NCBI RefSeq assembly: GCF_019679455.1
Contig: NZ_JAIEZQ010000002.1
Location: 310,001 to 374,000, forward strand
Direction: 5' to 3'
Length of the DNA stretch: 64,000 nucleotides
Source: Nocardioides jiangsuensis
GTDB lineage: Bacteria > Actinomycetota > Actinomycetes > Propionibacteriales > Nocardioidaceae
Numbering within the stretch: position 1 is the stretch's first letter; each line of letters starts with the position of its first letter. The notes beneath the pieces are model-generated. The model saw only the letters and a program-made list of their open reading frames with translations. It ran no database searches and had not been told where the DNA came from. Below, piece after piece: positions 1 to 64,000 of the stretch. The translations under genes were made by a program, and so were the position numbers.

Positions 1-149
1 TCGCCGAGTCCGCGCTCTGCCTGGCCTTCGACGACAACCCGCCCAGCGCGGGCTGCGTGACCACCGCGGTGGCCATGGGCGACCGGCTCATCGGCCGCCT
101 GGTGAAGGCCGGGATCGGCTTCGAGGTGCTCGAGGACGCCCCGGTCTGA
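1..149 (+). CDS. C-terminal end of a saccharopine dehydrogenase-like / trans-acting enoyl reductase family protein (partial)
   Basis: Only the last 48 codons are present, in the phase that begins at base 3; the rest lies before the window. The tail has an ESALCLAF segment, a Gly/Cys-Val-Thr-Thr stretch, then MGDRLIGRL and a Phe-Glu-Val ending. This pattern resembles the C-terminus of actinobacterial proteins with a saccharopine-dehydrogenase-type Rossmann domain, including mycobacterial trans-acting enoyl reductases of phthiocerol/glycolipid synthesis. The NAD(P)-binding part is not visible, so the family call is tentative and the substrate unknown. Stop is TGA at 147-149. Confidence 0.5.
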   Translation, partial: AESALCLAFDDNPPSAGCVTTAVAMGDRLIGRLVKAGIGFEVLEDAPV

Positions 150-284
150 CCCCCTTTGCGGTCGGCCCGGAGCCCCGCTCCGGATGCCCCGGTTCGTCCC
201 CTTGACGGGGGTCCGGATGCGCGGATGATCAGGAGTGAGCGGGGCTTTCCCCGTGGTGCGTCCCTCCGGAGTAAAGGAGTTGTC

Positions 285-977
285 ATGACGGAGCGCCACG
301 AGCTTCGATGGGGTGGTTTCGCCGGCTTCGCGTTCGTCGTACTCGCTGTAGTCGCGGCACTGATGCCCGGGCTCCCGCCCCGCGTCACGGCCTCGGCGGA
401 CGAGATCTCGAGCTACGTCGCCGACGGTCAGGGGCGGCTCATGGTCGCCGCCCTGTTGTGGGCGGTCTCTGCCGCCCTGGTGATCTGGTTCGCCGCGGCG
501 TTCGCCGAGGCTCTGCGTGAGCGCGAGGAGCGCAGCGACGTGCACATCGCGCTGATGGCAGGCGCCGTGCTGCTCGGCACCGCGATCTTCATGTACGGCG
601 TCGCCCTGGCCGTGGTGGCCAACGGCCTCACCGGGCGTGACGTCGCGCTGACGGTGGGTGTCTTCCAGGCCACGATGGTCCTCAACGCGATGATCGGTCT
701 CGCGGCCGCCGTACCGCTGACGGCCGCCGGGATGGGGGTGCTGCGCACCCGGATGCTGCCCGACTGGCTGGGGTACGTCGCCCTCGCCGCGGCCGTCATC
801 TCGGGCATCACGGCGCTGACGATCTTCGCCACCAGCGGGTCGTTCGTGCCCGGTGGGTCCTACCTGCCGATCGTCACGCTGGTCGCCGGAGGCATCTTCG
901 TGCTCTCCGCGAGCGGCTACATGGCGCGCGAGCACCTGCCGAGCGCGGTGCCGATGGGACAGATGCGGACCCAGTGA
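285..977 (+). CDS. six-pass integral membrane protein, unknown function
   Basis: A 230-residue protein whose start ATG follows a clear ribosome site (AAAGGAG, bases 274-280). Six hydrophobic segments are visible at about residues 10-30, 50-75, 90-117, 122-153, 160-183 and 192-213, joined by short loops; a charged ELREREERSD-type loop follows the second. The layout is that of a small DUF-type actinobacterial membrane protein, but no catalytic or transport motif is evident. It stands alone: about 250 bases separate it from the next gene. An in-frame upstream ATG at 156 is less likely because it lacks a ribosome site and would add a non-hydrophobic tail. Confidence 0.7.
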   Translation: MTERHELRWGGFAGFAFVVLAVVAALMPGLPPRVTASADEISSYVADGQGRLMVAALLWAVSAALVIWFAAAFAEALREREERSDVHIALMAGAVLLGTAIFMYGVALAVVANGLTGRDVALTVGVFQATMVLNAMIGLAAAVPLTAAGMGVLRTRMLPDWLGYVALAAAVISGITALTIFATSGSFVPGGSYLPIVTLVAGGIFVLSASGYMAREHLPSAVPMGQMRTQ

Positions 978-1226
978 CCCTCTCCCGCGGCCACGCCACG
1001 ACCTCCGGGCCGGGCGTGGCCGTTCCCTGTCCGCACACACGGAACCGCCCTCGCCTCGCTCCGGAGCCATGCCGAGGGCCGGTCGGCCCGTCCCGCATGC
1101 CCGGTCGGGCCATGCTGCCCGGTGCCTCCGGGCCATGTTGGAGGGGTTTGCCCGGAACCGCTGCGATGCCCGGAAACCGTGCTTACGGTGGAGGGACAAA
1201 GACTGACATGCAGGGGGTTCTCGACC

Positions 1227-2633
1227 ATGCGGCACCGTTCCACACACCGGAGCGCGGCAGCGTGCGCCGGGTTCACCCTGATGCTGCTGCCGGCCGTCGC
1301 GACGACGGCAGGGGGCACCGCGACCCTCGACCCGGTGGTGCCCCGGGCGAGGGCCGCGGCTGCCGTGGCCGAGGCCGACCTCGACTGGTCGCTGGCCAGC
1401 CGCTCCGGCGCGCGCACCGCCGAGACCGCGCCCGCCGCGAGGCCGGTGCGGGCCCGTACCGGCGGTGCCGGAGTGACCGCCGGCGACGTCCGGGTCAGCG
1501 GGCCCAAGGGCACCCGGGTGTGGACCGCGAGCGCGATGGCCGACCACGGCCTGCCGCTCGCCGCGGCCCGGGCCTACCGCTCCGCGGCCCGGCAGACGGC
1601 GGTCACGGACCCCGCCTGCCAGCTGCCGTGGACGCTGCTCGCGGGCATCGGCCGGGTGGAGTCCGACCACGGGCGGTACGGCGGATCGCGGCTCGGCGCC
1701 GACGGCGTCTCGCGTCCGCTGATCATCGGGGTGCAGCTCAACGGGGCGGGGCCGGTGGCCGCGATCCGCGACACCGACGACGGCCGCTACGACGGCGACA
1801 GGGTCTGGGACCGCGCGGTCGGCCCGATGCAGTTCATCCCGTCCACGTGGGACGGCGCGGCCCGCGACGGGGACGGCGACGGCCGCCGTTCGCCGAACGA
1901 CCTCGACGACGCCGCGCTCGCCGCCGCCGGCTACCTCTGCTCGGGGTCCGGCAGCGTGCTCGGCGAGACCGCGATGGCCGCCGCGATCTACCGCTACAAC
2001 CAGGACGACTACTACGTCGCGCTGGTGATGGCCTTCGAGCGCGGCTACCGCACCGGCGTCTTCGTGATGCCGCCCCCGCCGGTCGAGGAGGAGCCCGTCC
2101 GCGCCGACGGGAAGCGAGGCAGGGACCGCGACCGGAAGCAGGTCGCCGCCGCGGCCTCGAAGGCCACGAAGTCCGGCGGCGGGGCCACGACGGGTCAGGC
2201 GGGCTCGAAGTCCGGCCAGAAGTCCGGCCAGGACGGTGGCGGTGACGGCGGTGGTACGTCGACCGGCGGCACCGGCCCCGCACCGGCCCCGGAGCCGGAC
2301 GAGCCCGCCCCGAGCCCGAAGCCGACGCCCAAGCCGAGCCCGACCCCGGCGCCGAGCCCCGAGCCGGAGCCGGAACCCGCGGGCCCGGAGGAGGTCAAGG
2401 GCGTGTTCCAGGCGTGCTCGGGCGGCTACTGCCTCGGCAACCTCGCGGTCGCCCTGGGCGCGGCGGCCGACCTCGACGCCCCGGCGTCCGGCGACTACAA
2501 CGGCGACGGCGCGACCGGGACGAACGGCGAGGAGCTGACCCCGCTGCTCGGCACGTCGGTGACCATGGTGGTGGAGAAGCAGGCGTCCGGCCCGGCGGTG
2601 GTGCACAGCATCAACGGGGTCGCGCTGGGCTAG
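1227..2633 (+). CDS. secreted lytic transglycosylase (SLT/MltB-like) with Pro-rich C-terminal extension
   Basis: A 468-residue exported peptidoglycan hydrolase. Residues 1-30 form a signal-like segment (Arg/His-rich start, then AGFTLMLLPAVATTAGG). The transglycosylase domain spans about 100-275: catalytic Glu145 lies in GIGRVESDHG, followed by AVGPMQFIPSTW (197-208) and a YRYNQDDYYV segment (255-264), all standard for lytic transglycosylases that cleave MurNAc-GlcNAc bonds. A low-complexity PAPEPDEPAP-type linker (about 340-400) leads to a small Cys-containing C-terminal region of unknown role. The linker suggests wall spanning. The short Ala-rich stretch after the signal resembles mycobacterial and Nocardioides homologues. 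Start chosen so that the signal peptide is N-terminal. Confidence 0.85.
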   Translation: MRHRSTHRSAAACAGFTLMLLPAVATTAGGTATLDPVVPRARAAAAVAEADLDWSLASRSGARTAETAPAARPVRARTGGAGVTAGDVRVSGPKGTRVWTASAMADHGLPLAAARAYRSAARQTAVTDPACQLPWTLLAGIGRVESDHGRYGGSRLGADGVSRPLIIGVQLNGAGPVAAIRDTDDGRYDGDRVWDRAVGPMQFIPSTWDGAARDGDGDGRRSPNDLDDAALAAAGYLCSGSGSVLGETAMAAAIYRYNQDDYYVALVMAFERGYRTGVFVMPPPPVEEEPVRADGKRGRDRDRKQVAAAASKATKSGGGATTGQAGSKSGQKSGQDGGGDGGGTSTGGTGPAPAPEPDEPAPSPKPTPKPSPTPAPSPEPEPEPAGPEEVKGVFQACSGGYCLGNLAVALGAAADLDAPASGDYNGDGATGTNGEELTPLLGTSVTMVVEKQASGPAVVHSINGVALG

Positions 2634-2729
2634 TCCGGCACGCCCCAGGGGCGGTCTGACCGAAAAAATCCGGGTGAACCTGGTCACGGACACCGCGTCC
2701 CAACTGCGTGGAAGGCCCCGGTCCCTTCC

Positions 2730-2743
2730 TATACTCAGTCGGC
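2730..2743 (+). promoter_or_regulatory. probable -10 box (TATACT) of the acyltransferase gene
   Basis: TATACT at 2730-2735 lies 8 bases before the ATG at 2744, so transcription would begin at or just before the start codon. No convincing -35 hexamer sits 17 bases upstream, and there is no ribosome-binding purine run. Confidence 0.45.
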
Positions 2744-4756
2744 ATGTCCTGGTCCTACCGCCCCGCGCTCGACGGCCTCCGCACCATCGCGGTGTACCTC
2801 GTGCTGCTCTTCCACACCGGCCTCCCCGTGGCCGGTGGCGGATTCGTGGGCGTGGACCTCTTCTTCGTGCTGTCCGGCTTCCTGGTCTCGAACGTCATCC
2901 TGAGCGAGATCGACCGGACCGGCACCCTGCGGATCGGGAAGTTCTACTCCCGCCGGGTGCGCCGGCTGCTGCCCGCCGCGGTGGCGGTGGTGGTGGCCAC
3001 CTGCGCGGTCTTCGTGCTGATCTCCTCGGTCACCCGGCGGCTGCCGCTGATCGGTGACGCCCAGGCTGCCCTGCTCTACGTGGCCAACTGGCGGTTCCTG
3101 GCGCAGTCGAGCGACTACTTCGCCACCGACGTCGAGGAGAGCCCGTTCCTGCACTTCTGGTCGCTGGCGATCGAGGAGCAGTTCTACTTCGTCTTCCCGA
3201 TCCTGCTCCTGCTGCTCACCAAGGCCACCCGCCGGTGGGGGTGGGCGCTGCTGGCAGCGCTGGGCGCGCTCTTCGCGCTGTCGCTGGGCTCGCAGCTCTA
3301 CTGGGCCCAGGTCGACACCAACCACGCCTACTACGGCACCGACGCCCGGCTCTACCAGCTGCTGGCCGGTGTGCTGCTGACCGTCGCGCTGCGCACCTGG
3401 CACGTGCAGGTACGGCGCCGCACCGCCGAGCTGCTCGCGGTCGGGGGGCTCGTGCTGCTGCTCGTGCTCGGCAGCGGCCTGCCGCCGCTCTCCCCGTCGT
3501 GGCGCGGGATCGGCGCGATGGTGGCCTCGGTGCTGCTGATCGCCGGCCTCAGCCTGCGCGACGACGGCGTCCTGGCCCGTGGGCTCGCCCGCCCGGTCCC
3601 GGTCTTCCTGGGTCGGATCTCCTACGGCACCTACCTGTGGCACTGGCCGGTCATCCTCGTCCTGGAGGAGGTCCTGGTGGTGAGCCCGAAGATCGTCGCG
3701 GTGCTCGCCGTGGGCGTCGCGACCGGTCTGGCCGCGGCGTCGTACGAGGTGCTGGAGATGCCGATCCGGAAGAACGGCTTCCTCGACCGGTTCCAGTGGA
3801 ACACCGCCGTCACCGGCGTCGCGGTGAGCGCGCTCGTCGCGGTGACCCTCGTGCCCTGGGCGCTGCAGCTGGACCGCAAGCCCGCCCTTGCCGCGCTCGA
3901 CTCCGCCTCCGGCGTGGCCGGGGTGGCGACGGGCAAGCCGACCCGGCTGCCCGCGGACGTCGACTGGGCGAAGGTGGAGGACGACATCGGCGACGAGGGC
4001 TCCTGCTCCGCCGCGGACGTCGCCCGGTGCACGGTCGTGGACGGGTCGGGCCCCCACGTGCTGCTCGTCGGGGACAGCCAGGCCCAGATGCTGGTGCCGA
4101 TGTTCGAGTCGATCGCCGAGAAGCACGACCTGCGGCTGTCGCTGAACGTGCAGGCAGGCTGCCCGTGGCAGGAGGGCCTGGCGAACAAGAAGTCCTCCGA
4201 GAAGGAGGCCCAGAAGTGCGAGGACGGCCGGGTCGGCTGGTACGACGAGGTGCTGCCCGAGCTCGACCCCGACGTCGTGGTCCTGGTCAGCCGGCCGCGC
4301 GACGAGCCGCAGTGGGCGCGCACCATCGTCCGTCGTGACGGCCGGGAGCAGCCGCTCGAGCAGATGACCGCGGAGACGTCGCGCGAGACCCTGGCCAAGG
4401 TGGAGAAGGTCGCCGACGACACGGTGCTGGTCGAGCGGATGATCATGCCGGAGACCTTCGACCCCGACGAGTGCCTGACCTCGGCGTCCGAACCGTCCGC
4501 GTGCGCGGTCCCGGTGCCGCTCGGCACCAGCCCCACCGACGCGTTGTACATCGCCGCGGCCGCCGAGGACCCGGCGCTGCACACCGTCGACCTGAACCCG
4601 GCGTTCTGCCCCGGCGCCCCGGTCTGCCAGCCGGTCGTCGGCGGCGAGATCGTCTGGCGCGACGACCACCACGTCACCGCGCAGTACGCCGTCTCCCGCC
4701 GCGACCAGGTCTGGAAGCTGCTGGAGAAGACCGGCGTCTTCGGCGCCGCGGGGTAA
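2744..4756 (+). CDS. acyltransferase 3 (OafA/YrhL/OatA type) with C-terminal SGNH domain
   Basis: A 670-residue membrane O-acyltransferase. Residues 1 to about 390 form the multi-pass acyltransferase-3 domain: it opens with SYRPALDGLRTIAV, the conserved His24 in LLFHTG, the FFVLSGFL motif and the RRVRRLLPA segment. The C-terminal part is an SGNH hydrolase-like domain with a GDSQAQM block near residue 440 and a DDHH block near 645. Proteins of this architecture move acyl groups across the membrane onto extracellular glycans, for instance peptidoglycan MurNAc (OatA). The actual acceptor here is unknown. The neighbouring lytic transglycosylase suits a wall-modifying role, since O-acetylation modulates such enzymes; that link is inference. 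Confidence 0.85.
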   Translation: MSWSYRPALDGLRTIAVYLVLLFHTGLPVAGGGFVGVDLFFVLSGFLVSNVILSEIDRTGTLRIGKFYSRRVRRLLPAAVAVVVATCAVFVLISSVTRRLPLIGDAQAALLYVANWRFLAQSSDYFATDVEESPFLHFWSLAIEEQFYFVFPILLLLLTKATRRWGWALLAALGALFALSLGSQLYWAQVDTNHAYYGTDARLYQLLAGVLLTVALRTWHVQVRRRTAELLAVGGLVLLLVLGSGLPPLSPSWRGIGAMVASVLLIAGLSLRDDGVLARGLARPVPVFLGRISYGTYLWHWPVILVLEEVLVVSPKIVAVLAVGVATGLAAASYEVLEMPIRKNGFLDRFQWNTAVTGVAVSALVAVTLVPWALQLDRKPALAALDSASGVAGVATGKPTRLPADVDWAKVEDDIGDEGSCSAADVARCTVVDGSGPHVLLVGDSQAQMLVPMFESIAEKHDLRLSLNVQAGCPWQEGLANKKSSEKEAQKCEDGRVGWYDEVLPELDPDVVVLVSRPRDEPQWARTIVRRDGREQPLEQMTAETSRETLAKVEKVADDTVLVERMIMPETFDPDECLTSASEPSACAVPVPLGTSPTDALYIAAAAEDPALHTVDLNPAFCPGAPVCQPVVGGEIVWRDDHHVTAQYAVSRRDQVWKLLEKTGVFGAAG

Positions 4757-4816
4757 CCGCCGGCCGCCTGCGTCGTTGGAGGGACAGGACCGGTTCCCCA
4801 CGGCGAAGGCGGCGAC

Positions 4817-6328
4817 ATGACCCGACGGCCTGTTCTCGGCGGCATCCTCGGTACGGCGGCGCTCGCGCTGACCCTGCTCCCGGCGGCCCCCGCGTCCGCG
4901 CACGGTGGTGACGGCGGGGACGAGGTCGGCGACCTCCCCACGAACACCCGGGAAGCCTCCGTGGCGGAGTCCGGCGAGGGGGTGGCCATGTCCCACGTCG
5001 CGAACCTGCAGTACACCCCGTCCGGCACCGCCCAGAACGGCTCCGACGTCGAGTTCCTCAAGATCGGCCGGTCGGAGTACGCGCTGGCGGGCACCCTGCG
5101 TGAGGGCCTCCAGATCATCGACATCACCCATCCGGACAGCCCCTCGGTGGCCGCGGTCTATGACTGCGACATCAGCCAGGGCGACATCCAGGTGTGGCGG
5201 CATGGCGACCGGGTCCTGGCCAGCTACACCGCCGACGGCACCTTCGGCGAGGCCGGCGCCGCGTCGCGGTGCGGACGGGACCTCGAGCTCGACCCCACCG
5301 CGTCGGGCACGGTGATCGTGGACCTCACCACCCCGACCCAGCCGCAGACGGTCAGCTACCTGCACGTGCCGCGCGGCTCGCACAACATGACCGTCCACCC
5401 CAGTGGCGACTACCTGTACAACTCCAACTCCGACCTGGTCACGAGCACCGCCCCGGCGATCACCATCTACGACATCTCCCAGCCGGAGATGCCGCGCAAG
5501 GTGCAGGACTACCCGATCCCGTTCGTGCCGCTCTCCCTCGGCTCCGAGTCCCACGACATCACCTTCAACGCCGACGGCACCCGCGCCTACTCCGCGGCGC
5601 TCTCGCAGACCCTGGTGCTCGACACCACGGACCCGGAGAAGCCCGAGCAGGTGGCACAGATCCTCGACCCGGCGATCAACGTGGCGCACCAGGCCGACCC
5701 CGTCACGCTGACCCGTGAAGACGGCAGCGAGCGCGAGGTTCTCGTGGTCACCGACGAGCGAGCCGGCGCGGCAGCCAGCGCGGAGTGTCCAGGCGGCGGC
5801 CTGCATCTCTACGACATCACCGGGCAGAAGGAACGGTCTCCGGAGAAGATCGGCACCTGGTTCATCCCCGCCGTCCAGCCGCAGGACGGGGCTACCTGCA
5901 CCTCACACGTGCTGAGGGTCTACCCGGAGCAGGAGATGCTCACGATCGCCTGGTACGCGCAGGGCGTGCGCGTGCTGGACATCTCCGGCCTCGCCGACGT
6001 GGAGGGGTCGCCGGCGAGCGTCGGGATCGGTGACGGAGTCGGCATGCGCGAGGTCGGCAGCTACGTGCTGCCCGACTCCGACACCTGGTCCTTCAAGACC
6101 AACCGGATCGCGGCCGACGGCTCCTTCTACGGCTACGGCAACGACCTGGTGCGCGGCTTCGACGTCTACCGGTTCGACGGCGCCGGGCTCAGCGTCCCGC
6201 CGCTGGAGCCGACCGACCTGGCTCCCGGTCCCGCCCGGCGCGGCGGCCGTAACCTGGCCGGGGTCGCGATCGTGGCGCCGGCGCTGCTGGCGGCCGCGGC
6301 CGTACGACGTCGCCGCCGCGCGTCCTAG
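4817..6328 (+). CDS. LVIVD-repeat surface protein with C-terminal membrane anchor
   Basis: A 503-residue secreted protein. A signal peptide (MTRRPVLGGILGTAALALTL, cleavage near PASA-HG) precedes repeated LVIVD-type beta-propeller blades such as LQIIDITHPDSPSVAAVYD, GTVIVDLTTPTQPQTV and VRVLDISGLAD. The C-terminus is a hydrophobic VAIVAPALLAAAAV segment followed by RRRRR, so the propeller is probably exposed outside and held in the membrane. LVIVD proteins have no settled biochemical role. Start ATG is the first Met before the signal. It sits 60 bases after the acyltransferase, on the same strand, so the two may be cotranscribed. Confidence 0.8.
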   Translation: MTRRPVLGGILGTAALALTLLPAAPASAHGGDGGDEVGDLPTNTREASVAESGEGVAMSHVANLQYTPSGTAQNGSDVEFLKIGRSEYALAGTLREGLQIIDITHPDSPSVAAVYDCDISQGDIQVWRHGDRVLASYTADGTFGEAGAASRCGRDLELDPTASGTVIVDLTTPTQPQTVSYLHVPRGSHNMTVHPSGDYLYNSNSDLVTSTAPAITIYDISQPEMPRKVQDYPIPFVPLSLGSESHDITFNADGTRAYSAALSQTLVLDTTDPEKPEQVAQILDPAINVAHQADPVTLTREDGSEREVLVVTDERAGAAASAECPGGGLHLYDITGQKERSPEKIGTWFIPAVQPQDGATCTSHVLRVYPEQEMLTIAWYAQGVRVLDISGLADVEGSPASVGIGDGVGMREVGSYVLPDSDTWSFKTNRIAADGSFYGYGNDLVRGFDVYRFDGAGLSVPPLEPTDLAPGPARRGGRNLAGVAIVAPALLAAAAVRRRRRAS

Positions 6329-6337
6329 TCTGGGCGG

Positions 6338-7156
6338 ATGGGCCGTGTCCGCGTCGGGATCTCCGGGTGGAACTACGCCGGCTGGCGTGGCGACTTCTAC
6401 CCGCGCGGCCTCGTGCAGCGCGAGGAGCTGGCGTACGCCGCGTCCCGGCTGACCTCGATCGAGATCAACGGCTCGTTCTACTCCCTGCAGCGGCCGTCGA
6501 GCTACACGTCCTGGCGGGAGCAGACGCCCGACGACTTCGTGTTCGCGGTCAAGGGCGGCCGGTTCATCACGCACATGAAGAAGCTGGCCGACGTCGAGGC
6601 GCCGTTGGCCAACTTCTTCGCCTCCGGCCTGCTCGCGCTGGGCCCCAAGCTCGGACCGGTGCTGTGGCAGCTGCCGCCGAACCTCGGGTACGACGAGGAG
6701 CGGCTCGCCGGGTTCTTCGCCCAGCTGCCGCGGACGACGGGAGAGGCGGCCGAGCTCGCCAAGCACCACGACGCCAAGGTGCCCGAGGACCGGGCGCTCA
6801 CCGTCGCCGAGGACGACCGGCCGATGCGCCATGCGCTGGAGGTCCGGCACGCCAGCTTCGCGGAGCCGGCCGCGGCGGAGCTGCTGCGGGCCCACGACGT
6901 CGGGTTCGTGGTCGCGGACACCGCGGGCAGGTGGCCGTTCGTGGAGGAGCGCACGAGCGACTTCCGCTACGTGCGGCTGCACGGCGACGCCGAGCTCTAC
7001 GCGAGCGGCTACAGCGCGCAGGCGTTGGACAGGTGGGCGGCGAAGGTGCGGGACTGGGCCGACGCCGGCGAGGACGTGTTCGTGTACTTCGACAACGACG
7101 TGAAGGGGTACGCCCCGCACGACGCGATGGCCCTGCTCGAGCGGCTCTCCGGCTGA
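6338..7156 (+). CDS. DUF72 family protein (YecE-like)
   Basis: A 272-residue TIM-barrel-like protein of the DUF72 family. It opens with VRVGISGWNYAGWRGDFYP, then has SIEINGSFYSLQ, FVFAVKGGRFITHMKKL and a late FVYFDNDVKGYAPHDA segment, all typical of the family. The biochemical activity of DUF72 is unproven. A TAGTCT -10-like hexamer at 6326-6331 sits six bases before the ATG, so the mRNA may be leaderless. The gene lies 9 bases after the LVIVD gene but probably has its own promoter. Confidence 0.85.
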   Translation: MGRVRVGISGWNYAGWRGDFYPRGLVQREELAYAASRLTSIEINGSFYSLQRPSSYTSWREQTPDDFVFAVKGGRFITHMKKLADVEAPLANFFASGLLALGPKLGPVLWQLPPNLGYDEERLAGFFAQLPRTTGEAAELAKHHDAKVPEDRALTVAEDDRPMRHALEVRHASFAEPAAAELLRAHDVGFVVADTAGRWPFVEERTSDFRYVRLHGDAELYASGYSAQALDRWAAKVRDWADAGEDVFVYFDNDVKGYAPHDAMALLERLSG

Positions 7157-7217
7157 GCGACGTCGCCGGGCGGGCGGCCTCCGGGCGACCTCGGGGCGGG
7201 CGCCGTACAGTCTGCGC

Positions 7218-7961
7218 GTGGACCTGCTGCGTGGTGCCCTGCCCGGTGACGACCCGGCGCTGGAGATGGCGACCGCCCAGGCGCTCCTGCGGCGGGTGAG
7301 CCGCGGGGAGTCCGGGCCGGTGCTGCGCGTCTACCGGCCCCGCTCGCCGGCGGTCGCGTTCGGGCGCCGGGACGTGCGGCTGCCCCGGTTCGACGAGGCG
7401 GTCTCGCTGGTGCGCGACGCCGGGTTCGCGCCCGTCGTCCGGGCTCCGGGCGGCCGGGCGGTGGCCTACACCCGGGAAGCACTGGTCGTCGACCACGTCG
7501 GGCCCGACCCGGACTGGCCGTCGCGGATGGAGGACCGGTTCCGCTCCGAGGGAGCGCTCTGGGCCGCCGTGCTGCGCGGGCTCGGGGTGGACGCCCGGGT
7601 CGGCGAGGTGCCGGGGGAGTACTGCCCCGGCTCGCACAGCGTGAACGCGCGGGGCCGGGTGAAGGTCGTCGGCACCGCGCAGCGGATGGTGCGAGGCGCG
7701 TGGCTGTTCAGCGCGGTGCTGGTGCACGACGACGCCGCGCTGCTCAGGCCGCTGGTCGGCAAGGTGTACGGCACGCTGGGCCTGCCCTTCGACGACGGGT
7801 CGCTCGGGTCGGTCGTCGAGGAGGTTCCCGGCCTGTCGCTGGACCGGGTCGAGGAGGCGGTGCTGGCGGCGTACGACGACCGGGTCGGTCTCACCGACGC
7901 GACGATGCCCGCGGCCGTGCTCGCCGAGGCGGCGGGGCTGCGCGACGCCCACGCGCTGTGA
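7218..7961 (+). CDS. lipoate/biotin-protein ligase family protein (LplA-like)
   Basis: A 247-residue protein of the biotin/lipoate ligase fold. Landmarks are VLRVYRPRSPAVAFGRRD near the start, RAPGGRAVAY (ligand loop, in place of the usual RRxxGGGAV), and EYCPGSHSVNARGRVKVVGTAQR, whose lysine would serve as the catalytic/adenylate-contacting residue. Family members attach lipoate or octanoate to E2 and GcvH proteins; which substrate this one uses cannot be read from sequence, and no lipoyl-domain gene is nearby. GTG start; a TACAGT -10-like box at 7206-7211 is six bases upstream, consistent with a leaderless transcript. Confidence 0.75.
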   Translation: MDLLRGALPGDDPALEMATAQALLRRVSRGESGPVLRVYRPRSPAVAFGRRDVRLPRFDEAVSLVRDAGFAPVVRAPGGRAVAYTREALVVDHVGPDPDWPSRMEDRFRSEGALWAAVLRGLGVDARVGEVPGEYCPGSHSVNARGRVKVVGTAQRMVRGAWLFSAVLVHDDAALLRPLVGKVYGTLGLPFDDGSLGSVVEEVPGLSLDRVEEAVLAAYDDRVGLTDATMPAAVLAEAAGLRDAHAL

Positions 7962-7985
7962 CGGGCGGCCGTGCGGGGTGCACGG

Positions 7986-8804
7986 TCAGGGGCGCAGCCA
8001 GGCGGTCCAACGCTCGACAGGGATGAACCCCATGCCCTCGTAGACCGGCCGGCCCTCGTCGCTCGACATCAGCACCACCGGGCTGTCCGGCTCCGCGAGC
8101 GTCGCGGCCCACGTGACCGCGGCGCCGGCGCCGCGTCCGCGCGCGTTGGGCAGCGCGGCGACGTACTCCACGAGCGTCACGTCGGTGTGCCGGAACGCGG
8201 CCGCGACCGAGGCCGGCTGGCCGTCGACGTGTCCGAGCCACACCCGGGTGAGCCCGTCGAGGATCGCCGGCGCGAGCAGCGACCCGGGCGTGAGCGGCTC
8301 GAGCTCGGGCATCGGGTAGCCACGGACCAGGACCTGCTCGGCGACCGCGAGCTCCTCGGCGGTCCCGACCTCGCGCACCTCGACGCCGTGCGGCGCCGGC
8401 ATCTCGTGGTGCGCCGGGAAGCGGACCATCAGCGGAGGGTGGCCGAGGAGAACGAGCCCCTGCGGACGGAGGTCCGGCGTGGGCCAGGGGCTGACCAGGC
8501 AGTAGGGCACGTGCGCCGGGATCATCTCGCCGATCTCGGCCGTGACCGCGGCCGGGTCGTCGAGCGGCTGGAGCAGCATCACCAGGTTGGTGAGCGGGCC
8601 GCGGTCGCCGACCCAGCCTCCGGCCCAGCGGTCGGTGTGCCGCCAGGGCCGGCCCAGCGCCCGGGCCACCTCGACCGGCCAGGACGCGTGCGCCAGCACC
8701 GCCTGCCGCACCAGCGTGTCGTCGGCGGGCACGTCGGGCTCCCAGCCCGTGATGAGGTGCTCGTTCTCGTCGGGGATGATCGAGGAGGTCATGGTTCCGA
8801 TCAT
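7986..8804 (-). CDS. GNAT family N-acetyltransferase
   Basis: A 272-residue protein with a C-terminal GNAT domain (about 140-272). The acetyl-CoA pyrophosphate loop is ALPNARGRGAGAAV, followed by a VYEGMGFIPVERW block that forms the usual final strand. The N-terminal ~130 residues are unlike GNAT and may form a degenerate second GNAT-like half. Substrate unknown. It converges on the lipoate-ligase-like gene (25-base gap). A start at 8792 (MTSS) is equally possible and is preceded by fewer constraints; homologues would decide. Confidence 0.75.
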   Translation of the reverse strand: MIGTMTSSIIPDENEHLITGWEPDVPADDTLVRQAVLAHASWPVEVARALGRPWRHTDRWAGGWVGDRGPLTNLVMLLQPLDDPAAVTAEIGEMIPAHVPYCLVSPWPTPDLRPQGLVLLGHPPLMVRFPAHHEMPAPHGVEVREVGTAEELAVAEQVLVRGYPMPELEPLTPGSLLAPAILDGLTRVWLGHVDGQPASVAAAFRHTDVTLVEYVAALPNARGRGAGAAVTWAATLAEPDSPVVLMSSDEGRPVYEGMGFIPVERWTAWLRP

Positions 8805-8903
8805 GCTCCCGCGGCGCCGGGTCCGTCACCGGTGTGGAGGACAAGAGGTGCCGCGCACGCGTCGTGGGTACACTCCCTCCGGCCGCTCGAGTGGCGGTCG
8901 CGG

Positions 8904-10553
8904 TCAGCGGCCGGGGAGCACCAGCAGCGCGTCACCCACGGGGCGCTCGCCGGTCGTGTCGGAGGGGTGGGAGGCCAGCTGCCCGTCCACGGCGAGCGTG
9001 GTGGAGCCCCCGCCGTCGAGGTTGAGCGCGTCGACCAGGCCGAGGGATCGGGCCACGTCGGCGGCTTCGGGGATGCTGAGCCCGAGGTCGTCGGTCGAAC
9101 GGCCGTCGACGGTGACCAGCACGGTCCGGCCCCGGTCGTCGACGCCGGCGAAGGTGCGCGGGTTGCGCTTGAGGAACCAGCCGTAGGCGAAGCTCGGCTC
9201 GCCCGGATGCACCATGCCGTCCCGCCGCTGGGTGATCTCGACCCGACCGTCGCGCACCAGCTGCGGCCCGCCGTTGACGACCATGGTCCCGCCCGGGGTG
9301 GGGAGGGTCTCGCCGGCGCCGTCCACGAGGCGGTCGCGTACGTCGAGGTGGTCGCCGACCTCGACCGTGCCCAGCCGTTCGGCCGTCTCCCCTGTGGCCT
9401 GCAGGGAGGTCTGGCCGGCGGCGAGCGTCGTGCCCCGGCTCTGCGCAACCGCACGGACCACGCGGTCGGGGCCGAGGACCACCTCGACGCCCGGGCCCGC
9501 CGGCGTCGTCGGGCCGTACGCCGGGGTGAAGGCGACCAGCTCGCTCGCGTCGGTGCAGGTGACGTCGTGCAGCGGCAGGGCGGTGGGCGCGTCGCTCGGC
9601 TCGCCGCCACAGTTGCGGACCAGGCCCGGCACGCGGTTCACGCCGTCCAGGGGCAACCGCCGGTCGTCGATCTCGGCGCGCGAGGCCCAGGTGAGCCGCT
9701 CCACGGCGGTTCCGCGCCCGTCGGGCCGCAGGACGAGGGCCGGCCGGTCGCCGACGGGCTCGGACAGCAGCTGCCCGTCGTACACGCCGGTGCCCGCCGG
9801 GTCACCGGGTGCGCCGGCGTTCGGGTCGAGGACGAAGAAACCGCCGTTGACGCCGACCGTCGCCCCGGCCGCGCGGGCCAGCGCGGAGGTGGTCTCTCGG
9901 CCGTAGAGGTCGGGGCCGTACGACGCCTCGAGGCTGCCCTGGAGCCGCCGGGGGTCGACCCGGACCACGTTCACGTGCCAGGGCCCGAGGTCGTCGGCCT
10001 CCCCGTCCCACCCGGTGAACACGCTGCTCGCCGCGTGACCGGCCGCGGCGAGCTCGGCCCGGGCCGCGTCGGCCTCGGCCTTCGACGGGTAGGAGCCGAC
10101 GCGGACCCGGTAGCCGAGCGTGCCCGCCGGCACGTCCGCGGTCCGGGGATGCGTGACCTCCTCGACCCGGGCCGGGTACCCGTCGGCGCGGAGCCGGTCC
10201 GCGAGCGCCTGCGCGCTGTCCGCGTCACTGAGGCTCTGCGGCGGCGCATCGGGGTCCGGGGAGGTCGAGGTGGCGGGGATCAGCGCCTCGAGGGTCCACA
10301 CGTGGGACGGGTCGGTCCGCCCGCGGGTGATCTGGGTGAGGGAGACCCCGGGCTGCAGCACCCGGGTCGACCGGGTCTCGGGGAGGTCGGCCGGGCCCAG
10401 GTCGAGGGGCGTCGGGGTGGGTCGTGGGCTCGCGAGCGCTGCGGGCGCCGTACGGCTGGGCTCCTCCGCGGAGGCGGTGAACGGTGCCTGGGTGGCGAGC
10501 GTGCAGGCCGCGAGCAGCAGGGCGGCGCCACGGCGGTTACGGGTCGTCGTCAT
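8904..10553 (-). CDS. secreted phosphodiester glycosidase family protein (NAGPA domain) with SPOR-like domain
   Basis: A 549-residue exported protein. Residues 1-29 look like a signal peptide. Residues 110-185 resemble a SPOR domain (LADRLRADGYPARVEEV, then YRVRVGSYPSKAEADAARAEL), which in bacteria binds denuded peptidoglycan glycans. The NAGPA-type phosphodiester glycosidase domain follows: GVNGGFF (234-240), VDGRSTDDLGLSIPEAA, and NLDGGGSTT near 511-519. NAGPA-domain proteins cleave or bind sugar phosphodiesters; bacterial versions often act at the wall or on exopolysaccharide. The combination suggests a wall-targeted enzyme; substrate is inference. The gene stands alone on the minus strand. 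Confidence 0.8.
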   Translation of the reverse strand: MTTTRNRRGAALLLAACTLATQAPFTASAEEPSRTAPAALASPRPTPTPLDLGPADLPETRSTRVLQPGVSLTQITRGRTDPSHVWTLEALIPATSTSPDPDAPPQSLSDADSAQALADRLRADGYPARVEEVTHPRTADVPAGTLGYRVRVGSYPSKAEADAARAELAAAGHAASSVFTGWDGEADDLGPWHVNVVRVDPRRLQGSLEASYGPDLYGRETTSALARAAGATVGVNGGFFVLDPNAGAPGDPAGTGVYDGQLLSEPVGDRPALVLRPDGRGTAVERLTWASRAEIDDRRLPLDGVNRVPGLVRNCGGEPSDAPTALPLHDVTCTDASELVAFTPAYGPTTPAGPGVEVVLGPDRVVRAVAQSRGTTLAAGQTSLQATGETAERLGTVEVGDHLDVRDRLVDGAGETLPTPGGTMVVNGGPQLVRDGRVEITQRRDGMVHPGEPSFAYGWFLKRNPRTFAGVDDRGRTVLVTVDGRSTDDLGLSIPEAADVARSLGLVDALNLDGGGSTTLAVDGQLASHPSDTTGERPVGDALLVLPGR

Positions 10554-10652
10554 GGCCGCGAACGTACGGAGGGCAGGCGACGCCGCAGCGGCCTGGAGGT
10601 GGCCGGGGCCTGAACGCGGCCCCTACCGGTGGCGGCCGGAGGATCCGGGCGG

Positions 10653-10898
10653 CTAGTCGACGCGCCGGTCGGTCACGTGCTCCTGCACGGTGTGGGTCGG
10701 CTGGTTCGGGTCCATGGACTCGTCCACCCGCGTGACGACGTGCTCCCGCTTCGTGCCGCGCCGGGCGTGCGCGATGACCGCGCCGCCGGCCACCATGAAG
10801 ATCAGGCCCACCACCTGCAGGTCGACGACCGAGGACTCGGCGCGCACGGCGAAGGTGAGTATCGCGCCGAGCACCACGAGGCTGATTCCCGGTCCCAC
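10653..10898 (-). CDS. small two-TM membrane protein, DUF6458-like
   Basis: An 81-residue protein with two hydrophobic helices (GPGISLVVLGAILTFAV and LQVVGLIFMVAGGAVIAHA), then a basic and acidic tail ending HVTDRRVD. This is the layout of the actinobacterial DUF6458 family (GPG-I-x-L-V-x-x-GAILxFAV opening). The GTG at 10898 is chosen because AAGGGAG lies five bases upstream; the longer reading from 10925 would lack a ribosome site. Function unknown; such proteins are often near envelope genes. Confidence 0.7.
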   Translation of the reverse strand: MGPGISLVVLGAILTFAVRAESSVVDLQVVGLIFMVAGGAVIAHARRGTKREHVVTRVDESMDPNQPTHTVQEHVTDRRVD

Positions 10899-11032
10899 GT
10901 CGACTCCCTTCCGTCGGGACAGCATCCGGAGGTCCGCTGTCCGCTGTGAGGTCTTAACGTGCCCAACCGGACCCGCGACGAAACGGAGCGGCGGCGACCC
11001 GTCGCGTCCTGGCCGGGTTTCCAGCGGAGGGC

Positions 11033-11341
11033 TCAGCCTCCGGCGCCAGGCTGGTGCGCCTGCTCGACGAGGAAGACCGCGTGCGAGTGGTCGGCTCCGA
11101 CGCGGCGGAACAGCTCCAGGGCGGCCGGCGGCTCGGAGCTGTCCCGCACCCCCTCCAGCGCCGCGCGGTCACGCCACAGCGTCTGGATCTGCCAGCGGCC
11201 GTCCTGGCCGCGCAACAGCTCGGTGCGCACGATCCCGTCGGGCATCGGGCGGCCGGTGAGCTCACGGAAGCCGTCCGTGAGCTCGGGCTCGCGCGCGGCG
11301 TCGACGGTCGCGGTGACGGTGGTCAGGATCTGTGCGGACAT
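11033..11341 (-). CDS. antibiotic biosynthesis monooxygenase-like (ABM, dimeric alpha-beta barrel) protein
   Basis: A 102-residue single-domain protein. It begins ILTTVTATVDAAREPELTDGF and contains IVRTELLRGQDGRWQIQTLWRDRAAL, the alternating pattern of ABM/dimeric alpha-beta barrel proteins, which act as small monooxygenases, heme-degrading enzymes or structural homologues. Key residues that would separate these roles are not evident. Start ATG at 11341 follows GGAGAGG. It is the last of a minus-strand run with the VOC and AraC genes, 63 bases from the VOC gene's stop. Confidence 0.65.
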   Translation of the reverse strand: MSAQILTTVTATVDAAREPELTDGFRELTGRPMPDGIVRTELLRGQDGRWQIQTLWRDRAALEGVRDSSEPPAALELFRRVGADHSHAVFLVEQAHQPGAGG

Positions 11342-11404
11342 CGGCCTCTCCTCGAGTCGAGACCGATCATCCACGAAGCCGGCGGCGCGGGAGGGCGAAA
11401 TGCC

Positions 11405-11815
11405 TCACGCCTGGGGTGCCTGGGCGATCCGGATCATGTTGCCCGACGGGTCGCGGACGGCGCAGTCGCGGGCACCCCAGGGCTGGTCGGACGGTTCCTG
11501 GAGCACGTCCGCCCCGGACGCGCGTACCTTCTCGAAGGTCGCGTCAAGGTCCGTCGTACGGAAGATCAGGCCGTTCAGCGAGCCCTTGGTCAGCAGCGCC
11601 ATCAGGGCGTCGCCGTCGACGGGCGGGCGGCCGGCATGCGGCTCGGTGAGCACGATCTCGACGTCCGGCTGCGACGGCGTCGTGAGGGTCAGCCAGCGGA
11701 AGCCGTCGGAGGAGACGTCGTTGCGCAGCTCGAGCCCGAGGACGTCGCGGTAGAACGCCAACGCCAGGTCGGGGTCGTGCACGGTCACGAAGCAGTGGGA
11801 GAGCGAAAGGTCCAT
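11405..11815 (-). CDS. VOC family (glyoxalase/bleomycin-resistance type) protein
   Basis: A 136-residue protein with two beta-alpha-beta-beta-beta modules: FVTVHDPDLALAFYRDVLGLEL at the start and DCAVRDPSGNMIRIAQ at the end, where the late acidic and polar positions occupy usual metal-ligand sites. VOC proteins range from glyoxalases to antibiotic-binding and dioxygenase enzymes. The start lies 10 bases after the AraC-type gene's stop, so the two are almost certainly one transcript, and the regulator probably controls this enzyme. Such AraC-VOC pairs are common in actinomycetes; the substrate is unknown. Confidence 0.8.
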   Translation of the reverse strand: MDLSLSHCFVTVHDPDLALAFYRDVLGLELRNDVSSDGFRWLTLTTPSQPDVEIVLTEPHAGRPPVDGDALMALLTKGSLNGLIFRTTDLDATFEKVRASGADVLQEPSDQPWGARDCAVRDPSGNMIRIAQAPQA

Positions 11816-11825
11816 GCCCGCAACG

Positions 11826-12254
11826 CTAGGGCGCCGCGGCCGGAACCGCTTCTCCGTTCCTGCTCGGTCGCGTCCGGTCCTTCGCGACACAGGCCGGCAC
11901 GACCGCGCCCGGGTCGTGGTCACGGGCGCGGTAGGCGGTGGGGCTCTCGCCGACCAGCTCGGTGAAGCGTGAGCTGAACGAGCCGAGCGACGTACAGCCG
12001 ACCGCCATGCACACCTCGGTCACCGTCAGGTCGCCGCGGCGGAGGAGGGCCTTGGCGCGCTCGATGCGGCGGGTCATCAGATAGGCGTACGGCGTCTCGC
12101 CGTACGCCGAGCGGAACTGCCGGGAGAAGTGCGCCGGTGACATGAGCGCGGCCTGCGCGAGGGCCGGTACGTCGAGCGGCCGGGCGTACTCGCGGTCCAT
12201 CAGGTCGCGCGCGCGGCGCAGATGGGCGAGGTTCGCCAGCTCCTCGGGGGTCAC
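11826..12254 (-). CDS. AraC family transcriptional regulator (short, DNA-binding domain only)
   Basis: A 142-residue protein that is nearly all AraC-type double helix-turn-helix: LDVPALAQAALMSPAHFSRQFRSAYGETPYAYL (first HTH), RRIERAKALLRRGDLTVTEVCMAVGCTSLGSFSSRFTELVGESPTAYR (second HTH, here described by its key FSSRF and GESPTAYR elements). There is no separate ligand-binding domain, a layout seen in regulators paired with a VOC gene. GTG at 12254 is preferred because family members begin close to the PEELANLAHL segment; another GTG at 12296 would add 14 residues. Confidence 0.8.
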   Translation of the reverse strand: MTPEELANLAHLRRARDLMDREYARPLDVPALAQAALMSPAHFSRQFRSAYGETPYAYLMTRRIERAKALLRRGDLTVTEVCMAVGCTSLGSFSSRFTELVGESPTAYRARDHDPGAVVPACVAKDRTRPSRNGEAVPAAAP

Positions 12255-12349
12255 CCGACCAGCGTATTCCGCGCACGGGTCGGGCGTGGTGCACACGAGC
12301 TGTCCACCTACGGCGGGCGAGCGGTCGGCTGCGCACGAAGGGGATGTGA

Positions 12350-12485
12350 TTCGAACGAGAATTGTCCATCTAATTCCTATTTGCCTGGCTTTTCGTTAAA
12401 GATAAAACAGGAATATCGGCGATTGCTTTCAGTAGTGGAGGGGAACAGGCTGCAGATAAGCGATCGGATTTCGAGGGGAGCCATC
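12350..12485 (+). promoter_or_regulatory. AT-rich promoter region of the secreted orphan gene
   Basis: Unlike the surrounding DNA, bases about 12350-12480 are AT-rich. A plausible sigma-70-type promoter is TTGCCT (12381-12386), a 16-base spacer, and TAAAAC (12403-12408), leaving a leader of about 70 bases that ends in GAGGGGAGCC before the ATG at 12486. The composition could also mark recently acquired DNA. Confidence 0.45.
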
Positions 12486-13127
12486 ATGAATTTCTCGGGA
12501 GCAACAGGAAGGGCTCGGGTCATCACCGCGAGCGTGACCGCGTGCGCGCTCGGCGCACTGGTCCTTCCCGGGGCGTCGGCGGCACCTGGCGGGTCGGCCT
12601 CGGCCGGCGCCGGCGGCATGCCGACCACGGTCATGGAGCGAGCAGTCAGCGCGCCCGGCACGATCACCTCGCGGGTGCGGGGCACGTTCGGGAAGGCTGG
12701 GACGGTCAGGGGGACCTTCGCCCCGGACCGGTTCCTCGTCCAGCGTGGGCAGGCGTACGCGAACGGGGTGCTGACGGCGACGCTTCGCCGCGGCAACGGC
12801 GACGTCGTGGGCAGTGTGACCAGGCGCGTGACCATTCCGGTCAAGAGCGGAACCGCGAGCGCGAGCCGTGACGCCGGTCTGACGGCGGCCCAGGGCGAGG
12901 TCTGCGACATCTTGAACCTGGTCCTCGGGCCACTGGATCTGAACCTGCTGGGCCTCGAGGTCCACCTCAAGCGCGTCGTGCTCGACATCGTGGCTCGCCC
13001 GGGAGCGGGCAACCTGCTCGGCAACCTGCTGTGTGCGGTCGCCGGCCTCCTTGATGGCACCGGACTGCTCAACGAGCTGCGGCTCGCCAATGCCCTGAAT
13101 CGGATCTTGGCCCTACTGCGGATTTAA
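12486..13127 (+). CDS. secreted protein of the actinobacterial 'GPLDLNLLGL' type, unknown function
   Basis: A 213-residue exported protein. A signal peptide (to about residue 35, ALVLPGASA-AP) is followed by a region with RGTFAPDRFLVQRGQAYANG and TATLRRGNGDVVGSVTR, then a second half starting with Cys in GEVCDILNLVLGPLDLNLLGLEVHL and ending with LLGNLLCAVAGLLDG. The two cysteines could form a disulfide. Many actinomycete genomes carry secreted hypothetical proteins with this hydrophobic Leu-rich pattern; no activity is assigned. The ribosome site GAGGGGAG precedes the ATG. It has no obvious partner gene. Confidence 0.7.
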   Translation: MNFSGATGRARVITASVTACALGALVLPGASAAPGGSASAGAGGMPTTVMERAVSAPGTITSRVRGTFGKAGTVRGTFAPDRFLVQRGQAYANGVLTATLRRGNGDVVGSVTRRVTIPVKSGTASASRDAGLTAAQGEVCDILNLVLGPLDLNLLGLEVHLKRVVLDIVARPGAGNLLGNLLCAVAGLLDGTGLLNELRLANALNRILALLRI

Positions 13128-13230
13128 TTGGAATGTTCCGCTCGTAAGGCTGGATGCAATGACAGAGCGGAGCCAGATCCGGGCGTCTGGCCAGCTTTGC
13201 GGGGGCGGCCTCCCAGGAACACCATGAGGA

Positions 13231-14067
13231 ATGGTCACGCGAGCGGGGTCCCGGCGGGGGATCGTGCTGGGCCTCGTGACCGTGCTCCTCGTGGGGTTGG
13301 CGGTCGGCATGTTGACGGCGCTGCAGCGGCAGCTGATCTACTTCCCGGACTCGACGACGGTCCCGTCGGCCGGGGAGGTGATCGAGGGGGCCCGCGACGT
13401 CACCCTGCGCACGTCGGACGGAGTGGCGCTGGGTGCGTGGTTCGTGCCCGCGAGCCCGTCTTCGGACACGCACCTGGCCGTGCTCGTCGCGCCTGGCAAC
13501 GGTGGCAACCGGTCGGGTCGGGTGGGTCTGGCGACCGAGCTGAGCCGGCGGGGGCTCGCCGTGGTCCTGATGGACTATCGCGGGTACGGCGGGAACCCGG
13601 GCAGCCCGAGCGAGGACGGGCTCGCCAGGGACGCCATGGCTGCGGCACTGGCACTCGACGAGCTGGGCTACCCGGCGGAGCGGACGATCTACTTCGGTGA
13701 GTCGTTGGGCGCGGGTGTGGTGACGGCGCTGCAGGCGCGACGTGCGCCGGCGGGTGTGGTGCTGCGGTCACCGTTCCCCGAGCTGGCCGACGTGGGAGCG
13801 CACCACTATCCGTGGCTACCCGTGCGGCTGTTGCTGCAGGACAAGTTCCGGGTCACCGAGCTCCTGTCCGACAGCGAGGTGCCGGTGACCGTGATCTACG
13901 GGGACCGGGACTCGGTCGTGCCGCCCGGGCTGAGTGCCCGGGTGGCCGACGAGGCCACGTCGCTTGCCGAAAGAGTGGTGATCCGCGGGGCGGACCACAA
14001 CGACGAGGTCATGTTCGGGCCGCGCGTGGCGGACGCGGTCGCCCGTCTCGCGAAGGCGGTCGGGTGA
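13231..14067 (+). CDS. alpha/beta hydrolase (membrane-anchored, Bem46-like)
   Basis: A 278-residue protein with an N-terminal hydrophobic helix (residues 10-30) that probably anchors it in the membrane, then an alpha/beta hydrolase domain. VLVAPGNGGNRSG (85-97) is the oxyanion region, nucleophile Ser158 sits in FGESLGAG, the acid is Asp225 or Asp227 in YGDRDSVVP, and His256 is in GADHND. It matches serine hydrolases of the Bem46/YqiA-like group; substrate unknown. It precedes a convergent minus-strand sulfur cluster and shares no overlap with it. Confidence 0.8.
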   Translation: MVTRAGSRRGIVLGLVTVLLVGLAVGMLTALQRQLIYFPDSTTVPSAGEVIEGARDVTLRTSDGVALGAWFVPASPSSDTHLAVLVAPGNGGNRSGRVGLATELSRRGLAVVLMDYRGYGGNPGSPSEDGLARDAMAAALALDELGYPAERTIYFGESLGAGVVTALQARRAPAGVVLRSPFPELADVGAHHYPWLPVRLLLQDKFRVTELLSDSEVPVTVIYGDRDSVVPPGLSARVADEATSLAERVVIRGADHNDEVMFGPRVADAVARLAKAVG

Positions 14068-14113
14068 CGGCGCGGTCGGGTACGCCGACGAGCGCCGACC
14101 GTGGAGCCCCGGA

Positions 14114-14467
14114 TCAGAACGTCATCACGGGGTCGGACTCGACGGTCCAGGCTGCGAGCTCGTCCATGGTCGAGCGGGGGGCCTCCGGGATCAGGTGGGC
14201 CTCGGTGAGCCCGCGGGCGTCCATGCACGTGCCGCAACAGGCGATGTGGCCGCCGTGGCGAGCGAGCGTGGTCAGCATCCGGTCGAGCGTGTAGTAGCCG
14301 TTCGGCGTCTTCTGTCCGGCAATGGCGCAGGTCACGGCGTCGCCCATCAGGAACAGCGACACCTCGGCGTCGTCCCGTCGGGCGAGTGCGAGCGCGAGAC
14401 GAAGCGCGTTGAAGGTCTCGTCCGCGCCGTACGCCGGACCGTTGACGATGATCAGGATCTTCCTCAC
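14114..14467 (-). CDS. DsrE/DsrF-like family protein (sulfur-carrier type)
   Basis: A 117-residue DsrE-fold protein: KILIIVNGPAYGADETFNALRLALAL at the start, FLMGDAVTCAIAGQKTPNGYY in the middle, and the conserved CGTCMDARG motif near residue 88 that carries reactive cysteines in this family. DsrE proteins bind or relay sulfane sulfur and are often linked to rhodaneses and persulfide metabolism. It is the last gene of a minus-strand cluster with an MFS transporter, an MBL-rhodanese and an ArsR-rhodanese, 114 bases from the MFS stop. GTG start at 14467 matches the usual family start; ATG at 14500 is an alternative. Confidence 0.8.
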   Translation of the reverse strand: MRKILIIVNGPAYGADETFNALRLALALARRDDAEVSLFLMGDAVTCAIAGQKTPNGYYTLDRMLTTLARHGGHIACCGTCMDARGLTEAHLIPEAPRSTMDELAAWTVESDPVMTF

Positions 14468-14581
14468 AAGTCCACAGTTGCCTGCCGGTGAGGTGGCCAA
14501 CCAGGGACGAAAGGCTCTCGAAGGCGTGGCGGAGGGCGGTTTCCGAGCCCGGGTCCGGCTCCCCGACGCCCCGCGGCCAGG

Positions 14582-15898
14582 TCAGGTCTCGTTCGTCACG
14601 TCCTGCTCGGCTGGGGTGGGTCGGTGATGCGTTTCGTACATGCGGACAGCGACCACGAGACCGGACAGTGCCGTCAGTCCGGCAATGGCCCAGATGGCGG
14701 TGTGGATGCCGAGGGCGTCGGCGAGAAGACCGGCGAGCAGGGCGCCGACGGCGAAGCCGCCGTCCCGCCAGAGTCGGTAGACCCCGACAGAGCGGGCGCG
14801 CCAGGCCGGGTGGGCCACGTCGCCGATAGCCGCGAGAAGGGTGGGGTAGACCATCGCGGTCCCGGCGCCGAGGAGGGTGGCGGCGAGGGCCCAGACGGTG
14901 AACACGTCGGCGAGTCCGATCAGTGCGAGGGCGATGGCTTGCAGCCACATGCCTGACGCGATCATCCACTTGCGTCCCCACCGGTCCGACAGGGCGCCGG
15001 TGAACAGCTGGCCGAGACCCCACACGGCCGGGTAGAGCGCGGCGAGGACCCCGATCTTCCCGACGGACAAGCCGGCGCCGGCGAACAGGATCGGGAAGAG
15101 GCCCCAGGCCAGTCCGTCGTTGAGGTTGTTCACCAGCCCGGCCTGGCTGGCCGCGGACAGGGCGGGTTCCTTGAAGCTGGTCTGGATGAACACCTGGCCG
15201 TTGCTCAGCTCGCGGTGGAGGTGGTCGTGCCTGCCGTCGGCGCGCGCGACGTGGCTGGCGGCGTCGAGCCGGGCGTGTTCGCGGGTCTCCTTGACCGCCA
15301 GGGTGGACAGACCCAGCCCGAGGGCCACGAACGCGATGCCGAGGAAGAAGGGTGCCGGACGCAGGCCGTAGGACTCTGCCAGGTAGCCGGTGGCCAGCGC
15401 CGTTGCGGCGACGGCGGTGTACCCGGCGGCCTCGTTCAACCCCATCGCGAGACCTCGACGTGCGGGCCCGACCAGGTCGATCTTCATCACGACGGTGGTG
15501 GACCAGGTCAGACCTTGGCTGATGCCGAGGAACAGGTTCGCGACCAGGACCCACTCCCACGACGGCGCCCAGATCAACATCAGCGGTACCGGCACCGCGA
15601 CCAGCCAGCCGGCGACCAACACCGGCTTGCGGCCGAAGCGGTCCGACCAGGTGCCGGCGAAGTAGTTGGTGGCGGCTTTGGCCAGCCCGAAGACCAGGAT
15701 GTAGCCCAGCCCAGCGGTGTACGCCGTGATCCCGAACTCCTGCTCACCCAACAGCGGCAGGACGGTGCGCTCCTGGCCGAGCATGCCGCCCACGAGAGCG
15801 TTGACCGCCACGAGCAGGGTGAACTGGGCGGCGTTCTGCCGCAGCCCGAGCTCGATCGGACGGACGCCGGCAGTGCCGGGCTTGGTCGCCGGCCTCAC
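14582..15898 (-). CDS. MFS transporter
   Basis: A 438-residue major facilitator with about 12 hydrophobic segments. The loop after helix 2 carries the signature GTWSDRFGRKPVL, and its repeat in the second half is GALSDRWGRKWM. An inserted His/Arg-rich central loop (ARADGRHDHLHRELSNGQ) separates the halves. The GTG start at 15898 overlaps the TGA of the MBL-rhodanese gene (GTGA), showing tight translational coupling. Its substrate is unknown; the setting suggests export of a sulfur or metalloid compound, but this is inference. Confidence 0.85.
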   Translation of the reverse strand: MRPATKPGTAGVRPIELGLRQNAAQFTLLVAVNALVGGMLGQERTVLPLLGEQEFGITAYTAGLGYILVFGLAKAATNYFAGTWSDRFGRKPVLVAGWLVAVPVPLMLIWAPSWEWVLVANLFLGISQGLTWSTTVVMKIDLVGPARRGLAMGLNEAAGYTAVAATALATGYLAESYGLRPAPFFLGIAFVALGLGLSTLAVKETREHARLDAASHVARADGRHDHLHRELSNGQVFIQTSFKEPALSAASQAGLVNNLNDGLAWGLFPILFAGAGLSVGKIGVLAALYPAVWGLGQLFTGALSDRWGRKWMIASGMWLQAIALALIGLADVFTVWALAATLLGAGTAMVYPTLLAAIGDVAHPAWRARSVGVYRLWRDGGFAVGALLAGLLADALGIHTAIWAIAGLTALSGLVVAVRMYETHHRPTPAEQDVTNET

Positions 15899-17253
15899 GC
15901 GCGGACCTCGAGCGGCGTGCCCGTGGCTTCCGCCCAGTCCTGGGGCCCTCCGGCCATTACCGAGACGTCGCGGTGGCCGGCGCGCGCCAACAGGCTCGCT
16001 GCGCCCATGGCGCGTTCGCCGTGACCGCACATCACCACCGTCGGGTCGGCGGGCACGTCGCCAGCGCGGAAGGCCAGCTCTCCGAGCTCGACATGGTCAG
16101 CGCCGGGCACGTGCCCGGTGGCGAACTCGCTGTCCTGACGGATGTCGAGCACTCTCTCGCCGGCCAGGCTGGCCGCTGCGACCAAGGGGATCGTCGTGGT
16201 GGGCTCACCGGCTGCGACCCATCCGGCGATGCCGCCGTCGACCTCGCCGGCGATCCGGTCGTAGCCAACCTTGCGGGCCTGCCAGACGATCTCAGCGGGG
16301 TCCTGGTCGGCGTTGCGGACGATGACGATCGGCCGGGTGGCATCGACGAGCCAGCCGAGCCAGGTGGCGAACGCTGCCCGGAGCGGGATGGAGACCGAGC
16401 CCGGGACGTGGCGGGCGCCGAAGTCGGCTATCGGCCGTACGTCGACCACCTCGGCGCCGGACGCCCGCAGGCGAGCCACCTGTGTGGGTGCGACGGGACG
16501 GAGGCGGTCACCCTCGACGAGGGCGGGGCCACGACGGTTGATCTCGCCGAGACGGAGGAAGTACGGCGGGAACGCGCCGAGGGACGCCAGCAACTGCTGG
16601 AGGAAGGCGTCCTCGCTCGGCGCCCGGAGCAGGGTGTTCGTGGCTCGTTCGGTCCCGATCGTCGACGTGCGCTCCGCACCGGGCGGTGCGGAGCAGAACG
16701 AGCCCGCACCATGGGTCGGCCACACCGCGACCTCGTCGTCGAGCCTCGCCAGGCGCTGAAGCGACCGGTACTGGGCGCGGGCCAGGGCCTCGGTCTGCTC
16801 CGGGGAGACGAGGTCGGTGCGGGCTGCGGACCCGACGATCAACGAGCCGCCGGTGAACACCCCGACCGTCCGGGAACCGTCGAGAACCTGGAAGGCGATG
16901 TGTTCGTGGGTATGACCGGGGGTGGCCAGCGTCCGCAGCGTCAGGCCGCCGAGGTCTACCTCGTCCCCGTCACTCAGACCGGTGTGCGGGTACTCCCGGT
17001 TCCCGGCCGCGGACGCCAGGACCTGGGCGCCGTCGGACGCCGCGAGCTGCAACGCGCCGGTCAGGAAGTCGGCGTGCAGATGGGTGTCTGCGGCATACGC
17101 GACAGTCAGCCGGCGGCGTCCCGCAGCCTCACGCAGCGCACGCAGGTCACGGCTCGCGTCCACCGCCAGCGCGCGCCCGTCCCCGAGGTCCAGCAGGTAT
17201 GCGGAGTTGCCCAGTCCCTCGTCGACCAGAGGAATCACGTCGAGCTCACTCAC
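15895..17253 (-). CDS. MBL-fold persulfide-dioxygenase-like protein fused to two rhodanese domains
   Basis: A 452-residue three-domain protein. The metallo-beta-lactamase domain (1-240) has HLHAD (His58, His60, Asp62) and GHTHEH (from 113), the iron-binding pattern of ETHE1-type persulfide dioxygenases. It is followed by two rhodanese domains. The first (about 250-350) has IVRNADQD where the catalytic Cys should be, so it is probably inactive. The second (355-452) keeps Cys409 in VVMCGHGERA. GTG at 17253 is chosen because AAGGAG lies five bases before it; the GTG at 17316 overlaps the ArsR stop but lacks such a site. The likely role is oxidation or transfer of sulfane sulfur. Confidence 0.85.
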   Translation of the reverse strand: MSELDVIPLVDEGLGNSAYLLDLGDGRALAVDASRDLRALREAAGRRRLTVAYAADTHLHADFLTGALQLAASDGAQVLASAAGNREYPHTGLSDGDEVDLGGLTLRTLATPGHTHEHIAFQVLDGSRTVGVFTGGSLIVGSAARTDLVSPEQTEALARAQYRSLQRLARLDDEVAVWPTHGAGSFCSAPPGAERTSTIGTERATNTLLRAPSEDAFLQQLLASLGAFPPYFLRLGEINRRGPALVEGDRLRPVAPTQVARLRASGAEVVDVRPIADFGARHVPGSVSIPLRAAFATWLGWLVDATRPIVIVRNADQDPAEIVWQARKVGYDRIAGEVDGGIAGWVAAGEPTTTIPLVAAASLAGERVLDIRQDSEFATGHVPGADHVELGELAFRAGDVPADPTVVMCGHGERAMGAASLLARAGHRDVSVMAGGPQDWAEATGTPLEVRA

Positions 17254-17312
17254 TGGATCTCCTTCCTCGTCGAACCGCACCGCGGTCGGCTTTGCAGGTT
17301 CGCGTCCGTTGC

Positions 17313-17990
17313 TCACGACGGCACCGCGGCCTCACGCTCCACGGGCAGGCGCAATGCCGCCCATTCGGGAAAACCGTCCTCGAGCCGAGCCGCCGAGCGG
17401 CCCGCCGCCGACAGCGCACGCACCGCCTCGTCGGCGTACACGCAGTAGGGCCCCCGGCAGTAGGCGACCACGTCCGCACCGGTAGGTATCTGCCCCAGAC
17501 GTGCCTCTAGTGCGCCGATCGGTACGGAGATCGCGCCCGGGATGTGACCAGCCGAGTACTCCGGCTCGGGCCTCACATCGAGCACGACGACGTCGCCTTC
17601 CCGGAGCCGCGCTCGAAGCTGGTCCCGCGTCATCGTGGCCAGCGCGCCGCGGTCACCGACGTAGTCCTCGGCGAGCCGCCCGAGGTCGACCACGTGCTGC
17701 TCGGCCACCTGCCGCATGGTCTGCCACAGCGTGCCGACGAGGGGGCTGGCCAGCGAGTAGTGGATGCGGTTGCCGTCGCGGCGGGTTCGCACGAGGCCTG
17801 CTCGGAGAAGTCGCTGCAGGTGCTGGGACGTGTTGGCGACGCTCTGGTGGATCTCGGTCGCCAGGTCCTCCACGGACCGCTCGCCCTGGAGGAGTACGTC
17901 GACGAGCTCGGCCCGTCGTCCGTTGGCCAGCGCCTTGGCCGACTCGGTCAGCGCATCGAACAGCGCGACCTTCGCTCGGTGGTCCGACAC
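17313..17990 (-). CDS. ArsR-family regulator fused to a rhodanese domain
   Basis: A 225-residue regulator. Residues 1-100 form an ArsR winged helix: RSVEDLATEIHQSVANTSQHLQRL is the helix-turn-helix, followed by the wing VRTRRDGNRIHY. The usual metal-binding Cys motif of helix 3 is absent and there is no Cys in this half. Residues 115-220 are a rhodanese domain whose loop holds Cys178 and Cys183 (CRGPYC). Sensing is therefore more likely through persulfidation or disulfide of these cysteines than through a metal; this is inference. GTG start follows GGAGGC. It is divergent from the methyltransferase gene, with two palindromes between. Confidence 0.9.
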   Translation of the reverse strand: MSDHRAKVALFDALTESAKALANGRRAELVDVLLQGERSVEDLATEIHQSVANTSQHLQRLLRAGLVRTRRDGNRIHYSLASPLVGTLWQTMRQVAEQHVVDLGRLAEDYVGDRGALATMTRDQLRARLREGDVVVLDVRPEPEYSAGHIPGAISVPIGALEARLGQIPTGADVVAYCRGPYCVYADEAVRALSAAGRSAARLEDGFPEWAALRLPVEREAAVPS

Positions 17991-18014
17991 TGCTGCCTCC
18001 TCTGTCCAGACCTA

Positions 18015-18032
18015 TTCAAGAACTCTCTTGAC
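18015..18032. promoter_or_regulatory. candidate ArsR operator, site 1
   Basis: TTCAAGA (18015-18021), four bases, then TCTTGAC (18026-18032): 6 of 7 positions are inverted. It overlaps a TTGACA -35-like hexamer (18028-18033) that would serve the rightward methyltransferase gene, so binding would block that promoter and could also repress the leftward ArsR operon. Confidence 0.6.
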
Positions 18033-18055
18033 ATTATCTGAAGGCGAGGAGTTTA

Positions 18056-18073
18056 TTCAAGTATTCACTTGAA
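18056..18073. promoter_or_regulatory. candidate ArsR operator, site 2
   Basis: A perfect inverted repeat, TTCAAGT (18056-18062) and ACTTGAA (18067-18073), with the same 4-base spacer as site 1 and its centre 41 bases away (about four helical turns). It lies next to the probable -10/start region of the methyltransferase gene and just before its ribosome site. Confidence 0.65.
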
Positions 18074-18092
18074 CTGATGGAGGAGGCGCCCG

Positions 18093-18866
18093 ATGACCAC
18101 GACCACAGTGGATGTCGATCAGCTCGAGGCGAAGGTCAAGGACATGTACCGCCTCGTGGCACAGGAGCCCCAGGGCAGATTCCACTTCGAGCTTGGCCGG
18201 GAGCTCGCCGTGCGCCTCGGGTACGACCCAGAACGGCTTGCCGCGGTCCCGCCGGGTGCCGTGGACTCGTTCGCGGGTGTGGGTCACTTCTTCGACCTGG
18301 CCTCCCCGGGACCCGGCGAGACCGTCGTGGACCTGGGGAGCGGCGCGGGCATGGACGCCTTCTATGCAGCCGGCCTGGTCGGTCCGACCGGGCACGTGGT
18401 GGGTGTCGACTTCACGACCGAGCAGCTCGCGAAGGCTCGACGGCTCGCCACGGAGACCGGTGTGGCCCAGATCGAGTTCCGCGAAGGGCGCATCGAGGCA
18501 CTTCCGGTCGCGGATGCCGTTGCCGACTACGTGATCTCCAACGGCGTCATCAACCTCTGCCCGGACAAGGCCACCGTGTTCGCGGAGGCGGCGCGGGTGC
18601 TCCGACCCGGCGGCATGCTCGCCATCGCGGACATCGTTACCGAGCGGCCGCTCACCGAGGCCATCGTCTGCAACGCGGACCTGTGGGCCTCCTGCATCGG
18701 CGGCGCTCCCCAGAAGGACACGTATCTCGGGTTGATCGAGGCTGCGGGCTTCACCGTCGAACGGGTGCGCGCCAACCCGTACGCGTTCCTCTCCGCCCAA
18801 GCGCGCAGCGCCAGCCTCAGCTACGGGGTCAAGAGCATCTCGGTGCTCGCCGCAAAGGGATCCTGA
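18093..18866 (+). CDS. SAM-dependent methyltransferase (ArsM/UbiE-like)
   Basis: A 257-residue class I methyltransferase: motif I VVDLGSGAGMDAF (78-90), GVDFTTEQL (104-112), and the post-motif region VISNGVINLCPDKATVF. It is of the type often annotated as arsenite methyltransferase. Cys156 (NLCPDK), Cys193 and Cys201 (WASCIGG) match family cysteine positions, but the N-terminal cysteine of classical ArsM is replaced (SFAGVGHFF), so the substrate may be arsenite or another thiophile. The start follows GGAGGAGG. The gene is divergent from the ArsR-rhodanese operon and is probably controlled by it. Confidence 0.8.
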   Translation: MTTTTVDVDQLEAKVKDMYRLVAQEPQGRFHFELGRELAVRLGYDPERLAAVPPGAVDSFAGVGHFFDLASPGPGETVVDLGSGAGMDAFYAAGLVGPTGHVVGVDFTTEQLAKARRLATETGVAQIEFREGRIEALPVADAVADYVISNGVINLCPDKATVFAEAARVLRPGGMLAIADIVTERPLTEAIVCNADLWASCIGGAPQKDTYLGLIEAAGFTVERVRANPYAFLSAQARSASLSYGVKSISVLAAKGS

Positions 18867-18875
18867 CGAGCCCTG

Positions 18876-18898
18876 GCCCGGGATCCGCCGATCCGGGC
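18876..18898 (+). terminator. possible terminator hairpin after the methyltransferase
   Basis: GCCCGGGATC (18876-18885), a CGCC loop, and GATCCGGGC (18890-18898) form a GC-rich stem with one bulged G. There is no T-run, as is usual in actinobacteria. Confidence 0.35.
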
Positions 18899-19014
18899 GC
18901 GGCGCCCGGGCGCTGGCCGCTGTGGCGCAGGTGAAAACTCCCCGCTTGTCCTGGTCGACACGACCCGGAGGCCCTAGCCTGATCCCACATATCTCGCGAA
19001 AGGTCCGAACCGCC

Positions 19015-20811
19015 GTGCGCCCTCGGCCGCTCCACGTCCTCTGCTCGGTCTTCTTGTTGTGCGGCACGGCACTGTCGGTGGTAGCCCCGGTGGCTGCCAG
19101 TGCAGCGACGTCCACGTCATGCACGATCCGCGGGACTGCGAAAGCCGAGGTGCTGGTCGGGACCTCGCGTCGCGACGTGATCTGCGGCCTCGGTGGTGCA
19201 GACGTCGTGCGTGGACGCGGCGGCGACGACCTCCTCAAGGGCGGCGCCGGGCCTGACCGACTCGTGGGCGGCACCGGGGCCGACGTTCTTCTCTCCGGAG
19301 GAGGAGCCGACAGGGTCTATGGCGGCGACGGAACCGACCGGGTTCGCGGTGGGGCGATGGCAGACATGCTCGACGGAGGTGACGGCGCCGACTTGTTGTA
19401 CGGCGACCTCGGAGCCGACCGGCTCTCGGGCGGCCTGGGCGGGGACCGTGTGGTCGGCCAGGCGGGCGCGGACGTGCTGAGGGGCGCCGGAGGAGCGGAC
19501 ACACTCCTGGGCGGTGACGGCAACGACGACCTCGACGGGGGTCCCCAGCCCGACACGCTCGACGGCGGGGCCGGCACGAACTGGTGCACAGTGGGCGCAG
19601 ACGACGTCCAGCACCGCTGTGTCTACGACCTCGCGCCACCGCAAGCGCTCCAGGTGACCACGTCGGCCACCCAGGTGGATGTCACCGACGCTGACCGGGA
19701 GGTCACCGTGCGCGTCCATGTCACCGACGACACCGGAGTCGGATCCGTCCGGGTCGGTTCGTTCGAGCAGGCCGACGACTTCCCCATGGCGCCCGCGATG
19801 CTTGATTCCGGCACCGTCCGCGACGGCTGGTGGGAGACCACCCTGGTGTTCCGTCGTTGGAGCCTGCCAGGTACCTACCGCTTCAGCATCTACGTCAGAG
19901 ACAGGATCGGACGCGCGTCGTCCGCTCAGTTCGAGGACCCTGTCATCGAGGTGCGTGACGCCACTCCGGACACCGAGCTTCCCCGTGTCACAGTGCTCTT
20001 GAGCCCCACCCCGGACACGACAGTCGACGTGCGGACCCAGTACTCGAGCGTGCTGGTGAAGGCTCGGCTGACCGACGTGCTGTCGGGGGTGTCGGACGCT
20101 CAAGCGTGCATCCACGAGCCGCTGGTCGACGGGCGAGAGATCGCAATGTACTGCGCCACGATGCGTCGGCTCAGCGGTGACGTCCACGACGGGGTCTGGA
20201 GCGCCGACCTCGGGGTCGACAGGGGAGCTGTCTCGGGCGACTGGAACGTCGAGATCTCCACGACGGACCGTGCCCACGCGGAGACGTGGACGTCCATCTC
20301 ATGGCTCGGCCCCGACCTGTGGATGTGGGCCGGGGGCGCGGACCCGGCGACCAAACAGCCTCTCCCCGACGACAGGGGCAGGTTCACCGTCATCGGCCGA
20401 CCGCGGATGAATGACAGCACCCCGCCGGAGATCGTGTCCGCTGTCCCCTCACCGACTGAGGTGGACACGCTGGCCGGCCCTGCCAGGGTGGACTTCGCGG
20501 TCCGGGCCACGGACACCTCCGGCTCAGGCGTCAGCGGGGTCGGGGTACGTCTGGTGTCCGCGGACCCGAACGGCCCCCGGGACCTCTACGAGTCGCTCAC
20601 GATGACGAGCGGCGACGCCCTTGACGGCACCTGGACCGACTCCATCGTGCTGCCGCAGGGCACACCACCGGGTACCTACTACCTCGAGGTCATCACCTGG
20701 GACCAGATCGACAACCAGCAGACGTACGTCTCCTCGGGACATCCCGACGCTGGCTCCTTCGACTTGCTCCCGGGCGACCCGACCGTCACCGTGGTCGAAT
20801 CCACCCCGTAG
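19015..20811 (+). CDS. secreted RTX-type calcium-binding repeat protein
   Basis: A 598-residue exported protein. The N-terminus (VRPRPLHVLCSVFLLCGTAL...ASA) is a signal peptide. Residues about 50-190 hold a run of RTX nonapeptides of the GGxGxDxLx type (for example GGADVVRGRGGDDLL, GGDGADLLYGD, GGDGNDDLDGG), which bind calcium in a beta roll. The rest is several Ig-like/beta-sandwich-like units (DDTGVGSVRVGSF, DSTPPEIVSAVPSPTEVDTL, WDQIDNQQTY). No type I secretion genes are near, so Sec export is expected. GTG at 19015 follows AAAGG; an upstream ATG at 18922 would put 31 residues before the signal. Confidence 0.8.
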   Translation: MRPRPLHVLCSVFLLCGTALSVVAPVAASAATSTSCTIRGTAKAEVLVGTSRRDVICGLGGADVVRGRGGDDLLKGGAGPDRLVGGTGADVLLSGGGADRVYGGDGTDRVRGGAMADMLDGGDGADLLYGDLGADRLSGGLGGDRVVGQAGADVLRGAGGADTLLGGDGNDDLDGGPQPDTLDGGAGTNWCTVGADDVQHRCVYDLAPPQALQVTTSATQVDVTDADREVTVRVHVTDDTGVGSVRVGSFEQADDFPMAPAMLDSGTVRDGWWETTLVFRRWSLPGTYRFSIYVRDRIGRASSAQFEDPVIEVRDATPDTELPRVTVLLSPTPDTTVDVRTQYSSVLVKARLTDVLSGVSDAQACIHEPLVDGREIAMYCATMRRLSGDVHDGVWSADLGVDRGAVSGDWNVEISTTDRAHAETWTSISWLGPDLWMWAGGADPATKQPLPDDRGRFTVIGRPRMNDSTPPEIVSAVPSPTEVDTLAGPARVDFAVRATDTSGSGVSGVGVRLVSADPNGPRDLYESLTMTSGDALDGTWTDSIVLPQGTPPGTYYLEVITWDQIDNQQTYVSSGHPDAGSFDLLPGDPTVTVVESTP

Positions 20812-20819
20812 ACACAGGC

Positions 20820-21082
20820 TGTTCACAGGGGGACACGTCAGCACGGTCGGACGACCAGTTGCGGCACACCGCAGCCTCGGTCAAGCGGTTCAGCGGATGC
20901 TGGGCCACGTCTCGGCCACCATCACGCTGGGCCGCTACGGCCACCTGTTCCCGGACGAGCTCGACGCGGTGGCTGCGCGACTGGACGAGGCGGCCCGCCA
21001 GGCGGGTGTGTACAGGATGTGTACCGAGGTGGATCCGATGCTGTTCGACGAGGAGGTGCCGGATCGTGAAAAGGCCGTCTGA
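20820..21082 (+). pseudogene. remnant of a tyrosine-type site-specific integrase (C-terminal end, frameshifted)
   Basis: The end of an integrase is recognisable in two frames. First comes QLRHTAAS, the catalytic Arg-His box, from about 20856. About ten residues are then missing or out of phase, and in the next frame AVQRMLGHVSATITLGRYGHLFPDELDAVAARLDEAAR follows (key residues: LGH and the Tyr nucleophile of GRYGHLF), ending in TGA at 21080-21082. The N-terminal and core-binding parts are absent. It ends 17 bases from the 3' end of tRNA-Arg(CCU), the classic position of an integrase relative to its attachment site. Confidence 0.75.
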
Positions 21083-21099
21083 CCTGCGCTTTTGCTGGG

Positions 21100-21172
21100 T
21101 GCCCCCGGCAGGATTCGAACCTGCGACGCACGGTTTAGGAAACCGACGCTCTATCCCCTGAGCTACGAGGGC
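21100..21172 (-). tRNA. tRNA-Arg (anticodon CCT)
   Basis: The reverse strand reads as a 73-base cloverleaf: acceptor GCCCTCG paired with CGGGGGC (one G-T), D-arm GCTCAGGGGATAGAGC, anticodon loop TTCCTAA giving CCT, and T-arm GCAGGTTCGAATCCTGC. CCA is not encoded. This arginine tRNA is a common target of actinobacterial integrative elements, which fits the integrase remnant on its 3' side. Confidence 0.95.
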
Positions 21173-21352
21173 GGAGCATGGCTGAAACCCTCGCTGCAAA
21201 ACTCGATGCAACCCAGGCGGGCCATGCACCGGACAGCGTAGTCGACACCGTCCCGTGGGTGCTTCGCTGGTCAGTCGTGGCTGACCGGCGCGCGGAGTGC
21301 GGCATGTGTCGACGTCCGGCGGTGCCGTCCGCACGCTGCCTAGAGTGAACCC

Positions 21353-21706
21353 ATGGAAGCCGAGGTGTCACTCGCTGCAGCGGGAGCCGCAGTCCTCGCT
21401 GGCCTCGGCTATTTCCTGCTCCAGGCGCTGGGAGAGGTTGCGGCTGACGAGGCGAAGGAGGCGGCGTTTCGGCGGCCCTCGCTGGCCATGCGCCGAAGAC
21501 GCCACCGCGGCCTGACGAAGGCGGGCTTCCTCTGCGCGGTGTTGGCGTTCGGCTCAGCCTTCCTGTGGCTGGCTGTGATCACCAACGACTTCCAGGACGA
21601 CGCCAGAGATGCCCGCATGTTGCTGGCGCTGGTCGCGATCTTCGGCGTGACTGCCGTCTGTCTCCTTGCCGCGTGGTGGCGACGTGCCGTAAAGCCGCCG
21701 CACTAG
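21353..21706 (+). CDS. small membrane protein, three TM segments, unknown function
   Basis: A 117-residue protein with hydrophobic segments at about 5-27, 55-76 and 87-106 and a basic cytoplasmic loop (RRPSLAMRRRRHRG). No family is recognised. A TAGAGT -10-like hexamer (21341-21346) sits six bases before the ATG and no ribosome site is seen, so the transcript is probably leaderless. It lies in the accessory stretch next to the tRNA-Arg integration scar. Confidence 0.55.
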   Translation: MEAEVSLAAAGAAVLAGLGYFLLQALGEVAADEAKEAAFRRPSLAMRRRRHRGLTKAGFLCAVLAFGSAFLWLAVITNDFQDDARDARMLLALVAIFGVTAVCLLAAWWRRAVKPPH

Positions 21707-21985
21707 GCGCGGGACCAGGCGGATCGCGGCATAGATGGACGTTCTGCGGAGGACTCGTTGGCCGGCTGCGTCGGTCACGTGAACGGTCTCTGGACCTGCC
21801 TCGGACCGGCTCGGGTGGTGGCCTGCGTGAAGGCGACCCCGCAAACACCGCCCCGGATCCTGGCGAGCCGTCAGCCCCCCTGCGGTGTTGCGATGGTTTT
21901 GGGCCCGGCTCGGGCCCGGGCACTGGTGATCCGCCGTAGGGCGTGGCACCGGGTCGGCCCGACGCCACCCCCATATCCTCCGCGC

Positions 21986-22270
21986 ATGGACACCAGTGCC
22001 GAGGCCCGCGTCGTCGCCTCCTTCACGTTCATCGTTGCGCTGCTTCTCGGCGCCTGGGGCGCGCTCGACAACCTGATCACCAGGCTGCTGGCCGAGTCGG
22101 AGCTCGCCGGCCTCGGCATCGCGCTGATGCCCTTCGCGGCGACCGCGGTGGCGTTCCAGGCGGCGAAGGCAGCGGAGGCCGCGTGGGCGCGGGTGCTGGG
22201 CGGTGCCGCCGTGATGCTCGGTGTCCTCAGCAGCCTCGGCGGGGTGCTCTACTTCCTCGCGAGTTACTGA
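21986..22270 (+). CDS. small membrane protein, unknown function
   Basis: A 94-residue protein with three hydrophobic segments (SFTFIVALLLGAWGALDNLI, GIALMPFAATAVAFQAA, GGAAVMLGVLSSLGGVLYFLA). No recognised domain. The ATG at 21986 is preferred: TATCCT (21974-21979) lies six bases upstream as a likely -10, implying a leaderless mRNA. The roughly 280 bases before it hold no gene or repeat that I recognise. Confidence 0.55.
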   Translation: MDTSAEARVVASFTFIVALLLGAWGALDNLITRLLAESELAGLGIALMPFAATAVAFQAAKAAEAAWARVLGGAAVMLGVLSSLGGVLYFLASY

Positions 22271-22417
22271 TTCCGCGCCGGTGACAGCGTCGGTTCCGGT
22301 CCCGCTCACCGAAACCTCGAGCAGCCATGGGTGGGCTCACCCCCCGTGCAGCCGCTCATCGGCACGACCGCGCTGTCTGCGCCATGAGCGGTTGACTCGA
22401 ACGCCGTCACAGGCGCG

Positions 22418-23047
22418 TCAGGTGCGCCGGACCGCGTGCACCACCGCATCGACACCGGTGCCGACCACGGGTCGCGGCCGATCCTCTGCGACGAGGATCT
22501 CCCACTCACGCGGATCGAGAGCGTCGACGGCGGCATCGACGGACACCTGCACCTGACCCGCGGCGGGCGTGGGTGTGCCGGTCGCAGGGTCGACAGGGCG
22601 GTGACCAACCAGAAACAGCGCTCCGCCGGGAGCGACGCCTGCGCCGAGCCGCCTGACCATCTCGCCCACCTCCCCAGCTACGTGGACGTACAGACAACTG
22701 ACGAGGTCGAAGCTCTCGGTCGTGGGGGCCCAGCTCCCGAGGTCTCCTTCGACCCACGTGATTCGGTCAGCCACATCCGGACCAACCGTCTGGGCCCGCG
22801 ACCGACCGTGTTCGAGCGCGGTCACGGCGAAGTCGACCGCGGTGACCTGCCACCCGGACGCAGCGAGCCAGATCGCTTCCGACCCGTGCCCGCATCCGGC
22901 GTCGAGCGCCCGGCCTGGTCGGAGGTCTCCGAACTCCGCGAGCAGATGCGCATTCGGCGGGCGGCTCGCTACCGCGTCCGGGTGCTCACGTAGTGCCTGT
23001 TCCCAGCGCCGTTCCCAAGAGTCCCGGTCGAGGGATTCGTTGGTCAT
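22418..23047 (-). CDS. class I SAM-dependent methyltransferase
   Basis: A 209-residue methyltransferase: motif I is ALDAGCGHGSEAIWLA (47-62), followed by VTAVDFAVTALEHG (acidic SAM-ribose ligand) and FDLVSCLYVHV (motif IV region). It belongs to the broad group that includes TehB-like and small-molecule methyltransferases; substrate unknown. The start follows GAGGAGG. It lies 73 bases after the VOC gene's stop on the same strand and could share its transcript. Confidence 0.8.
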   Translation of the reverse strand: MTNESLDRDSWERRWEQALREHPDAVASRPPNAHLLAEFGDLRPGRALDAGCGHGSEAIWLAASGWQVTAVDFAVTALEHGRSRAQTVGPDVADRITWVEGDLGSWAPTTESFDLVSCLYVHVAGEVGEMVRRLGAGVAPGGALFLVGHRPVDPATGTPTPAAGQVQVSVDAAVDALDPREWEILVAEDRPRPVVGTGVDAVVHAVRRT

Positions 23048-23120
23048 GGACTCCTCCTCGATCAAGTGTGACCGTACGGGACCCCGACGCCTCAGCCTGA
23101 GCGAGGCGGGCTCGCGAGTG

Positions 23121-23834
23121 TCATCGAGAGGACAGCACGCAGAACTCGTTGCCGTCTGGATCGGCCAGCACCACCCAGCTGACGTTGCCCTGGCCGATGT
23201 CGACTCGGGTCGCCCCCAGGGAGACGAGACGGTCGACCTCAGCCTGCTGGTCGCCGCCGACCGGTGGAGCGAGGTCGAAGTGGAGCCGGTTCTTCCCGGT
23301 CTTCGGCGCCACCGGCGGGCCTCCCCAGGCGATCTTCGTACCGCCGCCCGGCGACTGGATCGCGGTCTCCTGGTCCTGGTCCCAGACCAACGGCCAGCCC
23401 AGCGCCTCGCTCCAGAAGTACCCGACCTGCCGCGAACCGTCACAGGTCAGCTCTCCGAGGAACCCGCAGTCGGCAAGGAAGTTGTTGCCCGGCTCGATCA
23501 CGCAGAACTCATTGCCCTCGGGGTCGGCGAGCACCACGTGCTCATCCTCTGCGCCCTTGCCGATGTCGAGGTGCCGGCCGCCGAGCCCGAGCGCCCGAGC
23601 CACCGTCGACTGCTGGTCGTCGAGGGAGGTGCTCGTCAGATGGAGGTGCATCTGGTTCTGGCCGGCCCTCTGCTCCTGGGTCGGCTGGAACCGGATGCTG
23701 AACCCGGTGTCATCACTCGGCAGCAATGTCAGGCCGTCGTCGGCGACCTCCCGGTCCAGCAGGCCAGCCCAGAAGCGCGCGAGACGGTCGGGGTCGTGCG
23801 CATCGACGCAGAGCGCGACAAGGTGAGACGTCAT
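23121..23834 (-). CDS. two-domain VOC family protein (glyoxalase-like)
   Basis: A 237-residue protein made of two similar VOC halves. Each ends in the same signature: VVLADPEGNEFCVIEPG in the first and VVLADPDGNEFCVLSSR in the second. Both halves contain a metal-ligand-type His in a MHLHLT or RLHFDL strand. Such tandem VOC proteins often bind or modify small hydrophobic compounds. The ATG overlaps the TGA of the upstream GNAT gene (ATGA), so the two are translationally coupled. Confidence 0.85.
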   Translation of the reverse strand: MTSHLVALCVDAHDPDRLARFWAGLLDREVADDGLTLLPSDDTGFSIRFQPTQEQRAGQNQMHLHLTSTSLDDQQSTVARALGLGGRHLDIGKGAEDEHVVLADPEGNEFCVIEPGNNFLADCGFLGELTCDGSRQVGYFWSEALGWPLVWDQDQETAIQSPGGGTKIAWGGPPVAPKTGKNRLHFDLAPPVGGDQQAEVDRLVSLGATRVDIGQGNVSWVVLADPDGNEFCVLSSR

Positions 23835-24313
23835 CGGGCATCTCCGATCTGCTGACGGACCGCGTTCTCTGGCACGCCATTCTCGCGTCCCAACCACATC
23901 GCCATGCCGATCGACAGGTCTCGGTTCTCAGCGAAGCCGTGGCGCGCATACAAGCGTCGCCCCGGCGGATCTGCCATGAGCGATACACAGGCACCTGGCG
24001 GAGCTGCTTCGCGAACCCGGTCGAGCAACCATGTGAGGACCTGATTCCCGATGCCACGCCGCTGGTGAGGAGGCAGCACCGCCATGTCAACCACGTGGAA
24101 GTACCAACCGCCATCGCCGATCAGTCGCCCCATCCCCACCGTCGCGCCGTCCTCGACGTCAATGACGTGGCAGGCGACCCAACTGCCGGGCAGGGCACGA
24201 TTCGCTTGCTCCAGAGTGCGGGGGGTCAGGCCTGAGTCCTGGCGTAGCCGCACGTAATCGGTCGGGGTCGGCACTCCGGCGTGCAGCGCGTAACCCTCCG
24301 GTGACTTCTCCAT
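23831..24313 (-). CDS. GNAT family N-acetyltransferase
   Basis: A 160-residue single-domain acetyltransferase. Motif A is VVDMAVLPPHQRRGIGNQVLTWLL (acetyl-CoA loop QRRGIG); the final part is RRLYARHGFAENR. It resembles small-molecule GNATs found beside VOC genes. It overlaps the next gene by four bases (ATGA), forming a two-gene operon with the VOC gene and possibly the methyltransferase beyond. Substrate unknown. Confidence 0.85.
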   Translation of the reverse strand: MEKSPEGYALHAGVPTPTDYVRLRQDSGLTPRTLEQANRALPGSWVACHVIDVEDGATVGMGRLIGDGGWYFHVVDMAVLPPHQRRGIGNQVLTWLLDRVREAAPPGACVSLMADPPGRRLYARHGFAENRDLSIGMAMWLGRENGVPENAVRQQIGDAR

Positions 24314-24390
24314 GGCACCACCATGTCAGCGGAGTCGCGACAAGAAGGGACGGCACCTCCAGCTCATCGCGGAGAAGCCGGACGCCGGCT

Positions 24391-24600
24391 CTACGCGAGC
24401 GCTGCACGGACGGCGAGTGCGATGGTGTCGCGTTCCGTCGCGGGGAGCCACTGAGCCTGGTCGTCAGTCATGTAGGCAAACACCCTGGGTCCGCGGGCGT
24501 CGTCGGGATGGTCCGGCAGTCTTGGGACCAGGTGGAGGTGCAGGTGGGAGAACCCCTCTGCCTCGGAGAACTGCATGAGGTACGTCTTCACGCAGCCGGT
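24391..24600 (-). pseudogene. C-terminal remnant of a HIT family hydrolase
   Basis: About 68 codons encode the end of a histidine-triad protein: VKTYLMQFSEAEGFSHLHLHLVPR, with the triad HLHLHL, then a normal C-terminus to a TGA at 24391. HIT proteins hydrolyse nucleotidyl phosphates. The first half of the domain, including the central strands and nucleotide-binding Cys/Trp region, is missing: upstream in frame the sequence turns into Arg/Ser-rich non-domain residues and runs into the neighbouring gene. No credible start lies at the remnant's edge. Confidence 0.6.
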
Positions 24601-24643
24601 GATTGAGCGACGCTGGCGCGCTACCGTCCGGCGAGACGACGTG

Positions 24644-25015
24644 TCAGCCGGCGTCCTCAGCCGCCCAGCGCTTCGCGGACTCGAGGTCAGCGAGTGGAAA
24701 CGCACGTGCTTGTCCGGGCCACAGGACACTGAAGATCTTGACCGCCGGACCCGCCCAACGCGCGTTGGTCACGACCGCGACCCGCTCGAACGACGCCGGG
24801 TGACGTGCGCCGAGCTTCAGGTCCGCCCAGACCGCCTCCCCCTCGTACTCGTCGAACTCCGGACCCAGCACGTAGACGACGCGGACCTTTCCGTGCTCGG
24901 CGAGGGCCGCGTCGACCGCGGGCACGATGACGTTCTCGTAATCCTCTTTCTCCACGTCATCGACCGCCTCGAGTCCGAGGACGCCGGCCGGCATGTCACG
25001 AAGAAGGCGGATCAT
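24644..25015 (-). CDS. SpoIIAA-like / STAS-SEC14-type domain protein
   Basis: A 123-residue protein of the SpoIIAA-like family: MIRLLRDMPAGVLGLEAVDDVEKEDYENVIVP, VRVVYVLGPEFDEYEGEAVWADLKLG, and a tail FPLADLESAKRWAAE. The fold resembles lipid-binding SEC14 and STAS anti-anti-sigma domains, but no phosphorylatable serine in the STAS position can be assigned. Start is the ATG preceding MIRLL. It is followed at once by the HIT remnant, so deletion between them is possible. Role unknown. Confidence 0.75.
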   Translation of the reverse strand: MIRLLRDMPAGVLGLEAVDDVEKEDYENVIVPAVDAALAEHGKVRVVYVLGPEFDEYEGEAVWADLKLGARHPASFERVAVVTNARWAGPAVKIFSVLWPGQARAFPLADLESAKRWAAEDAG

Positions 25016-25147
25016 GTCCAGCAGTCTCGTCGGGCTCCGTGGGTGCTGTAAATCCCCCCGACGAGCCACTGCGATCTAGCACGCGGGCCTGCCCACGCCC
25101 GGAAACCCGGTTGCGGCCGGCACGGTTTGTCGCAAAGGTCGTGAGCC

Positions 25148-25687
25148 ATGAGCGACATGTGGGTGGACCCCGCCGACGATCCGCGCACCTTCGGCAACCC
25201 GAAGGGCGAGAAGGCGACACTGCGGGAGTACCTCGGCAACTACCGGCTGACCCTCGAGATGAAGTGCGGCGGTCTCGACGCCGAGCAGCTCGCCCGTCGC
25301 TCTGTCCCGCCGAGCACCCTGAGCCTGCTCGGCCTGGTCCGGCACCTGGCCCAGGTGGAGAACCACTGGTTCCAGAGGGTGCTGCAGGGGAGAGTCGACC
25401 GGCCCCGCCTGTTCAAGCGCGACGACGACAGGGACGCGGACCTCAACGGAGCGATCGCGGACCCGGCCGTCGTCGAGGAAGCGTTCGTGGCGTGGAAGGC
25501 GGAGATCGCCGCGGCCGACGAGTGGCTGGACGCGCTCGACGAGGGCGACCTCGGCCGTGAGGTGCCGTTCGACGAGGACACGGTCAGCGTCCGCGACGTC
25601 CTCGTCCATGTGATCGAGGAGTACGCCCGGCACGCCGGCCACGCCGACCTGCTGCGAGAGTGCATCGACGGCCGCACCGGTCAGTGA
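25148..25687 (+). CDS. DinB family protein (DUF664)
   Basis: A 179-residue DinB-like four-helix protein. The metal-site histidines are visible: His in LLGLVRHLAQVENHWFQ (first site) and the paired His in VIEEYARHAGHADLLRE (second). Actinobacterial members of this group include mycothiol-dependent S-transferases and maleylpyruvate isomerases. Substrate not known. The ATG follows GTCGTGAGCC with a weak purine run, so the start is from homologue length. It is a stand-alone gene in the accessory stretch. Confidence 0.85.
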   Translation: MSDMWVDPADDPRTFGNPKGEKATLREYLGNYRLTLEMKCGGLDAEQLARRSVPPSTLSLLGLVRHLAQVENHWFQRVLQGRVDRPRLFKRDDDRDADLNGAIADPAVVEEAFVAWKAEIAAADEWLDALDEGDLGREVPFDEDTVSVRDVLVHVIEEYARHAGHADLLRECIDGRTGQ

Positions 25688-25766
25688 ACCGGCGCGGCAT
25701 GCGGAGCCCTCGCGTTGCCTCGCAGCCGTACGACGTCGTCGCGACTCCGTAGAAAGGACCGTCGCC

Positions 25767-26516
25767 ATGCGCCAGGACGAGATCTGGGACGTCGATGCCG
25801 CCCAGCGGTACGACACCCCGGGCACCGGCATGTTCGCCCCCGAGGTGGTGGGGCCGACGGTCGACCGCCTCGCCGAGCTGGCAGGCGACGGCCGAGCGCT
25901 CGAGCTCGCGATCGGGACCGGTCGCGTGGCCGTCCCTCTGACCGAGCGCGGCGTACCCGTCACCGGCATCGAGCTGTCCGGTCCGATGATCGACCGGCTC
26001 CGCACCAAGGCCGCCGAGGACACGATCCCAGTGGTCGTGGGCGACATGGCCACCGCCCGAGCGCCGGGCGAGTACACGCTGGCCTACCTCGTCTTCAACA
26101 CGATCTCCAACCTGCTGACCCAGGCCGAGCAGGTCGCATGCTTTCGGAACGCGGCGCGTCACCTCACGCCCGGTGGCCGCTTCGTCATCGAGCTGTGGGT
26201 CCCTGAGCTGCGCAGGCTCCCGCCCGGACAGCAGGCCACAGTCGGCCGGTCAGAGCCGGGCTACATCCTGTTGGACACCTACGACGTCCTGCACCAACAC
26301 GTCGTCTCGCATCATTTCCACTTCGACGGCGGGAAGCAGGCGCAGCTCTTCCGGAGCCCGCACCGCTACGTCTGGCCGGCCGAGCTCGACCTGATGGCGC
26401 AGCTCGCCGGGTTCGAGCTGGAGAGCAGGCATGCGGACTGGGCGGGGGCCGAGTTCACGGCGGAGTCCCGGTCGCACGTGTCGGTCTACCGGATCCCGGT
26501 TCAGAGCGGACTCTGA
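25767..26516 (+). CDS. class I SAM-dependent methyltransferase
   Basis: A 249-residue methyltransferase: ALELAIGTGRVAVPLTERG (motif I), VTGIELSGPMIDRL (motif II with acidic residue), and AYLVFNTISNLLTQ. It belongs to the group of methyltransferases with C-terminal barrel-like extension (YILLDTYDVLHQHVVSHHF). The ribosome site AGAAAGGACC precedes the ATG at 25767. It follows the DinB gene by 79 bases on the same strand and might form a unit with it. Substrate unknown. Confidence 0.8.
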   Translation: MRQDEIWDVDAAQRYDTPGTGMFAPEVVGPTVDRLAELAGDGRALELAIGTGRVAVPLTERGVPVTGIELSGPMIDRLRTKAAEDTIPVVVGDMATARAPGEYTLAYLVFNTISNLLTQAEQVACFRNAARHLTPGGRFVIELWVPELRRLPPGQQATVGRSEPGYILLDTYDVLHQHVVSHHFHFDGGKQAQLFRSPHRYVWPAELDLMAQLAGFELESRHADWAGAEFTAESRSHVSVYRIPVQSGL

Positions 26517-26526
26517 CGACCCGCCG

Positions 26527-26916
26527 TCACTCGCCGTACGAGAGCTCCTTCTGGTTCAAGGCGTGGCGGGGACGCCGGCGTCCGGCTCGAGGACCCGTGC
26601 CGCGCAACAGCCGCGGGATCTGTCCGCCGTTCTTGATGCGCACGACGACCGGGGCCCGCTTCGGGGGTGGAGGGGGCAGCCGTTCTCCGGGACGCGCCGG
26701 CAACCGGGTGGGACTCGGCAGGTCCTGGCGGCCGCGGAAGACCATCCCGAAGAGCTCCACCTCGTCGGCCGCCTCCTTGAGCCACATCTCGAAGCAGCCC
26801 TCGATCACCGCCAGCGCCCCCGGGCTCTTGACCGTGACCCCGAGGCCCGCCTGCCAACCGGCTCGGAACGCCTCGAGCAGCGCGTCATGTTCGTTCACTG
26901 GGCGACTACCCGTCAT
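26527..26916 (-). CDS. hypothetical protein with Pro-rich C-terminus
   Basis: A 129-residue protein. The first 60 residues look helical (LLEAFRAGWQAGLGVTVKSPG, CFEMWLKEAADEVELFGMVF), followed by a Pro/Arg-rich region. No domain recognised. The ATG follows GAGGAGAGGGGG, so translation is likely. It converges on the methyltransferase gene with a 10-base gap. Confidence 0.5.
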   Translation of the reverse strand: MTGSRPVNEHDALLEAFRAGWQAGLGVTVKSPGALAVIEGCFEMWLKEAADEVELFGMVFRGRQDLPSPTRLPARPGERLPPPPPKRAPVVVRIKNGGQIPRLLRGTGPRAGRRRPRHALNQKELSYGE

Positions 26917-27053
26917 GGACGACCCCCTCTCCTCGGTCCAAGCACACCACTTGACCCGGGGTCGGCGACATCGGTACAGCGAGGCAGCCCGGCACGCACG
27001 AACGGGCTATGGCCCGCATCGGGTCCATCGTGCAGAATCCCCGGCCGGGCGCG

Positions 27054-27995
27054 TCAGTCGGAGAGCTCGGCGGGGAACGCGACCGCGTCCACCAGGGCGC
27101 CGTTGCGCAGCACGGTGATCTCCATCCGAGCCCCGATCGACTCCTCGAACAGCAGGCGCTGCAGCGACTGCGCGTCGCCGAGCGGCGTCCCCGAAACCGC
27201 GAGGATGAGGTCGCCGGGGCGGAGGCCGCTGGACGACGCCGGACTGCCCGCGATGACCTCGACGACGCGCAGGGCCTGGCGCTGTCCTCCCCGGGCCGCC
27301 CAGTCCGGAGGCAGGGGAGCCGGCGAGGTCACCAGTCCGAGGTAGCCGCGTCGTACCCGGCCGTCGTGCATGAGCGCGAAGATGATCCGCCGGGAGGTGG
27401 CGTTGATCGGCACGGCGAGCCCGAGCCCGACGCCGGCCACCGCGGTGTTGATGCCGATGACGCGGCCCCGGGAGTCGGCGAGGGCTCCGCCCGAGTTGCC
27501 CGGGTTCAGCGCTGCGTCGGTCTGGATGACGTCCTCGACGATGCGGGTGGCGTTGCGGGTGCGGACGGGGAGCGCGCGCCCGCGGCCGCTGACCACCCCG
27601 GCGGTGACGCTGCCGGCCATGCCCAGCGGGTTGCCCACGGCCACGACCAGGGTCCCGATCCGGAGGTCGTCGACGTCGCGGTAGACCGGCGGCTCCGTGG
27701 TCGGCCGGTCGGCCCGGACGATCGCGAGGTCCGCGAGCGGATCCCGGCCGACGATCTCCAGGGGCGCGACGCTGCCGTCGGCGAACGTGGCCTCACCGGC
27801 GTCGGCCTCGCCCACCACGTGCGCGTTGGTGAGCAGGTGCCCTTCGCTGGTGAGTACGACGGCCGAGCCGGAGGCCTCTCCGGGACGGCCGCGGCGGCGC
27901 ACCTTGATCGCCGCCACCCGCGGCAGCAGCATCTCGGCGACGCCTGAGACGACCTGGGAGTACGCGTCGAGCGCGTCGTGCTCTGTCGGTTCCAT
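27054..27995 (-). CDS. trypsin-like serine protease with PDZ domain (HtrA/DegP-like), no export signal
   Basis: A 313-residue S1C-type protease. The triad is His59 (LLTNAHVVG), Asp89 (DPLADLAIV) and Ser168 (NPGNSGGAL); VEDVIQTDAALNPGNSGG is the typical oxyanion stretch. A PDZ domain follows (about 215-310): YLGLVTSPAPLP, GSPASSSGLRPGDLILAVSG, RLLFEESIGARMEITVLRNG. Unlike most HtrA proteins there is no signal peptide or membrane helix, so it should act in the cytoplasm. Such proteases degrade or hold misfolded protein. It is followed by a short gene and SRPBCC gene transcribed in the same direction. Confidence 0.85.
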   Translation of the reverse strand: MEPTEHDALDAYSQVVSGVAEMLLPRVAAIKVRRRGRPGEASGSAVVLTSEGHLLTNAHVVGEADAGEATFADGSVAPLEIVGRDPLADLAIVRADRPTTEPPVYRDVDDLRIGTLVVAVGNPLGMAGSVTAGVVSGRGRALPVRTRNATRIVEDVIQTDAALNPGNSGGALADSRGRVIGINTAVAGVGLGLAVPINATSRRIIFALMHDGRVRRGYLGLVTSPAPLPPDWAARGGQRQALRVVEVIAGSPASSSGLRPGDLILAVSGTPLGDAQSLQRLLFEESIGARMEITVLRNGALVDAVAFPAELSD

Positions 27996-28004
27996 CGTGA
28001 CCCC

Positions 28005-28157
28005 TCACCCCCGCGAGGATGGAACGTCGACCGCGGCCCCGTGCTTCCCGCGGGCCGTTCGCCCTGAGAGAACAGCGCACCCATCCTCGACGGGGACGGT
28101 GACCTCCACACCCCGGGCGGACGGGAAGAGCCGCTCCAGTGCCGTCCTCAGGTCCAT
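28005..28157 (-). CDS. small hypothetical protein (50 residues), translationally coupled to the SRPBCC gene
   Basis: Reads MDLRTALERLFPSARGVEV then a Val/Gly-rich tail with KHGAAVDVPSSRG. Its ATG shares one base with the TGA of the SRPBCC gene (TGATG), a standard coupling arrangement, and its stop lies 9 bases before the protease gene. No domain seen. It may be real but could also be a fortuitous reading frame; no independent ribosome site is visible. Confidence 0.35.
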   Translation of the reverse strand: MDLRTALERLFPSARGVEVTVPVEDGCAVLSGRTARGKHGAAVDVPSSRG

Positions 28158-28639
28158 CAGGAGCCGCGCGCTTCCGGTGCGACCGCCGGGCCGCCCGGCT
28201 CGAGGAGCGCGCGCAGTCGCTCGAAGGAGTCCGACCAGCCATCCCGGTGCAGCGCGAGTCGGGCCTCGGTGGCGAACTCGCCCTGCGAGAGCGTCACCTC
28301 CGTGGCCTCGCCGACGGCGTCGAGAGCGAGCGTGGCGACGGTCTCCCGGTCGTCTGGATCGGGCTCCTCCCACGCGAAGGTGTAGACGAGGCGGCTCGGC
28401 GGGTCGATCTCGAGGAACGTGCCCGCGAGGTGGAACACGTCGCCGTCGGGTGGCTGCATGGAGAAGCGGTACCGGCCGCCGGGCCTGAGGTCGACCTCGA
28501 GCTCGGGCGTGGTGAAGCCGTGCGGCCCCCACCACCTCGCGAGCTCGGCCGGCTCCGTCAGCGCCCTGAAGACCCGCTGGCGGGGTGCGTTGAGCTCCCA
28601 CCGCAGCTCCAGGACCAGATCCGCCGGTTGCGCGCTCAT
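28157..28639 (-). CDS. SRPBCC/AHSA1 domain protein
   Basis: A 160-residue START/Bet v1-like protein: LVLELRWELNAPRQRVFRALTEPAELARWWGPHG (typical AHSA1 opening), VDLRPGGRYRFSMQPPDGD, and a C-terminal helix DGWSDSFERLRALL. AHSA1-type proteins bind hydrophobic ligands or act as stress-linked partners. Start ATG at 28639 has AGAGTCGG upstream (weak). It is followed by a coupled short gene. Confidence 0.85.
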   Translation of the reverse strand: MSAQPADLVLELRWELNAPRQRVFRALTEPAELARWWGPHGFTTPELEVDLRPGGRYRFSMQPPDGDVFHLAGTFLEIDPPSRLVYTFAWEEPDPDDRETVATLALDAVGEATEVTLSQGEFATEARLALHRDGWSDSFERLRALLEPGGPAVAPEARGS

Positions 28640-28679
28640 GGTCCGACTCTCCCACCGGACCCGGGCGAGAGGAGCGGCT

Positions 28680-29774
28680 TCACAGGTTCCGATCGAAGAA
28701 CCGGACCGTCCGCTGCATCGACCGCTCCCAGGCGGCTTCGAAGGCGTGCGGCTCGCCGGGGTAGACGACCAGCCGGGCGTCCCGGTCGGACCGGTGCAGT
28801 GCACGCAGCGTCGCCCGCGACCAGCGGATCGGACACGACTCGTCCGCGGTGCCGTGGTGGATCAGCAGCGGCTCGCTGATCCGGTCGAAGAACGTCCGGG
28901 AGGAGAGGTCGCGGTAGGCGTCCGGGTTCCGGGTCGGCCGGCCCAGCCGGTCGAACACCTGCGCCGCCACGTCGGGTCGCTCGGGACGCGTCCACCGGTC
29001 GAGGTTGTCCACGAACAGCGAGCTCACCGGCGCGTACACGACCGCGGCGTCCACCAGTCCGGGCTTGGTGACCAGCGCGTTGTAGACGATCCCGCCGCCC
29101 ATCGACCTCCCGAGCAGCCCGACCCGGTCGGGGTCGACGTACGGCGTCTTCCTCAGCGCCAGCACGGCGGTGATCACGTCCTCGGTGTAGCCGATGCGCG
29201 TCTCCCGGTCGAGGGTGCCGGTCGGGTCGGATCCGGCGTGGCCGCGGTAGTCCGTGTGCAGGACGACGTACCCGGCGCGGGCGAGGTAGTCCTGCTCGCG
29301 CATCAGGCCCTGCCCGGTGGTGTAGATGCTGGGCTCGATGTACCCGTGAGCGAGAACGAGCGCCGGGAACGGCCCGCGCCCGTTCGGGACGTTCAGGATT
29401 CCGGTCACGGTGAGCCCGTCGCTCTCGTACCGCACCTCGCTGCGCGTGTAGAAGCCGTAGTCCCCGACCTCGCGTACGACGCGCACGGGACCGCTGCGCA
29501 GCTCGTTCGCCATCACGGCCTGCAGCGACAGGGGTCTCGGGACACGGGGAACCTCCGAGGTGGTTGCGAACCCCGGCTGCGGCGACGTACCCGGCGACGT
29601 ACCCGACGGCATGGCCGGGGGAGGGCCGGACTCGTCGGGGGCGGGTGGCGGTGCGGCCTCCGACGACCGCGGTGCGCCGGGCTGGGCCCGCGGTACGTCG
29701 GAGGTGCAGGCCGTCGCGGCCAGGAGCACGGCGACCGCCGCACCCTCGGACAGGAGACGTGCGAGCCCGGGCAC
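28680..29774 (-). CDS. secreted alpha/beta hydrolase (S9 prolyl-oligopeptidase-like), possible lipoprotein
   Basis: A 364-residue exported hydrolase. The N-terminus LLSEGAAVAVLLAATAC ends in a cysteine that could be lipidated, though its preceding residues are a loose lipobox. A Pro/Ser-rich linker leads to an alpha/beta hydrolase domain: FPALVLAHGYIEPSIYTTG (oxyanion region), nucleophile Ser in LLGRSMGGGIVYNALV, Asp in HHGTADESCPIRWS, and His in PGEPHAFEA. It matches S9-type peptidase/esterase proteins of dipeptidyl-peptidase-like group. GTG at 29774 places the hydrophobic segment at the N-terminus. Substrate unknown. Confidence 0.8.
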   Translation of the reverse strand: MPGLARLLSEGAAVAVLLAATACTSDVPRAQPGAPRSSEAAPPPAPDESGPPPAMPSGTSPGTSPQPGFATTSEVPRVPRPLSLQAVMANELRSGPVRVVREVGDYGFYTRSEVRYESDGLTVTGILNVPNGRGPFPALVLAHGYIEPSIYTTGQGLMREQDYLARAGYVVLHTDYRGHAGSDPTGTLDRETRIGYTEDVITAVLALRKTPYVDPDRVGLLGRSMGGGIVYNALVTKPGLVDAAVVYAPVSSLFVDNLDRWTRPERPDVAAQVFDRLGRPTRNPDAYRDLSSRTFFDRISEPLLIHHGTADESCPIRWSRATLRALHRSDRDARLVVYPGEPHAFEAAWERSMQRTVRFFDRNL

Positions 29775-29829
29775 ACCTCGATTGTGCCCAGACCGCGGAG
29801 GGATCCCGAGGTTCGGCGTCCGGGGGACG

Positions 29830-30146
29830 CTAGGCGGTGACCTCTGCGGCCGCCGGCAGCTGGCTGGTGAGCGCGAGCATCGACAGGTAGGCGCGCAGCG
29901 CGGTGATCTGAGCGCCGGCCACGTCGTAGAAGACCGTGTAGGGGACACGGACCTCCGCCCCTGTGGCCGGGATGCCCGCGAAGTCGGAGACGTGCGTCGC
30001 CACGAACACGGCCTCGACCGCCGCGAGCCCGTCACCGCAGACCAGGTGCTTGAGCTCGGGAGACGCGTGGAACGTCTCCCTGTGCAGGGAGACGATCAGG
30101 TCGCGCACGGCCTCCCTGCCGCGGACCTCCTTGGTGACCCGTCGCG
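29830..30146 (-). pseudogene. 5'-truncated SnoaL-like / ester-cyclase family gene
   Basis: The reading frame VRGREAVRDLIVSLHRETFHASPELKHLV...PYTVFYDVAGAQITALRAYLSM matches the second half of SnoaL-like polyketide-cyclase/NTF2-fold proteins. The N-terminal 40-50 residues expected in that family are absent: in frame, a TAG lies at 30148-30150, 39 bases before the GTG at 30108 that could serve as a start. No catalytic assignment is possible. Either a truncated remnant or an unusually short protein starting at GTG 30108. Confidence 0.45.
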
Positions 30147-30336
30147 GCTACCTGCCGGACGGCAGGGCGCGGCAAGGGAGCCGAGCCCGTCTCTCCAGTG
30201 CATCGCGAGAAAGGGGTGGGCGACTGAGGCGAAGGTCCCGGCCGGAGCGATCCCGGCGGGTGGAAGACGGACGGGGCAGACCACCCGGACCGCCGCCGGC
30301 GTGCGCCGCGCGGGGGCGACCGGGTTGGCCCGGCCG

Positions 30337-30558
30337 TCAGGAGCCGTCGCGCTGTGCGGGGATCGACGGCGGGGCGGCCTCGTCGCGACGCGGGTGGCGC
30401 CGCTGCTGGACCAGCCTGACGACCTCGCGTCCTCCGACGGTGTCGAAGAAGTCGACCTGGTTGACATGGGCGTCGATCAGCCCGTACGTCAAATCGAAAA
30501 GATGCGGCCGACGGTGGTTGCTCGCGGGCTCAGCGGATGGCTTCGGGTGCCTGCGCAT
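30337..30558 (-). CDS. small hypothetical protein, 73 residues
   Basis: Strong ribosome site: AGGAGG followed by seven bases and ATG at 30558. The product has a basic N-terminus (MRRHPKPS), a hydrophobic-mixed centre (LFDLTYGLIDAHVNQVDFFDTV) and a charged tail. No domain recognised. The two shadow frames around it have no ribosome site, so this is the best-supported reading here. Confidence 0.5.
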   Translation of the reverse strand: MRRHPKPSAEPASNHRRPHLFDLTYGLIDAHVNQVDFFDTVGGREVVRLVQQRRHPRRDEAAPPSIPAQRDGS

Positions 30559-30780
30559 GACCCACCTCCTGACAGTTCTTTACCTCAGGCTGAGCCAGGG
30601 CAGGAGGGGGAGGCAGAGCCACAAGACCCTCGGCCGGACACCGATGGTCCCGAGGTTCGCGTACCCGGCGATAGGGCACGGACGAGACCCCGGGGCCACG
30701 TCCGGCGGTCGTTCCCGAACCGTGGACTCCCGCGACTTCCCGTGCCACGGTGGACACGACCCCTCACGAGGAGGTGCAGC

Positions 30781-30930
30781 ATGGAACAGGCAGACCGTTC
30801 GACCTGCCCCGACTGTCACGCTCTGGTCGCCGACCTGGAGGCGCACGAGCGGTGGCACTCCCGCCTGGTGTCGGACCTCGCCAAGGCCGTCGAGAGCGAG
30901 CTCAAGCGCAGGCCGGCCGCCGCCGGCTGA
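30781..30930 (+). CDS. 49-residue zinc-finger-like protein (CxxC...HxxxH)
   Basis: A 49-residue protein preceded by GAGGAGGTGCAGC before its ATG. Residues CPDCHALVADLEAHERWH contain CxxC followed after eleven residues by HxxxH, spacing that would suit a small zinc site. The rest is a charged helix (SDLAKAVESELKRRP). Similar short proteins occur in other actinomycetes, to the best of my knowledge without a known role. It is followed by a hairpin terminator. Confidence 0.6.
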   Translation: MEQADRSTCPDCHALVADLEAHERWHSRLVSDLAKAVESELKRRPAAAG

Positions 30931-30957
30931 GCAGTCCCACCCCGACCCTCTGACGAG

Positions 30958-30986
30958 CCCGGCCGGCGACATAAGGCCGGGTTTCT
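30958..30986 (+). terminator. rho-independent-like terminator
   Basis: CCCGGCC (30958-30964), ten-base loop, GGCCGGG (30975-30981), then TTTCT. A perfect 7-bp GC stem with a short T-run directly after the zinc-finger-like gene. Confidence 0.6.
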
Positions 30987-31200
30987 CGGCTCGGCTTCCA
31001 CCCAAAGCGCCCTCGCCCTGCGTGTGGTGTGGTCGATGGACGGGCCGTGCTCGTGCCCCCGCGCTGATGTTGCTGGAACGCCTCCGCAGGCGCAGGCGGC
31101 CGGCCCCGGTGTCCTGGCGCGACGCGAACCGGGCGGCATAGACCGGTCCACGTCGCCGCTGCGGATCGAGTGGGGGAACCGCACGGGCTCCACGAAACGA
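30987..31200. other. gene-free stretch, no feature recognised
   Basis: Between the terminator and the paired palindromes I see no reading frame with a ribosome site, RNA gene or repeat. It is ordinary GC-rich sequence. Confidence 0.5.
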
Positions 31201-31217
31201 ATCGCGAAATCCGCGAT
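31201..31217. promoter_or_regulatory. perfect palindrome ATCGCG-N5-CGCGAT
   Basis: ATCGCG (31201-31206) and CGCGAT (31212-31217) with AAATC between. It lies three bases before a second perfect palindrome, about 150 bases upstream of the orphan gene at 31364. Likely protein-binding or promoter element; no regulator identified. Confidence 0.4.
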
Positions 31218-31219
31218 CG

Positions 31220-31235
31220 GAAGGTTAATACCTTC
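31220..31235. promoter_or_regulatory. perfect palindrome GAAGGT-TAAT-ACCTTC
   Basis: GAAGGT (31220-31225), TAAT, ACCTTC (31230-31235). TTAATA in its centre could also be read as a weak -10. Local AT content is higher than in flanking DNA. Confidence 0.4.
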
Positions 31236-31363
31236 GAACGTGGGGGAATGCTGCGTGGTGGCTCCGTCACGGGGGAGCGACCTTCGGGGGAAAGTTCAGC
31301 GGGTCTCAGGACGCCGAGACAGCGAGAACCATCTGCGAACTTCTCGGTCAAGGAGGATCGTTC

Positions 31364-31597
31364 ATGTTCGACTCCGAAGCGTCGTCCGTACCGATGTGCA
31401 CGGTGCGGCCGCACCCCATCAGTGGCTGGACACCCGAGCTGCACCTGTCCCACACGCCCCCGCCCGCCCCGTCGCCGGGGAGCATCTCGTTCCCCACCGT
31501 CGAGCAGGCCATCCAGTACGCCAAGAACCACTTCGGCCTCGGCATGATCAAGGTGGCCGACGAGCCGGCGCATCATCGCCGTCCCATCTCGGCCTGA
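31364..31597 (+). CDS. orphan small protein, 77 residues
   Basis: The ATG follows a strong ribosome site (AAGGAGG, seven bases upstream). The product has a Pro/Ser-rich centre (PPPAPSPGS) and a C-terminal helix-like SFPTVEQAIQYAKNHFGLGM. No family recognised. It stands alone between the palindrome pair and the inverted-repeat element. Confidence 0.6.
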   Translation: MFDSEASSVPMCTVRPHPISGWTPELHLSHTPPPAPSPGSISFPTVEQAIQYAKNHFGLGMIKVADEPAHHRRPISA

Positions 31598-31682
31598 CGG
31601 CAGGTCGTCCCCGCGCGGCCTTCGGCCGAGGTGTCTCTGGGAGGTGCCACCTCGCGCTCGGCCGTACGGACGAACCGAATCG

Positions 31683-31743
31683 CACACGTGTGCGGTTGTG
31701 ACACGCGCTCGCGCCGGGACCGTGTCACAACGGCACACGTGTG
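31683..31743. repeat. long inverted-repeat element, copy 1
   Basis: Two 23-base arms, 31683-31705 and 31721-31743, are inverted with one mismatch; a 15-base spacer separates them. Each arm is made of the self-complementary block CACACGTGTG plus GTTGTGACACG or its complement. A related element with the same blocks lies at 58953. It sits between the 77-residue gene and the LCP gene. It can form a long hairpin in RNA or DNA. Confidence 0.8.
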
Positions 31744-31818
31744 TGCCTGTCAGCCGGGTGACCGAAAGCGTCACATTGGTCGCCGCAGCCCCACGAGTGG
31801 CGTACCGTTTCCGGAGCA

Positions 31819-33066
31819 ATGTCAGCCCGCGACTCCCGTCGCCTGGTCTCGACGAGAGAGTCAGTGTCCGAGTCCGTCACACCCCGCCGCCGCGCGACCC
31901 CTCCGCGCAGGCGACGCGTCGTCACCTGGGTCGCCGCCTCCGTCGCCGTCCTGCTGCTCACCGTCACGGTCGGCGGGTTCCTCGTCTACCGCCACCTCGA
32001 CGGCAACATCACCGAGCTCGACACCTCGGACTTGCTCGGCACCGACCGGCCGGAGGCGTACGTCCCGACCGAGAACGTCCCGCACCGGCCGCTGAACATC
32101 CTGCTGCTCGGCTCCGACACCCGTGAGGGGCAGGGCATGAGGATCGGCGGGGAAACCCCCGGTCTGTCGGACACCACGATCCTCCTGCACCTCTCCGCGG
32201 ACCGGGAGCGGGCGTACGGCGTCAGCCTGCCGCGTGACGCGATGGTCGAGCGGCCGTCGTGCGTGAAGGAGGACGGCAGCACCGACCCCGGCGGGCTGAG
32301 CATGTTCAACAGCGCCTACGCCGTCGGTGGGCCGGCCTGCACCCAGCGCACCGTCGAGCAGCTGACCGGGATCCGGATCGACCACTTCGTGGTCATCGAC
32401 TTCGCGGGCTTCACGAACATGGTCGACGCCCTGGGCGGTGTCCCGGTGTGCGTGCCGACCGAGGTCAACGACACGATCGGCAACATCCACCTCCCGGCCG
32501 GGTCCTACGAGATGTCCGGGGAGCAGGCGCTCGACTACGTGCGGCTGCGCCACGAGCTGTCGGAGAACGGCGACATCGGCCGGATGAAGCGCCAGCAGGC
32601 GTTCCTCGCCGCCATGGCGAACAAGGCGATCTCGGCGGGGACGCTGACCAACCCGGTGCGGCTCTACTCGTTCCTCGACGCGGCCACCAAGTCGCTGACC
32701 ACCGACCCCGGGCTGGCCAGCCTGAAGGAGCTCTCCGACCTCGCCGGCCAGGTCCGGGACATCGGCGTCGAGGACATCGCGTTCCTCACGGTCCCCTTCG
32801 AGACCTACGAGCCCGACCCGAACCGGCTCGTGTGGGCGCCGGAGGCAGAACGGCTGTGGGACCGGATCCGCACCGACGAGGACCTCTCGCGCAAGCAGAG
32901 CCGCTCGGTGACCACGGCCGCCGACGAGTCGGCCACCCCCACGGCGCCGACCGAGGAGCCCTCGTCGTCGCCCTCGGAGGACCCATCGGACGGCTCCACG
33001 ACAGAGCAGAGCCCGGCCTCCGAGGCCAAGGCCGAGCAGGCACGCGAGAACGGTCTCTGCGCCTGA
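31819..33066 (+). CDS. LCP family (LytR-CpsA-Psr) cell wall glycopolymer ligase
   Basis: A 415-residue membrane protein: a basic cytoplasmic N-terminus, one transmembrane helix (VVTWVAASVAVLLLTVTVGG), and the extracytoplasmic LCP domain. Typical features are LLGSDTREGQG (pyrophosphate-binding Asp/Arg), TTILLHLSADRERAYGVSLPRD, and DYVRLRHELSENGDIGRMKRQQAFLAAM. LCP enzymes attach glycopolymers such as arabinogalactan or teichoic acid to peptidoglycan. A Ser/Thr/Pro-rich tail ends in ENGLCA. The start codon follows a GGAGCA site. It is preceded by the long inverted repeat. Confidence 0.9.
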   Translation: MSARDSRRLVSTRESVSESVTPRRRATPPRRRRVVTWVAASVAVLLLTVTVGGFLVYRHLDGNITELDTSDLLGTDRPEAYVPTENVPHRPLNILLLGSDTREGQGMRIGGETPGLSDTTILLHLSADRERAYGVSLPRDAMVERPSCVKEDGSTDPGGLSMFNSAYAVGGPACTQRTVEQLTGIRIDHFVVIDFAGFTNMVDALGGVPVCVPTEVNDTIGNIHLPAGSYEMSGEQALDYVRLRHELSENGDIGRMKRQQAFLAAMANKAISAGTLTNPVRLYSFLDAATKSLTTDPGLASLKELSDLAGQVRDIGVEDIAFLTVPFETYEPDPNRLVWAPEAERLWDRIRTDEDLSRKQSRSVTTAADESATPTAPTEEPSSSPSEDPSDGSTTEQSPASEAKAEQARENGLCA

Positions 33067-33111
33067 GGCCCTGACCCGCGGAGCCGGGCCGGCTCGACGG
33101 GACGCGGGTGG

Positions 33112-33660
33112 TTACTCCTCGCGCTCGATGAACTCCACCAGCTTGGCGTTGAACGCCGGCAGGTCGCCGGGGTTGCGGCTGGTGATCAGGTTGCCGTCGA
33201 CGACGACCTCCTCGTCCACCCAGTTGCCCCCCGCGTTGCGCAGGTCGGTCTGCAGGCTCGGCCACGACGTGACCGTGCGGCCGCGGACCACGTCGGCCTC
33301 GGCCAGCGTCCACGCCGCGTGGCAGATCGCCGCCACCGGCCTGCCGGACTCGAAGAAGGACCGCACGAACGCGACCGCGTCCTTGTCCATCCGCAGCGCG
33401 TCGGGGTTCGCGACCCCGCCGGGCAGCACGAGTGCTGCGTAGTCGGCCGGGTCCGCCGTTGCGACCGTCTGGTCGACGTCGAACGTGTCGGCCTTGTCGA
33501 GGTGGTGGAACGCCTGGACCGTGCCGGACTCGGGCGAGAGGAGCTTCGGCGTGCCGCCTGCCGCTTCGACTGCCTTCCACGGCTCGGTCAGCTCGACCTG
33601 CTCGATGCCTTCGCTCGCGACCAGGAATGCGACCTGCTTGCCGCTCAGCTCGTCAGACAT
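33112..33660 (-). CDS. DJ-1/PfpI family protein (type 1 glutamine-amidotransferase-like)
   Basis: A 182-residue PfpI/DJ-1 protein: KQVAFLVASEGIEQVEL, LVLPGGVANPD, and nucleophile Cys113 in VAAICHAAWTLAEADVVRG. Members act as stress chaperones, glyoxalases or proteases depending on context. The start follows AAAGGAG. It converges on the LCP gene; a GC-rich hairpin lies between them. Probably a stress protein. Confidence 0.85.
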   Translation of the reverse strand: MSDELSGKQVAFLVASEGIEQVELTEPWKAVEAAGGTPKLLSPESGTVQAFHHLDKADTFDVDQTVATADPADYAALVLPGGVANPDALRMDKDAVAFVRSFFESGRPVAAICHAAWTLAEADVVRGRTVTSWPSLQTDLRNAGGNWVDEEVVVDGNLITSRNPGDLPAFNAKLVEFIEREE

Positions 33661-33794
33661 GAGATCTCCTTTCACGGAATCGGGCCCTCCGGCGTCAGCC
33701 GGGGGTGTCCTCCGGTGTTAACCGACTCACCCGTCCCTAAACATCGTTTGCCCCCCGGTGACCAGGGGCACTCTCCGGGCCGGAGGGAGCCCGA

Positions 33795-34916
33795 GTGGAC
33801 ACATCAAGCATGCGCCGCGCCGGCGGCCGAGCGCGACGGCTGCTGCGCGACCCGGTCACGTGGACCGAGTGGATCCAGATCGTCAAGACGGTGGTCGCCG
33901 CCGTCGTGGCCTGGATGCTCGCCGTCCAGGTCTTCGACCTGCCGCAACCGTTCCTGGCGCCGTGGTCGGCGCTGCTCGTCGTGCACGCCACCGTCTACCG
34001 CTCGTTCTCGCGCGGGGCCAAGCAGGTCGGCGCGACGGTGGTCGGCGTCCTCCTCGCATGGGCCACCGGGGACCTGCTCGGGCTCGACGCGGCCGCGCTC
34101 GCGGTGATGCTGCTGGCCGGGCTGGTCATCGGCAACCTGCGCTGGCTGCGCGAGGAGTCCACCACCGTCGGCGCCACCGCGCTCGTGGTGCTCACCACCG
34201 GTTTCAGCGACCAGGACCACATCCTCGTCGGCCGTCTCCTCGACACCTCGATCGGCGTCGCGGTCGGCCTGGTGGTCAACGTGCTCGTGTGGCCGCCGCT
34301 GCGGGACGTGACCGCGGCGCGGGCCATCGACGCGATCGACGACCGCATCGGCAACCTCCTCCAGCAGATCGGCCGCGAGGGTGACGAGTCGTGCACCGCT
34401 GACCAGGTCGAGGCGTGGATCGAGCGCTCGCAGGAGATCGACGTGGCCATCGACGAGGCGTGGGCGCTGGTGCGCCAGGCGCACGAGAGCGGCTGGTACA
34501 ACCCCCGCCGGCACACGTCCCGGAACCCCGGCGACTCGCGCGACTTCCCCGATCTGCTCGACCGGATGGAGCAGGCGGTGGCCGAGATCCGCAGCATGGC
34601 GCGGACCCTCGGGCAGAGCATCTCGCTGACCAACGAATGGGACGACGAGTTCCGCGGCAGGTGGCTCGCGCTGGTCGGCGAGGCCGGTGAGGCCATCGCG
34701 AACCCCGACTCCGAGCGGGTGGCCGCCGTACGACGGGAGCTGAGCGCGCTCGCGAACGACTTCTCGACCGAGAACCTGCCCGGCCTCTACTGGACCGAGT
34801 ACGGCGGGCTCATCCTGAACCTGCGCAACGTGGTGACCTCGATGGACCGCGTCGCGGCGTCCCAGCCGGTGACCCCGCGGGGCCGGCACGACAAGTCCCC
34901 GCTGCTCGGCGGCTGA
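33795..34916 (+). CDS. FUSC family membrane protein (aromatic acid exporter-like)
   Basis: A 373-residue protein. The N-terminal half carries five or six hydrophobic segments (IVKTVVAAVVAWMLAVQVF; LAPWSALLVVHATVYRSFSRG; VGATVVGVLLAWATGDLL; VMLLAGLVIGNLRWL; TALVVLTTGF; TSIGVAVGLVVNVLVWPPLRD), as in FUSC/ArAE-type exporters. The second half is helical and soluble. Such proteins are proposed to export aromatic acids; substrate not shown here. GTG at 33795 or ATG at 33810 are both possible. Confidence 0.75.
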   Translation: MDTSSMRRAGGRARRLLRDPVTWTEWIQIVKTVVAAVVAWMLAVQVFDLPQPFLAPWSALLVVHATVYRSFSRGAKQVGATVVGVLLAWATGDLLGLDAAALAVMLLAGLVIGNLRWLREESTTVGATALVVLTTGFSDQDHILVGRLLDTSIGVAVGLVVNVLVWPPLRDVTAARAIDAIDDRIGNLLQQIGREGDESCTADQVEAWIERSQEIDVAIDEAWALVRQAHESGWYNPRRHTSRNPGDSRDFPDLLDRMEQAVAEIRSMARTLGQSISLTNEWDDEFRGRWLALVGEAGEAIANPDSERVAAVRRELSALANDFSTENLPGLYWTEYGGLILNLRNVVTSMDRVAASQPVTPRGRHDKSPLLGG

Positions 34917-34923
34917 CCCCGCC

Positions 34924-34941
34924 GACCCGCCGCGACGGGTC
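34924..34941. terminator. hairpin between convergent genes
   Basis: GACCCG (34924-34929) and CGGGTC (34936-34941) with a six-base loop, in the 55-base gap between FUSC and glgC stops. Could end transcription from both sides. Confidence 0.35.
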
Positions 34942-34971
34942 CTTGCCGGGCTCGGGCGCGCCCCCCGGGTG

Positions 34972-36189
34972 TCAGGGGATGACCAGCTGGCCCTTCCCGA
35001 GCACGGTGACCCCGCCCTCGCTGACGGTGAAGCCGCGCTCGCGGTCGGCGACGGGGTCGACCCCGATCGAGAACCCGTCGGGCACGATCACGTTCTTGTC
35101 GATGATCGCGTTGCGGACCACCGCGCCCTTGCCGATGGTCACGTTGTCGAGCAGCACCGAGCGCTCGACGCTGGCCCCGGCCGAGACGTAGGTGTGCGTG
35201 CCGAGCACGGAGCTGTCCACGCTCGCACCGGAGACGATCGACCCGGCGCAGACGATGGAGTCGCGCGCCGAGGCGTCCTCGACGAACTTCGCCCCCGGCA
35301 GCTGCGGGTGCGAGGTGAAGATCGGCCAGTCGGTGTTGTAGAGGTTGAAGATCGGGTTCACCGACACCAGGTCGAGGTGGGCCTCGTGGTAGGAGTCGAG
35401 CGTCCCCACGTCGCGCCAGTAGTCGCGGTCGCGGTCGGTCGAGCCGGGCACCACGTTGTCGCGGAAGTCGTACACGCAGGCGTCCTGCTGCTCGACCATC
35501 ATCGGGATGATGTCGCCGCCCATGTCGTGGCGGGAGTTGGGGTTCGCCGCGTCCTTCTCCAGCGCCTCCACCAGCGCGTCGGCGGTGAAGACGTAGTTGC
35601 CCATCGAGGCGAACGTCTCGTCGGGGGCGTCGGGGAGCCCCGGCGGGTCGGCCGGCTTTTCGAGGAACTCCTCGATGCGGCGGCCGTCGGCGGCGGTCTT
35701 GATCACGCCGAACTGCCAGGCCTCCTTGCGGGGCACGCGGATGCCCGCGACGGTCGCGCCGGCGCCGTTCTCGATGTGCGCCTGCACCATCTGCGAGGCG
35801 TCCATCCGGTACACGTGGTCGGCGCCGAAGACCACGATGATGTCGGGCCGCTCGTCGTTGATCAGGTTCATCGACTGGTAGATCGCGTCGGCGCTGCCGA
35901 GGTACCACTGCGGCCCGCGGCGCTGCTGCGCGGGCACCGGGGTCACGTAGTTGCCGAGCAGCGTCGACATCCGCCAGGTCAGCGAGATGTGCCGGTCCAG
36001 GGAGTGCGACTTGTACTGCGTGAGCACGCACGTCTTCAGGTACCCGGCGTTCACCAGGTTCGACAGTGCGAAGTCGATCAGCCGGTAGCTGCCCCCGAAG
36101 GGCACGGCCGGCTTGGCGCGGTCGAGCGTGAGCGGCATGAGTCGCTTCCCCTCGCCGCCTGCAAGGACGATCCCCAGAACCTTTGGCAT
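34972..36189 (-). CDS. glgC: glucose-1-phosphate adenylyltransferase
   Basis: A 405-residue GlgC, the ADP-glucose-forming step of glycogen/alpha-glucan synthesis. N-terminal nucleotidyltransferase domain: [34 protein letters not shown], then [10 protein letters not shown] and [12 protein letters not shown]; catalytic Lys and Asp positions are intact. The C-terminal left-handed beta-helix holds hexapeptide-like repeats ([21 protein letters not shown]...). ATG at 36189 is chosen because GGGAG lies seven bases upstream; a GTG at 36195 is too close to that site. It is divergent from the glycogen synthase-type gene. Confidence 0.95.
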
Positions 36190-36214
36190 GGACACTCCCT
36201 ACCCGACGCGGCCG

Positions 36215-36243
36215 TTGCTAGTCCCCGACACTAGCCCTAGATT
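36215..36243 (+). promoter_or_regulatory. promoter of glgA
   Basis: TTGCTA (36215-36220), a 17-base spacer, TAGATT (36238-36243), then six bases to the ATG at 36250: a good sigma-70-type promoter driving a leaderless transcript. It lies in the 60-base divergent gap with glgC. Confidence 0.65.
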
Positions 36244-36249
36244 CCCCCC

Positions 36250-37407
36250 ATGCGCGCTGCAATCCTGACCCGTGAGTTTCCTCCCGACGTGTACGGCGGT
36301 GCGGGGGTCCATGTCGACTTCCTGGTCCGCGAGCTGCGTCGGCTGATCGACGTCGACGTGCACTGCATGGGGGAGCCCCGGGAGGGAGCGACCGCGCACA
36401 GCGAGAACGACCCGCGGCTGGCCGACGCGAACGCCGCGCTACGCATCCTCTCGACCGACCTCTCCATCACCGCCGGTGTCGGCGTAGGCGTCGACGTCGT
36501 GCACTCGCACACCTGGTACGCCAACATGGCCGGGCACTGGTCGAAGCTGCTGTACGACGTCCCGCACGTCGTGACCGCGCACTCGCTCGAGCCGCAGCGG
36601 CCGTGGAAGGCCGAGCAGCTCGGGGGCGGCTACCGGATCTCGTCGTGGGCCGAGCGCACCGCCTACGAGTCGGCGGACGCGGTCGTCGCGGTCAGCCAGG
36701 GCATGCGGGCCGACGTGCTGACGTCGTACCCGAGCCTGGACCCCGACCGGGTGCACGTGGTCTACAACGGCATCGACACCGACTTCTACCGCCCCGACCC
36801 CGGCACCGACGTGCTGGAGCGGATCGGCGTGGACCCCTCGCGCCCCTACGTCGCGTTCGTCGGTCGGATCACCCGGCAGAAGGGCGTCCCACACCTGCTG
36901 CGCGCGGGCCTGGCGTTCGACCCGTCGCTGCAGGTGGTCCTGCTCGCCGGCGCCGCCGACACCCCCGAGCTGAAGGCCGAGACCGACGCGGCCATCGCCG
37001 AGCTCCGGGCGAGCCGCGACGGGGTGTTCGTGGTGTCGGAGATGCTGCCGCGCGAGCAGGTGCGGCAGGTGCTCACCCACGCGCTCGCGTTCCTGTGCCC
37101 CTCGGTCTACGAGCCGCTCGGGATCGTGAACCTCGAGGCGATGGCGTGCGAGACCGCGGTCGTGGCCAGCCGGGTCGGCGGGATCCCCGAGGTGGTCCTC
37201 GACGGGGAGACCGGCCTGCTCGTCGACTACGACGAGGCCGACCCGGCCGGGCTGGAGACCGGGCTCGCGGAGCAGGTCAACAAGCTCGCCGCGGACCCCG
37301 GGCTGGCCCGCCGGCTCGGGGAGGCGGGACGCGCCCGGGCGGTCGACGCGTTCGCCTGGGACGCCATCGCCCAGCAGACGGTGCGGCTCTACGAGTCGCT
37401 CCGCTGA
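36250..37407 (+). CDS. glgA: glycogen synthase, actinobacterial GT4 type (GlgA/GlgM)
   Basis: A 385-residue GT-B glycosyltransferase: opening [25 protein letters not shown] (sugar-nucleotide Gly loop), [13 protein letters not shown], and the C-terminal donor site [27 protein letters not shown] with ExxxxxxxE acid pair and VGRITRQKG. In mycobacteria the orthologue (GlgM) makes maltose-1-phosphate from ADP-glucose and glucose-1-phosphate for the GlgE route, so its true product may be that. Divergent from glgC, which supplies ADP-glucose. Leaderless by promoter position. Confidence 0.9.
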
Positions 37408-37586
37408 GACGACACCCGGCGGGAGGAATGTCCGCTCTCCGGGCGGCCGGCTGAAGAATCTGCGGACGAATCGGGCGCATCTGCTTGCCGTTATGCATCC
37501 GTTACCTCACACTGTCGGGGGGTAGCCGGACGACGTGTGGGGCTTCGTGGTCCGGACGGGGGGATGGACACAGAGGGGATGCCTGC

Positions 37587-38501
37587 GTGAAGGTCGCTGT
37601 CACGGGCGCCACCGGGGTGCTCGGCACCGCTGCGGTCCGGGCGCTCACCGGCGCCGGGCACGACGTGGTGGGGCTCGCGCGCACCCCGGAGCGGGCCGAC
37701 CGCCTCGCGGCGCTCGGCGCGACGCCGTACCGGGGGGACCTCTTCGACCACGAGTCGCTGCTCGCGATGTTCGACGGCTGCGACGCCGTGTGCAACCTCG
37801 CCACGCACATCCCGGTCGGCCTCGCCGCGCTGCGCTCCCGGGCCTGGCGCGAGAACGACCGGCTGCGGACCGAGGGGGTGCGCCGCGTGGTCGACGCGGC
37901 CCAGGAGGCGCGCGTGCGCCGGCTGGTGCAGGAGAGCGTGTCGTTCCTCTACGCCGACGGCGGCGACGGCTGGATCGCCGAGGACAGCCCACTCGACATC
38001 AACCCCGCCACCGAGCCGGCGTCGGTGGGGGAGTCGCACGCGCAGGGGTTCCGGTCCGAGGTGCGGCACAGCGTGGTGCTCCGCTTCGGCACGATCGTCG
38101 GCGACGACGGCCTCACCCGCTGGCAGCTGCGCACGGCGCGCAGCGGGCTGCCGGTCGGCGTCGGGACGCCCGCCGGCTGGGCCCATCTCGTGCACACCGA
38201 CGACCTCGGCTCCGCGGTCGCGGCGGCGCTGTGCGCCCCGAGCGGCACCTACAACGTGGGCGCGGAGCCGACGCGGCGGGAGGACCTGGTCGCGGGGTAC
38301 GCCGAGGTGGCCGGACGCCGTACGACGTTCATGCGTCCCGCCCTGCAGCGGCTGGCCGGCTCCCGGCTCGAGCCGCTCACCCGGTCGCTGCGCGTGAACT
38401 CGGAACATTTCACGGCACAGACCGGTTGGACCCCACGACGGGCCCACTTCGACCCGTCGTGGTTCGACGTCGCCGGTCTGGAGGCACACGCATGCCCGTG
38501 A
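37587..38501 (+). CDS. NAD-dependent epimerase/dehydratase family protein
   Basis: A 304-residue short-chain (extended SDR) protein: Rossmann start VKVAVTGATGVLGTAAVRALTGAGHDVVGLAR, then RGDLFDHESLLAMFDGCDAVCNLA. The canonical Tyr-x-x-x-Lys is not evident: the region with QESVSFLYADGG shows Ser and Tyr but no following Lys, so catalysis may be lost or unusual. GTG at 37587 follows GAGGGG. A 59-residue gene overlaps its end. Substrate unknown. Confidence 0.75.
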   Translation: MKVAVTGATGVLGTAAVRALTGAGHDVVGLARTPERADRLAALGATPYRGDLFDHESLLAMFDGCDAVCNLATHIPVGLAALRSRAWRENDRLRTEGVRRVVDAAQEARVRRLVQESVSFLYADGGDGWIAEDSPLDINPATEPASVGESHAQGFRSEVRHSVVLRFGTIVGDDGLTRWQLRTARSGLPVGVGTPAGWAHLVHTDDLGSAVAAALCAPSGTYNVGAEPTRREDLVAGYAEVAGRRTTFMRPALQRLAGSRLEPLTRSLRVNSEHFTAQTGWTPRRAHFDPSWFDVAGLEAHACP

Positions 38502-38671
38502 GGGAGCCCTCCCCGGAGGAGCAGGAGGCCGCGCGCCGGCGCAGGCTGGCCGAGGTGTTCGGCGAGGCGCTGCCCGAGACCACGCGCGACGACCGCCCCG
38601 ACCCGCAGGAGCGGTCCGAGGGTTCCACGGACGACTGGCTCCGCGCGCAGGTCCCGCCGCACCACGGCTGA
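38492..38671 (+). CDS. small conserved-type hypothetical protein, 59 residues
   Basis: Starts inside the epimerase gene (10-base overlap) with GGAGG upstream. Highly charged; the C-terminal DDWLRAQVPPHHG is a pattern I recognise from short actinobacterial proteins ending in a W-LR-x-PPH motif, whose role is unknown. Probably coexpressed with the epimerase. Confidence 0.6.
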   Translation: MPVREPSPEEQEAARRRRLAEVFGEALPETTRDDRPDPQERSEGSTDDWLRAQVPPHHG

Positions 38672-38719
38672 CCTCTCGACGCCGTACGACTGACGCCTCA
38701 ACGCCTCACGGGTGACGCC

Positions 38720-39091
38720 TCAACGCGTGGGGGCCTGGGCGCGGAGGGTGTCGCGGATCTCGGTGAGCAGGGTGACCTCGTTCGACGGCGGCGCCGGCTC
38801 CTCTCCCTTCGCGCGGCGGGCCTGCAGCTTGTTGTACGGCGTGACGATGAAGAAGTAGACCACCGCGGCGATCAGCAGGAACGACAGGACGGCGTTGATG
38901 AAGCCTCCGACGACCACGCCGCCGACCTCGACCTTGTCGAACCTCGGCTCGCCGCCGAGCTTGCCGATGAACCCCATGATCACCTCGACGAGCTCGGTGA
39001 CCACGGTGGCGAACGCGGCCGCCATGATGAAGGCGACGGCGAGCTCGACCAGGTTGCCGCGCATGATGAACTGCTTGAATCCGTTGAGCAT
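38720..39091 (-). CDS. mscL: large-conductance mechanosensitive channel
   Basis: A 123-residue MscL: MLNGFKQFIMRGNLVELAVAFIMAAAFATVV (N-terminal helix and TM1 pore helix with conserved Gly/Ala pattern) and GGFINAVLSFLLIAAVVYFFIVTPYNKL (TM2), then a charged C-terminal helix. It opens under membrane tension to release solutes. ATG at 39091 follows GAGGAG; a longer reading from 39133 is unlikely. It begins a conserved block also found near mscL in mycobacteria. Confidence 0.95.
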   Translation of the reverse strand: MLNGFKQFIMRGNLVELAVAFIMAAAFATVVTELVEVIMGFIGKLGGEPRFDKVEVGGVVVGGFINAVLSFLLIAAVVYFFIVTPYNKLQARRAKGEEPAPPSNEVTLLTEIRDTLRAQAPTR

Positions 39092-39134
39092 GTGTTCGGG
39101 GCTCCTCGTGTCCGGGTGCTGACGCCGCCCCACG

Positions 39135-39761
39135 CTAGTGCCTGATCAGCACCGACAGGTAGCGCGAGACCCCCGCGCCCGCGAGGTCGGCGGCGGTCTC
39201 CTCCGACACCGCGAGCACCAGCAGCCCGCCGGTCGTGAGCGCCGCACCGTCGTCCCCGCCGCGGGGCAGCGCAACCACGGGTGCGTCGTAGGCCACCACG
39301 GTCGCGGGCGCCCGTCCCTGCGGGTCGGCGGCGACCACGTCCACCCGGTCCCCGATCCGCAGCAGATCGACCGCGCCGGCGTCGCCGATCCGGACCGGGG
39401 CGGCCACCCGCCCGGGGTAGCCGTCGAGCAGCGAGCCGCTGACCAGGCGGACGTCGGTGAGCGGCTCGCCCGCGCGCACCGGGGCCGCCGTCGTCCGCCC
39501 CAGCGCCGCGGCAGCGGTGACCGCCCCGGCCGGCACGCTGGCCGGGGTGAACTCGGTGCGCACCAGGTCGGACGCGCGGACCACGGTGCCGCCGGGCAGG
39601 TCGTGCGCGGCGGTGAGCACGGTCGTGGTCGGGGGAGGAGGGGCCGCAGCGGCCTGGAGGCCGGCGGCGACGGCGGTGCCCGCGGCCAGCGCGGCGAGCA
39701 GCCGCCGGCGGGCGAGGACGGTACGGCGGACGCGGCGGCGCAGCAGCGCGAGGCGGTTCAT
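39135..39761 (-). CDS. SAF domain protein (CpaB/RcpC-like), membrane-anchored
   Basis: A 208-residue protein: basic N-terminus and hydrophobic segment (LLAALAAGTAVAAGLQAA), then a SAF-type domain (VLTAAHDLPGGTVVRASDLVRTEF, typical of Flp pilus CpaB/RcpC and antifreeze-like beta-clips) and a second beta-rich region. In pilus systems the domain sits in the periplasm; no pilus genes are near, so its role here is unclear. It lies between mscL and the zinc-ribbon gene, transcribed the same way. Confidence 0.75.
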   Translation of the reverse strand: MNRLALLRRRVRRTVLARRRLLAALAAGTAVAAGLQAAAAPPPPTTTVLTAAHDLPGGTVVRASDLVRTEFTPASVPAGAVTAAAALGRTTAAPVRAGEPLTDVRLVSGSLLDGYPGRVAAPVRIGDAGAVDLLRIGDRVDVVAADPQGRAPATVVAYDAPVVALPRGGDDGAALTTGGLLVLAVSEETAADLAGAGVSRYLSVLIRH

Positions 39762-39831
39762 GCCTGACGAGGCTAGGAACCGGGAGATGCCCGTGCGACC
39801 CGTCGTCCACAGGCCGCGCGGAGGGCGGCCG

Positions 39832-40134
39832 TCAGGCGGCGCCGGCCTCGCTCTTGGCCGGGGTGACGGAGGACGAGGAGTCCGAGGCCTTGCCCGCGTC
39901 GCTCTTGGCCGAGGAGTCGCTCGACGAGGAGGTCGTTGCCGAGGAGGACTTGGAGTCCGCCCGGTTGTCGGTGCGGTAGAAGCCCGAGCCCTTGAACACG
40001 ACGCCGACGGCGTTGAAGATCTTGCGGAGCCGGCCCTCGCACTGCGGGCACGTGGTCAGCGAGTCGTCGCTGAAGCTCTGGACCTGCTCGAAAGCGTGGT
40101 CGCAGTCAGTGCAGGCGTACTGGTAGGTCGGCAC
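39832..40134 (-). CDS. FmdB family zinc-ribbon protein
   Basis: A 100-residue protein. It opens PTYQYACTDCDHAFEQVQ with CxxC, then CPQC, the four-Cys zinc ribbon of FmdB-type regulators. A glycine-containing middle (NAVGVVFKGSGFYRTDN) and a Ser/Ala/Lys low-complexity tail follow. The mycobacterial orthologue (Rv0991c type) is a redox-responsive chaperone-like protein, and the gene order matches. GTG start at 40134 follows GGAGGA. Confidence 0.85.
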   Translation of the reverse strand: MPTYQYACTDCDHAFEQVQSFSDDSLTTCPQCEGRLRKIFNAVGVVFKGSGFYRTDNRADSKSSSATTSSSSDSSAKSDAGKASDSSSSVTPAKSEAGAA

Positions 40135-40261
40135 GCTCGTCCTCCGGAGGCTCGGTGTGATGCTCGCTCCCTGGCACTCCCAGGGTGCGACTGCCAATTA
40201 TCGCAACGCGGGGGAGTTTCGCAAACTTCCCGGAGCTCGCGACGTTCCGCGGTGAGGCACA

Positions 40262-42898
40262 ATGACCGCCGTGCCCGACACCCCTGCCGACACAGCCACG
40301 CCCGCAGCCCCCGCGACCCGCCGGCCCTTCCGCTCCTGGCCGCGCGCCGCCCGCTGGTCGACGTACGTCGCCGCGGTGCTCGTCCTGGTCCTGGTCGCGG
40401 GGCTCGTGACCGCGGTGGTGACGGTGCGGCGGTCGCTCCCGCAGACCGACGGCGAGGTGGAGGTCCCGGGGCTGGGCGCGAAGGTGGAGGTGGTCCGCGA
40501 CGACCACGGCATCCCGCAGGTCTACGCGTCCTCCTCCGACGACCTGTTCTACGCGCAGGGCTACGTGCAGGCGCAGGACCGGTTCTTCGAGATGGACTTC
40601 CGCCGGCACGTGACCTCCGGCCGGCTCTCCGAGCTGCTGGGCAAGGACGCGCTCGAGGCCGACATGTACATCCGGACCATGGGCTGGCGCCGGGTCGCGG
40701 AGCAGGAGCTGTCCCTGCTGAGCCCCGAGACGCTGAGCTACCTCGAGGCGTTCAGCGCCGGCGTGAACGCCTACATGGACAGCCACACCCCGTCCCAGAT
40801 GTCGCTGGAGTACTCCCTGCTCGCGCTCAACGGGCTCGACTACGCCCCTGAGGAGTGGACCCCCGCGGACTCCGTCGCCTGGCTCAAGGCGATGGCGTGG
40901 GACCTGCGCGGCAACATGGAGGAGGAGATCCAGCGCGCGCTGATGACGGTGAACCACTCCGCCGAGGAGATCGCCTCCCTGTACCCGGCGTACCCCTTCG
41001 AGCGGCACCAGCCGATCGTCACGCAGGGGGCGGTGGTCGACGGCGTGTTCGAGCAGGACGCCAGCGGCAGCGACACCCGCAAGCCGGCCCGGCCCGCGCT
41101 GCCCACGGCGGTCACCGACTCCCTCGAGCGGCTCGGCGCCGGCCTGGAGCGGATGCCGGAGATGCTCGGGCACGGCAAGGGCATCGGCAGCAACGCCTGG
41201 GCCGTGGACGGGGAGCACTCCACGACCGGCAAGCCGATCCTGGCCAACGACCCGCACCTGGGCACCTCGATGCCGGGCATCTGGTACCAGATGGGCCTGC
41301 ACTGCACCGAGCTCAGCGAGGCCTGCCCGTTCGACACCACCGGGTTCACCTTCGCCGGGGTCCCGGGCGTGGTCATCGGCCACAACCAGCAGATCGCGTG
41401 GGGCTTCTCCAACCTCGGTCCCGACGTGGTCGACCTGTACCTGGAGAAGCTCGACGGCAAGCTCTACGAGTACGACGGTGGGAAGCGTCCGCTCGCCACC
41501 CGGGAGGAGATCATCGAGGTCCTCGGCGAGGACGAGCCGTTCACGTTCACGGTGCGCTCCACCAAGCACGGCCCCCTGCTCTCCGACGTCTCGGCGCAGC
41601 TGAGCACGGTCGGCGCGAACGCCCACGTCCAGGGACCGGCCCCCGAGCGCGGCAACGGCTACGCGGTCGCCCTGTCGTGGACCGCGCTCACCCCCAACCG
41701 GACCGCGGACGCGATCTTCGAGATCGACAAGGCCACGAACTGGGACGAGTTCCGCGCCGCCACCCGGGACTTCGCCGCCCCGTCGCAGAACATGGTCTAC
41801 GCCGACCGGGCCGGCCACATCGGGTACCAGGCGCCCGGCCTGATCCCGATCCGCAAGTCCGGCAACGCCGGCGCCTACCCGGCCGAGGGCTGGGTCGCGG
41901 CCAACGACTGGACCGGGAACTACGTGCCGTTCGACGCGCTGCCGTCCGTGCTCGACCCGGAGGACGGCCTCGTCGCGACCGCGAACCAGGCGGTCATCGA
42001 CGGCGACTACCCCTACTACCTCGGCGACTCCTGGTCCTACGGCTACCGCAGCCAGCGGATCCGCGACGTCCTGGAGGAGAAGGGCAGGCTCGGCGTCGAG
42101 GACATGACCCGGCTCCAGCTCGACACGAGCAACGAGTTCGCGCCGACCTTCGTGCCCTACCTGCTCGACATCCTGCTGCCCTCGCCGTACCTCGCGGCCG
42201 GCCAGCGGCTGCTCAAGGGGTGGGACCACACGCAGCCCACCGACTCCGCGGCGGCCGCCTACTACAACGCGGTCTGGGACCGCACCCTCGAGCTGACCTT
42301 CCACGACCAGATGCAGCAGTCGGTGTGGCCCACCGGCAACGACCGCTGGTTCGAGGTGATGCGCCGGCTGCTCGAGGAGCCGTACAGCCCGTGGTGGGAC
42401 AACGCGGACACCGAGACCGTCGTGGAGACCCGCGACGACATCCTCTACCAGGCGATGACCTCGGCCCGTGACGAGCTGGTCCGGCGGCAGGCCCGGCGGG
42501 CGGTCGACTGGACCTGGGGGCATCAGCACCAGATGGACCTGGAGAGCCAGACCCTCGGCCAGTCAGACCTCGCCGTGGTCCGGTGGCTGTTCAACCGCGG
42601 CGGCTACGAGGTGCCCGGTGGCGGCGACCTGGTCAACGCCACCAAGTGGGACGCCGCCGCCGAGGACTACGACGTGACCGCGGCGCCCTCGATGCGGATG
42701 GTGGTCTCGCTCGCGGACCTCGACGACTCGCGCTGGGTCAGCCTCAGCGGCGTCTCGGGGCACGCCTTCAGCCGGCACTACTCCGACCAGACCGACCTGT
42801 GGGTCGCGGGGGAGACCCTGCCCTGGTACTTCTCCCGCGACCGGCTCGAGGAGAACGGCGAGGACACCCTCACGCTCGTGCCCGCGGCAGGCGGGTGA
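40262..42898 (+). CDS. penicillin acylase family protein (N-terminal nucleophile hydrolase)
   Basis: An 878-residue membrane-anchored Ntn hydrolase. After a hydrophobic segment (STYVAAVLVLVLVAGLVTAVV) comes the alpha chain (VVRDDHGIPQVYASSSDDLFYAQGYVQAQDRFFEMD, typical opening), then the cleavage/nucleophile site GIGSNAWAV with Ser310 as the new N-terminus, followed by LANDPHLGTSMPGIWYQMG. Members hydrolyse amides such as penicillins, acyl-homoserine lactones or peptides; substrate unknown. No good ribosome site; the first ATG is used. It overlaps the convergent cyclo-ligase gene by 29 bases. Confidence 0.9.
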   Translation: MTAVPDTPADTATPAAPATRRPFRSWPRAARWSTYVAAVLVLVLVAGLVTAVVTVRRSLPQTDGEVEVPGLGAKVEVVRDDHGIPQVYASSSDDLFYAQGYVQAQDRFFEMDFRRHVTSGRLSELLGKDALEADMYIRTMGWRRVAEQELSLLSPETLSYLEAFSAGVNAYMDSHTPSQMSLEYSLLALNGLDYAPEEWTPADSVAWLKAMAWDLRGNMEEEIQRALMTVNHSAEEIASLYPAYPFERHQPIVTQGAVVDGVFEQDASGSDTRKPARPALPTAVTDSLERLGAGLERMPEMLGHGKGIGSNAWAVDGEHSTTGKPILANDPHLGTSMPGIWYQMGLHCTELSEACPFDTTGFTFAGVPGVVIGHNQQIAWGFSNLGPDVVDLYLEKLDGKLYEYDGGKRPLATREEIIEVLGEDEPFTFTVRSTKHGPLLSDVSAQLSTVGANAHVQGPAPERGNGYAVALSWTALTPNRTADAIFEIDKATNWDEFRAATRDFAAPSQNMVYADRAGHIGYQAPGLIPIRKSGNAGAYPAEGWVAANDWTGNYVPFDALPSVLDPEDGLVATANQAVIDGDYPYYLGDSWSYGYRSQRIRDVLEEKGRLGVEDMTRLQLDTSNEFAPTFVPYLLDILLPSPYLAAGQRLLKGWDHTQPTDSAAAAYYNAVWDRTLELTFHDQMQQSVWPTGNDRWFEVMRRLLEEPYSPWWDNADTETVVETRDDILYQAMTSARDELVRRQARRAVDWTWGHQHQMDLESQTLGQSDLAVVRWLFNRGGYEVPGGGDLVNATKWDAAAEDYDVTAAPSMRMVVSLADLDDSRWVSLSGVSGHAFSRHYSDQTDLWVAGETLPWYFSRDRLEENGEDTLTLVPAAGG

Positions 42899-43463
42899 CC
42901 CCGCCCGGCGTGGCCACCGCCGTCACCGGGCGGTCGTGCGCGTCGGCCGGCACCCGGTCGAGCAGCTCGTCGTCGTAGAGCAGCGTGCACACGAACGTGC
43001 CGACCGGGACCCGGGCGAGCGCCCGGTCGTACGAGCCCCCGCCGCGGCCCAGGCGCATCCCGCCCCGGTCCACGGCGAGGCCGGGGCAGAGCACCACGTC
43101 CGCGGTCGCGATCGCCTCCCGGCCGAGCCGCGGCCCGGCCGGCTCGAGCAGCCCCCGGCCCGCGGGCAGGAGCGCGTCGGGGCCCGTGTAGACCGCCCAG
43201 TCCAGGTCGTCGTCGGGCAGCAGCACCGGCAGCACGACCCGGCGGCCCAGGGCGTGCAGCTCCTCGACGAGGGGGCCGGTTCCGGGCTCGTTGCCGACCG
43301 AGATGTACGCCGCGACGGTCGCCGCCCGTCGTACCTCGTCGGTGGCCAGCAGGTGCGCGGCGACCGCCTCCGCGTCCGGCCGGGCGTCGGTCAGCGGGTG
43401 CCGGCGGCGTGCGGTGACCAGCCGGTCCCGCAGGGCGGTCTTCTGCGCGGCGATCGGGTCCAT
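42870..43463 (-). CDS. 5-formyltetrahydrofolate cyclo-ligase family protein
   Basis: A 197-residue protein: KTALRDRLVTARRRHP opening, VAAYISVGNEPGTGPLVEEL, VVLPVLLPDDDLDW, and the ATP/folate-loop GMRLGRGGGSYDRAL near the end. It converts 5-formyl-THF to methenyl-THF. Its position between the FmdB-type/penicillin acylase genes and the uridylyltransferase matches the mycobacterial order. Its 3' end overlaps the acylase gene. Confidence 0.85.
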   Translation of the reverse strand: MDPIAAQKTALRDRLVTARRRHPLTDARPDAEAVAAHLLATDEVRRAATVAAYISVGNEPGTGPLVEELHALGRRVVLPVLLPDDDLDWAVYTGPDALLPAGRGLLEPAGPRLGREAIATADVVLCPGLAVDRGGMRLGRGGGSYDRALARVPVGTFVCTLLYDDELLDRVPADAHDRPVTAVATPGGVTRLPRARA

Positions 43464-43501
43464 GGGCGCGACGTTAGCGGCCCCGTCCTACGATCAGGGG
43501 C

Positions 43502-44890
43502 ATGAGTGAGCAGGGACTGAGGCAGGCGCGCGACAAGATGGCCGCGGCCGGGGTGGACCCGGTGGCCGCGGACGTGTTCGCCCACTACTACGCGCTCGTC
43601 GAGAGCGGCGAGAGCGGGATGGTCCCGGAGTCGACCATCGAGCCGGTGGACATGCCGTCCCTCGCGGACGTCGACGTGCCCTCCCCGGCCCCGCGCGACG
43701 GCCTGGCCGGCACCGTGGTGGTCAAGCTGAACGGCGGCCTCGGTACGTCGATGGGGCTGGACCGCGCCAAGTCGCTGCTCGAGGTGCGCGACGGGCTGAG
43801 CTTCCTCGACATCATCGTCCAGCAGGTGCTCGGCGCGCGGAAGGAGCACGGCGTCGCGCTGCCGCTGCTGTTCATGAACAGCTTCCGCACCCGCGAGGAC
43901 ACCCTCGCCGTGCTCGAGCGCTACCCCGACCTGGCCGTGGACGACCTGCCGCTGGACTTCCTGCAGAACAAGGAGCCCAAGCTCCGCGCCGACGACCTGA
44001 CCCCGGTCGAGTGGGAGAAGGACCCGTCGCTGGAGTGGTGCCCGCCGGGGCACGGCGACATCTACACCGCGCTGCGGGGCAGCGGGCTGCTCGACCGGCT
44101 GCTCGAGGCCGGCTACACCCGGGCGTTCGTGTCGAACTCCGACAACCTCGGCGCCGTCCCGGACGCCCGGGTGGCCGAGTGGTTCGCGCGCTCGGGGGCG
44201 CCGTTCGCGATCGAGGCGGTCCGCCGTACCCCCTCGGACCGCAAGGGCGGCCACTTCGCCCGGCGCCGCAGCGACGGGCGGCTCGTGCTGCGGGAGACCG
44301 CGCAGACCCGGGACGAGGACAAGGACGCGCTGGCCGACCTGTCGCGGCACCGGTTCTGCTCCACCAACAACCTGTGGTTCGACCTGGTCGCGCTGCGGGA
44401 CGAGCTCGACCGGCGCGACGGCATCCTCGGCCTGGCGATGATCAAGAACACCAAGACCGTGGACCCCGCCGACCCCACCAGCCCCGAGGTGATCCAGATC
44501 GAGACCGCGATGGGCGCGGCGATCGAGGTGTTCGAGGGTGCCGCCCTGATCGAGGTCCAGCGGGACCGGTTCGTCCCGGTGAAGACCACCAACGACCTGC
44601 TCGTGCTCCGGTCGGACTGCTACGAGCTCGAGGACGACGCCCGGCTGCGGCAGGCCCGGGAGTCGGTGCCGTTCGTGGACCTCGACAGCTCCTACTACAA
44701 GCTCGTCGCCGACTTCGACCGGCGGTTCCCCGAGGGCGTCCCGAGCCTGCGGCAGGCGCGGTCGCTGACCGTGCACGGTGACTGGACCTTCGGGGCGGGG
44801 GTCACCGTCGTCGGGGACGCGGTCGTGGAGGCTCCCGAGGGGGGCGCGCCGGGTCGGATCGACGCGGGAAGCACGCTAGGTGACCGTTAG
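43502..44890 (+). CDS. UTP-glucose-1-phosphate uridylyltransferase (eukaryote-like UGP family)
   Basis: A 462-residue enzyme: VVVKLNGGLGTSMGLDRAKSLLEV (nucleotide loop), FMNSFRTREDT, NKEPKLRADDLTPVEW, and VSNSDNLGAVPDARVA with the metal/UTP residues. This is the eukaryote-type UGPase (PF01704), not the bacterial GalU type. It makes UDP-glucose for wall polysaccharides and glycolipids. TACGAT (43489-43494) seven bases before the ATG suggests a leaderless mRNA. It heads a run with moeA/glp, moaC, mogA, rimJ and sepX. Confidence 0.9.
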   Translation: MSEQGLRQARDKMAAAGVDPVAADVFAHYYALVESGESGMVPESTIEPVDMPSLADVDVPSPAPRDGLAGTVVVKLNGGLGTSMGLDRAKSLLEVRDGLSFLDIIVQQVLGARKEHGVALPLLFMNSFRTREDTLAVLERYPDLAVDDLPLDFLQNKEPKLRADDLTPVEWEKDPSLEWCPPGHGDIYTALRGSGLLDRLLEAGYTRAFVSNSDNLGAVPDARVAEWFARSGAPFAIEAVRRTPSDRKGGHFARRRSDGRLVLRETAQTRDEDKDALADLSRHRFCSTNNLWFDLVALRDELDRRDGILGLAMIKNTKTVDPADPTSPEVIQIETAMGAAIEVFEGAALIEVQRDRFVPVKTTNDLLVLRSDCYELEDDARLRQARESVPFVDLDSSYYKLVADFDRRFPEGVPSLRQARSLTVHGDWTFGAGVTVVGDAVVEAPEGGAPGRIDAGSTLGDR

Positions 44891-44899
44891 GGTTCAGCC

Positions 44900-46150
44900 A
44901 TGTCTGTCGAGCCGATGCCAGAGGACCGTCCGAGCACGGTCGACGAGCACGTCGAGCGGATCCTGGGGGCGCTGACCCCGCTCCAGCCCTACGACCAGCC
45001 GCTGCTGGAGGCGCTGGGCCTGCCCGTGTGCGAGGACATCTCCGCGCCGATGGACCTGCCGGCCTTCGACAACTCCGCGATGGACGGCTACGCGGTCACC
45101 TTCGACGACGTCGTGACCGCCACCGAGGACCACCCGGTGCACCTGCCGGTGGTGGGGGAGATGGCCGCCGGCCAGACCAAGCTCTTCGCGCTCTCGCCCG
45201 GTACGACGGTACGGATCATGACCGGCGCGCCGATCCCCCAGGGCGCCGACGCCGTGGTCCCCGTGGAGTGGACCGACGGAGGTGTGGCGGCGGTGCGGAT
45301 CACCCGCGCGCCCACCCACGGGCAGCACATCCGGCGCCGCGGCGAGGACGTGCAGACCGGTGACGTGCTGCTCGAGGACGGTGCCCTGCTCGGCCCCCGC
45401 CAGCTCGGCCTGCTCGCCTCGGTCGGCCGCTCGCAGGTCCGCTCCCGCCCCCGCCCGCGGGTCGTGATCATCTCCACCGGCTCCGAGCTGCGCGAGCCCG
45501 GTACGGCGCTGGGCCACGACTCGGTCTACGACGCCAACTCCTACATGCTCGCGGCGGCGGCCCGCGCGGCCGGGGCGATCGCCTACCGGGTCGGGATCGT
45601 CTCCGACGACCCGGAGGAGTTCAGCCACGCGCTCAGCGACCAGCTGGTCCGCGCCGACCTGGTGGTCACCAGCGGCGGGGTCAGCAAGGGCCAGTACGAC
45701 GTCGTGAAGGAGGCCCTCGTGGAGCTCGGCACGGTCGAGTTCGGGGAGGTCGCCATGCAGCCCGGCAAGCCGCAGGGCTTCGGTGTCGTGGGCGAGGACG
45801 CCACCCCGATCTTCACGCTGCCGGGCAACCCGGTGTCGTCGTACGTCTCCTTCGAGGTCTTCGTGGTCCCGGCGATCCGCCGGATGATGGGCCGGCTGCC
45901 GTACCGGCGGCCGCTGGTCCGCGCGATCACCTCCCAGGGCTTCTCCTCGGCGCCCGGGAAGCGGCAGTTCGTGCGCGGGCTGTTCGAGATCGACGGCCGC
46001 GGCGCCCACGTCGCGCCGGTCGGCGGGCACGGCTCGCACCTCGTCGGCGACCTGGCCGAGGCCAACGCGCTGATCGTCGTCCCCGAGGACGTCACCCGGA
46101 TCGACCCCGGGTCGCAGGTGCAGGTGCTCGTGCTGGACCGGGACTTCTGA
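44900..46150 (+). CDS. MoeA-type molybdotransferase / gephyrin-like Glp
   Basis: A 416-residue MoeA-like protein: [16 protein letters not shown] (early conserved block), [44 protein letters not shown], and the molybdopterin-binding domain with [16 protein letters not shown] and [14 protein letters not shown]. In Mycobacteriales the equivalent gene product (Glp) joins the divisome, binds FtsZ and works with the membrane protein GlpR, encoded a few genes downstream. Here true moaC and mogA genes follow, so a molybdenum-cofactor role is also plausible. TAGGGT (44888-44893) gives a leaderless start. Confidence 0.85.
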
Positions 46151-46151
46151 C

Positions 46152-46657
<506 letters not shown>

Positions 46658-46661
<4 letters not shown>

Positions 46662-47149
46662 CCGGGCGCGCCGACGGGCTCCGCGCCACCGTGGTGGCGG
46701 CGTCCAACCGTGCGGCGGCCGGGGTCTACGAGGACACCACCGGGCCGCTGATCGTGGAGGCGCTCACCGAGCTCGGCTTCGACGTGACCGGACCGGTCGT
46801 GGTCCCCGACGGCGAGCCGGTCGCCGAGGCGATCCGCACGGCGCTGGCCGGCGGCGCCCGGGCCGTGCTCACCACCGGCGGCACCGGGCTCACCCCCACC
46901 GACCTCACGCCGGAGATGACCCGGCCCCTGCTCGACCGGGAGGTGCCCGGCATCGCGGAGGCGATCCGCGCGTACGGCGCCGCGAAGGGTGTGCCCACGG
47001 CAGCCCTCTCGCGTGGCCTGGCCGGCATCGCCGGGGACGCCCTGGTGGTGAACCTCCCCGGCTCGCGGGGCGGGGTGAAGGACGGCCTGGCCGTCGTCGT
47101 GCCCCTGCTCGTGCACGCGGTGCAGCAGATCACCGGGAGCGACCACTGA
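46658..47149 (+). CDS. mogA: MogA/MoaB family molybdenum cofactor protein
   Basis: A 163-residue MogA/MoaB domain: [52 protein letters not shown], and [28 protein letters not shown]. It adenylylates molybdopterin before metal insertion. ATG overlaps the moaC TGA (ATGA). Following this, the next frame begins with a CTG overlapping the mogA stop. Confidence 0.9.
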
Positions 47150-47754
47150 GCCGGTTCTGGCCGGTCGAGCTCAGGTCCGGCCGCGTCGGGCTCCGCCCCC
47201 TGTCGCTGCGCGACGCCCGGGCCTGGAAGGAGGTGCGGGCCCGGAACGCGGCGTGGCTCGCGCCGTGGGAGGCCACCGTGCCGCCCGGGGACACCACCGC
47301 ACCGCGGACGTTCCGGGGGCTGGTCCGCGACCTGCGCCGGCAGGCTCGCGAGGGCCGGGCGCTGCCGTTCGCGGTCACCGTGGACGACACGTTCGCCGGC
47401 CAGCTCACGGTCACCAACATCGTCGGCGGGTCCGCCCGCTTCGCGCAGCTCGGCTACTGGGTGGACCAGAGGTACGCCGGCCGGGGCGTGATGCCGACCG
47501 CGGTGGCGATGGCCACCGACTACTGCCTGTTCGAGATGGGGCTGCACCGGATGGAGGTGGCGATCCGTCCCGAGAACCGGGCCAGCCTGCGCGTCGTGGA
47601 AAAGCTCGGGTTCACCGAGATCGGTTATGCCCCGCGATATCTCCACATCGACGGAGAATGGCGCGACCACCGGTTGTTCGCGATCACCGTGGAGGAATGT
47701 CCCGGGGGTCTGCTCCGGCGCTGGAGGACCGACGGCGACCACGGCCGGCAGTGA
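47146..47754 (+). CDS. RimJ-like GNAT acetyltransferase, apparent CTG start
   Basis: A GNAT protein of about 202 residues: GLRPLSLRDARAWKEVRARNAAW, VTNIVGGSARFAQLGYWVDQRYAGRGVMPTAV (acetyl-CoA loop) and RMEVAIRPENRASLRVVEKLGFTEIGYA. It is the position of rimJ, ribosomal-protein S5 acetyltransferase-like, in mycobacteria. The domain extends upstream of the first GTG (47233) and no ATG/GTG/TTG lies in frame. CTG at 47146 overlaps the mogA TGA as CTGA, the same geometry as ATGA/GTGA, so it is proposed as the start. Confidence 0.75.
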   Translation: MSRFWPVELRSGRVGLRPLSLRDARAWKEVRARNAAWLAPWEATVPPGDTTAPRTFRGLVRDLRRQAREGRALPFAVTVDDTFAGQLTVTNIVGGSARFAQLGYWVDQRYAGRGVMPTAVAMATDYCLFEMGLHRMEVAIRPENRASLRVVEKLGFTEIGYAPRYLHIDGEWRDHRLFAITVEECPGGLLRRWRTDGDHGRQ

Positions 47755-47826
47755 CCTTCACACCAGTCACATGAGTTTGCTTGCGACACACCGCCACGCC
47801 TGCGGTCGCTTTTCCCCCGTGACTTT

Positions 47827-47832
47827 TAAAGT
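47827..47832 (+). promoter_or_regulatory. -10 box of sepX/glpR (TAAAGT)
   Basis: TAAAGT, six bases before the GTG at 47839, in a short T/A-rich island (CTTTTAAAG). Implies a leaderless transcript separate from the upstream operon. Confidence 0.5.
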
Positions 47833-47838
47833 CGTCCC

Positions 47839-48849
47839 GTGGACTTGTCAGGAATCATTTTCGTGGTGCTCGCCCTCGCGTGGGCTGTCTATCTGATTCC
47901 CAAGGCGCTGAAGCACCACGACGAAATCGCCCGCACCCGTTCCATCGACCGGTTCTCGACCGCGATGCGTGTCCTCGCGCGCCGCGAGCCGGTGAACCGA
48001 CGCGACGCGCGGCTCGTGGTCACGCCGGCGCGACCCGCCGAGTCCACCCGGATGGTCGTGCCGACCAGACCGGCCCCGCAGACGGCTCCGCAGGCAGCCC
48101 CCGAGCCGGCCACCCGGCCCGCTGCTCGCACGGCCTCGCCGGCCTCCCGCCGGGCCGCCGCCCGCGCCGCGGCCAGGCGTCGCCGGCGCGTGCTCGGGGT
48201 CCTGGTCGCCCTCGACCTCGTGGTCGTCGCCCTGGCCGCGTTCGCCGTGGCGCCGTGGTGGACGGTCGCGGTCCCGGCCGCGCTCACCGGGGTCTACGTG
48301 TACCTGTGCCGCCGTCAGGTCCGCCGTGAGAACGACGCGTCCTGGGCACCCGAGGAGTTCGCGGCCCCGCAGCAGGCGGCCGAGGCCCCGGTCGCGCCCC
48401 GCCGCGCGATCCGCGTCGAGGCGCCGTACGGCACCGTCCAGGCCCCCCGGGTGGCGGTCCGCGACGAGGCCGGGGCCGGCTTCGAGGAGTTCTCCGAGGA
48501 CGAGGACACCGTCGCGATCTCCGTGGCCGCGCTCGACGCGGCGCTGGCCGCCCCGGACGTCTCCGCCGCGGCGGTCGCCGCCGCCCGCGCCGTGGAGGTC
48601 GAGACCGTCGCGGTCGCGGTTCCCACCGTCGACGGCGGCTCGCTGTGGGACCCGCTGCCGGTCACCCTGCCGACGTACGTCACCAAGCCGCGTGCCTCCC
48701 GCACCGTGCGCACCATCGACCTGAGCGAGCCGGGCACCTGGAGCTCGGGCCGCAACGAGGCCGACTCCCGGCTCGTGGAGGAGGCCGGCGTCGCCGCGCA
48801 GGAGGACGCGCAGGTCGAGCAGGACGGGCGACGCGCGGTCGGTTCCTGA
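47839..48849 (+). CDS. divisome membrane protein of the SepX/GlpR type
   Basis: A 336-residue protein. Residues 2-20 are a transmembrane helix (SGIIFVVLALAWAVYLIPKAL), followed by the basic cytoplasmic segment HHDEIARTRSIDRFSTAMRVLAR that resembles the N-terminus of Streptomyces SepX and corynebacterial GlpR. A Pro/Ala-rich linker, two more hydrophobic segments (VLGVLVALDLVVVALAAFAV, WWTVAVPAALTGVYVYL) and an acidic Ala/Val-rich tail follow. SepX and GlpR support septation. Gene order with the upstream moeA/glp gene supports the identification. GTG start. Confidence 0.7.
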   Translation: MDLSGIIFVVLALAWAVYLIPKALKHHDEIARTRSIDRFSTAMRVLARREPVNRRDARLVVTPARPAESTRMVVPTRPAPQTAPQAAPEPATRPAARTASPASRRAAARAAARRRRRVLGVLVALDLVVVALAAFAVAPWWTVAVPAALTGVYVYLCRRQVRRENDASWAPEEFAAPQQAAEAPVAPRRAIRVEAPYGTVQAPRVAVRDEAGAGFEEFSEDEDTVAISVAALDAALAAPDVSAAAVAAARAVEVETVAVAVPTVDGGSLWDPLPVTLPTYVTKPRASRTVRTIDLSEPGTWSSGRNEADSRLVEEAGVAAQEDAQVEQDGRRAVGS

Positions 48850-48915
48850 CCGATTCGTGAGCACCAAACGAAGGTGATATGTTTTCTGCTCGCGCCGGGA
48901 AGTTCACGGCGCACC

Positions 48916-48990
<75 letters not shown>

Positions 48991-49082
48991 GGTTCCATCT
49001 CCACCGTCGACACCCGGCTCTCGCCCGGGGCACCTCTGCCGTCTCGACGGGCCTCCTCATCCTCACCCCTCAGGGAGAGCAC

Positions 49083-50201
49083 ATGTCAGGTCGGCGTATC
49101 TACCTCGTCGCGTCCTCGGGATACCCCAACTACGGCGACGAGCTGACCGCCGCCTCGTGGCTGCGGCACCTCGCGGCCACCGAGCCCGACGCCGAGGTCT
49201 GGCTGGACAGCCCCAACCCCGGCGGTGTCGAGCTGCTGCTCGGCCACCTGCACCCCCACCTGCGGGTCACCGACACCCTCTTCCGCCTCGCCTGGGCGGC
49301 ACCCTCCGACGACACCGACGAGGTGGCCGAGTTCGCCGCCGAGGCGGTCCGCCGCCCCGGCCACGGGATCCCGCACCGTGCCGCGGGCATCGATCTGCTG
49401 CGCTCCGTCGACGTGTTCCACGTCCTCGGCGGCGGCTACATCAACGCGCTGTGGCCCCGCCACGTCGCGGTGCTCGCGGCCGGTGCCGTGCTCGCCGCCG
49501 ACCACGGGGTCCGGGTCGCCGCGACCGGGCTGGGCCTGCTGCCCTCCGCCGCGTCGCCCGAGCTGCTCGACCGGCTCACCGCCGACTACGCGGTCATGGA
49601 CGTCCGCGACGAGGGGTCGCGTGCGCTCCTGTCCGGCGGCAACGTCACCGACACCGGCGCCGACGCGTTCCTCGGCCTCGGCGACGACGCGGTCTACGAC
49701 AAGCGCGAGTCGCCCTCGGTGATGATGTGCTTCCAGTCCGACCTCGTGGACGCCGGCGTCGAGGCGCTCGCCACCAGCGCCCTCGAGACCGCCAGGGCCT
49801 GGGACCTGCGTGGCGACAAGATCGGCTACGTCGAGGCCATCCCCGGCCAGGACCGGGTCGTGTTCGACCTGATCTCCGGCGAGCTTCCCGGCATGCGCTT
49901 CTACCCGTTCACCGAGATCTGGCGCGAGGGGTTCCCCGCTCGCCGCGGCCAGCGCTGGCTCACCACCCGCTTCCACGTGCACCTCGTCGCCGCGGCGGCG
50001 GGCGCGTGGGGTGTCGCGTTCCCGGTCAGGGCCGGTTACTACGACGTCAAGCACGAGTCGCTGGTGACGGCAGGCTCCCGCTGGGCGCTCGGCACCCCCG
50101 GTGAGGTCGCGCCCGCGACGCACGGGGAGGCCGGGTTCGGCAGCGCCCTGCCCCCGCTGCTCGCGGGCAAGCAGGAGCTGGCCACGCGCGTCTACGGCTG
50201 A
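49083..50201 (+). CDS. polysaccharide pyruvyl transferase family protein
   Basis: A 372-residue protein: VASSGYPNYGDELTAASWLRHLAATEPDAEVWLDSP at the start, VFHVLGGGYINALWPRHVAVLAAGAVLAADHG, VDVRDEGSRALL, and TTRFHVHLVAAAAGAWGVAF near the end, as in CsaB-like enzymes that add ketal pyruvate to cell-wall sugars. The donor would be PEP; the acceptor is unknown. The start follows AGGGAGAG. It lies between tRNA-Ala and pmt and is convergent with the latter. Confidence 0.85.
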   Translation: MSGRRIYLVASSGYPNYGDELTAASWLRHLAATEPDAEVWLDSPNPGGVELLLGHLHPHLRVTDTLFRLAWAAPSDDTDEVAEFAAEAVRRPGHGIPHRAAGIDLLRSVDVFHVLGGGYINALWPRHVAVLAAGAVLAADHGVRVAATGLGLLPSAASPELLDRLTADYAVMDVRDEGSRALLSGGNVTDTGADAFLGLGDDAVYDKRESPSVMMCFQSDLVDAGVEALATSALETARAWDLRGDKIGYVEAIPGQDRVVFDLISGELPGMRFYPFTEIWREGFPARRGQRWLTTRFHVHLVAAAAGAWGVAFPVRAGYYDVKHESLVTAGSRWALGTPGEVAPATHGEAGFGSALPPLLAGKQELATRVYG

Positions 50202-50220
50202 CCGGCTCCGGAGGTCCGGG

Positions 50221-51885
50221 TCAGATCCAGGCCCGGAACCACACCCGCTCGAGCCACTCCGGGGTGGTGATCAGCTCGTCGGTGTAGATCGGCCAGAACC
50301 ACGCGAAGTTCACCAGCACCAGGACCACGAAGGTGCCGGCAGCGAGCGTGCCCCAGAACCGCCGGCGGTACGACGCCCGCTCCCCGCCGACCAGGTGGCC
50401 GAGCAGCAGCGTGACCGCGATGACCGTGAAGGGCACGGTCGCCACCGCGTAGTACGAGAAGATCGGCCGGTCGTCGTACCGCAGCCACGGCAGCCACGTG
50501 GCCGCGACGCCCACCACCGGGATCGCGAAGCGCCAGTCCCGGCGGGCGACCCACGCGAAGACCGCGTAGACGAGCGCGAGCACCCCGCCCCACCACAGCA
50601 CCGGGGTGCCGAGCAGCAGCACCTGCCGCAGGCACGTGCTGTCCCGCGGGGCGTCGCAGCCCCCGGTGCCCGGCGCGATGTCGAGGTCGGCGTCCACGCC
50701 CACCGGTCGGTTCAGCAGCAGCCACCCGGCCGGGTTCGACTGGTAGACGTGGGTGGCGTCGTTCAGGCCCCGGGTGTGGAACGTGTAGACGTCCTGGTGG
50801 TAGTTCCACAGCGAGCGCAGCGACTGGAGCAGCTCGGGGACGAAGCCGGTGGCGTCCCGCTCGAGGTAGGACCCCCAGTAGGGGCCGTACTGCGTGTCCG
50901 AGAGCGCCCGCTCGTACTCCGCGGCGTGCAGCAGCCAGCCGGTCCAGGTGAGCACGTAGACCACGAGCGCGACGACCACGAGGTAGAAGAACGCCGGGAC
51001 CGCGTCGACCACCGCCGAGCGCAGCCACGGCCGGCGCACGCCCAGGGAGCGCCGCGCGCCGGCGTCCCAGGCCCACACCAGCAGCCCGAACGCCGCGATC
51101 GGCACCAGCGCGTTCCACTTGGTGGCCACCGCGAGGCCGAGCAGCACCCCGGCCGCGAGCCGCCACGGGCGGAAGCGCAGCCCGCGCACCGGCCCCCAGT
51201 CCGAGGCCGCCATGCGGTGGTCCGGCGGCACGAGCCGCGCCATCCTGAGCCGGCCCCAGTCGCGGTCGGCGACCAGGCAGGACACGGCGGCGAGCAGGAA
51301 GAAGGCCAGGAAGACGTCGAGCAGCGCCAGCCGCGACATCACGAAGTGCAGGCCTTCGAAGCACAGCAGCAGGCCCGCGGTGCAGCCCAGCAGCGTCGAG
51401 CCGGTGAGGCGGCGCACGAGCCGGACCATCACCATGACCATCAGCGTCCCGACGACCACGCTCGCGATCCGCCAGCCGAACGGGTCCATCCCGAACAGGG
51501 CCTCGCCCAGGGCGATCAGCCACTTCCCAGCCTCGGGGTGCACCACCATGCTCGGGCCGTCGGTGAAGATCCCGCTCAGCCGCCCGGACAGGATCTTCTC
51601 GTTCGCCGCCTCGACGTACCCGGTCGTGTAGCCGTGCCGGAGCAGCGACCACGCGTCCTTGGCGTAGTAGGTCTCGTCGAAGAGGAACTCCTCCGGCGTG
51701 CGCAGCCGCCACAGCCGCAGGAACCCGGCGAGCAGCGTCACCGCCAGGGTCGCCGCCCAGCCCGCGAACGGGTCCCGGTGCCGGATCGCCGGGACCATCC
51801 GGCGCCGCGCGCTCGGCACCACCCGGCCGTCGGCCGTCCAGGACAGGCCCGCGGTGCGTCGCGGACGCTGCTGGGTGGTGGTCAC
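50221..51885 (-). CDS. dolichyl-phosphate-mannose-protein mannosyltransferase-like (PMT family)
   Basis: A 554-residue integral membrane enzyme. The N-terminal loop holds FLFDETYYAKDAWSLLRHGY and a PEAGKWLIALGEALFG block, the Asp-Glu and acidic motifs of PMT proteins; about eleven hydrophobic segments follow. PMT adds mannose from a polyprenyl-phosphate donor to exported proteins. In mycobacteria the orthologue (Rv1002c) is beside rsmI, as here. GTG at 51885 is preferred over TTG at 51894: a TACCAT -10-like box lies eight bases before it, giving a leaderless transcript. Confidence 0.9.
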   Translation of the reverse strand: MTTTQQRPRRTAGLSWTADGRVVPSARRRMVPAIRHRDPFAGWAATLAVTLLAGFLRLWRLRTPEEFLFDETYYAKDAWSLLRHGYTTGYVEAANEKILSGRLSGIFTDGPSMVVHPEAGKWLIALGEALFGMDPFGWRIASVVVGTLMVMVMVRLVRRLTGSTLLGCTAGLLLCFEGLHFVMSRLALLDVFLAFFLLAAVSCLVADRDWGRLRMARLVPPDHRMAASDWGPVRGLRFRPWRLAAGVLLGLAVATKWNALVPIAAFGLLVWAWDAGARRSLGVRRPWLRSAVVDAVPAFFYLVVVALVVYVLTWTGWLLHAAEYERALSDTQYGPYWGSYLERDATGFVPELLQSLRSLWNYHQDVYTFHTRGLNDATHVYQSNPAGWLLLNRPVGVDADLDIAPGTGGCDAPRDSTCLRQVLLLGTPVLWWGGVLALVYAVFAWVARRDWRFAIPVVGVAATWLPWLRYDDRPIFSYYAVATVPFTVIAVTLLLGHLVGGERASYRRRFWGTLAAGTFVVLVLVNFAWFWPIYTDELITTPEWLERVWFRAWI

Positions 51886-51923
51886 GTTTGGCAATGGTAC
51901 GGACGCCGAGGATGATTCGCCCC

Positions 51924-52784
51924 GTGACGAACACGGCGCGCAGCACTGCAGGGACCGGGGTCCTCGTCCTCGCGGCGACCCCGATCGGCCGGGTCGAGGA
52001 CGCGCCTCCGCGGCTGGCGGCCGAGCTCGCCACCGCCGACGTCGTGGCCGCCGAGGACACCCGCCGGCTCAGGCGGCTCACCTCCGACCTCGGCGTCGAG
52101 GTGACCGGCCGGGTGGTGTCCTACTTCGAGGGCAACGAGTCCGCCCGGACCCCGGCGCTGGTCGAGGCGCTCGAGGCGGGGGACCGCGTGCTCGTGGTCA
52201 CCGACGCGGGCATGCCGAGTGTGTCGGACCCCGGCTACCGGTTGGTCGCCGCCGCCGTGGAGCGCGACATCGCGATCACCGCAGTACCCGGCCCCTCCGC
52301 GGTCCTCACGGCCCTCGCCGTCTCCGGCCTGCCCGTCGACCGGTTCTGCTTCGAGGGCTTCCTGCCGCGCAAGGCCGGCGAGCGGGCGCGACGGCTGGCC
52401 GGTCTCGCGGACGAGCAGCGGACCATGGTGTTCTTCGAGGCGCCGCACCGGACCGCCGCCGCCCTGGGCGCGATGGCGGAGGCGTTCGACGCCGACCGCC
52501 GTGCCGCGGTCTGCCGGGAGCTGACCAAGACCCACGAGGAGGTCCGCCGCGGCGGGCTCGGCTCCCTCGTCACCTGGGCGGAGGAGGGCGTGCGCGGCGA
52601 GGTCACGATCGTCGTGGAGGGCGCCTCGGCCACCTCCGACGTACCCACCGACCCGGCGTCGCTGGCGGCCCTGGTCGCGGAGGTGGAGGAGGACGGCACG
52701 ACCCGCAAGGACGCGATCCTCGAGGTGGCCCGGCGTGCCGGGCTCCCGAAGCGGGTCGTCTACGACGCCGTGCACAAGAAATAG
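51924..52784 (+). CDS. rsmI: 16S rRNA 2'-O-ribose methyltransferase
   Basis: A 286-residue RsmI: LVLAATPIGRVEDAPPRLAAELATADVVAAEDTRRLRRL, GDRVLVVTDAGMPSVSDPGYRLVAAAVE, VPGPSAVLTALAVSGLP and FFEAPHRTAAAL, the standard SPOUT-like/tetrapyrrole-methylase blocks. It methylates C1402 of 16S rRNA. GTG at 51924 is used; ATG at 51912 would add four residues, both near GAGGAT. The gene is divergent from pmt and followed closely by tatD. Confidence 0.9.
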   Translation: MTNTARSTAGTGVLVLAATPIGRVEDAPPRLAAELATADVVAAEDTRRLRRLTSDLGVEVTGRVVSYFEGNESARTPALVEALEAGDRVLVVTDAGMPSVSDPGYRLVAAAVERDIAITAVPGPSAVLTALAVSGLPVDRFCFEGFLPRKAGERARRLAGLADEQRTMVFFEAPHRTAAALGAMAEAFDADRRAAVCRELTKTHEEVRRGGLGSLVTWAEEGVRGEVTIVVEGASATSDVPTDPASLAALVAEVEEDGTTRKDAILEVARRAGLPKRVVYDAVHKK

Positions 52785-52794
52785 ACTGCGCCGC

Positions 52795-53694
52795 ATGGCA
52801 CCCGACGTACCCACCCGTCGCCGCTCCGCCGAGACCGGAGGGAGCGGCAGCCGGGACACCCGCCGCCCACCGGCCCCCGAACCGCTGCCGCACCCGGTCG
52901 TGGACAACCACTGCCACCTCGACATCGCCGACGGCCCCGACGGGTCCTGGCTCTCCACCGACGAGGCGCTGGCCGCGGCCGCCGCGGTCGGCGTCCCCAG
53001 GATCGTGCAGATCGGCTGCGACCTGCCGGGTGCGCGGTGGGCGGTGGAGGCAGCCGGCCGGTACGACGCCGTGGTCGCCGGGGTCGCGCTGCACCCCAAC
53101 GAGGCGCCCCGGCTCGCCGCGGACGGCGTGCTCGACGACGCGCTGGACCAGATCGAGCGGCTGGCCGCCTCGAGCGACCGGGTCCGCGCCGTGGGGGAGA
53201 CCGGCCTCGACTACTTCCGCACCGGGGAGGAGGGCCGCGCCGCGCAGCACGCGTCGTTCCGACGGCACATCGACCTCGCCAAGCGGCTCGGCAAGACCCT
53301 GGTCATCCACGACCGCGACGCGCACGACGACGTGCTGGCGATCCTCGACGAGGAAGGAGTGCCCGACCGGCTGGTCATGCACTGCTTCTCCGGCGACGCG
53401 GGGTTCGCGCGCGCCTGCCTCGACCGCGGGGCGTGGCTGTCCTTCGCCGGCACCGTCACCTTCAAGAACGCCGAGCCGCTGCGCGAGGCGCTCCGGGTCA
53501 CCCCGCGCGACCGGGTGCTCGTCGAGACCGACGCGCCGTACCTCACCCCGACGCCGTACCGGGGGCGGCCGAACGCGTCGTACCTGGTGCCGGTGACGAT
53601 GCGCGCGATGGCCGAGACGCTGGGCGAGGACCTGGAGCGGCTGTGCGTGGCGGTGGACGCCAACACGGAGGCGGCGTTCGGTGGCGCCTGGTAA
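52795..53694 (+). CDS. TatD family metal-dependent hydrolase (DNase-like)
   Basis: A 299-residue TatD: DNHCHLD (metal His pair), GETGLDYFRTGE, LVIHDRDAHDDVLAIL, HCFSGDAGFARACL and LVETDAPYLTP. It is a metal-dependent nuclease/hydrolase of the amidohydrolase type. TAGACT (52782-52787) lies seven bases before the ATG. Conserved order with rsmI upstream and rpfB downstream. Confidence 0.9.
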   Translation: MAPDVPTRRRSAETGGSGSRDTRRPPAPEPLPHPVVDNHCHLDIADGPDGSWLSTDEALAAAAAVGVPRIVQIGCDLPGARWAVEAAGRYDAVVAGVALHPNEAPRLAADGVLDDALDQIERLAASSDRVRAVGETGLDYFRTGEEGRAAQHASFRRHIDLAKRLGKTLVIHDRDAHDDVLAILDEEGVPDRLVMHCFSGDAGFARACLDRGAWLSFAGTVTFKNAEPLREALRVTPRDRVLVETDAPYLTPTPYRGRPNASYLVPVTMRAMAETLGEDLERLCVAVDANTEAAFGGAW

Positions 53695-53712
53695 CCACAC
53701 GCCCTGGCCCGG

Positions 53713-53734
53713 CTGCGCCTCGCCCGAGGCGCAG
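53713..53734 (+). terminator. hairpin after tatD
   Basis: CTGCGCCTC (53713-53721), GCCC loop, GAGGCGCAG (53726-53734): a perfect 9-bp stem 19 bases after the tatD stop. No T-run. Confidence 0.55.
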
Positions 53735-53749
53735 GGGGCCGAAAATGAC

Positions 53750-53765
53750 TAGTCCGTTCGGACTA
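53750..53765. promoter_or_regulatory. perfect palindrome TAGTCC-GTTC-GGACTA
   Basis: Six-base arms, 53750-53755 and 53760-53765. It lies about 60 bases upstream of the rpfB -35 and could be an activator or repressor site. Confidence 0.4.
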
Positions 53766-53824
53766 TATGACGTGAGTTTTGCCACCATAAAGCGGGACGA
53801 ACCGGACAAATCACCCGCCAATCT

Positions 53825-53853
53825 TTGGCCCCTGCAGTGATCGCCGTTATCGT
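53825..53853 (+). promoter_or_regulatory. promoter of the rpfB-ksgA-ispE operon
   Basis: TTGGCC (53825-53830), 17-base spacer, TATCGT (53848-53853). Both hexamers match the consensus at four of six positions; the start would be near 53860. Confidence 0.45.
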
Positions 53854-53859
53854 CTTGTG

Positions 53860-54039
53860 ACTGTCGGCCGGGAGTGGGGAAGCTTTCGGGCGGCGTCATG
53901 GGGGCCCCACAGCATGCGGCCGGACGATCTCCGGCGGTGACGCACGTGCGGGCCGCCGTGCTGCTCGCGGCCCTCGGGGGTCACGTGCCGCCGACGCCGC
54001 CGGATCCTGCGGCCCGGGGAGCACCACCATTGGAGCATC
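53860..54039 (+). promoter_or_regulatory. structured 5' leader of rpfB, candidate RNA switch
   Basis: About 180 bases with no reading frame. Nested stems are visible: GCCGGA/TCCGGC (53919-53924 with 53930-53935), an outer GCACGTG/CACGTGC (53942-53948 with 53982-53988) and an inner GGGCCGC/GCGGCCC (53950-53956 with 53967-53973). In M. tuberculosis the rpfB-ksgA-ispE operon is controlled by a 5' leader RNA switch; this leader may be equivalent, though I cannot match its sequence. Confidence 0.4.
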
Positions 54040-55188
54040 GTGCGGAGCACTATCGCACTACTTACCAAGAGCAAGGCCGCCCTTGCCGTCCTGGTCAGTG
54101 CAGTCGTGATGGCGCTGGTCGCCACCACCGTCGGCTACGCGGCCATGAGCAAGACAGTGACCCTGTCGGTCGACGGCCAGGCAACCCAGGTCAGCACCCT
54201 CGGCGGGACCGTCGAGGAGATCCTGGCGGACGAAGGCATCACGGTGGGCGAGCGCGACGTCGTCGCCCCCGGGCTGGACGCCAAGGTCAACGACGGCACC
54301 CGGATCGCGGTCCGCTACGCCCGTCCGCTGGACGTCAGCGTCGACGGCAAGGACAAGACCTACTGGGTCACCGCGACCGACGTGGACGGCGCCCTCGACC
54401 AGCTCGGCCTCCGTTTCGCCGGTGCGGAGCTCTCCGCCAGCCGTGGCGCGGACATCAGCCGTGAAGGGCTCGACCTCGAGGTCGTCACCCCCAAGACCAT
54501 CACCCTCAAGTACGCCGCCGAGGACGCCCGCAAGGTCGCCGTCCCGGTGCTGACGGTCAACGAGGCGCTCAACGAGCTCGACCTGAAGGTCGACGAGGAC
54601 GACCGCGTGGCCCCCGGCCGCGGCGCCACGCTCGATGACGGCGACCGCTTGGTCGTCACCAAGGTCCGCACCGTGAACAAGCGGGTCACCGAGTCCATCG
54701 ACTTCGGCACGATCGAGAAGACCGACGCGGGCATGCTCGAGGGCAAGACCGCCACCGTCCGCTCGGGTGAGCCCGGCAGCCGCAGCGTGCTGTACCGGCT
54801 CGTCTTCGAGAACGGCGAGGTCGTCTCGAGCAAGGTCCTGAAGTCCACGGTGGTCGACAAGCCCACCGACACGATCGTCCGGGTCGGCACCAAGGAGCCG
54901 GAGCCGGTCGCGCCGCCCGAGCCCACGGCCGACTACTCCAGCGGCAGCACCGTCTGGGACCAGCTCGCCGCGTGCGAGTCCGGCGGCAACTGGGCGATCA
55001 ACACCGGCAACGGCTACTACGGCGGCCTCCAGTTCAACCTGGAGACCTGGCAGTCGTACGGCGGCTCGGGCTACCCGCACGAGAACAGCCGTGAGACCCA
55101 GATCGCGATCGCCGAGAAGGTGCGCGACGCGACCGGTGGCTACGGCTCCTGGCCGGCCTGCTCCGCCGAGCTCGGTCTGCCGCAGTAA
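54040..55188 (+). CDS. rpfB: resuscitation-promoting factor RpfB
   Basis: A 382-residue secreted protein: N-terminal membrane/signal segment (AALAVLVSAVVMALVATTVGYA), three DUF348 repeats (VTLSVDGQATQVSTLGGTVEEIL, LDVSVDGKDKTYWVTATDVDGAL, ITLKYAAEDARKVAVPVLTVNEAL), a G5 domain (VNKRVTESIDFGTIEKTDAG...), and the C-terminal Rpf lysozyme-like domain with catalytic Glu313 in CESGGNWAINTGNGYYGGLQF. RpfB cleaves peptidoglycan and wakes dormant cells. GTG start at 54040 follows TTGGAG. It heads rpfB-ksgA-ispE after a long leader. Confidence 0.95.
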   Translation: MRSTIALLTKSKAALAVLVSAVVMALVATTVGYAAMSKTVTLSVDGQATQVSTLGGTVEEILADEGITVGERDVVAPGLDAKVNDGTRIAVRYARPLDVSVDGKDKTYWVTATDVDGALDQLGLRFAGAELSASRGADISREGLDLEVVTPKTITLKYAAEDARKVAVPVLTVNEALNELDLKVDEDDRVAPGRGATLDDGDRLVVTKVRTVNKRVTESIDFGTIEKTDAGMLEGKTATVRSGEPGSRSVLYRLVFENGEVVSSKVLKSTVVDKPTDTIVRVGTKEPEPVAPPEPTADYSSGSTVWDQLAACESGGNWAINTGNGYYGGLQFNLETWQSYGGSGYPHENSRETQIAIAEKVRDATGGYGSWPACSAELGLPQ

Positions 55189-55221
55189 CCGCATCGACAC
55201 GTACCGTCTAGGCTCACCCGC

Positions 55222-56103
55222 GTGGTGAGCGACGACATGACATCCGCCGGACCGAGGCTTCTCGGTCCGGCGGATGTGCGTTCCCTGGCCGCGTCGCTGG
55301 GCATCCGGCCCACCAAGCAGCGTGGCCAGAACTTCGTCATCGACGCCAACACCGTGCGCCGCATCGTCCGCGCCGCGGGGCTGACCCCCTCGGACGTCGT
55401 GGTCGAGGTCGGGCCCGGGCTCGGCTCGCTGACCCTGGCCCTCCTGGGCGCGGCCGAGCGGGTGGTCGCGGTCGAGATCGACCCGCTGCTCGCCGGCGCG
55501 CTGCCGTCGACCGTGGCGACGTACGCCCCCGACCACGTGGACCGGTTCGAGGTGGTCGAGGCCGATGCCCTGCGGGTGACCTCGCTGCCCGGCCCGCCGC
55601 CGACCGCACTGGTGGCGAACCTGCCCTACAACGTCTCGGTGCCGGTGCTGCTGCACCTCATGGAGATCCTCCCGTCGCTGCGCCACGGCCTGGTGATGGT
55701 GCAGGCCGAGGTCGCCGACCGGCTCGCTGCCCGGCCCGGCTCGCGCACCTACGGCGTCCCGTCGGTCAAGGCGGCCTGGTACGCCTCGGTCCGCCGCGCC
55801 GGATCCATCGGACGCAACGTCTTCTGGCCCGCGCCCAACGTCGACTCCGGCCTCGTCGCCTGGGAGCACCGGGACCCGCCGCCGGTCGACGTCAGCCGCG
55901 AGGAGGTGTTCGCGGTGGTCGACGCCGCGTTCGCCCAGCGCCGCAAGACCCTGCGCTCCACGCTCAAGGGGTACGCCGGCTCCGCCGAGGCCGCGGAGGT
56001 GGCCCTCGCGCACGCCGGGATCAGCCCGATGGCGCGCGGTGAGTCGCTCGGCATCGAGGAGTTCGCCCGGATCGCCGAGGGTCTCGCGGGGACCCGCTCG
56101 TGA
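55222..56103 (+). CDS. ksgA: 16S rRNA N6,N6-dimethyladenosine transferase
   Basis: A 293-residue Ksg[40 protein letters not shown], motif [16 protein letters not shown], and [15 protein letters not shown]. It dimethylates two adjacent adenosines in 16S helix 45. Three nearby starts are possible (GTG 55222, GTG 55225, ATG 55237). A long perfect hairpin (55240-55277) covers the first codons. Its stop overlaps ispE (GTGA). Conserved with rpfB and ispE in mycobacteria. Confidence 0.95.
55240..55277. promoter_or_regulatory. perfect 17-bp hairpin at the start of ksgA
   Basis: Arms 55240-55256 and 55261-55277 are exact inverted copies, with a 4-base GCTT loop. It overlaps codons that encode [12 protein letters not shown] and starts directly after the possible ATG at 55237. 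It would be a very stable RNA stem immediately at the translation start. Confidence 0.8.
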
Positions 56104-57002
56104 GGGGCAGGGTCACCGTCGCCGCCCCGGCGAAGATCAACCTGTCCCTCGGCGTCGGGCCCGCCCGCGACGACGGCTTCCACCCGCTGGCCACCGTCTA
56201 CCAGGCGGTCGGGCTGTACGACGAGGTCACGGTCCGGCCCGCCCGCGAGAACAGCCTCACCGTCCACGGCGACGGCGTCGACGTGTGCGACGTACCCACC
56301 GACGCCACCAACCTCGCGCTCCGTGCCGCCGCGCGGCTCGCCGCCCACCACGGCGTCGACGAGGCGGTCGACATGACCGTGCTCAAGCGGATCCCCGTCG
56401 CGGGCGGCATGGCCGGGGGCAGCAGCGACGCGGCCGGCGCGCTCGTGGCCTGCGACGCGCTGTGGGAGACCGGGACGCCCCAGCACGAGCTGATGGCGCT
56501 CGCCGCCGAGCTCGGCAGCGACGTCCCGTTCTGCCTGGTCGGCGGCACCGCCGTCGGCACCGGCCGCGGCGAGGTGGTGATGCCGGCGATGTCGCGCGGC
56601 TCCTACTGGTGGGTGCTCGCGCTGGCCGCCGAGGGGCTCTCCACCCCGGACGTGTTCGCCGAGTTCGACCGGCTGCACGCCGGCTCGTCCGTGCCGGAGC
56701 CCGAGATCCCCGATGGCCTGATGGCCGCGCTGCGCACCGGCGACGTGGAGCAGCTCGGCACCGCCCTGTCCAACGACCTCCAGCCGGCCGCGTTCAGCCT
56801 GCGGCCCGAGCTCGAGGACCTCGTCGCGCTCGGCCTCCAGGGCTCGGCGCACGGCGCGCTGGTCTCCGGGTCGGGGCCGACCTGCCTGTTCCTCGCCGAG
56901 GACGAGACCCACGCCGCCACGCTCCGCGAGCTGCTCGTCGGGTCCGCGCCCACGCTGCTGCTCGCCCCGGGTCCGGTGCCCGGCGCGCGTGTGATCCGAT
57001 AG
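56100..57002 (+). CDS. ispE: 4-diphosphocytidyl-2-C-methyl-D-erythritol kinase
   Basis: A 300-residue GHMP kinase: [16 protein letters not shown] (substrate Lys/Asn), ATP loop [17 protein letters not shown] (130s; Gly/Ser-rich), and [15 protein letters not shown]. It phosphorylates CDP-ME in the MEP isoprenoid pathway. GTG start overlaps the ksgA stop (GTGA). Followed after seven bases by the ABC-F gene. Confidence 0.95.
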
Positions 57003-57009
57003 CACCCTG

Positions 57010-58935
57010 ATGAGCGCTCCCCGACCGAACGTGGTCAACCTCGAACGGGTCCACAAGTCCTACGGCGTCCGCCCCCTCCTCGACGGCGTCAGCCTCGGGG
57101 TCGCCGCCGGGCAGCGCGTGGGCGTCGTGGGCCGCAACGGGGACGGCAAGACCACCCTGCTGAAGATCATCGGCGATCTCGAGGAGCCCGACCAGGGCCG
57201 GGTCTCCCGCTCCCGCGGCCTGCACCTGGGCTACCTCACGCAGGGCGACGACCTCGACCCGTCGGCCACCGTCCGCGAGGCCGTGCTCCGTGGCAAGGCC
57301 GACCACGAGTGGGCCGCGGACTCCTCCACCCGTGAGGTGGTCGAGGTGCTGCTGGTCGGGCTGTCGCTCGACCGGGTCGTCTCGGGGCTCTCCGGCGGTG
57401 AGCGGCGGCGCTGCTCGTTGGCCCGGCTCCTGCTCGAGGACCACGACCTGATCGTGCTCGACGAGCCGACCAACCACCTCGACGTCGAGGCGGTCTCCTG
57501 GCTCGCCGAGCACCTCGCCCGTCGTACCTCCGCCCTCGTCGTGGTCACCCACGACCGCTGGTTCCTCGACGCGGTCTGCGACACCACCTGGGAGGTCCAC
57601 GACGGCGTCGTCGACGTGTACGACGGCGGCTACGCGGCGTTCGTCCTGGCCAAGGCCGAGCGGCAGCGTCAGGCCGCGGCCTCCGAGGCGCGACGACAGA
57701 ACCTCATGCGCAAGGAGCTCGCCTGGCTCCGGCGCGGCGCCCCCGCGCGCACCTCGAAGCCGAAGTTCCGCATCGACGCCGCGAACGCCCTGATCGAGGA
57801 CGAGCCCCCGCCGCGCGACCGGCTCGAGCTCCAGCGCTTCGCCAGCCAGCGGCTCGGCAAGGACGTGCTCGACCTGGAGGACGTCACGCTGGTCCGCGGC
57901 GACAAGATGCTGCTCGACCACGCCACCTGGCGGCTGGGCCCCGGCGACCGGGTCGGTCTGGTCGGCGTGAACGGCGCCGGCAAGACCTCGGTGCTGAGGC
58001 TGCTCTCCGGGGAGCTCGCACCGGCGGCGGGGCGGGTCAAGACCGGGCGGACCGTGGCGCTCGAGCACCTCACCCAGGCGCTCGACGACCTCGACCCCGA
58101 CGAGCGCGTGCTGCACGCCGTGGAGCGGATCAAACGCGTCACCAAGACCGCCGCCGGCGAGATCACCGCCTCGTCGATGCTCGAGCGCTTCGGCTTCACC
58201 GGCGACCGGCTCACCGCGCGGATCGGTGACCTGTCCGGCGGGGAGCGGCGGCGCTTCCAGATGCTGCGGCTGCTGCTCGACGAGCCCAACGTGCTGCTGC
58301 TCGACGAGCCCACGAACGACCTCGACATCGAGACGTTGAACGTGCTCGAGGACTTCCTCGACGGATGGCCGGGGACGCTGGTCGTGGTGTCGCACGACCG
58401 GTACTTCCTGGAGCGGGTCTGTGACACGGTCTGGGCGCTGCTCGGCGACGGAACGATCCGGATGCTGCCGCGGGGGGTCGACGAGTACCTGGAGCGGCGG
58501 GAGGCTGCTCTTCGCTCCGGCGCCGGTGGGACCGGCGTCGCGGCCGCCGTTGGGAACGGCGGAGGTGTTGCCGGGGCGGGTGAGGCCACGGGGCCGTCCA
58601 ACCCGCCTTCCTCCTCCGTCGCGAGCCAGCCCGGCGTATCCACGGACGGGCCCGCCTCGTCCGCCTCCGCGTCCGGCTCCGGTGCCGCCCCGCCGGCCTC
58701 CGCGGGTCCGGCTGCCTCGGCGGGGGAGATGCGGGAGGCGAAGAAGGCGATGGCGCGGATCGACCGGCAGCTGACCAAGCTCGCGAACCGCGAGGCGGAT
58801 CTGCACGCGCAGCTGGCGGAGCATGCCGCGGACTACGAGAAGCTGGCTGAGCTCGACGCGCGGCTGCGCGAGCTCGCGGCCGAGAAGGAGTCGCTCGAGG
58901 AGGAGTGGCTCGAGGCCGCCTCGCTGCTGGAGTAG
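57010..58935 (+). CDS. ABC-F type ATP-binding protein
   Basis: A 641-residue protein with two ATPase domains and no membrane segment. First: Walker A GRNGDGKTTLLK, signature LSGGERRRCSLARLL, Walker B VLDEPTNHLDVEA. Second: GVNGAGKTSVLR, LSGGERRRFQMLRLL and LLLDEPTNDLDIE. Between them is the linker used in ribosome tRNA-site sensing (HLARRTSALVVVTHDRWFL...). A Gly/Ser/Ala/Pro-rich region (about 500-565) and a C-terminal charged coiled coil (MARIDRQLTKLANREADLHAQLAEHAADYEKLAELDARLREL) follow. It is a ribosome-linked translation factor or protection protein. Start ATG seven bases after ispE. Confidence 0.95.
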   Translation: MSAPRPNVVNLERVHKSYGVRPLLDGVSLGVAAGQRVGVVGRNGDGKTTLLKIIGDLEEPDQGRVSRSRGLHLGYLTQGDDLDPSATVREAVLRGKADHEWAADSSTREVVEVLLVGLSLDRVVSGLSGGERRRCSLARLLLEDHDLIVLDEPTNHLDVEAVSWLAEHLARRTSALVVVTHDRWFLDAVCDTTWEVHDGVVDVYDGGYAAFVLAKAERQRQAAASEARRQNLMRKELAWLRRGAPARTSKPKFRIDAANALIEDEPPPRDRLELQRFASQRLGKDVLDLEDVTLVRGDKMLLDHATWRLGPGDRVGLVGVNGAGKTSVLRLLSGELAPAAGRVKTGRTVALEHLTQALDDLDPDERVLHAVERIKRVTKTAAGEITASSMLERFGFTGDRLTARIGDLSGGERRRFQMLRLLLDEPNVLLLDEPTNDLDIETLNVLEDFLDGWPGTLVVVSHDRYFLERVCDTVWALLGDGTIRMLPRGVDEYLERREAALRSGAGGTGVAAAVGNGGGVAGAGEATGPSNPPSSSVASQPGVSTDGPASSASASGSGAAPPASAGPAASAGEMREAKKAMARIDRQLTKLANREADLHAQLAEHAADYEKLAELDARLRELAAEKESLEEEWLEAASLLE

Positions 58936-58952
58936 GTCCCGCGACGTTCCCG

Positions 58953-59024
58953 CTCACGTGTGCCGTTGTGACACCGATCTGCGACCGAACGGTGTCACAA
59001 CCGCACACGTGTGCCGTTGTCACC
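58953..59024. repeat. long inverted-repeat element, copy 2, with a third partial arm
   Basis: Arms 58953-58976 and 58990-59013 are inverted with two mismatches in 24 and a 13-base spacer. A further partial copy continues from the CACACGTGTG at 59004 to 59024 with GTGCCGTTGTCACC. The blocks are those of the element at 31683. It lies 18 bases after the ABC-F stop. Confidence 0.8.
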
Positions 59025-59199
59025 GGAGGACAGCGTCGGGCCGCCAGCGCGCAGTGCGGCGCGGCGCAGACGACGAGCACAGCGCACCCATGGCCGTTCC
59101 GGATGATGCCGGTGCGCCATGGGTACCGGTAGCGACGAGCGGAGCGCACCCGGCCGGCAGGACGTCAGGAGGCCAGGACGGTCGTGCGGTCGGGGCAGG

Positions 59200-59697
59200 T
59201 CACGGTTGTTCCGGCTCGAAGGGGGCGACGAGGCTGCGCAGCAGCGAGGCGAGGGTCTCCTGGTCGGCGTGGTCGAGGCCGGCGAGGAGGTCGCGCTCCC
59301 GGTCGAGCAGGCTCTCGAGGGCGCCGTCGACGGAGCGGCGGCCGGCGTCGGTGAGCCGGACCAGGACCCCGCGGCGGTCGCGCGGGTCGGGCAGCCGCTC
59401 GACGAACCCGCGGGCCACGAGCCGGTCGACGCGGTTGGTCATCGTCCCGCTGGTCACCAGGGTCTCCCGGATCAGCCGGCCGGGGGAGAGCTCGTACGGC
59501 GCCCCGGCGCGGCGGAGCGCGGCCAGGACGTCGAACTCCCACGACTCGATGCCGTGCTCGGTGAACGACTGGCGGCGCGCGCGGTCGAGGTGATGGCCCA
59601 GCCTGCTGACCCGGCTGAGCACCTCCATCGGACGCAGGTCGAGGTCGGAGCGTTCCCGCTGCCAGGCCTCGACGAGCCGGTCCACCTCATCGCGCAT
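59200..59697 (-). CDS. MarR family transcriptional regulator
   Basis: A 165-residue MarR protein: winged helix with IESWEFDVLAALRRAGAPYELSPGRLIRETLVTSGTMTNRVDRLVARGFVERLPDPRDRRGVLVRLTDAGR (recognition helix in TSGTMTNRVDRL, wing with DRRGVLV). The divergent promoter region holds a palindrome that probably is its operator, so it should regulate itself and the methyltransferase/VOC operon. Start ATG at 59697 gives the usual MarR length; an upstream in-frame start would place coding sequence over the operator. Confidence 0.9.
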   Translation of the reverse strand: MRDEVDRLVEAWQRERSDLDLRPMEVLSRVSRLGHHLDRARRQSFTEHGIESWEFDVLAALRRAGAPYELSPGRLIRETLVTSGTMTNRVDRLVARGFVERLPDPRDRRGVLVRLTDAGRRSVDGALESLLDRERDLLAGLDHADQETLASLLRSLVAPFEPEQP

Positions 59698-59718
59698 GAC
59701 GCCATCGTACCCGTCGAG

Positions 59719-59736
59719 ATTCTTGACATCGAGAGA
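59719..59736. promoter_or_regulatory. degenerate MarR operator half-site copy
   Basis: ATTCTTG (59719-59725), ACAT, then CGAGAGA (59730-59736). The first arm and spacer match the perfect site at 59753; the second arm matches at only 4 of 7 positions. TTGACA within it could also be a -35. Confidence 0.4.
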
Positions 59737-59752
59737 AATGCGGAGCAGCATT

Positions 59753-59770
59753 TATCTTGACATCAAGATA
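59753..59770. promoter_or_regulatory. MarR operator, perfect palindrome
   Basis: TATCTTG (59753-59759), ACAT, CAAGATA (59764-59770). It lies just before the ribosome site of the methyltransferase gene and shares its TTGACATC core with the site at 59719. TATCTTGA-type inverted repeats are typical MarR targets. Confidence 0.65.
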
Positions 59771-59782
59771 CTTGGAGGGAAG

Positions 59783-60562
59783 ATGGCCCACCGCTGGGAT
59801 CCGGAGCGCTACCTCGCCTACGCCGACGAGCGCGGGCGGCCGTTCGTCGACCTCGTCGCGCGGGTCGGCGCCTCCGACGCGCAGCGCGTCGTCGACCTCG
59901 GCTGCGGGCCGGGCAACCTCACCGCGCTGCTGAAGGAGCGCTGGCCCGCCGCCGACGTCCGCGGCCTGGACTCCTCACCGGAGATGGTCGCCCGGGCCCG
60001 CGAGGGGGCAGCGGCCGCCGCCGGGGTCGCCTTCGAGGTGGCCGACCTCCGGGAGTGGCGGGCCGACGAGCCGGTCGACGTACTCGTCTCGAACGCCACC
60101 CTGCAGTGGGTTCCCGGGCACCTCGAGCTGCTGCCGCGCCTGGTCGCGCAGGTCGCGCCTGGCGGCTGGTTCGCGTTCCAGGTGCCCGGCAACTTCGCGG
60201 AGCCGAGCCACGTCCTGCTCCACGAGCTCGCCGCCGACGAGCGGTTCGCGGCGTACGTCGACGGGGTGGCGCGGCCCGACGCCCACGGGCCGGAGGCCTA
60301 CCTCGAGGCGCTGACCGCTCTCGGCTGCACCGTGGACGCCTGGGAGACGACGTACCTGCACCTGCTCCGCGGCGAGGACCCGGTGTTCACCTGGATCAGC
60401 GGGACCGGCGCCCGCCCGACGCTCCAGGCGCTGCCGGACGGGCTGCGCGAGGAGTTCGTCGCGGAGTACAAGCAGCTGCTCGCGCGGGCCTACCCGCCCC
60501 GCGAGCACGGCACGCTGCTCCCCTTCCGCCGGGTCTTCGCGGTTGCGCAGGTGGGCGCATGA
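59783..60562 (+). CDS. trans-aconitate 2-methyltransferase-like methyltransferase
   Basis: A 259-residue class I methyltransferase of the Tam family: WDPERYLAYADERGRPFVDLVARV opening, VVDLGCGPGNLTALLKERWP (motif I), GLDSSPEMVARAREG, and VDVLVSNATLQWVPGHLELLPRLV, with GGWFAFQVPGNFAEPSH. Tam methylates trans-aconitate. ATG at 59783 follows GGAGGG. Coupled to the VOC gene (ATGA) and divergent from marR. Confidence 0.85.
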   Translation: MAHRWDPERYLAYADERGRPFVDLVARVGASDAQRVVDLGCGPGNLTALLKERWPAADVRGLDSSPEMVARAREGAAAAAGVAFEVADLREWRADEPVDVLVSNATLQWVPGHLELLPRLVAQVAPGGWFAFQVPGNFAEPSHVLLHELAADERFAAYVDGVARPDAHGPEAYLEALTALGCTVDAWETTYLHLLRGEDPVFTWISGTGARPTLQALPDGLREEFVAEYKQLLARAYPPREHGTLLPFRRVFAVAQVGA

Positions 60563-60924
60563 GGCTCCACCACGTCCAGGTCTCCTGCCCGGTCGGCGGG
60601 GAGGACGCCGCCCGCCGCTTCTACGCCGACGGGCTCGGCATCCCGGAGGTCGCGAAGCCGCCGGTGCTCGCGACCCGCGGCGGCTGCTGGTTCCGCAGCG
60701 AGGAGGTGGAGGTCCACGTCGGGGTCGAGGACACGTTCACGCCGGCCCGCAAGGCGCACCCGGCGTTCCTCGTCGACGACATCGACGCGACCGCCGTACG
60801 CCTGGAGCGGCACGGCTTCCCGGTCACCTGGGACGCCGACTTCCCCGGGTACCGGCGCTTCTACGTCGCCGACGGGAACGGGAACCGGGTGGAGGTGCTC
60901 GCCGTGCGCGGGGAGTCCTCGTGA
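60559..60924 (+). CDS. VOC family glyoxalase-like protein
   Basis: A 121-residue single VOC unit: HHVQVSCPVGGEDAARRFYADGLGIPEV, VEVHVGVEDTFTPARKAHPAFLVDDIDATAVRL and RFYVADGNGNRVEVL. A putative metal His and Glu are at the ends. Its start overlaps the Tam stop (ATGA), so both are one operon under MarR-type control. Substrate unknown. Confidence 0.8.
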   Translation: MRLHHVQVSCPVGGEDAARRFYADGLGIPEVAKPPVLATRGGCWFRSEEVEVHVGVEDTFTPARKAHPAFLVDDIDATAVRLERHGFPVTWDADFPGYRRFYVADGNGNRVEVLAVRGESS

Positions 60925-60960
60925 GGTCGCCGGCCGTCCGGCCCGGTGAGACGGGGCTGG

Positions 60961-60984
60961 CTAACCTACGGGAGCGTAGGTTAG
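60961..60984. promoter_or_regulatory. perfect 10-bp-arm palindrome before the desaturase
   Basis: CTAACCTACG (60961-60970), GGAG, CGTAGGTTAG (60975-60984). It lies 38 bases before the desaturase start at 61023. It is the best candidate operator for the TetR protein encoded at 62649. Confidence 0.65.
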
Positions 60985-61022
60985 GTTGACGGGGGAAGTT
61001 GATGGACTCGGAGGGAGTCGAC

Positions 61023-61967
61023 ATGGCGGCCAAGCCGATGACACAGACCCAGATGCTGCTCGAGCTCGAGCAGGTGGTCGAGGAGAACCTGAACCGGCAC
61101 CTCACGGTCGCCAAGGATTGGTTCCCGCACGAGTACGTGCCGTGGAGCGACGGGCGGAACTTCGACGGGCCGCTCAACGGTGACCCGTGGTCCCCCGAGG
61201 ACTCGAAGATGTCCGACGTGGCGCGGTCCGCGCTGATCGTCAACCTCCTCACCGAGGACAACCTGCCCAGCTACCACCACGAGATCGCGATCCTGTTCGG
61301 CCGCGACGCGGCGTGGGGCGACTGGGTGCACCGCTGGACCGCGGAGGAGGGCCGGCACGGCATCGCGATCCGCGACTACCTGCTGACCAGCCGTGCGGTC
61401 GACCCGGTGCAGCTCGAGCAGCTGCGGATGCAGCACATGTCCACCGGCTACGAGTCCGCGCACAGCGAGGACCTGGTCCGCTCGCTGGCCTACGTGTCCT
61501 TCCAGGAGCTCGCCACCCGGGTCTCGCACCGCAACACCGGCAAGATCACCGACGACCCGGTCGCCGACCAGCTCCTCGCCCGGGTGGCCGCGGACGAGAA
61601 CCTGCACATGATCTTCTACCGCAACCTGCTCAAGGGCGCCCTCGAGCTGTCCCCGAACGCGACCATGCGGGCGATCACCGACGTGGTCACCACGTTCCAG
61701 ATGCCCGGCACCGACATCGCCGGGTTCCAGCGCAAGGCCGTGGAGATGGCGATCGCCGGCGTGTACGACCTGCGCCAGCACCGCGACGAGGTGGTCGCCC
61801 CCGTGCTGCGCTTCTGGAACGTCTTCGAGATCGAGGGGCTCGACGCCGAGGGCGAGCAGGCCCGCACCGAGCTCTCCGACTTCATGGACGAGCTCGACCG
61901 GCAGGCGCAGCGGTTCGAGGAGAAGCGCGACAAGCTGCAGGCGCGGCTCGCCGCCCGGGCAGGCTGA
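61023..61967 (+). CDS. acyl-ACP desaturase (DesA-type, ferritin-like di-iron)
   Basis: A 314-residue soluble desaturase: LLELEQVVEENLNRHLTVAKDWFPHEYVPW, di-iron ligands in the EEGRHGIAIRDYL block and in ADENLHMIFY, as in plant-type stearoyl-ACP desaturases and mycobacterial DesA1/DesA2. It introduces a double bond into acyl chains on ACP. ATG at 61023 follows GAGGGAG; ATG at 61002 would add seven residues. The palindrome at 60961 precedes it. A membrane desaturase and TetR are nearby. Confidence 0.9.
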   Translation: MAAKPMTQTQMLLELEQVVEENLNRHLTVAKDWFPHEYVPWSDGRNFDGPLNGDPWSPEDSKMSDVARSALIVNLLTEDNLPSYHHEIAILFGRDAAWGDWVHRWTAEEGRHGIAIRDYLLTSRAVDPVQLEQLRMQHMSTGYESAHSEDLVRSLAYVSFQELATRVSHRNTGKITDDPVADQLLARVAADENLHMIFYRNLLKGALELSPNATMRAITDVVTTFQMPGTDIAGFQRKAVEMAIAGVYDLRQHRDEVVAPVLRFWNVFEIEGLDAEGEQARTELSDFMDELDRQAQRFEEKRDKLQARLAARAG

Positions 61968-61981
61968 CGCCCCGGCGGGAC

Positions 61982-61996
61982 CGGTCGGAGCGACCG
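61982..61996 (+). terminator. hairpin after the acyl-ACP desaturase
   Basis: CGGTCG (61982-61987), GAG loop, CGACCG (61991-61996). Short GC stem 14 bases after the desaturase stop; no T-run. Confidence 0.3.
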
Positions 61997-62033
61997 ACAA
62001 ACCGGTCGACAACGGCGTGCGCGACGCCCGACC

Positions 62034-62633
62034 ATGGCGGGCATGCAGCTCGTCGTGATGTTCGGACCCCCGGCCGTGGGCAAGATGACGGTCGGCCGCG
62101 AGCTCGCGCGGCTCACCGGCTTCCGGCTCTTCCACAACCACATGACCGTGGAGCCGGTCCTCGACCTGTTCGAGTTCGGGTCGCCGCCGTTCACGCGGCT
62201 GGTCGACGAGTTCCGCCGGCGGATCCTCGAGGAGGCGGCCGCTTCCGACCTGCCCGGCCTGGTGTTCACCTTCGTGTGGGCGCTCGACGACCCGGGTGAC
62301 CGGGCGCTGGTCGAGGAGTACCTCGGGATCGTCGAGGCGCGGGGCGGTACGACGTACGTGGTGGAGCTCGCCGCGCCGCTCGACGTGCGCCTGGAGCGGA
62401 ACGCGACGCCGCTGCGGCTCGACCACAAGCGCTCCAAGCGTGACGTCGAGGCGTCGAACGGCTGGCTGGTGCAGGCCGAGGCGCACACGCTGAACAGCGG
62501 CGGCGACCACGAGCTCGCGGCGCTCGTCGGCGACCGGCCGCACCTGCGGATCGAGAACGCCGGGCTGGCCCCGGACGAGGTGGCCGAGAAGATCGTCGCC
62601 GCCTTCGGTCTCCCGCGACCCGCCGCGTCCTGA
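62034..62633 (+). CDS. P-loop kinase/AAA-like ATPase
   Basis: A 199-residue protein with a Walker A GPPAVGKMTVGREL near residue 11, a LFHNHMTVEPVLDLF region, and a later RLDHKRSKRDVEASNGW block. It resembles small P-loop kinases (shikimate-kinase-like fold) annotated as AAA family ATPase; substrate not known. Start at 62034, or at 62043 (MQLVVMF), which begins at the P-loop strand. Confidence 0.75.
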   Translation: MAGMQLVVMFGPPAVGKMTVGRELARLTGFRLFHNHMTVEPVLDLFEFGSPPFTRLVDEFRRRILEEAAASDLPGLVFTFVWALDDPGDRALVEEYLGIVEARGGTTYVVELAAPLDVRLERNATPLRLDHKRSKRDVEASNGWLVQAEAHTLNSGGDHELAALVGDRPHLRIENAGLAPDEVAEKIVAAFGLPRPAAS

Positions 62634-62648
62634 CCGGGCGGGTGCCCG

Positions 62649-63326
62649 TCAGGGGCGGGTGTGCAGGGTCGGCTTCTGCTCCATGCCGGAGAGGCCGTTC
62701 CAGGCGAGGTTCACCAGGTGCGCCGCGACAACGTCCTTTGCGGGGTGGCGGGCGTCGAGCCACCACTGGCCGGTGGTGCCCACCATGCCGACGAGCATCT
62801 GCGCGTACATCGGGGCGGACTTGGCGTCGAAGCCGCGGCCGGTGAACTCCGCGGCGAGGATGTACTCCACCCGGGAGGCGACGTCGCCGATGATCGACAC
62901 GAAGGAGCCGGACGCCGAGCCGATCGGGGAGTCGCGGACCAGGATCCGGAACCCGTCCGGGGCCAGCTCGATGTAGTCGAGCAGCGCGAGGGCCGCCTGC
63001 TCGAGCAGGGTCCGCGGGTGCCCGGCGGTGAGCGCGGTCTGCATCATGTCCAGCAGCCGGAGCACCTCGCGGTCGACCACGACGGCGTAGAGGCCCTCCT
63101 TGCCGCCGAAGTGCTCGTAGACCACGGGCTTGGAGACCGCGGCGCGCGAGGCGATCTCCTCGATCGACGTACCGTCGAAGCCCCGCTCGGCGAACAGCCC
63201 CCGCGCGATGTCGATCAACTGCTCACGACGCTCGGCCGCGGTCATCCGCCGGGAGGACCTCTTGGCCCGCGCGGGGACGACGGGTGCGTCGTCGGGGTCT
63301 CGCGGTGCCGTGGTCACAGCGCCCAT
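62649..63326 (-). CDS. TetR family transcriptional regulator
   Basis: A 225-residue TetR protein: N-terminal HTH AERREQLIDIARGLFAERGFDGTSIEEIASRAAVSKPVVYEHFGGKEGLYAVVVD (recognition helix VSKPVVYEHF), then a ligand-binding domain. Preceding residues are basic (ARAKRSSRRM). It sits between two desaturases and is the likely controller of acyl-desaturation, probably via the palindrome at 60961; inference from position. Starts at an ATG 40 bases from the membrane desaturase. Confidence 0.9.
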   Translation of the reverse strand: MGAVTTAPRDPDDAPVVPARAKRSSRRMTAAERREQLIDIARGLFAERGFDGTSIEEIASRAAVSKPVVYEHFGGKEGLYAVVVDREVLRLLDMMQTALTAGHPRTLLEQAALALLDYIELAPDGFRILVRDSPIGSASGSFVSIIGDVASRVEYILAAEFTGRGFDAKSAPMYAQMLVGMVGTTGQWWLDARHPAKDVVAAHLVNLAWNGLSGMEQKPTLHTRP

Positions 63327-63366
63327 GATGTCAGCCCGGTCCGGACCAGCCCGACCGGCGGGCCGG

Positions 63367-64000
63367 TCAGGCCGCCTCGGCGAGCTGGTTCGCGACCAGC
63401 TTGCGCTCGACGCGCTCCCTGACCGGCCAGCGGACGTCCTCGACCCAGCCGGCCTTCTCCAGCGCCCAGATCACCCGGGCGGAGGTGTCGACCTGGCCCC
63501 TGAGCACGCCGTGGCGGGCGCAGGTCGGGTCGGCGTGGTGCAGGTTGTGCCAGGACTCGCCCATGGAGGGGATCGCCAGCCACCAGACGTTCGCGGACTT
63601 GTCGCGGGAGACGAACGGCCGCTCGCCGATCGTGTGGCAGATGGAGTTGATCGACCAGGTGACGTGGTGGAGCAGACCCACCCGGACCAGGGAGGCCCAG
63701 AAGAACGCGGTGACCGCGCCCTGCCAGGACCAGGTGAGCAGGCCGCCGGCCACGGCCGGGGCGAACAGCGAGACCAGGACCCACACCGGGAACTGCCGCG
63801 AGATCCGGACCAGGTCGCGGTCCTTCATCAGGTCGGGAGCGTACTTGCGCTGCGGGGTCTGCTCGGGGTCGAACAGCCACATCATGTGCGCGAACCAGAA
63901 GCCCTTGGCCAGGGCCCTGAGGTCGGTGCCGTACCGCCACGGGGAGTGCGGGTCGCCGTCGCGGTCGGAGAACTTGTGGTGCTTGCGGTGGTCGGCCACC
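63367..64000 (-). CDS. membrane fatty-acid (acyl-CoA) desaturase, C-terminal part
   Basis: The last 211 codons of a desaturase running off the window end. His boxes VADHRKHHKFSD (HxxHH type) and SWHNLHHADPT (HxxHH) bind the di-iron site; hydrophobic segments (VWVLVSLFAPAVAGGLLTW; VTAFFWASLVRVGLLHHVTWS) alternate. It resembles DesA3/stearoyl-CoA desaturases; the N-terminal His box is missing because of the edge. Usually accompanied by a ferredoxin/reductase. Transcribed toward the TetR gene. Confidence 0.85.
   Translation of the reverse strand, partial: VADHRKHHKFSDRDGDPHSPWRYGTDLRALAKGFWFAHMMWLFDPEQTPQRKYAPDLMKDRDLVRISRQFPVWVLVSLFAPAVAGGLLTWSWQGAVTAFFWASLVRVGLLHHVTWSINSICHTIGERPFVSRDKSANVWWLAIPSMGESWHNLHHADPTCARHGVLRGQVDTSARVIWALEKAGWVEDVRWPVRERVERKLVANQLAEAA

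What the first reader, a model, noticed from the sequence alone, without database searches (positions are those of the whole stretch)
14114..18866. ArsR-rhodanese / MBL-rhodanese / MFS / DsrE cluster divergent from an ArsM-like methyltransferase
Seen: DsrE, MFS, MBL plus two rhodanese domains, and ArsR plus rhodanese are coupled on one strand (GTGA overlap MBL to MFS; short overlap or spacing elsewhere), and a methyltransferase with three cysteines is divergent. The ArsR half has no cysteine and lacks the metal motif of helix 3, while its rhodanese half carries CRGPYC. Known: ETHE1-type MBL enzymes and rhodaneses handle persulfides; SqrR/BigR-type ArsR proteins sense sulfane sulfur by cysteines. 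Inference: a regulator that senses persulfide or a thiophilic toxin through its rhodanese loop, controlling sulfur oxidation, export and methylation as one system.
Basis: partly seen in the sequence, partly recalled or inferred. Interest (0 to 1): 0.72.

Follow-up and report, generated by a model that had tools for sequence, protein, structure and literature searches.

The report
Repressor with built-in sulfur-sensing rhodanese
A soil actinomycete carries a small operon run by a gene-switch protein whose own DNA-binding half has no cysteines but which is fused to a sulfur-handling domain with an unusual pair of cysteines, most likely making it a detector of reactive sulfur that turns on genes to oxidise, export and methylate it; the same set recurs in many bacteria and appears to be unstudied.

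Summary
ArsR-rhodanese, MBL-rhodanese-rhodanese, MFS and a YchN-like DsrE lie on one strand; an ArsM-like methyltransferase is divergent. Two TCAA-N8-TTGA palindromes in the shared promoter look like operators. The strict form occurs nowhere else in the 3.97-Mb genome, and the motif precedes 66 of 130 fusion genes (about 1% background).

The core is a real module. In 247 genomes of the class, the MFS lies beside ArsR-rhodanese in 20 of 25 cases, the cluster-type MBL in 17 of 17, DsrE in 4 of 6; the methyltransferase only in 1 of 11.

Two corrections. The MBL lacks the Asp iron ligand of persulfide dioxygenases (Gly instead). The methyltransferase is not a standard arsenite methyltransferase; its Cys201 is selenocysteine (UGA, or UAG in Geodermatophilaceae) in 14 related genomes, all with SelB.

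No arsenic genes were recognised nearby. Best reading: a sulfane-sulfur-sensing repressor using a CX4C rhodanese loop, controlling sulfur oxidation and export. No biochemistry exists.

The parts
17313..17990 (-). ArsR-rhodanese fusion repressor, 225 aa: winged-helix ArsR half (about residues 1-100), linker helix 103-111, rhodanese 116-220
   Evidence: Pfam HTH_5 4e-9 and Rhodanese 1.6e-16; AlphaFold2 model pLDDT 92.6; best PDB match Mb0332 HTH fragment
17442..17459 (-). Codons of the rhodanese active-site loop C178-R-G-P-Y-C183 (CX4C), the proposed sensing dithiol
   Evidence: Both Cys conserved in 92 of 93 homologues and 42 of 42 found without that seed; CX4C in 137 of 144 fused against 8 of 151 unfused rhodaneses
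15895..17253 (-). MBL - rhodanese-like - rhodanese protein, 452 aa (ORF opens at 17316, but GTG 17253 has a strong SD and matches the homologues' start)
   Evidence: Pfam Lactamase_B and two Rhodanese stretches; AF2 pLDDT 92.1 and TM 0.89 to 3tp9; 17 of 17 cluster-type homologues beside ArsR-rhodanese
16846..16848 (-). Gly136 codon, at the position of the Asp iron ligand of persulfide dioxygenases
   Evidence: G in 63 and D in 6 of 69 MBL-rhodanese homologues; Asp in 3tp9, 3r2u, BpPRF and 9rhq
14582..15898 (-). MFS transporter, 438 aa, coupled to the MBL gene by a GTGA overlap
   Evidence: Pfam MFS_1 2.9e-49; 20 of 25 homologues in the class lie within 5 kb of ArsR-rhodanese
14114..14464 (-). 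DsrE-family (YchN-like) protein, 116 aa, with C77-G-T-C80
   Evidence: Pfam DsrE 4.5e-22; PDB 1jx7 YchN 3.6e-24; 4 of 6 homologues in the class next to ArsR-rhodanese
18093..18866 (+). Divergent ArsM-like SAM methyltransferase, 257 aa
   Evidence: Methyltransf_31 7.2e-32; NF008823 215 bits, below cut-off 263
18693..18695 (+). Cys201 codon (TGC) of the methyltransferase; in-frame TGA or TAG in 14 related genomes (predicted selenocysteine)
18016..18031 (.). Proximal operator-like palindrome TCAAGAACTCTCTTGA
18057..18072 (.). Distal operator-like palindrome TCAAGTATTCACTTGA, 41 bp from the first
18033..18060 (-). Predicted arsR promoter (-35 TTGAAT 18060-18055, -10 GATAAT 18038-18033): the -35 overlaps the distal palindrome, the -10 abuts the proximal one
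   Evidence: one site found, 0.0 expected in shuffles

Best explanation
The regulator is most likely a repressor that binds two palindromes covering its own promoter and that of the divergent methyltransferase gene. Its rhodanese loop carries two cysteines instead of the usual Cys...Arg: Cys178 accepts a sulfane sulfur from a persulfide, polysulfide or upstream sulfurtransferase, and Cys183 resolves it into a di- or polysulfide bridge, so that the dimer leaves DNA. The derepressed operon makes an MBL-rhodanese that removes or oxidises persulfide sulfur and an MFS protein that exports the product (the role TauE plays in the CsoR-controlled circuit). A DsrE carrier and a methyltransferase are optional accessories. 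Shown by sequence comparison: the fusion, the CX4C signature, the operator-like sites, the conserved module. Inferred: ligand, sulfur-bridge chemistry, repression, enzyme activity, transported substrate.
For: CX4C loop in 137 of 144 fused against 8 of 151 unfused rhodaneses; ArsR half without cysteine in 76 of 93 and 35 of 42, so the loop holds the only conserved cysteines. Loop-end Arg/Thr/Ser is needed for sulfur transfer from thiosulfate in characterised rhodaneses (PMC8533005), so a Cys there points to sensing rather than thiosulfate sulfurtransferase catalysis. Operator-like sites in 66 of 130 loci against about 1% background, often paired 41-42 bp apart, with no other strict site in the genome, overlapping a predicted promoter. 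Module linkage. Sulfur neighbours: cysteine desulfurase, TusA, TauE, YeeE, DsrE. Related cysteine-based ArsR sensors form sulfur bridges (PMC10509353, PMC12423496). An analogous Streptomyces circuit pairs a CsoR sulfane-sulfur sensor with an MBL-rhodanese PDO and TauE (PMC7533328), and the MBL proteins beside CsoR and/or TauE in the Streptomyces genomes sampled are mostly of the same Gly type.
Against: No ligand, DNA-binding or expression data. CX4C could equally bind thiophilic metals or form a redox disulfide. The MBL lacks the Asp iron ligand; replacing that Asp in AcPDO leaves 0.5-2% activity (PMC6060420). About half of the fusion genes lack this palindrome (more distant members seem to have others), and some fusions on plasmids sit near mercury or copper genes rather than sulfur genes.
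Confidence: 0.6

Rival explanations
1. The CX4C loop senses a thiophilic metal or metalloid (As(III), Hg(II), Se or Te species); the MFS exports it and the ArsM-like enzyme methylates it.
For: The family is annotated 'metalloregulator' and NF033788 scores above cut-off; the methyltransferase is related to arsenite methyltransferases; some homologues lie near mer or copper genes on plasmids.
Against: No arsenic genes in the 15 annotated neighbourhoods viewed nor in the neighbours scanned of unlinked methyltransferases. The methyltransferase lacks ArsM C72 and misses the curated cut-off. It is optional, while the MBL-rhodanese is near constant.
Confidence: 0.15
2. The rhodanese half is loaded by protein-to-protein sulfur relay (cysteine desulfurase, TusA, DsrE), so the repressor reads intracellular sulfur flux rather than free persulfide.
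For: Cysteine desulfurase near the fusion in 6 of 21 and TusA in 2 of 21 class loci; desulfurase immediately downstream of arsR in two Streptomyces plasmids; DsrE is a direct neighbour in several phyla.
Against: Most loci lack a desulfurase or TusA nearby, and the window has only DsrE.
Confidence: 0.15
3. The regulator is a general thiol-redox switch (H2O2, disulfide or hypochlorite) that forms a C178-C183 disulfide.
For: A vicinal dithiol can form a disulfide; RexT-type ArsR proteins sense H2O2 through two cysteines (PMC10509353).
Against: No peroxidase or reductase partners recur; the partners are sulfur enzymes; the rhodanese fold is specialised for persulfide.
Confidence: 0.08

Closest known systems
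SqrR / BigR / HlyU / SoxR / sHdrR persulfide-sensing ArsR repressors
   Same: ArsR winged-helix fold (SqrR and HlyU among the structural matches); sulfur gene neighbourhood; a two-cysteine sensor
   Different: The known pair lies inside the ArsR fold; here that half has no conserved cysteine and the pair is in a fused rhodanese. The published ArsR network left out proteins over 150 aa (PMC10509353), so fusions were not surveyed there.
Mb0332 (M. bovis), the counterpart of M. tuberculosis Rv0324 (equivalence from memory)
   Same: Best structural and sequence match of the ArsR half (42-43% identity); the solved piece is residues 1-100 of a longer protein. Rv0324 deletion gives bedaquiline hypersensitivity (PMC9480834)
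   Different: No ligand known; its rhodanese half (recalled, not tested here) and neighbours were not compared
CsoR-controlled sulfane-sulfur circuit of Streptomyces coelicolor (ScCsoR, ScPDO, TauE, Rhod)
   Same: A sulfane-sulfur sensor controlling an MBL-rhodanese and an exporter (PMC7533328)
   Different: ArsR-rhodanese replaces CsoR; MFS replaces TauE; the MBLs are only about 36-42% identical. The window's genome also has two MBL paralogues of the Gly type, one of them TauE-linked.
Type III persulfide dioxygenases / CstB (PDB 3r2u), PDB 3tp9
   Same: MBL-rhodanese-like-rhodanese architecture, Phe in place of the third His, Arg-Asp pair, conserved Cys
   Different: Asp iron ligand replaced by Gly
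Selenoprotein arsenite methyltransferases (UxxG motif; NF008823)
   Same: Homologues in sibling clusters carry UIAG at the aligned site
   Different: The window protein has Cys; ArsM C72 is absent; score below cut-off; sulfur context
TsoR / TsoB selenoprotein system (NCBIfam NF045707, NF045694)
   Same: ArsR-type regulator family and a rhodanese-like protein of one naming series; TsoB has a UxxxxU loop with the same spacing as CX4C (PMC13188914)
   Different: Separate proteins; only weak similarity to the window protein

Membership tests
Persulfide-sensing ArsR (SqrR/BigR cluster) | ArsR winged-helix fold | tested here: met
Persulfide-sensing ArsR (SqrR/BigR cluster) | Two conserved cysteines within the ArsR domain | tested here: not met
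   0 Cys in the window ArsR half and in 76 of 93 homologues
Persulfide-sensing ArsR (SqrR/BigR cluster) | Sulfur bridge on reaction with persulfide, release from DNA | not testable with these tools
   needs protein and mass spectrometry
ArsR/SmtB metalloregulator | Curated family model NF033788 | tested here: met
   70.8 bits, cut-off 55
ArsR/SmtB metalloregulator | Cys motif in helix 3 (CxC) | tested here: not met
   motif definition from PMC10509353
Catalytic rhodanese (regulator's domain) | Six-residue loop starting with Cys and ending in Arg/Thr/Ser | tested here: not met
   Cys present, loop end is Cys183; rule from PMC8533005
Type III persulfide dioxygenase / CstB | MBL - rhodanese-like - rhodanese architecture | tested here: met
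Type III persulfide dioxygenase / CstB | 2-His-1-Asp iron site | tested here: not met
   both His kept, Asp is Gly136
Type III persulfide dioxygenase / CstB | Persulfide dioxygenase activity | not testable with these tools
   needs enzyme assay; ScPDO, probably of the same Gly type, has activity
Arsenite methyltransferase ArsM | Conserved cysteines C72, C174, C224 (recalled) aligned to solved ArsM | tested here: not met
   C174 equivalent present (Cys201), C72 is Val; the protein ends too early for a confident C224 match
Arsenite methyltransferase ArsM | NF008823 curated cut-off | tested here: not met
   215 of 263 bits
DsrE / YchN | DsrE fold family with Cys motif | tested here: met
   Pfam 78.8 bits; 1jx7; C77 and C80 in 15 of 15
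Rv0324-type ArsR-rhodanese | Same two-domain protein, orthologous | tested here: inconclusive
   only the HTH fragment of Mb0332 could be compared

The most novel reading that the evidence does not exclude
A new class of sulfur sensor: an ArsR repressor that has moved its sensing dithiol out of the ArsR fold into a fused rhodanese whose catalytic loop-end Arg became Cys, controlling a widespread sulfur-export module whose MBL enzyme has lost an iron ligand and whose optional methyltransferase is a Cys/Sec enzyme acting on sulfur or selenium rather than arsenic.
Probability: 0.4. Interest if true: 0.75.

Novelty: new variant of a known kind. Interest (0 to 1): 0.62.

Why it matters
ArsR sensors of sulfane sulfur are defined by two cysteines inside the ArsR fold, and the main published survey excluded longer proteins. 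A large, phylum-spanning set of ArsR-rhodanese fusions, annotated simply as metalloregulators, would be a second design: a sulfurtransferase converted into a sensor by one loop-end substitution. The best structural match is the DNA-binding half of the mycobacterial protein Mb0332, whose counterpart Rv0324 affects bedaquiline tolerance without a known signal, so the idea gives a testable ligand. The Gly-type MBL-rhodaneses question how a persulfide dioxygenase works without its Asp ligand.

Tried and rejected
Arsenic detoxification: looked for arsenic genes around the fusion in 15 annotated plasmid neighbourhoods and around unlinked methyltransferases; none recognised. All five genes as an obligatory unit: rejected by the class sample (methyltransferase 1 of 11, DsrE 4 of 6). 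The upstream MBL start at GTG 17316: rejected in favour of GTG 17253. A premature stop as an error in homologous methyltransferases: rejected, because the stop sits at one site in 14 genomes, is TAG exactly in the two Geodermatophilaceae (a family known to use UAG for Sec, PMC5330540), and all 14 have SelB over cut-off. A bacterial SECIS could not be shown convincingly: hairpins follow the codon in several cases, but no common motif was tested. Literature: 10 searches of an open-access library only; the primary Rv0324 paper is not held. The genome contigs sample used AYCRGPYC as one of six seeds, so conservation was re-checked on seed-free samples.
Full report
What is there. The window holds a four-gene block on the minus strand, arsR-rhodanese (17990-17313), MBL-rhodanese-rhodanese (17253-15895), MFS (15898-14582) and a YchN-like dsrE (14464-14114), and a divergent ArsM-like methyltransferase (18093-18866). 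MBL and MFS overlap by GTGA. The MBL ORF opens at 17316, but conserved sequence starts near GTG 17253, which has a GGAAGGAG a few bases upstream, so arsR and MBL are 59 bp apart. DsrE begins 117 bp after the MFS stop.

The regulator. AlphaFold2 gives a confident two-domain model (pLDDT 92.6): an ArsR winged helix, a linker helix and a rhodanese. Foldseek finds Mb0332 residues 1-100 as the best match, then single rhodaneses, SqrR and HlyU; none of the top matches covers both domains. The ArsR half has no cysteine in the window and in 76 of 93 homologues; the rhodanese loop CRGPYC keeps both cysteines in 92 of 93. One of the six seeds used to collect those homologues was AYCRGPYC, so I repeated the test on proteins found by whole-genome search without seeds: 42 of 42 keep CX4C and 35 of 42 have no cysteine in the ArsR half. 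As a control, unfused rhodaneses and rhodanese domains of other proteins in the fetched loci have Arg at the loop end in most cases and CX4C in only 8 of 151, against 137 of 144 for fused ones. In characterised rhodaneses the loop-end Arg or Thr is needed to take sulfur from thiosulfate, and all 13 solved ones surveyed end in Arg, Thr or Ser (PMC8533005). The fused domain has therefore exchanged a catalytic residue for a second thiol.

The operator. Between the divergent genes are two 16-bp palindromes, TCAAGAACTCTCTTGA (18016-18031) and TCAAGTATTCACTTGA (18057-18072), 41 bp apart, about four helical turns. The pattern TCAAGN6CTTGA occurs only at these two places in the 3.97-Mb genome. TCAA-N8-TTGA lies upstream of 66 of 130 fusion genes against 0.9% of 185-bp stretches of the same loci, often as a pair 41-42 bp apart. 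A sigma-70-like promoter for arsR lies between them, its -35 overlapping the distal site and its -10 abutting the proximal one; on the other strand a TTGACA at 18028-18033 overlaps the proximal site (read by eye). This is the layout of an autorepressor that also covers the methyltransferase promoter. More distant fusions lack this palindrome; four of them have TCCA-N8-TGGA instead.

The module. I sampled 247 genomes of the class (distances computed). ArsR-rhodanese occurs in 29. The MFS family occurs in 25, of which 20 are within 5 kb of ArsR-rhodanese. MBL proteins at 55% identity or more occur in 17, all 17 within 5 kb; the next MBLs fall to about 43% identity or less and mostly belong to other loci. 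DsrE occurs in 6, four of them linked. The methyltransferase occurs in 11, only the window's linked, although it shares genomes with ArsR-rhodanese more often than expected (7 of 11, p = 4e-5). Among the closest relatives of the fusion the methyltransferase is usually divergent, as here; in Acidimicrobiia and Geodermatophilaceae it usually follows arsR. Cysteine desulfurase, TusA, TauE, YeeE and a second DsrE-like family recur as neighbours. The annotated plasmid neighbourhoods contain no arsenic genes; a few have mercury or copper genes.

The MBL enzyme. It resembles type III persulfide dioxygenases: Foldseek TM 0.89 to 3tp9, then 3r2u and BpPRF. The two His ligands, the Arg-Asp pair (R145, D147) and C187 are invariant in the alignment, and the third His is Phe, as in type III enzymes (PMC6060420). 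But the Asp ligand is Gly: FTGGSL where 3tp9, 3r2u, BpPRF and 9rhq have GD. This is a subfamily trait: 49 of 53 MBL-rhodaneses near a fusion and 14 of 16 others have Gly. The Gly type includes most of the Streptomyces proteins next to CsoR and/or TauE, the arrangement of ScPDO, which has measured dioxygenase activity (Vmax 1.19 umol O2 per min per mg). I did not see the ScPDO sequence itself, so that link is inferred. Mutating the Asp in AcPDO leaves 0.5-2% activity. The window enzyme may thus be a slow dioxygenase, use another ligand, or act mainly as a sulfurtransferase.

The methyltransferase. It aligns with solved ArsM, but C72 is Val, only the C174 equivalent (Cys201) is present, and its score is below the curated cut-off. 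In 14 related genomes the codon at Cys201 is an in-frame stop inside an otherwise conserved frame (DLWTG-stop-IAGG): TAG in Blastococcus and Modestobacter, TGA in the other twelve. Geodermatophilaceae are known to insert selenocysteine at UAG (PMC5330540). SelB is over cut-off in all 14 genomes and in 1 of the 8 Cys-type genomes (Fisher p = 5e-5, or 4e-4 if one borderline genome is counted). Selenoprotein arsenite methyltransferases with a UxxG motif are already listed (PMC13188914), so the Sec form is known; a link to ArsR was not mentioned there. Cys/Sec exchange marks Cys201 as a reactive residue. Neighbours of unlinked homologues include OsmC and DsrE-like proteins, again no arsenic genes.

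Interpretation. Shown by comparison: fusion, CX4C signature, operator-like sites, conserved ArsR-rhodanese/MBL/MFS module, Gly-type MBL, Cys/Sec methyltransferase. Inferred: that the fusion is a repressor, that its ligand is sulfane sulfur, that a sulfur bridge releases DNA, and that the MFS exports the oxidised product. The last step rests on analogy with the CsoR-PDO-TauE circuit. I give 0.6 to sulfane-sulfur sensing through the rhodanese loop, 0.15 to metal or metalloid sensing, 0.15 to protein-relay sensing, and less to a general redox switch.

Novelty. ArsR sulfane-sulfur sensors are known, and fusions of this type are common in databases under 'metalloregulator'. I found no study of such a fusion in the open-access library; subscription papers were not searchable, so this is not proof of absence. 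I rate it a new variant of a known kind.

Noticed in passing
window 18693-18695; L058, L059, L061, L062, L064, L065, L069, L071, L072, L085-L087, L103, L110, L115: Homologous methyltransferases near ArsR-rhodanese have in-frame TGA (TAG in Blastococcus and Modestobacter) at the window's Cys201: predicted selenoproteins that ordinary annotation would probably truncate.
   Followed up: yes
window 16846-16848; L049, L175-L185, L188: A large subfamily of actinobacterial MBL-rhodaneses has Gly in place of the Asp iron ligand of persulfide dioxygenases, including most Streptomyces members next to CsoR and/or TauE.
   Followed up: partly
G000:C2:446268-448325 (L049) and G000:C3:235906-237255 (L188): The same genome has two further MBL-rhodanese loci, one next to rhodaneses and one next to a TauE-like exporter, i.e. 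parallel sulfur circuits.
   Followed up: partly
L196, L197, L038, L044 upstream of the fusion gene: More distant fusions lack TCAA-N8-TTGA but some have TCCA-N8-TGGA palindromes, perhaps a second operator class.
   Followed up: no
L217 (Bosea plasmid), L116 and other loci: A nucleoside phosphorylase gene lies directly downstream of ArsR-rhodanese in Bosea; a similar ORF family recurs in about 8 fetched loci.
   Followed up: no
window 21098-21172 and about 20860-21030: tRNA-Arg(CCT) with what reads like the C-terminal end of a tyrosine recombinase just beside it (no Pfam match for the frame tested): possible remnant of an integrated element.
   Followed up: no
window 18922-20811: Secreted-looking protein with RTX calcium-binding repeats directly after the methyltransferase gene; no sign that it belongs to the cluster.
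   Followed up: no
window 11405-12296: AraC-type regulator and a glyoxalase-family protein, adjacent on the minus strand.
   Followed up: no
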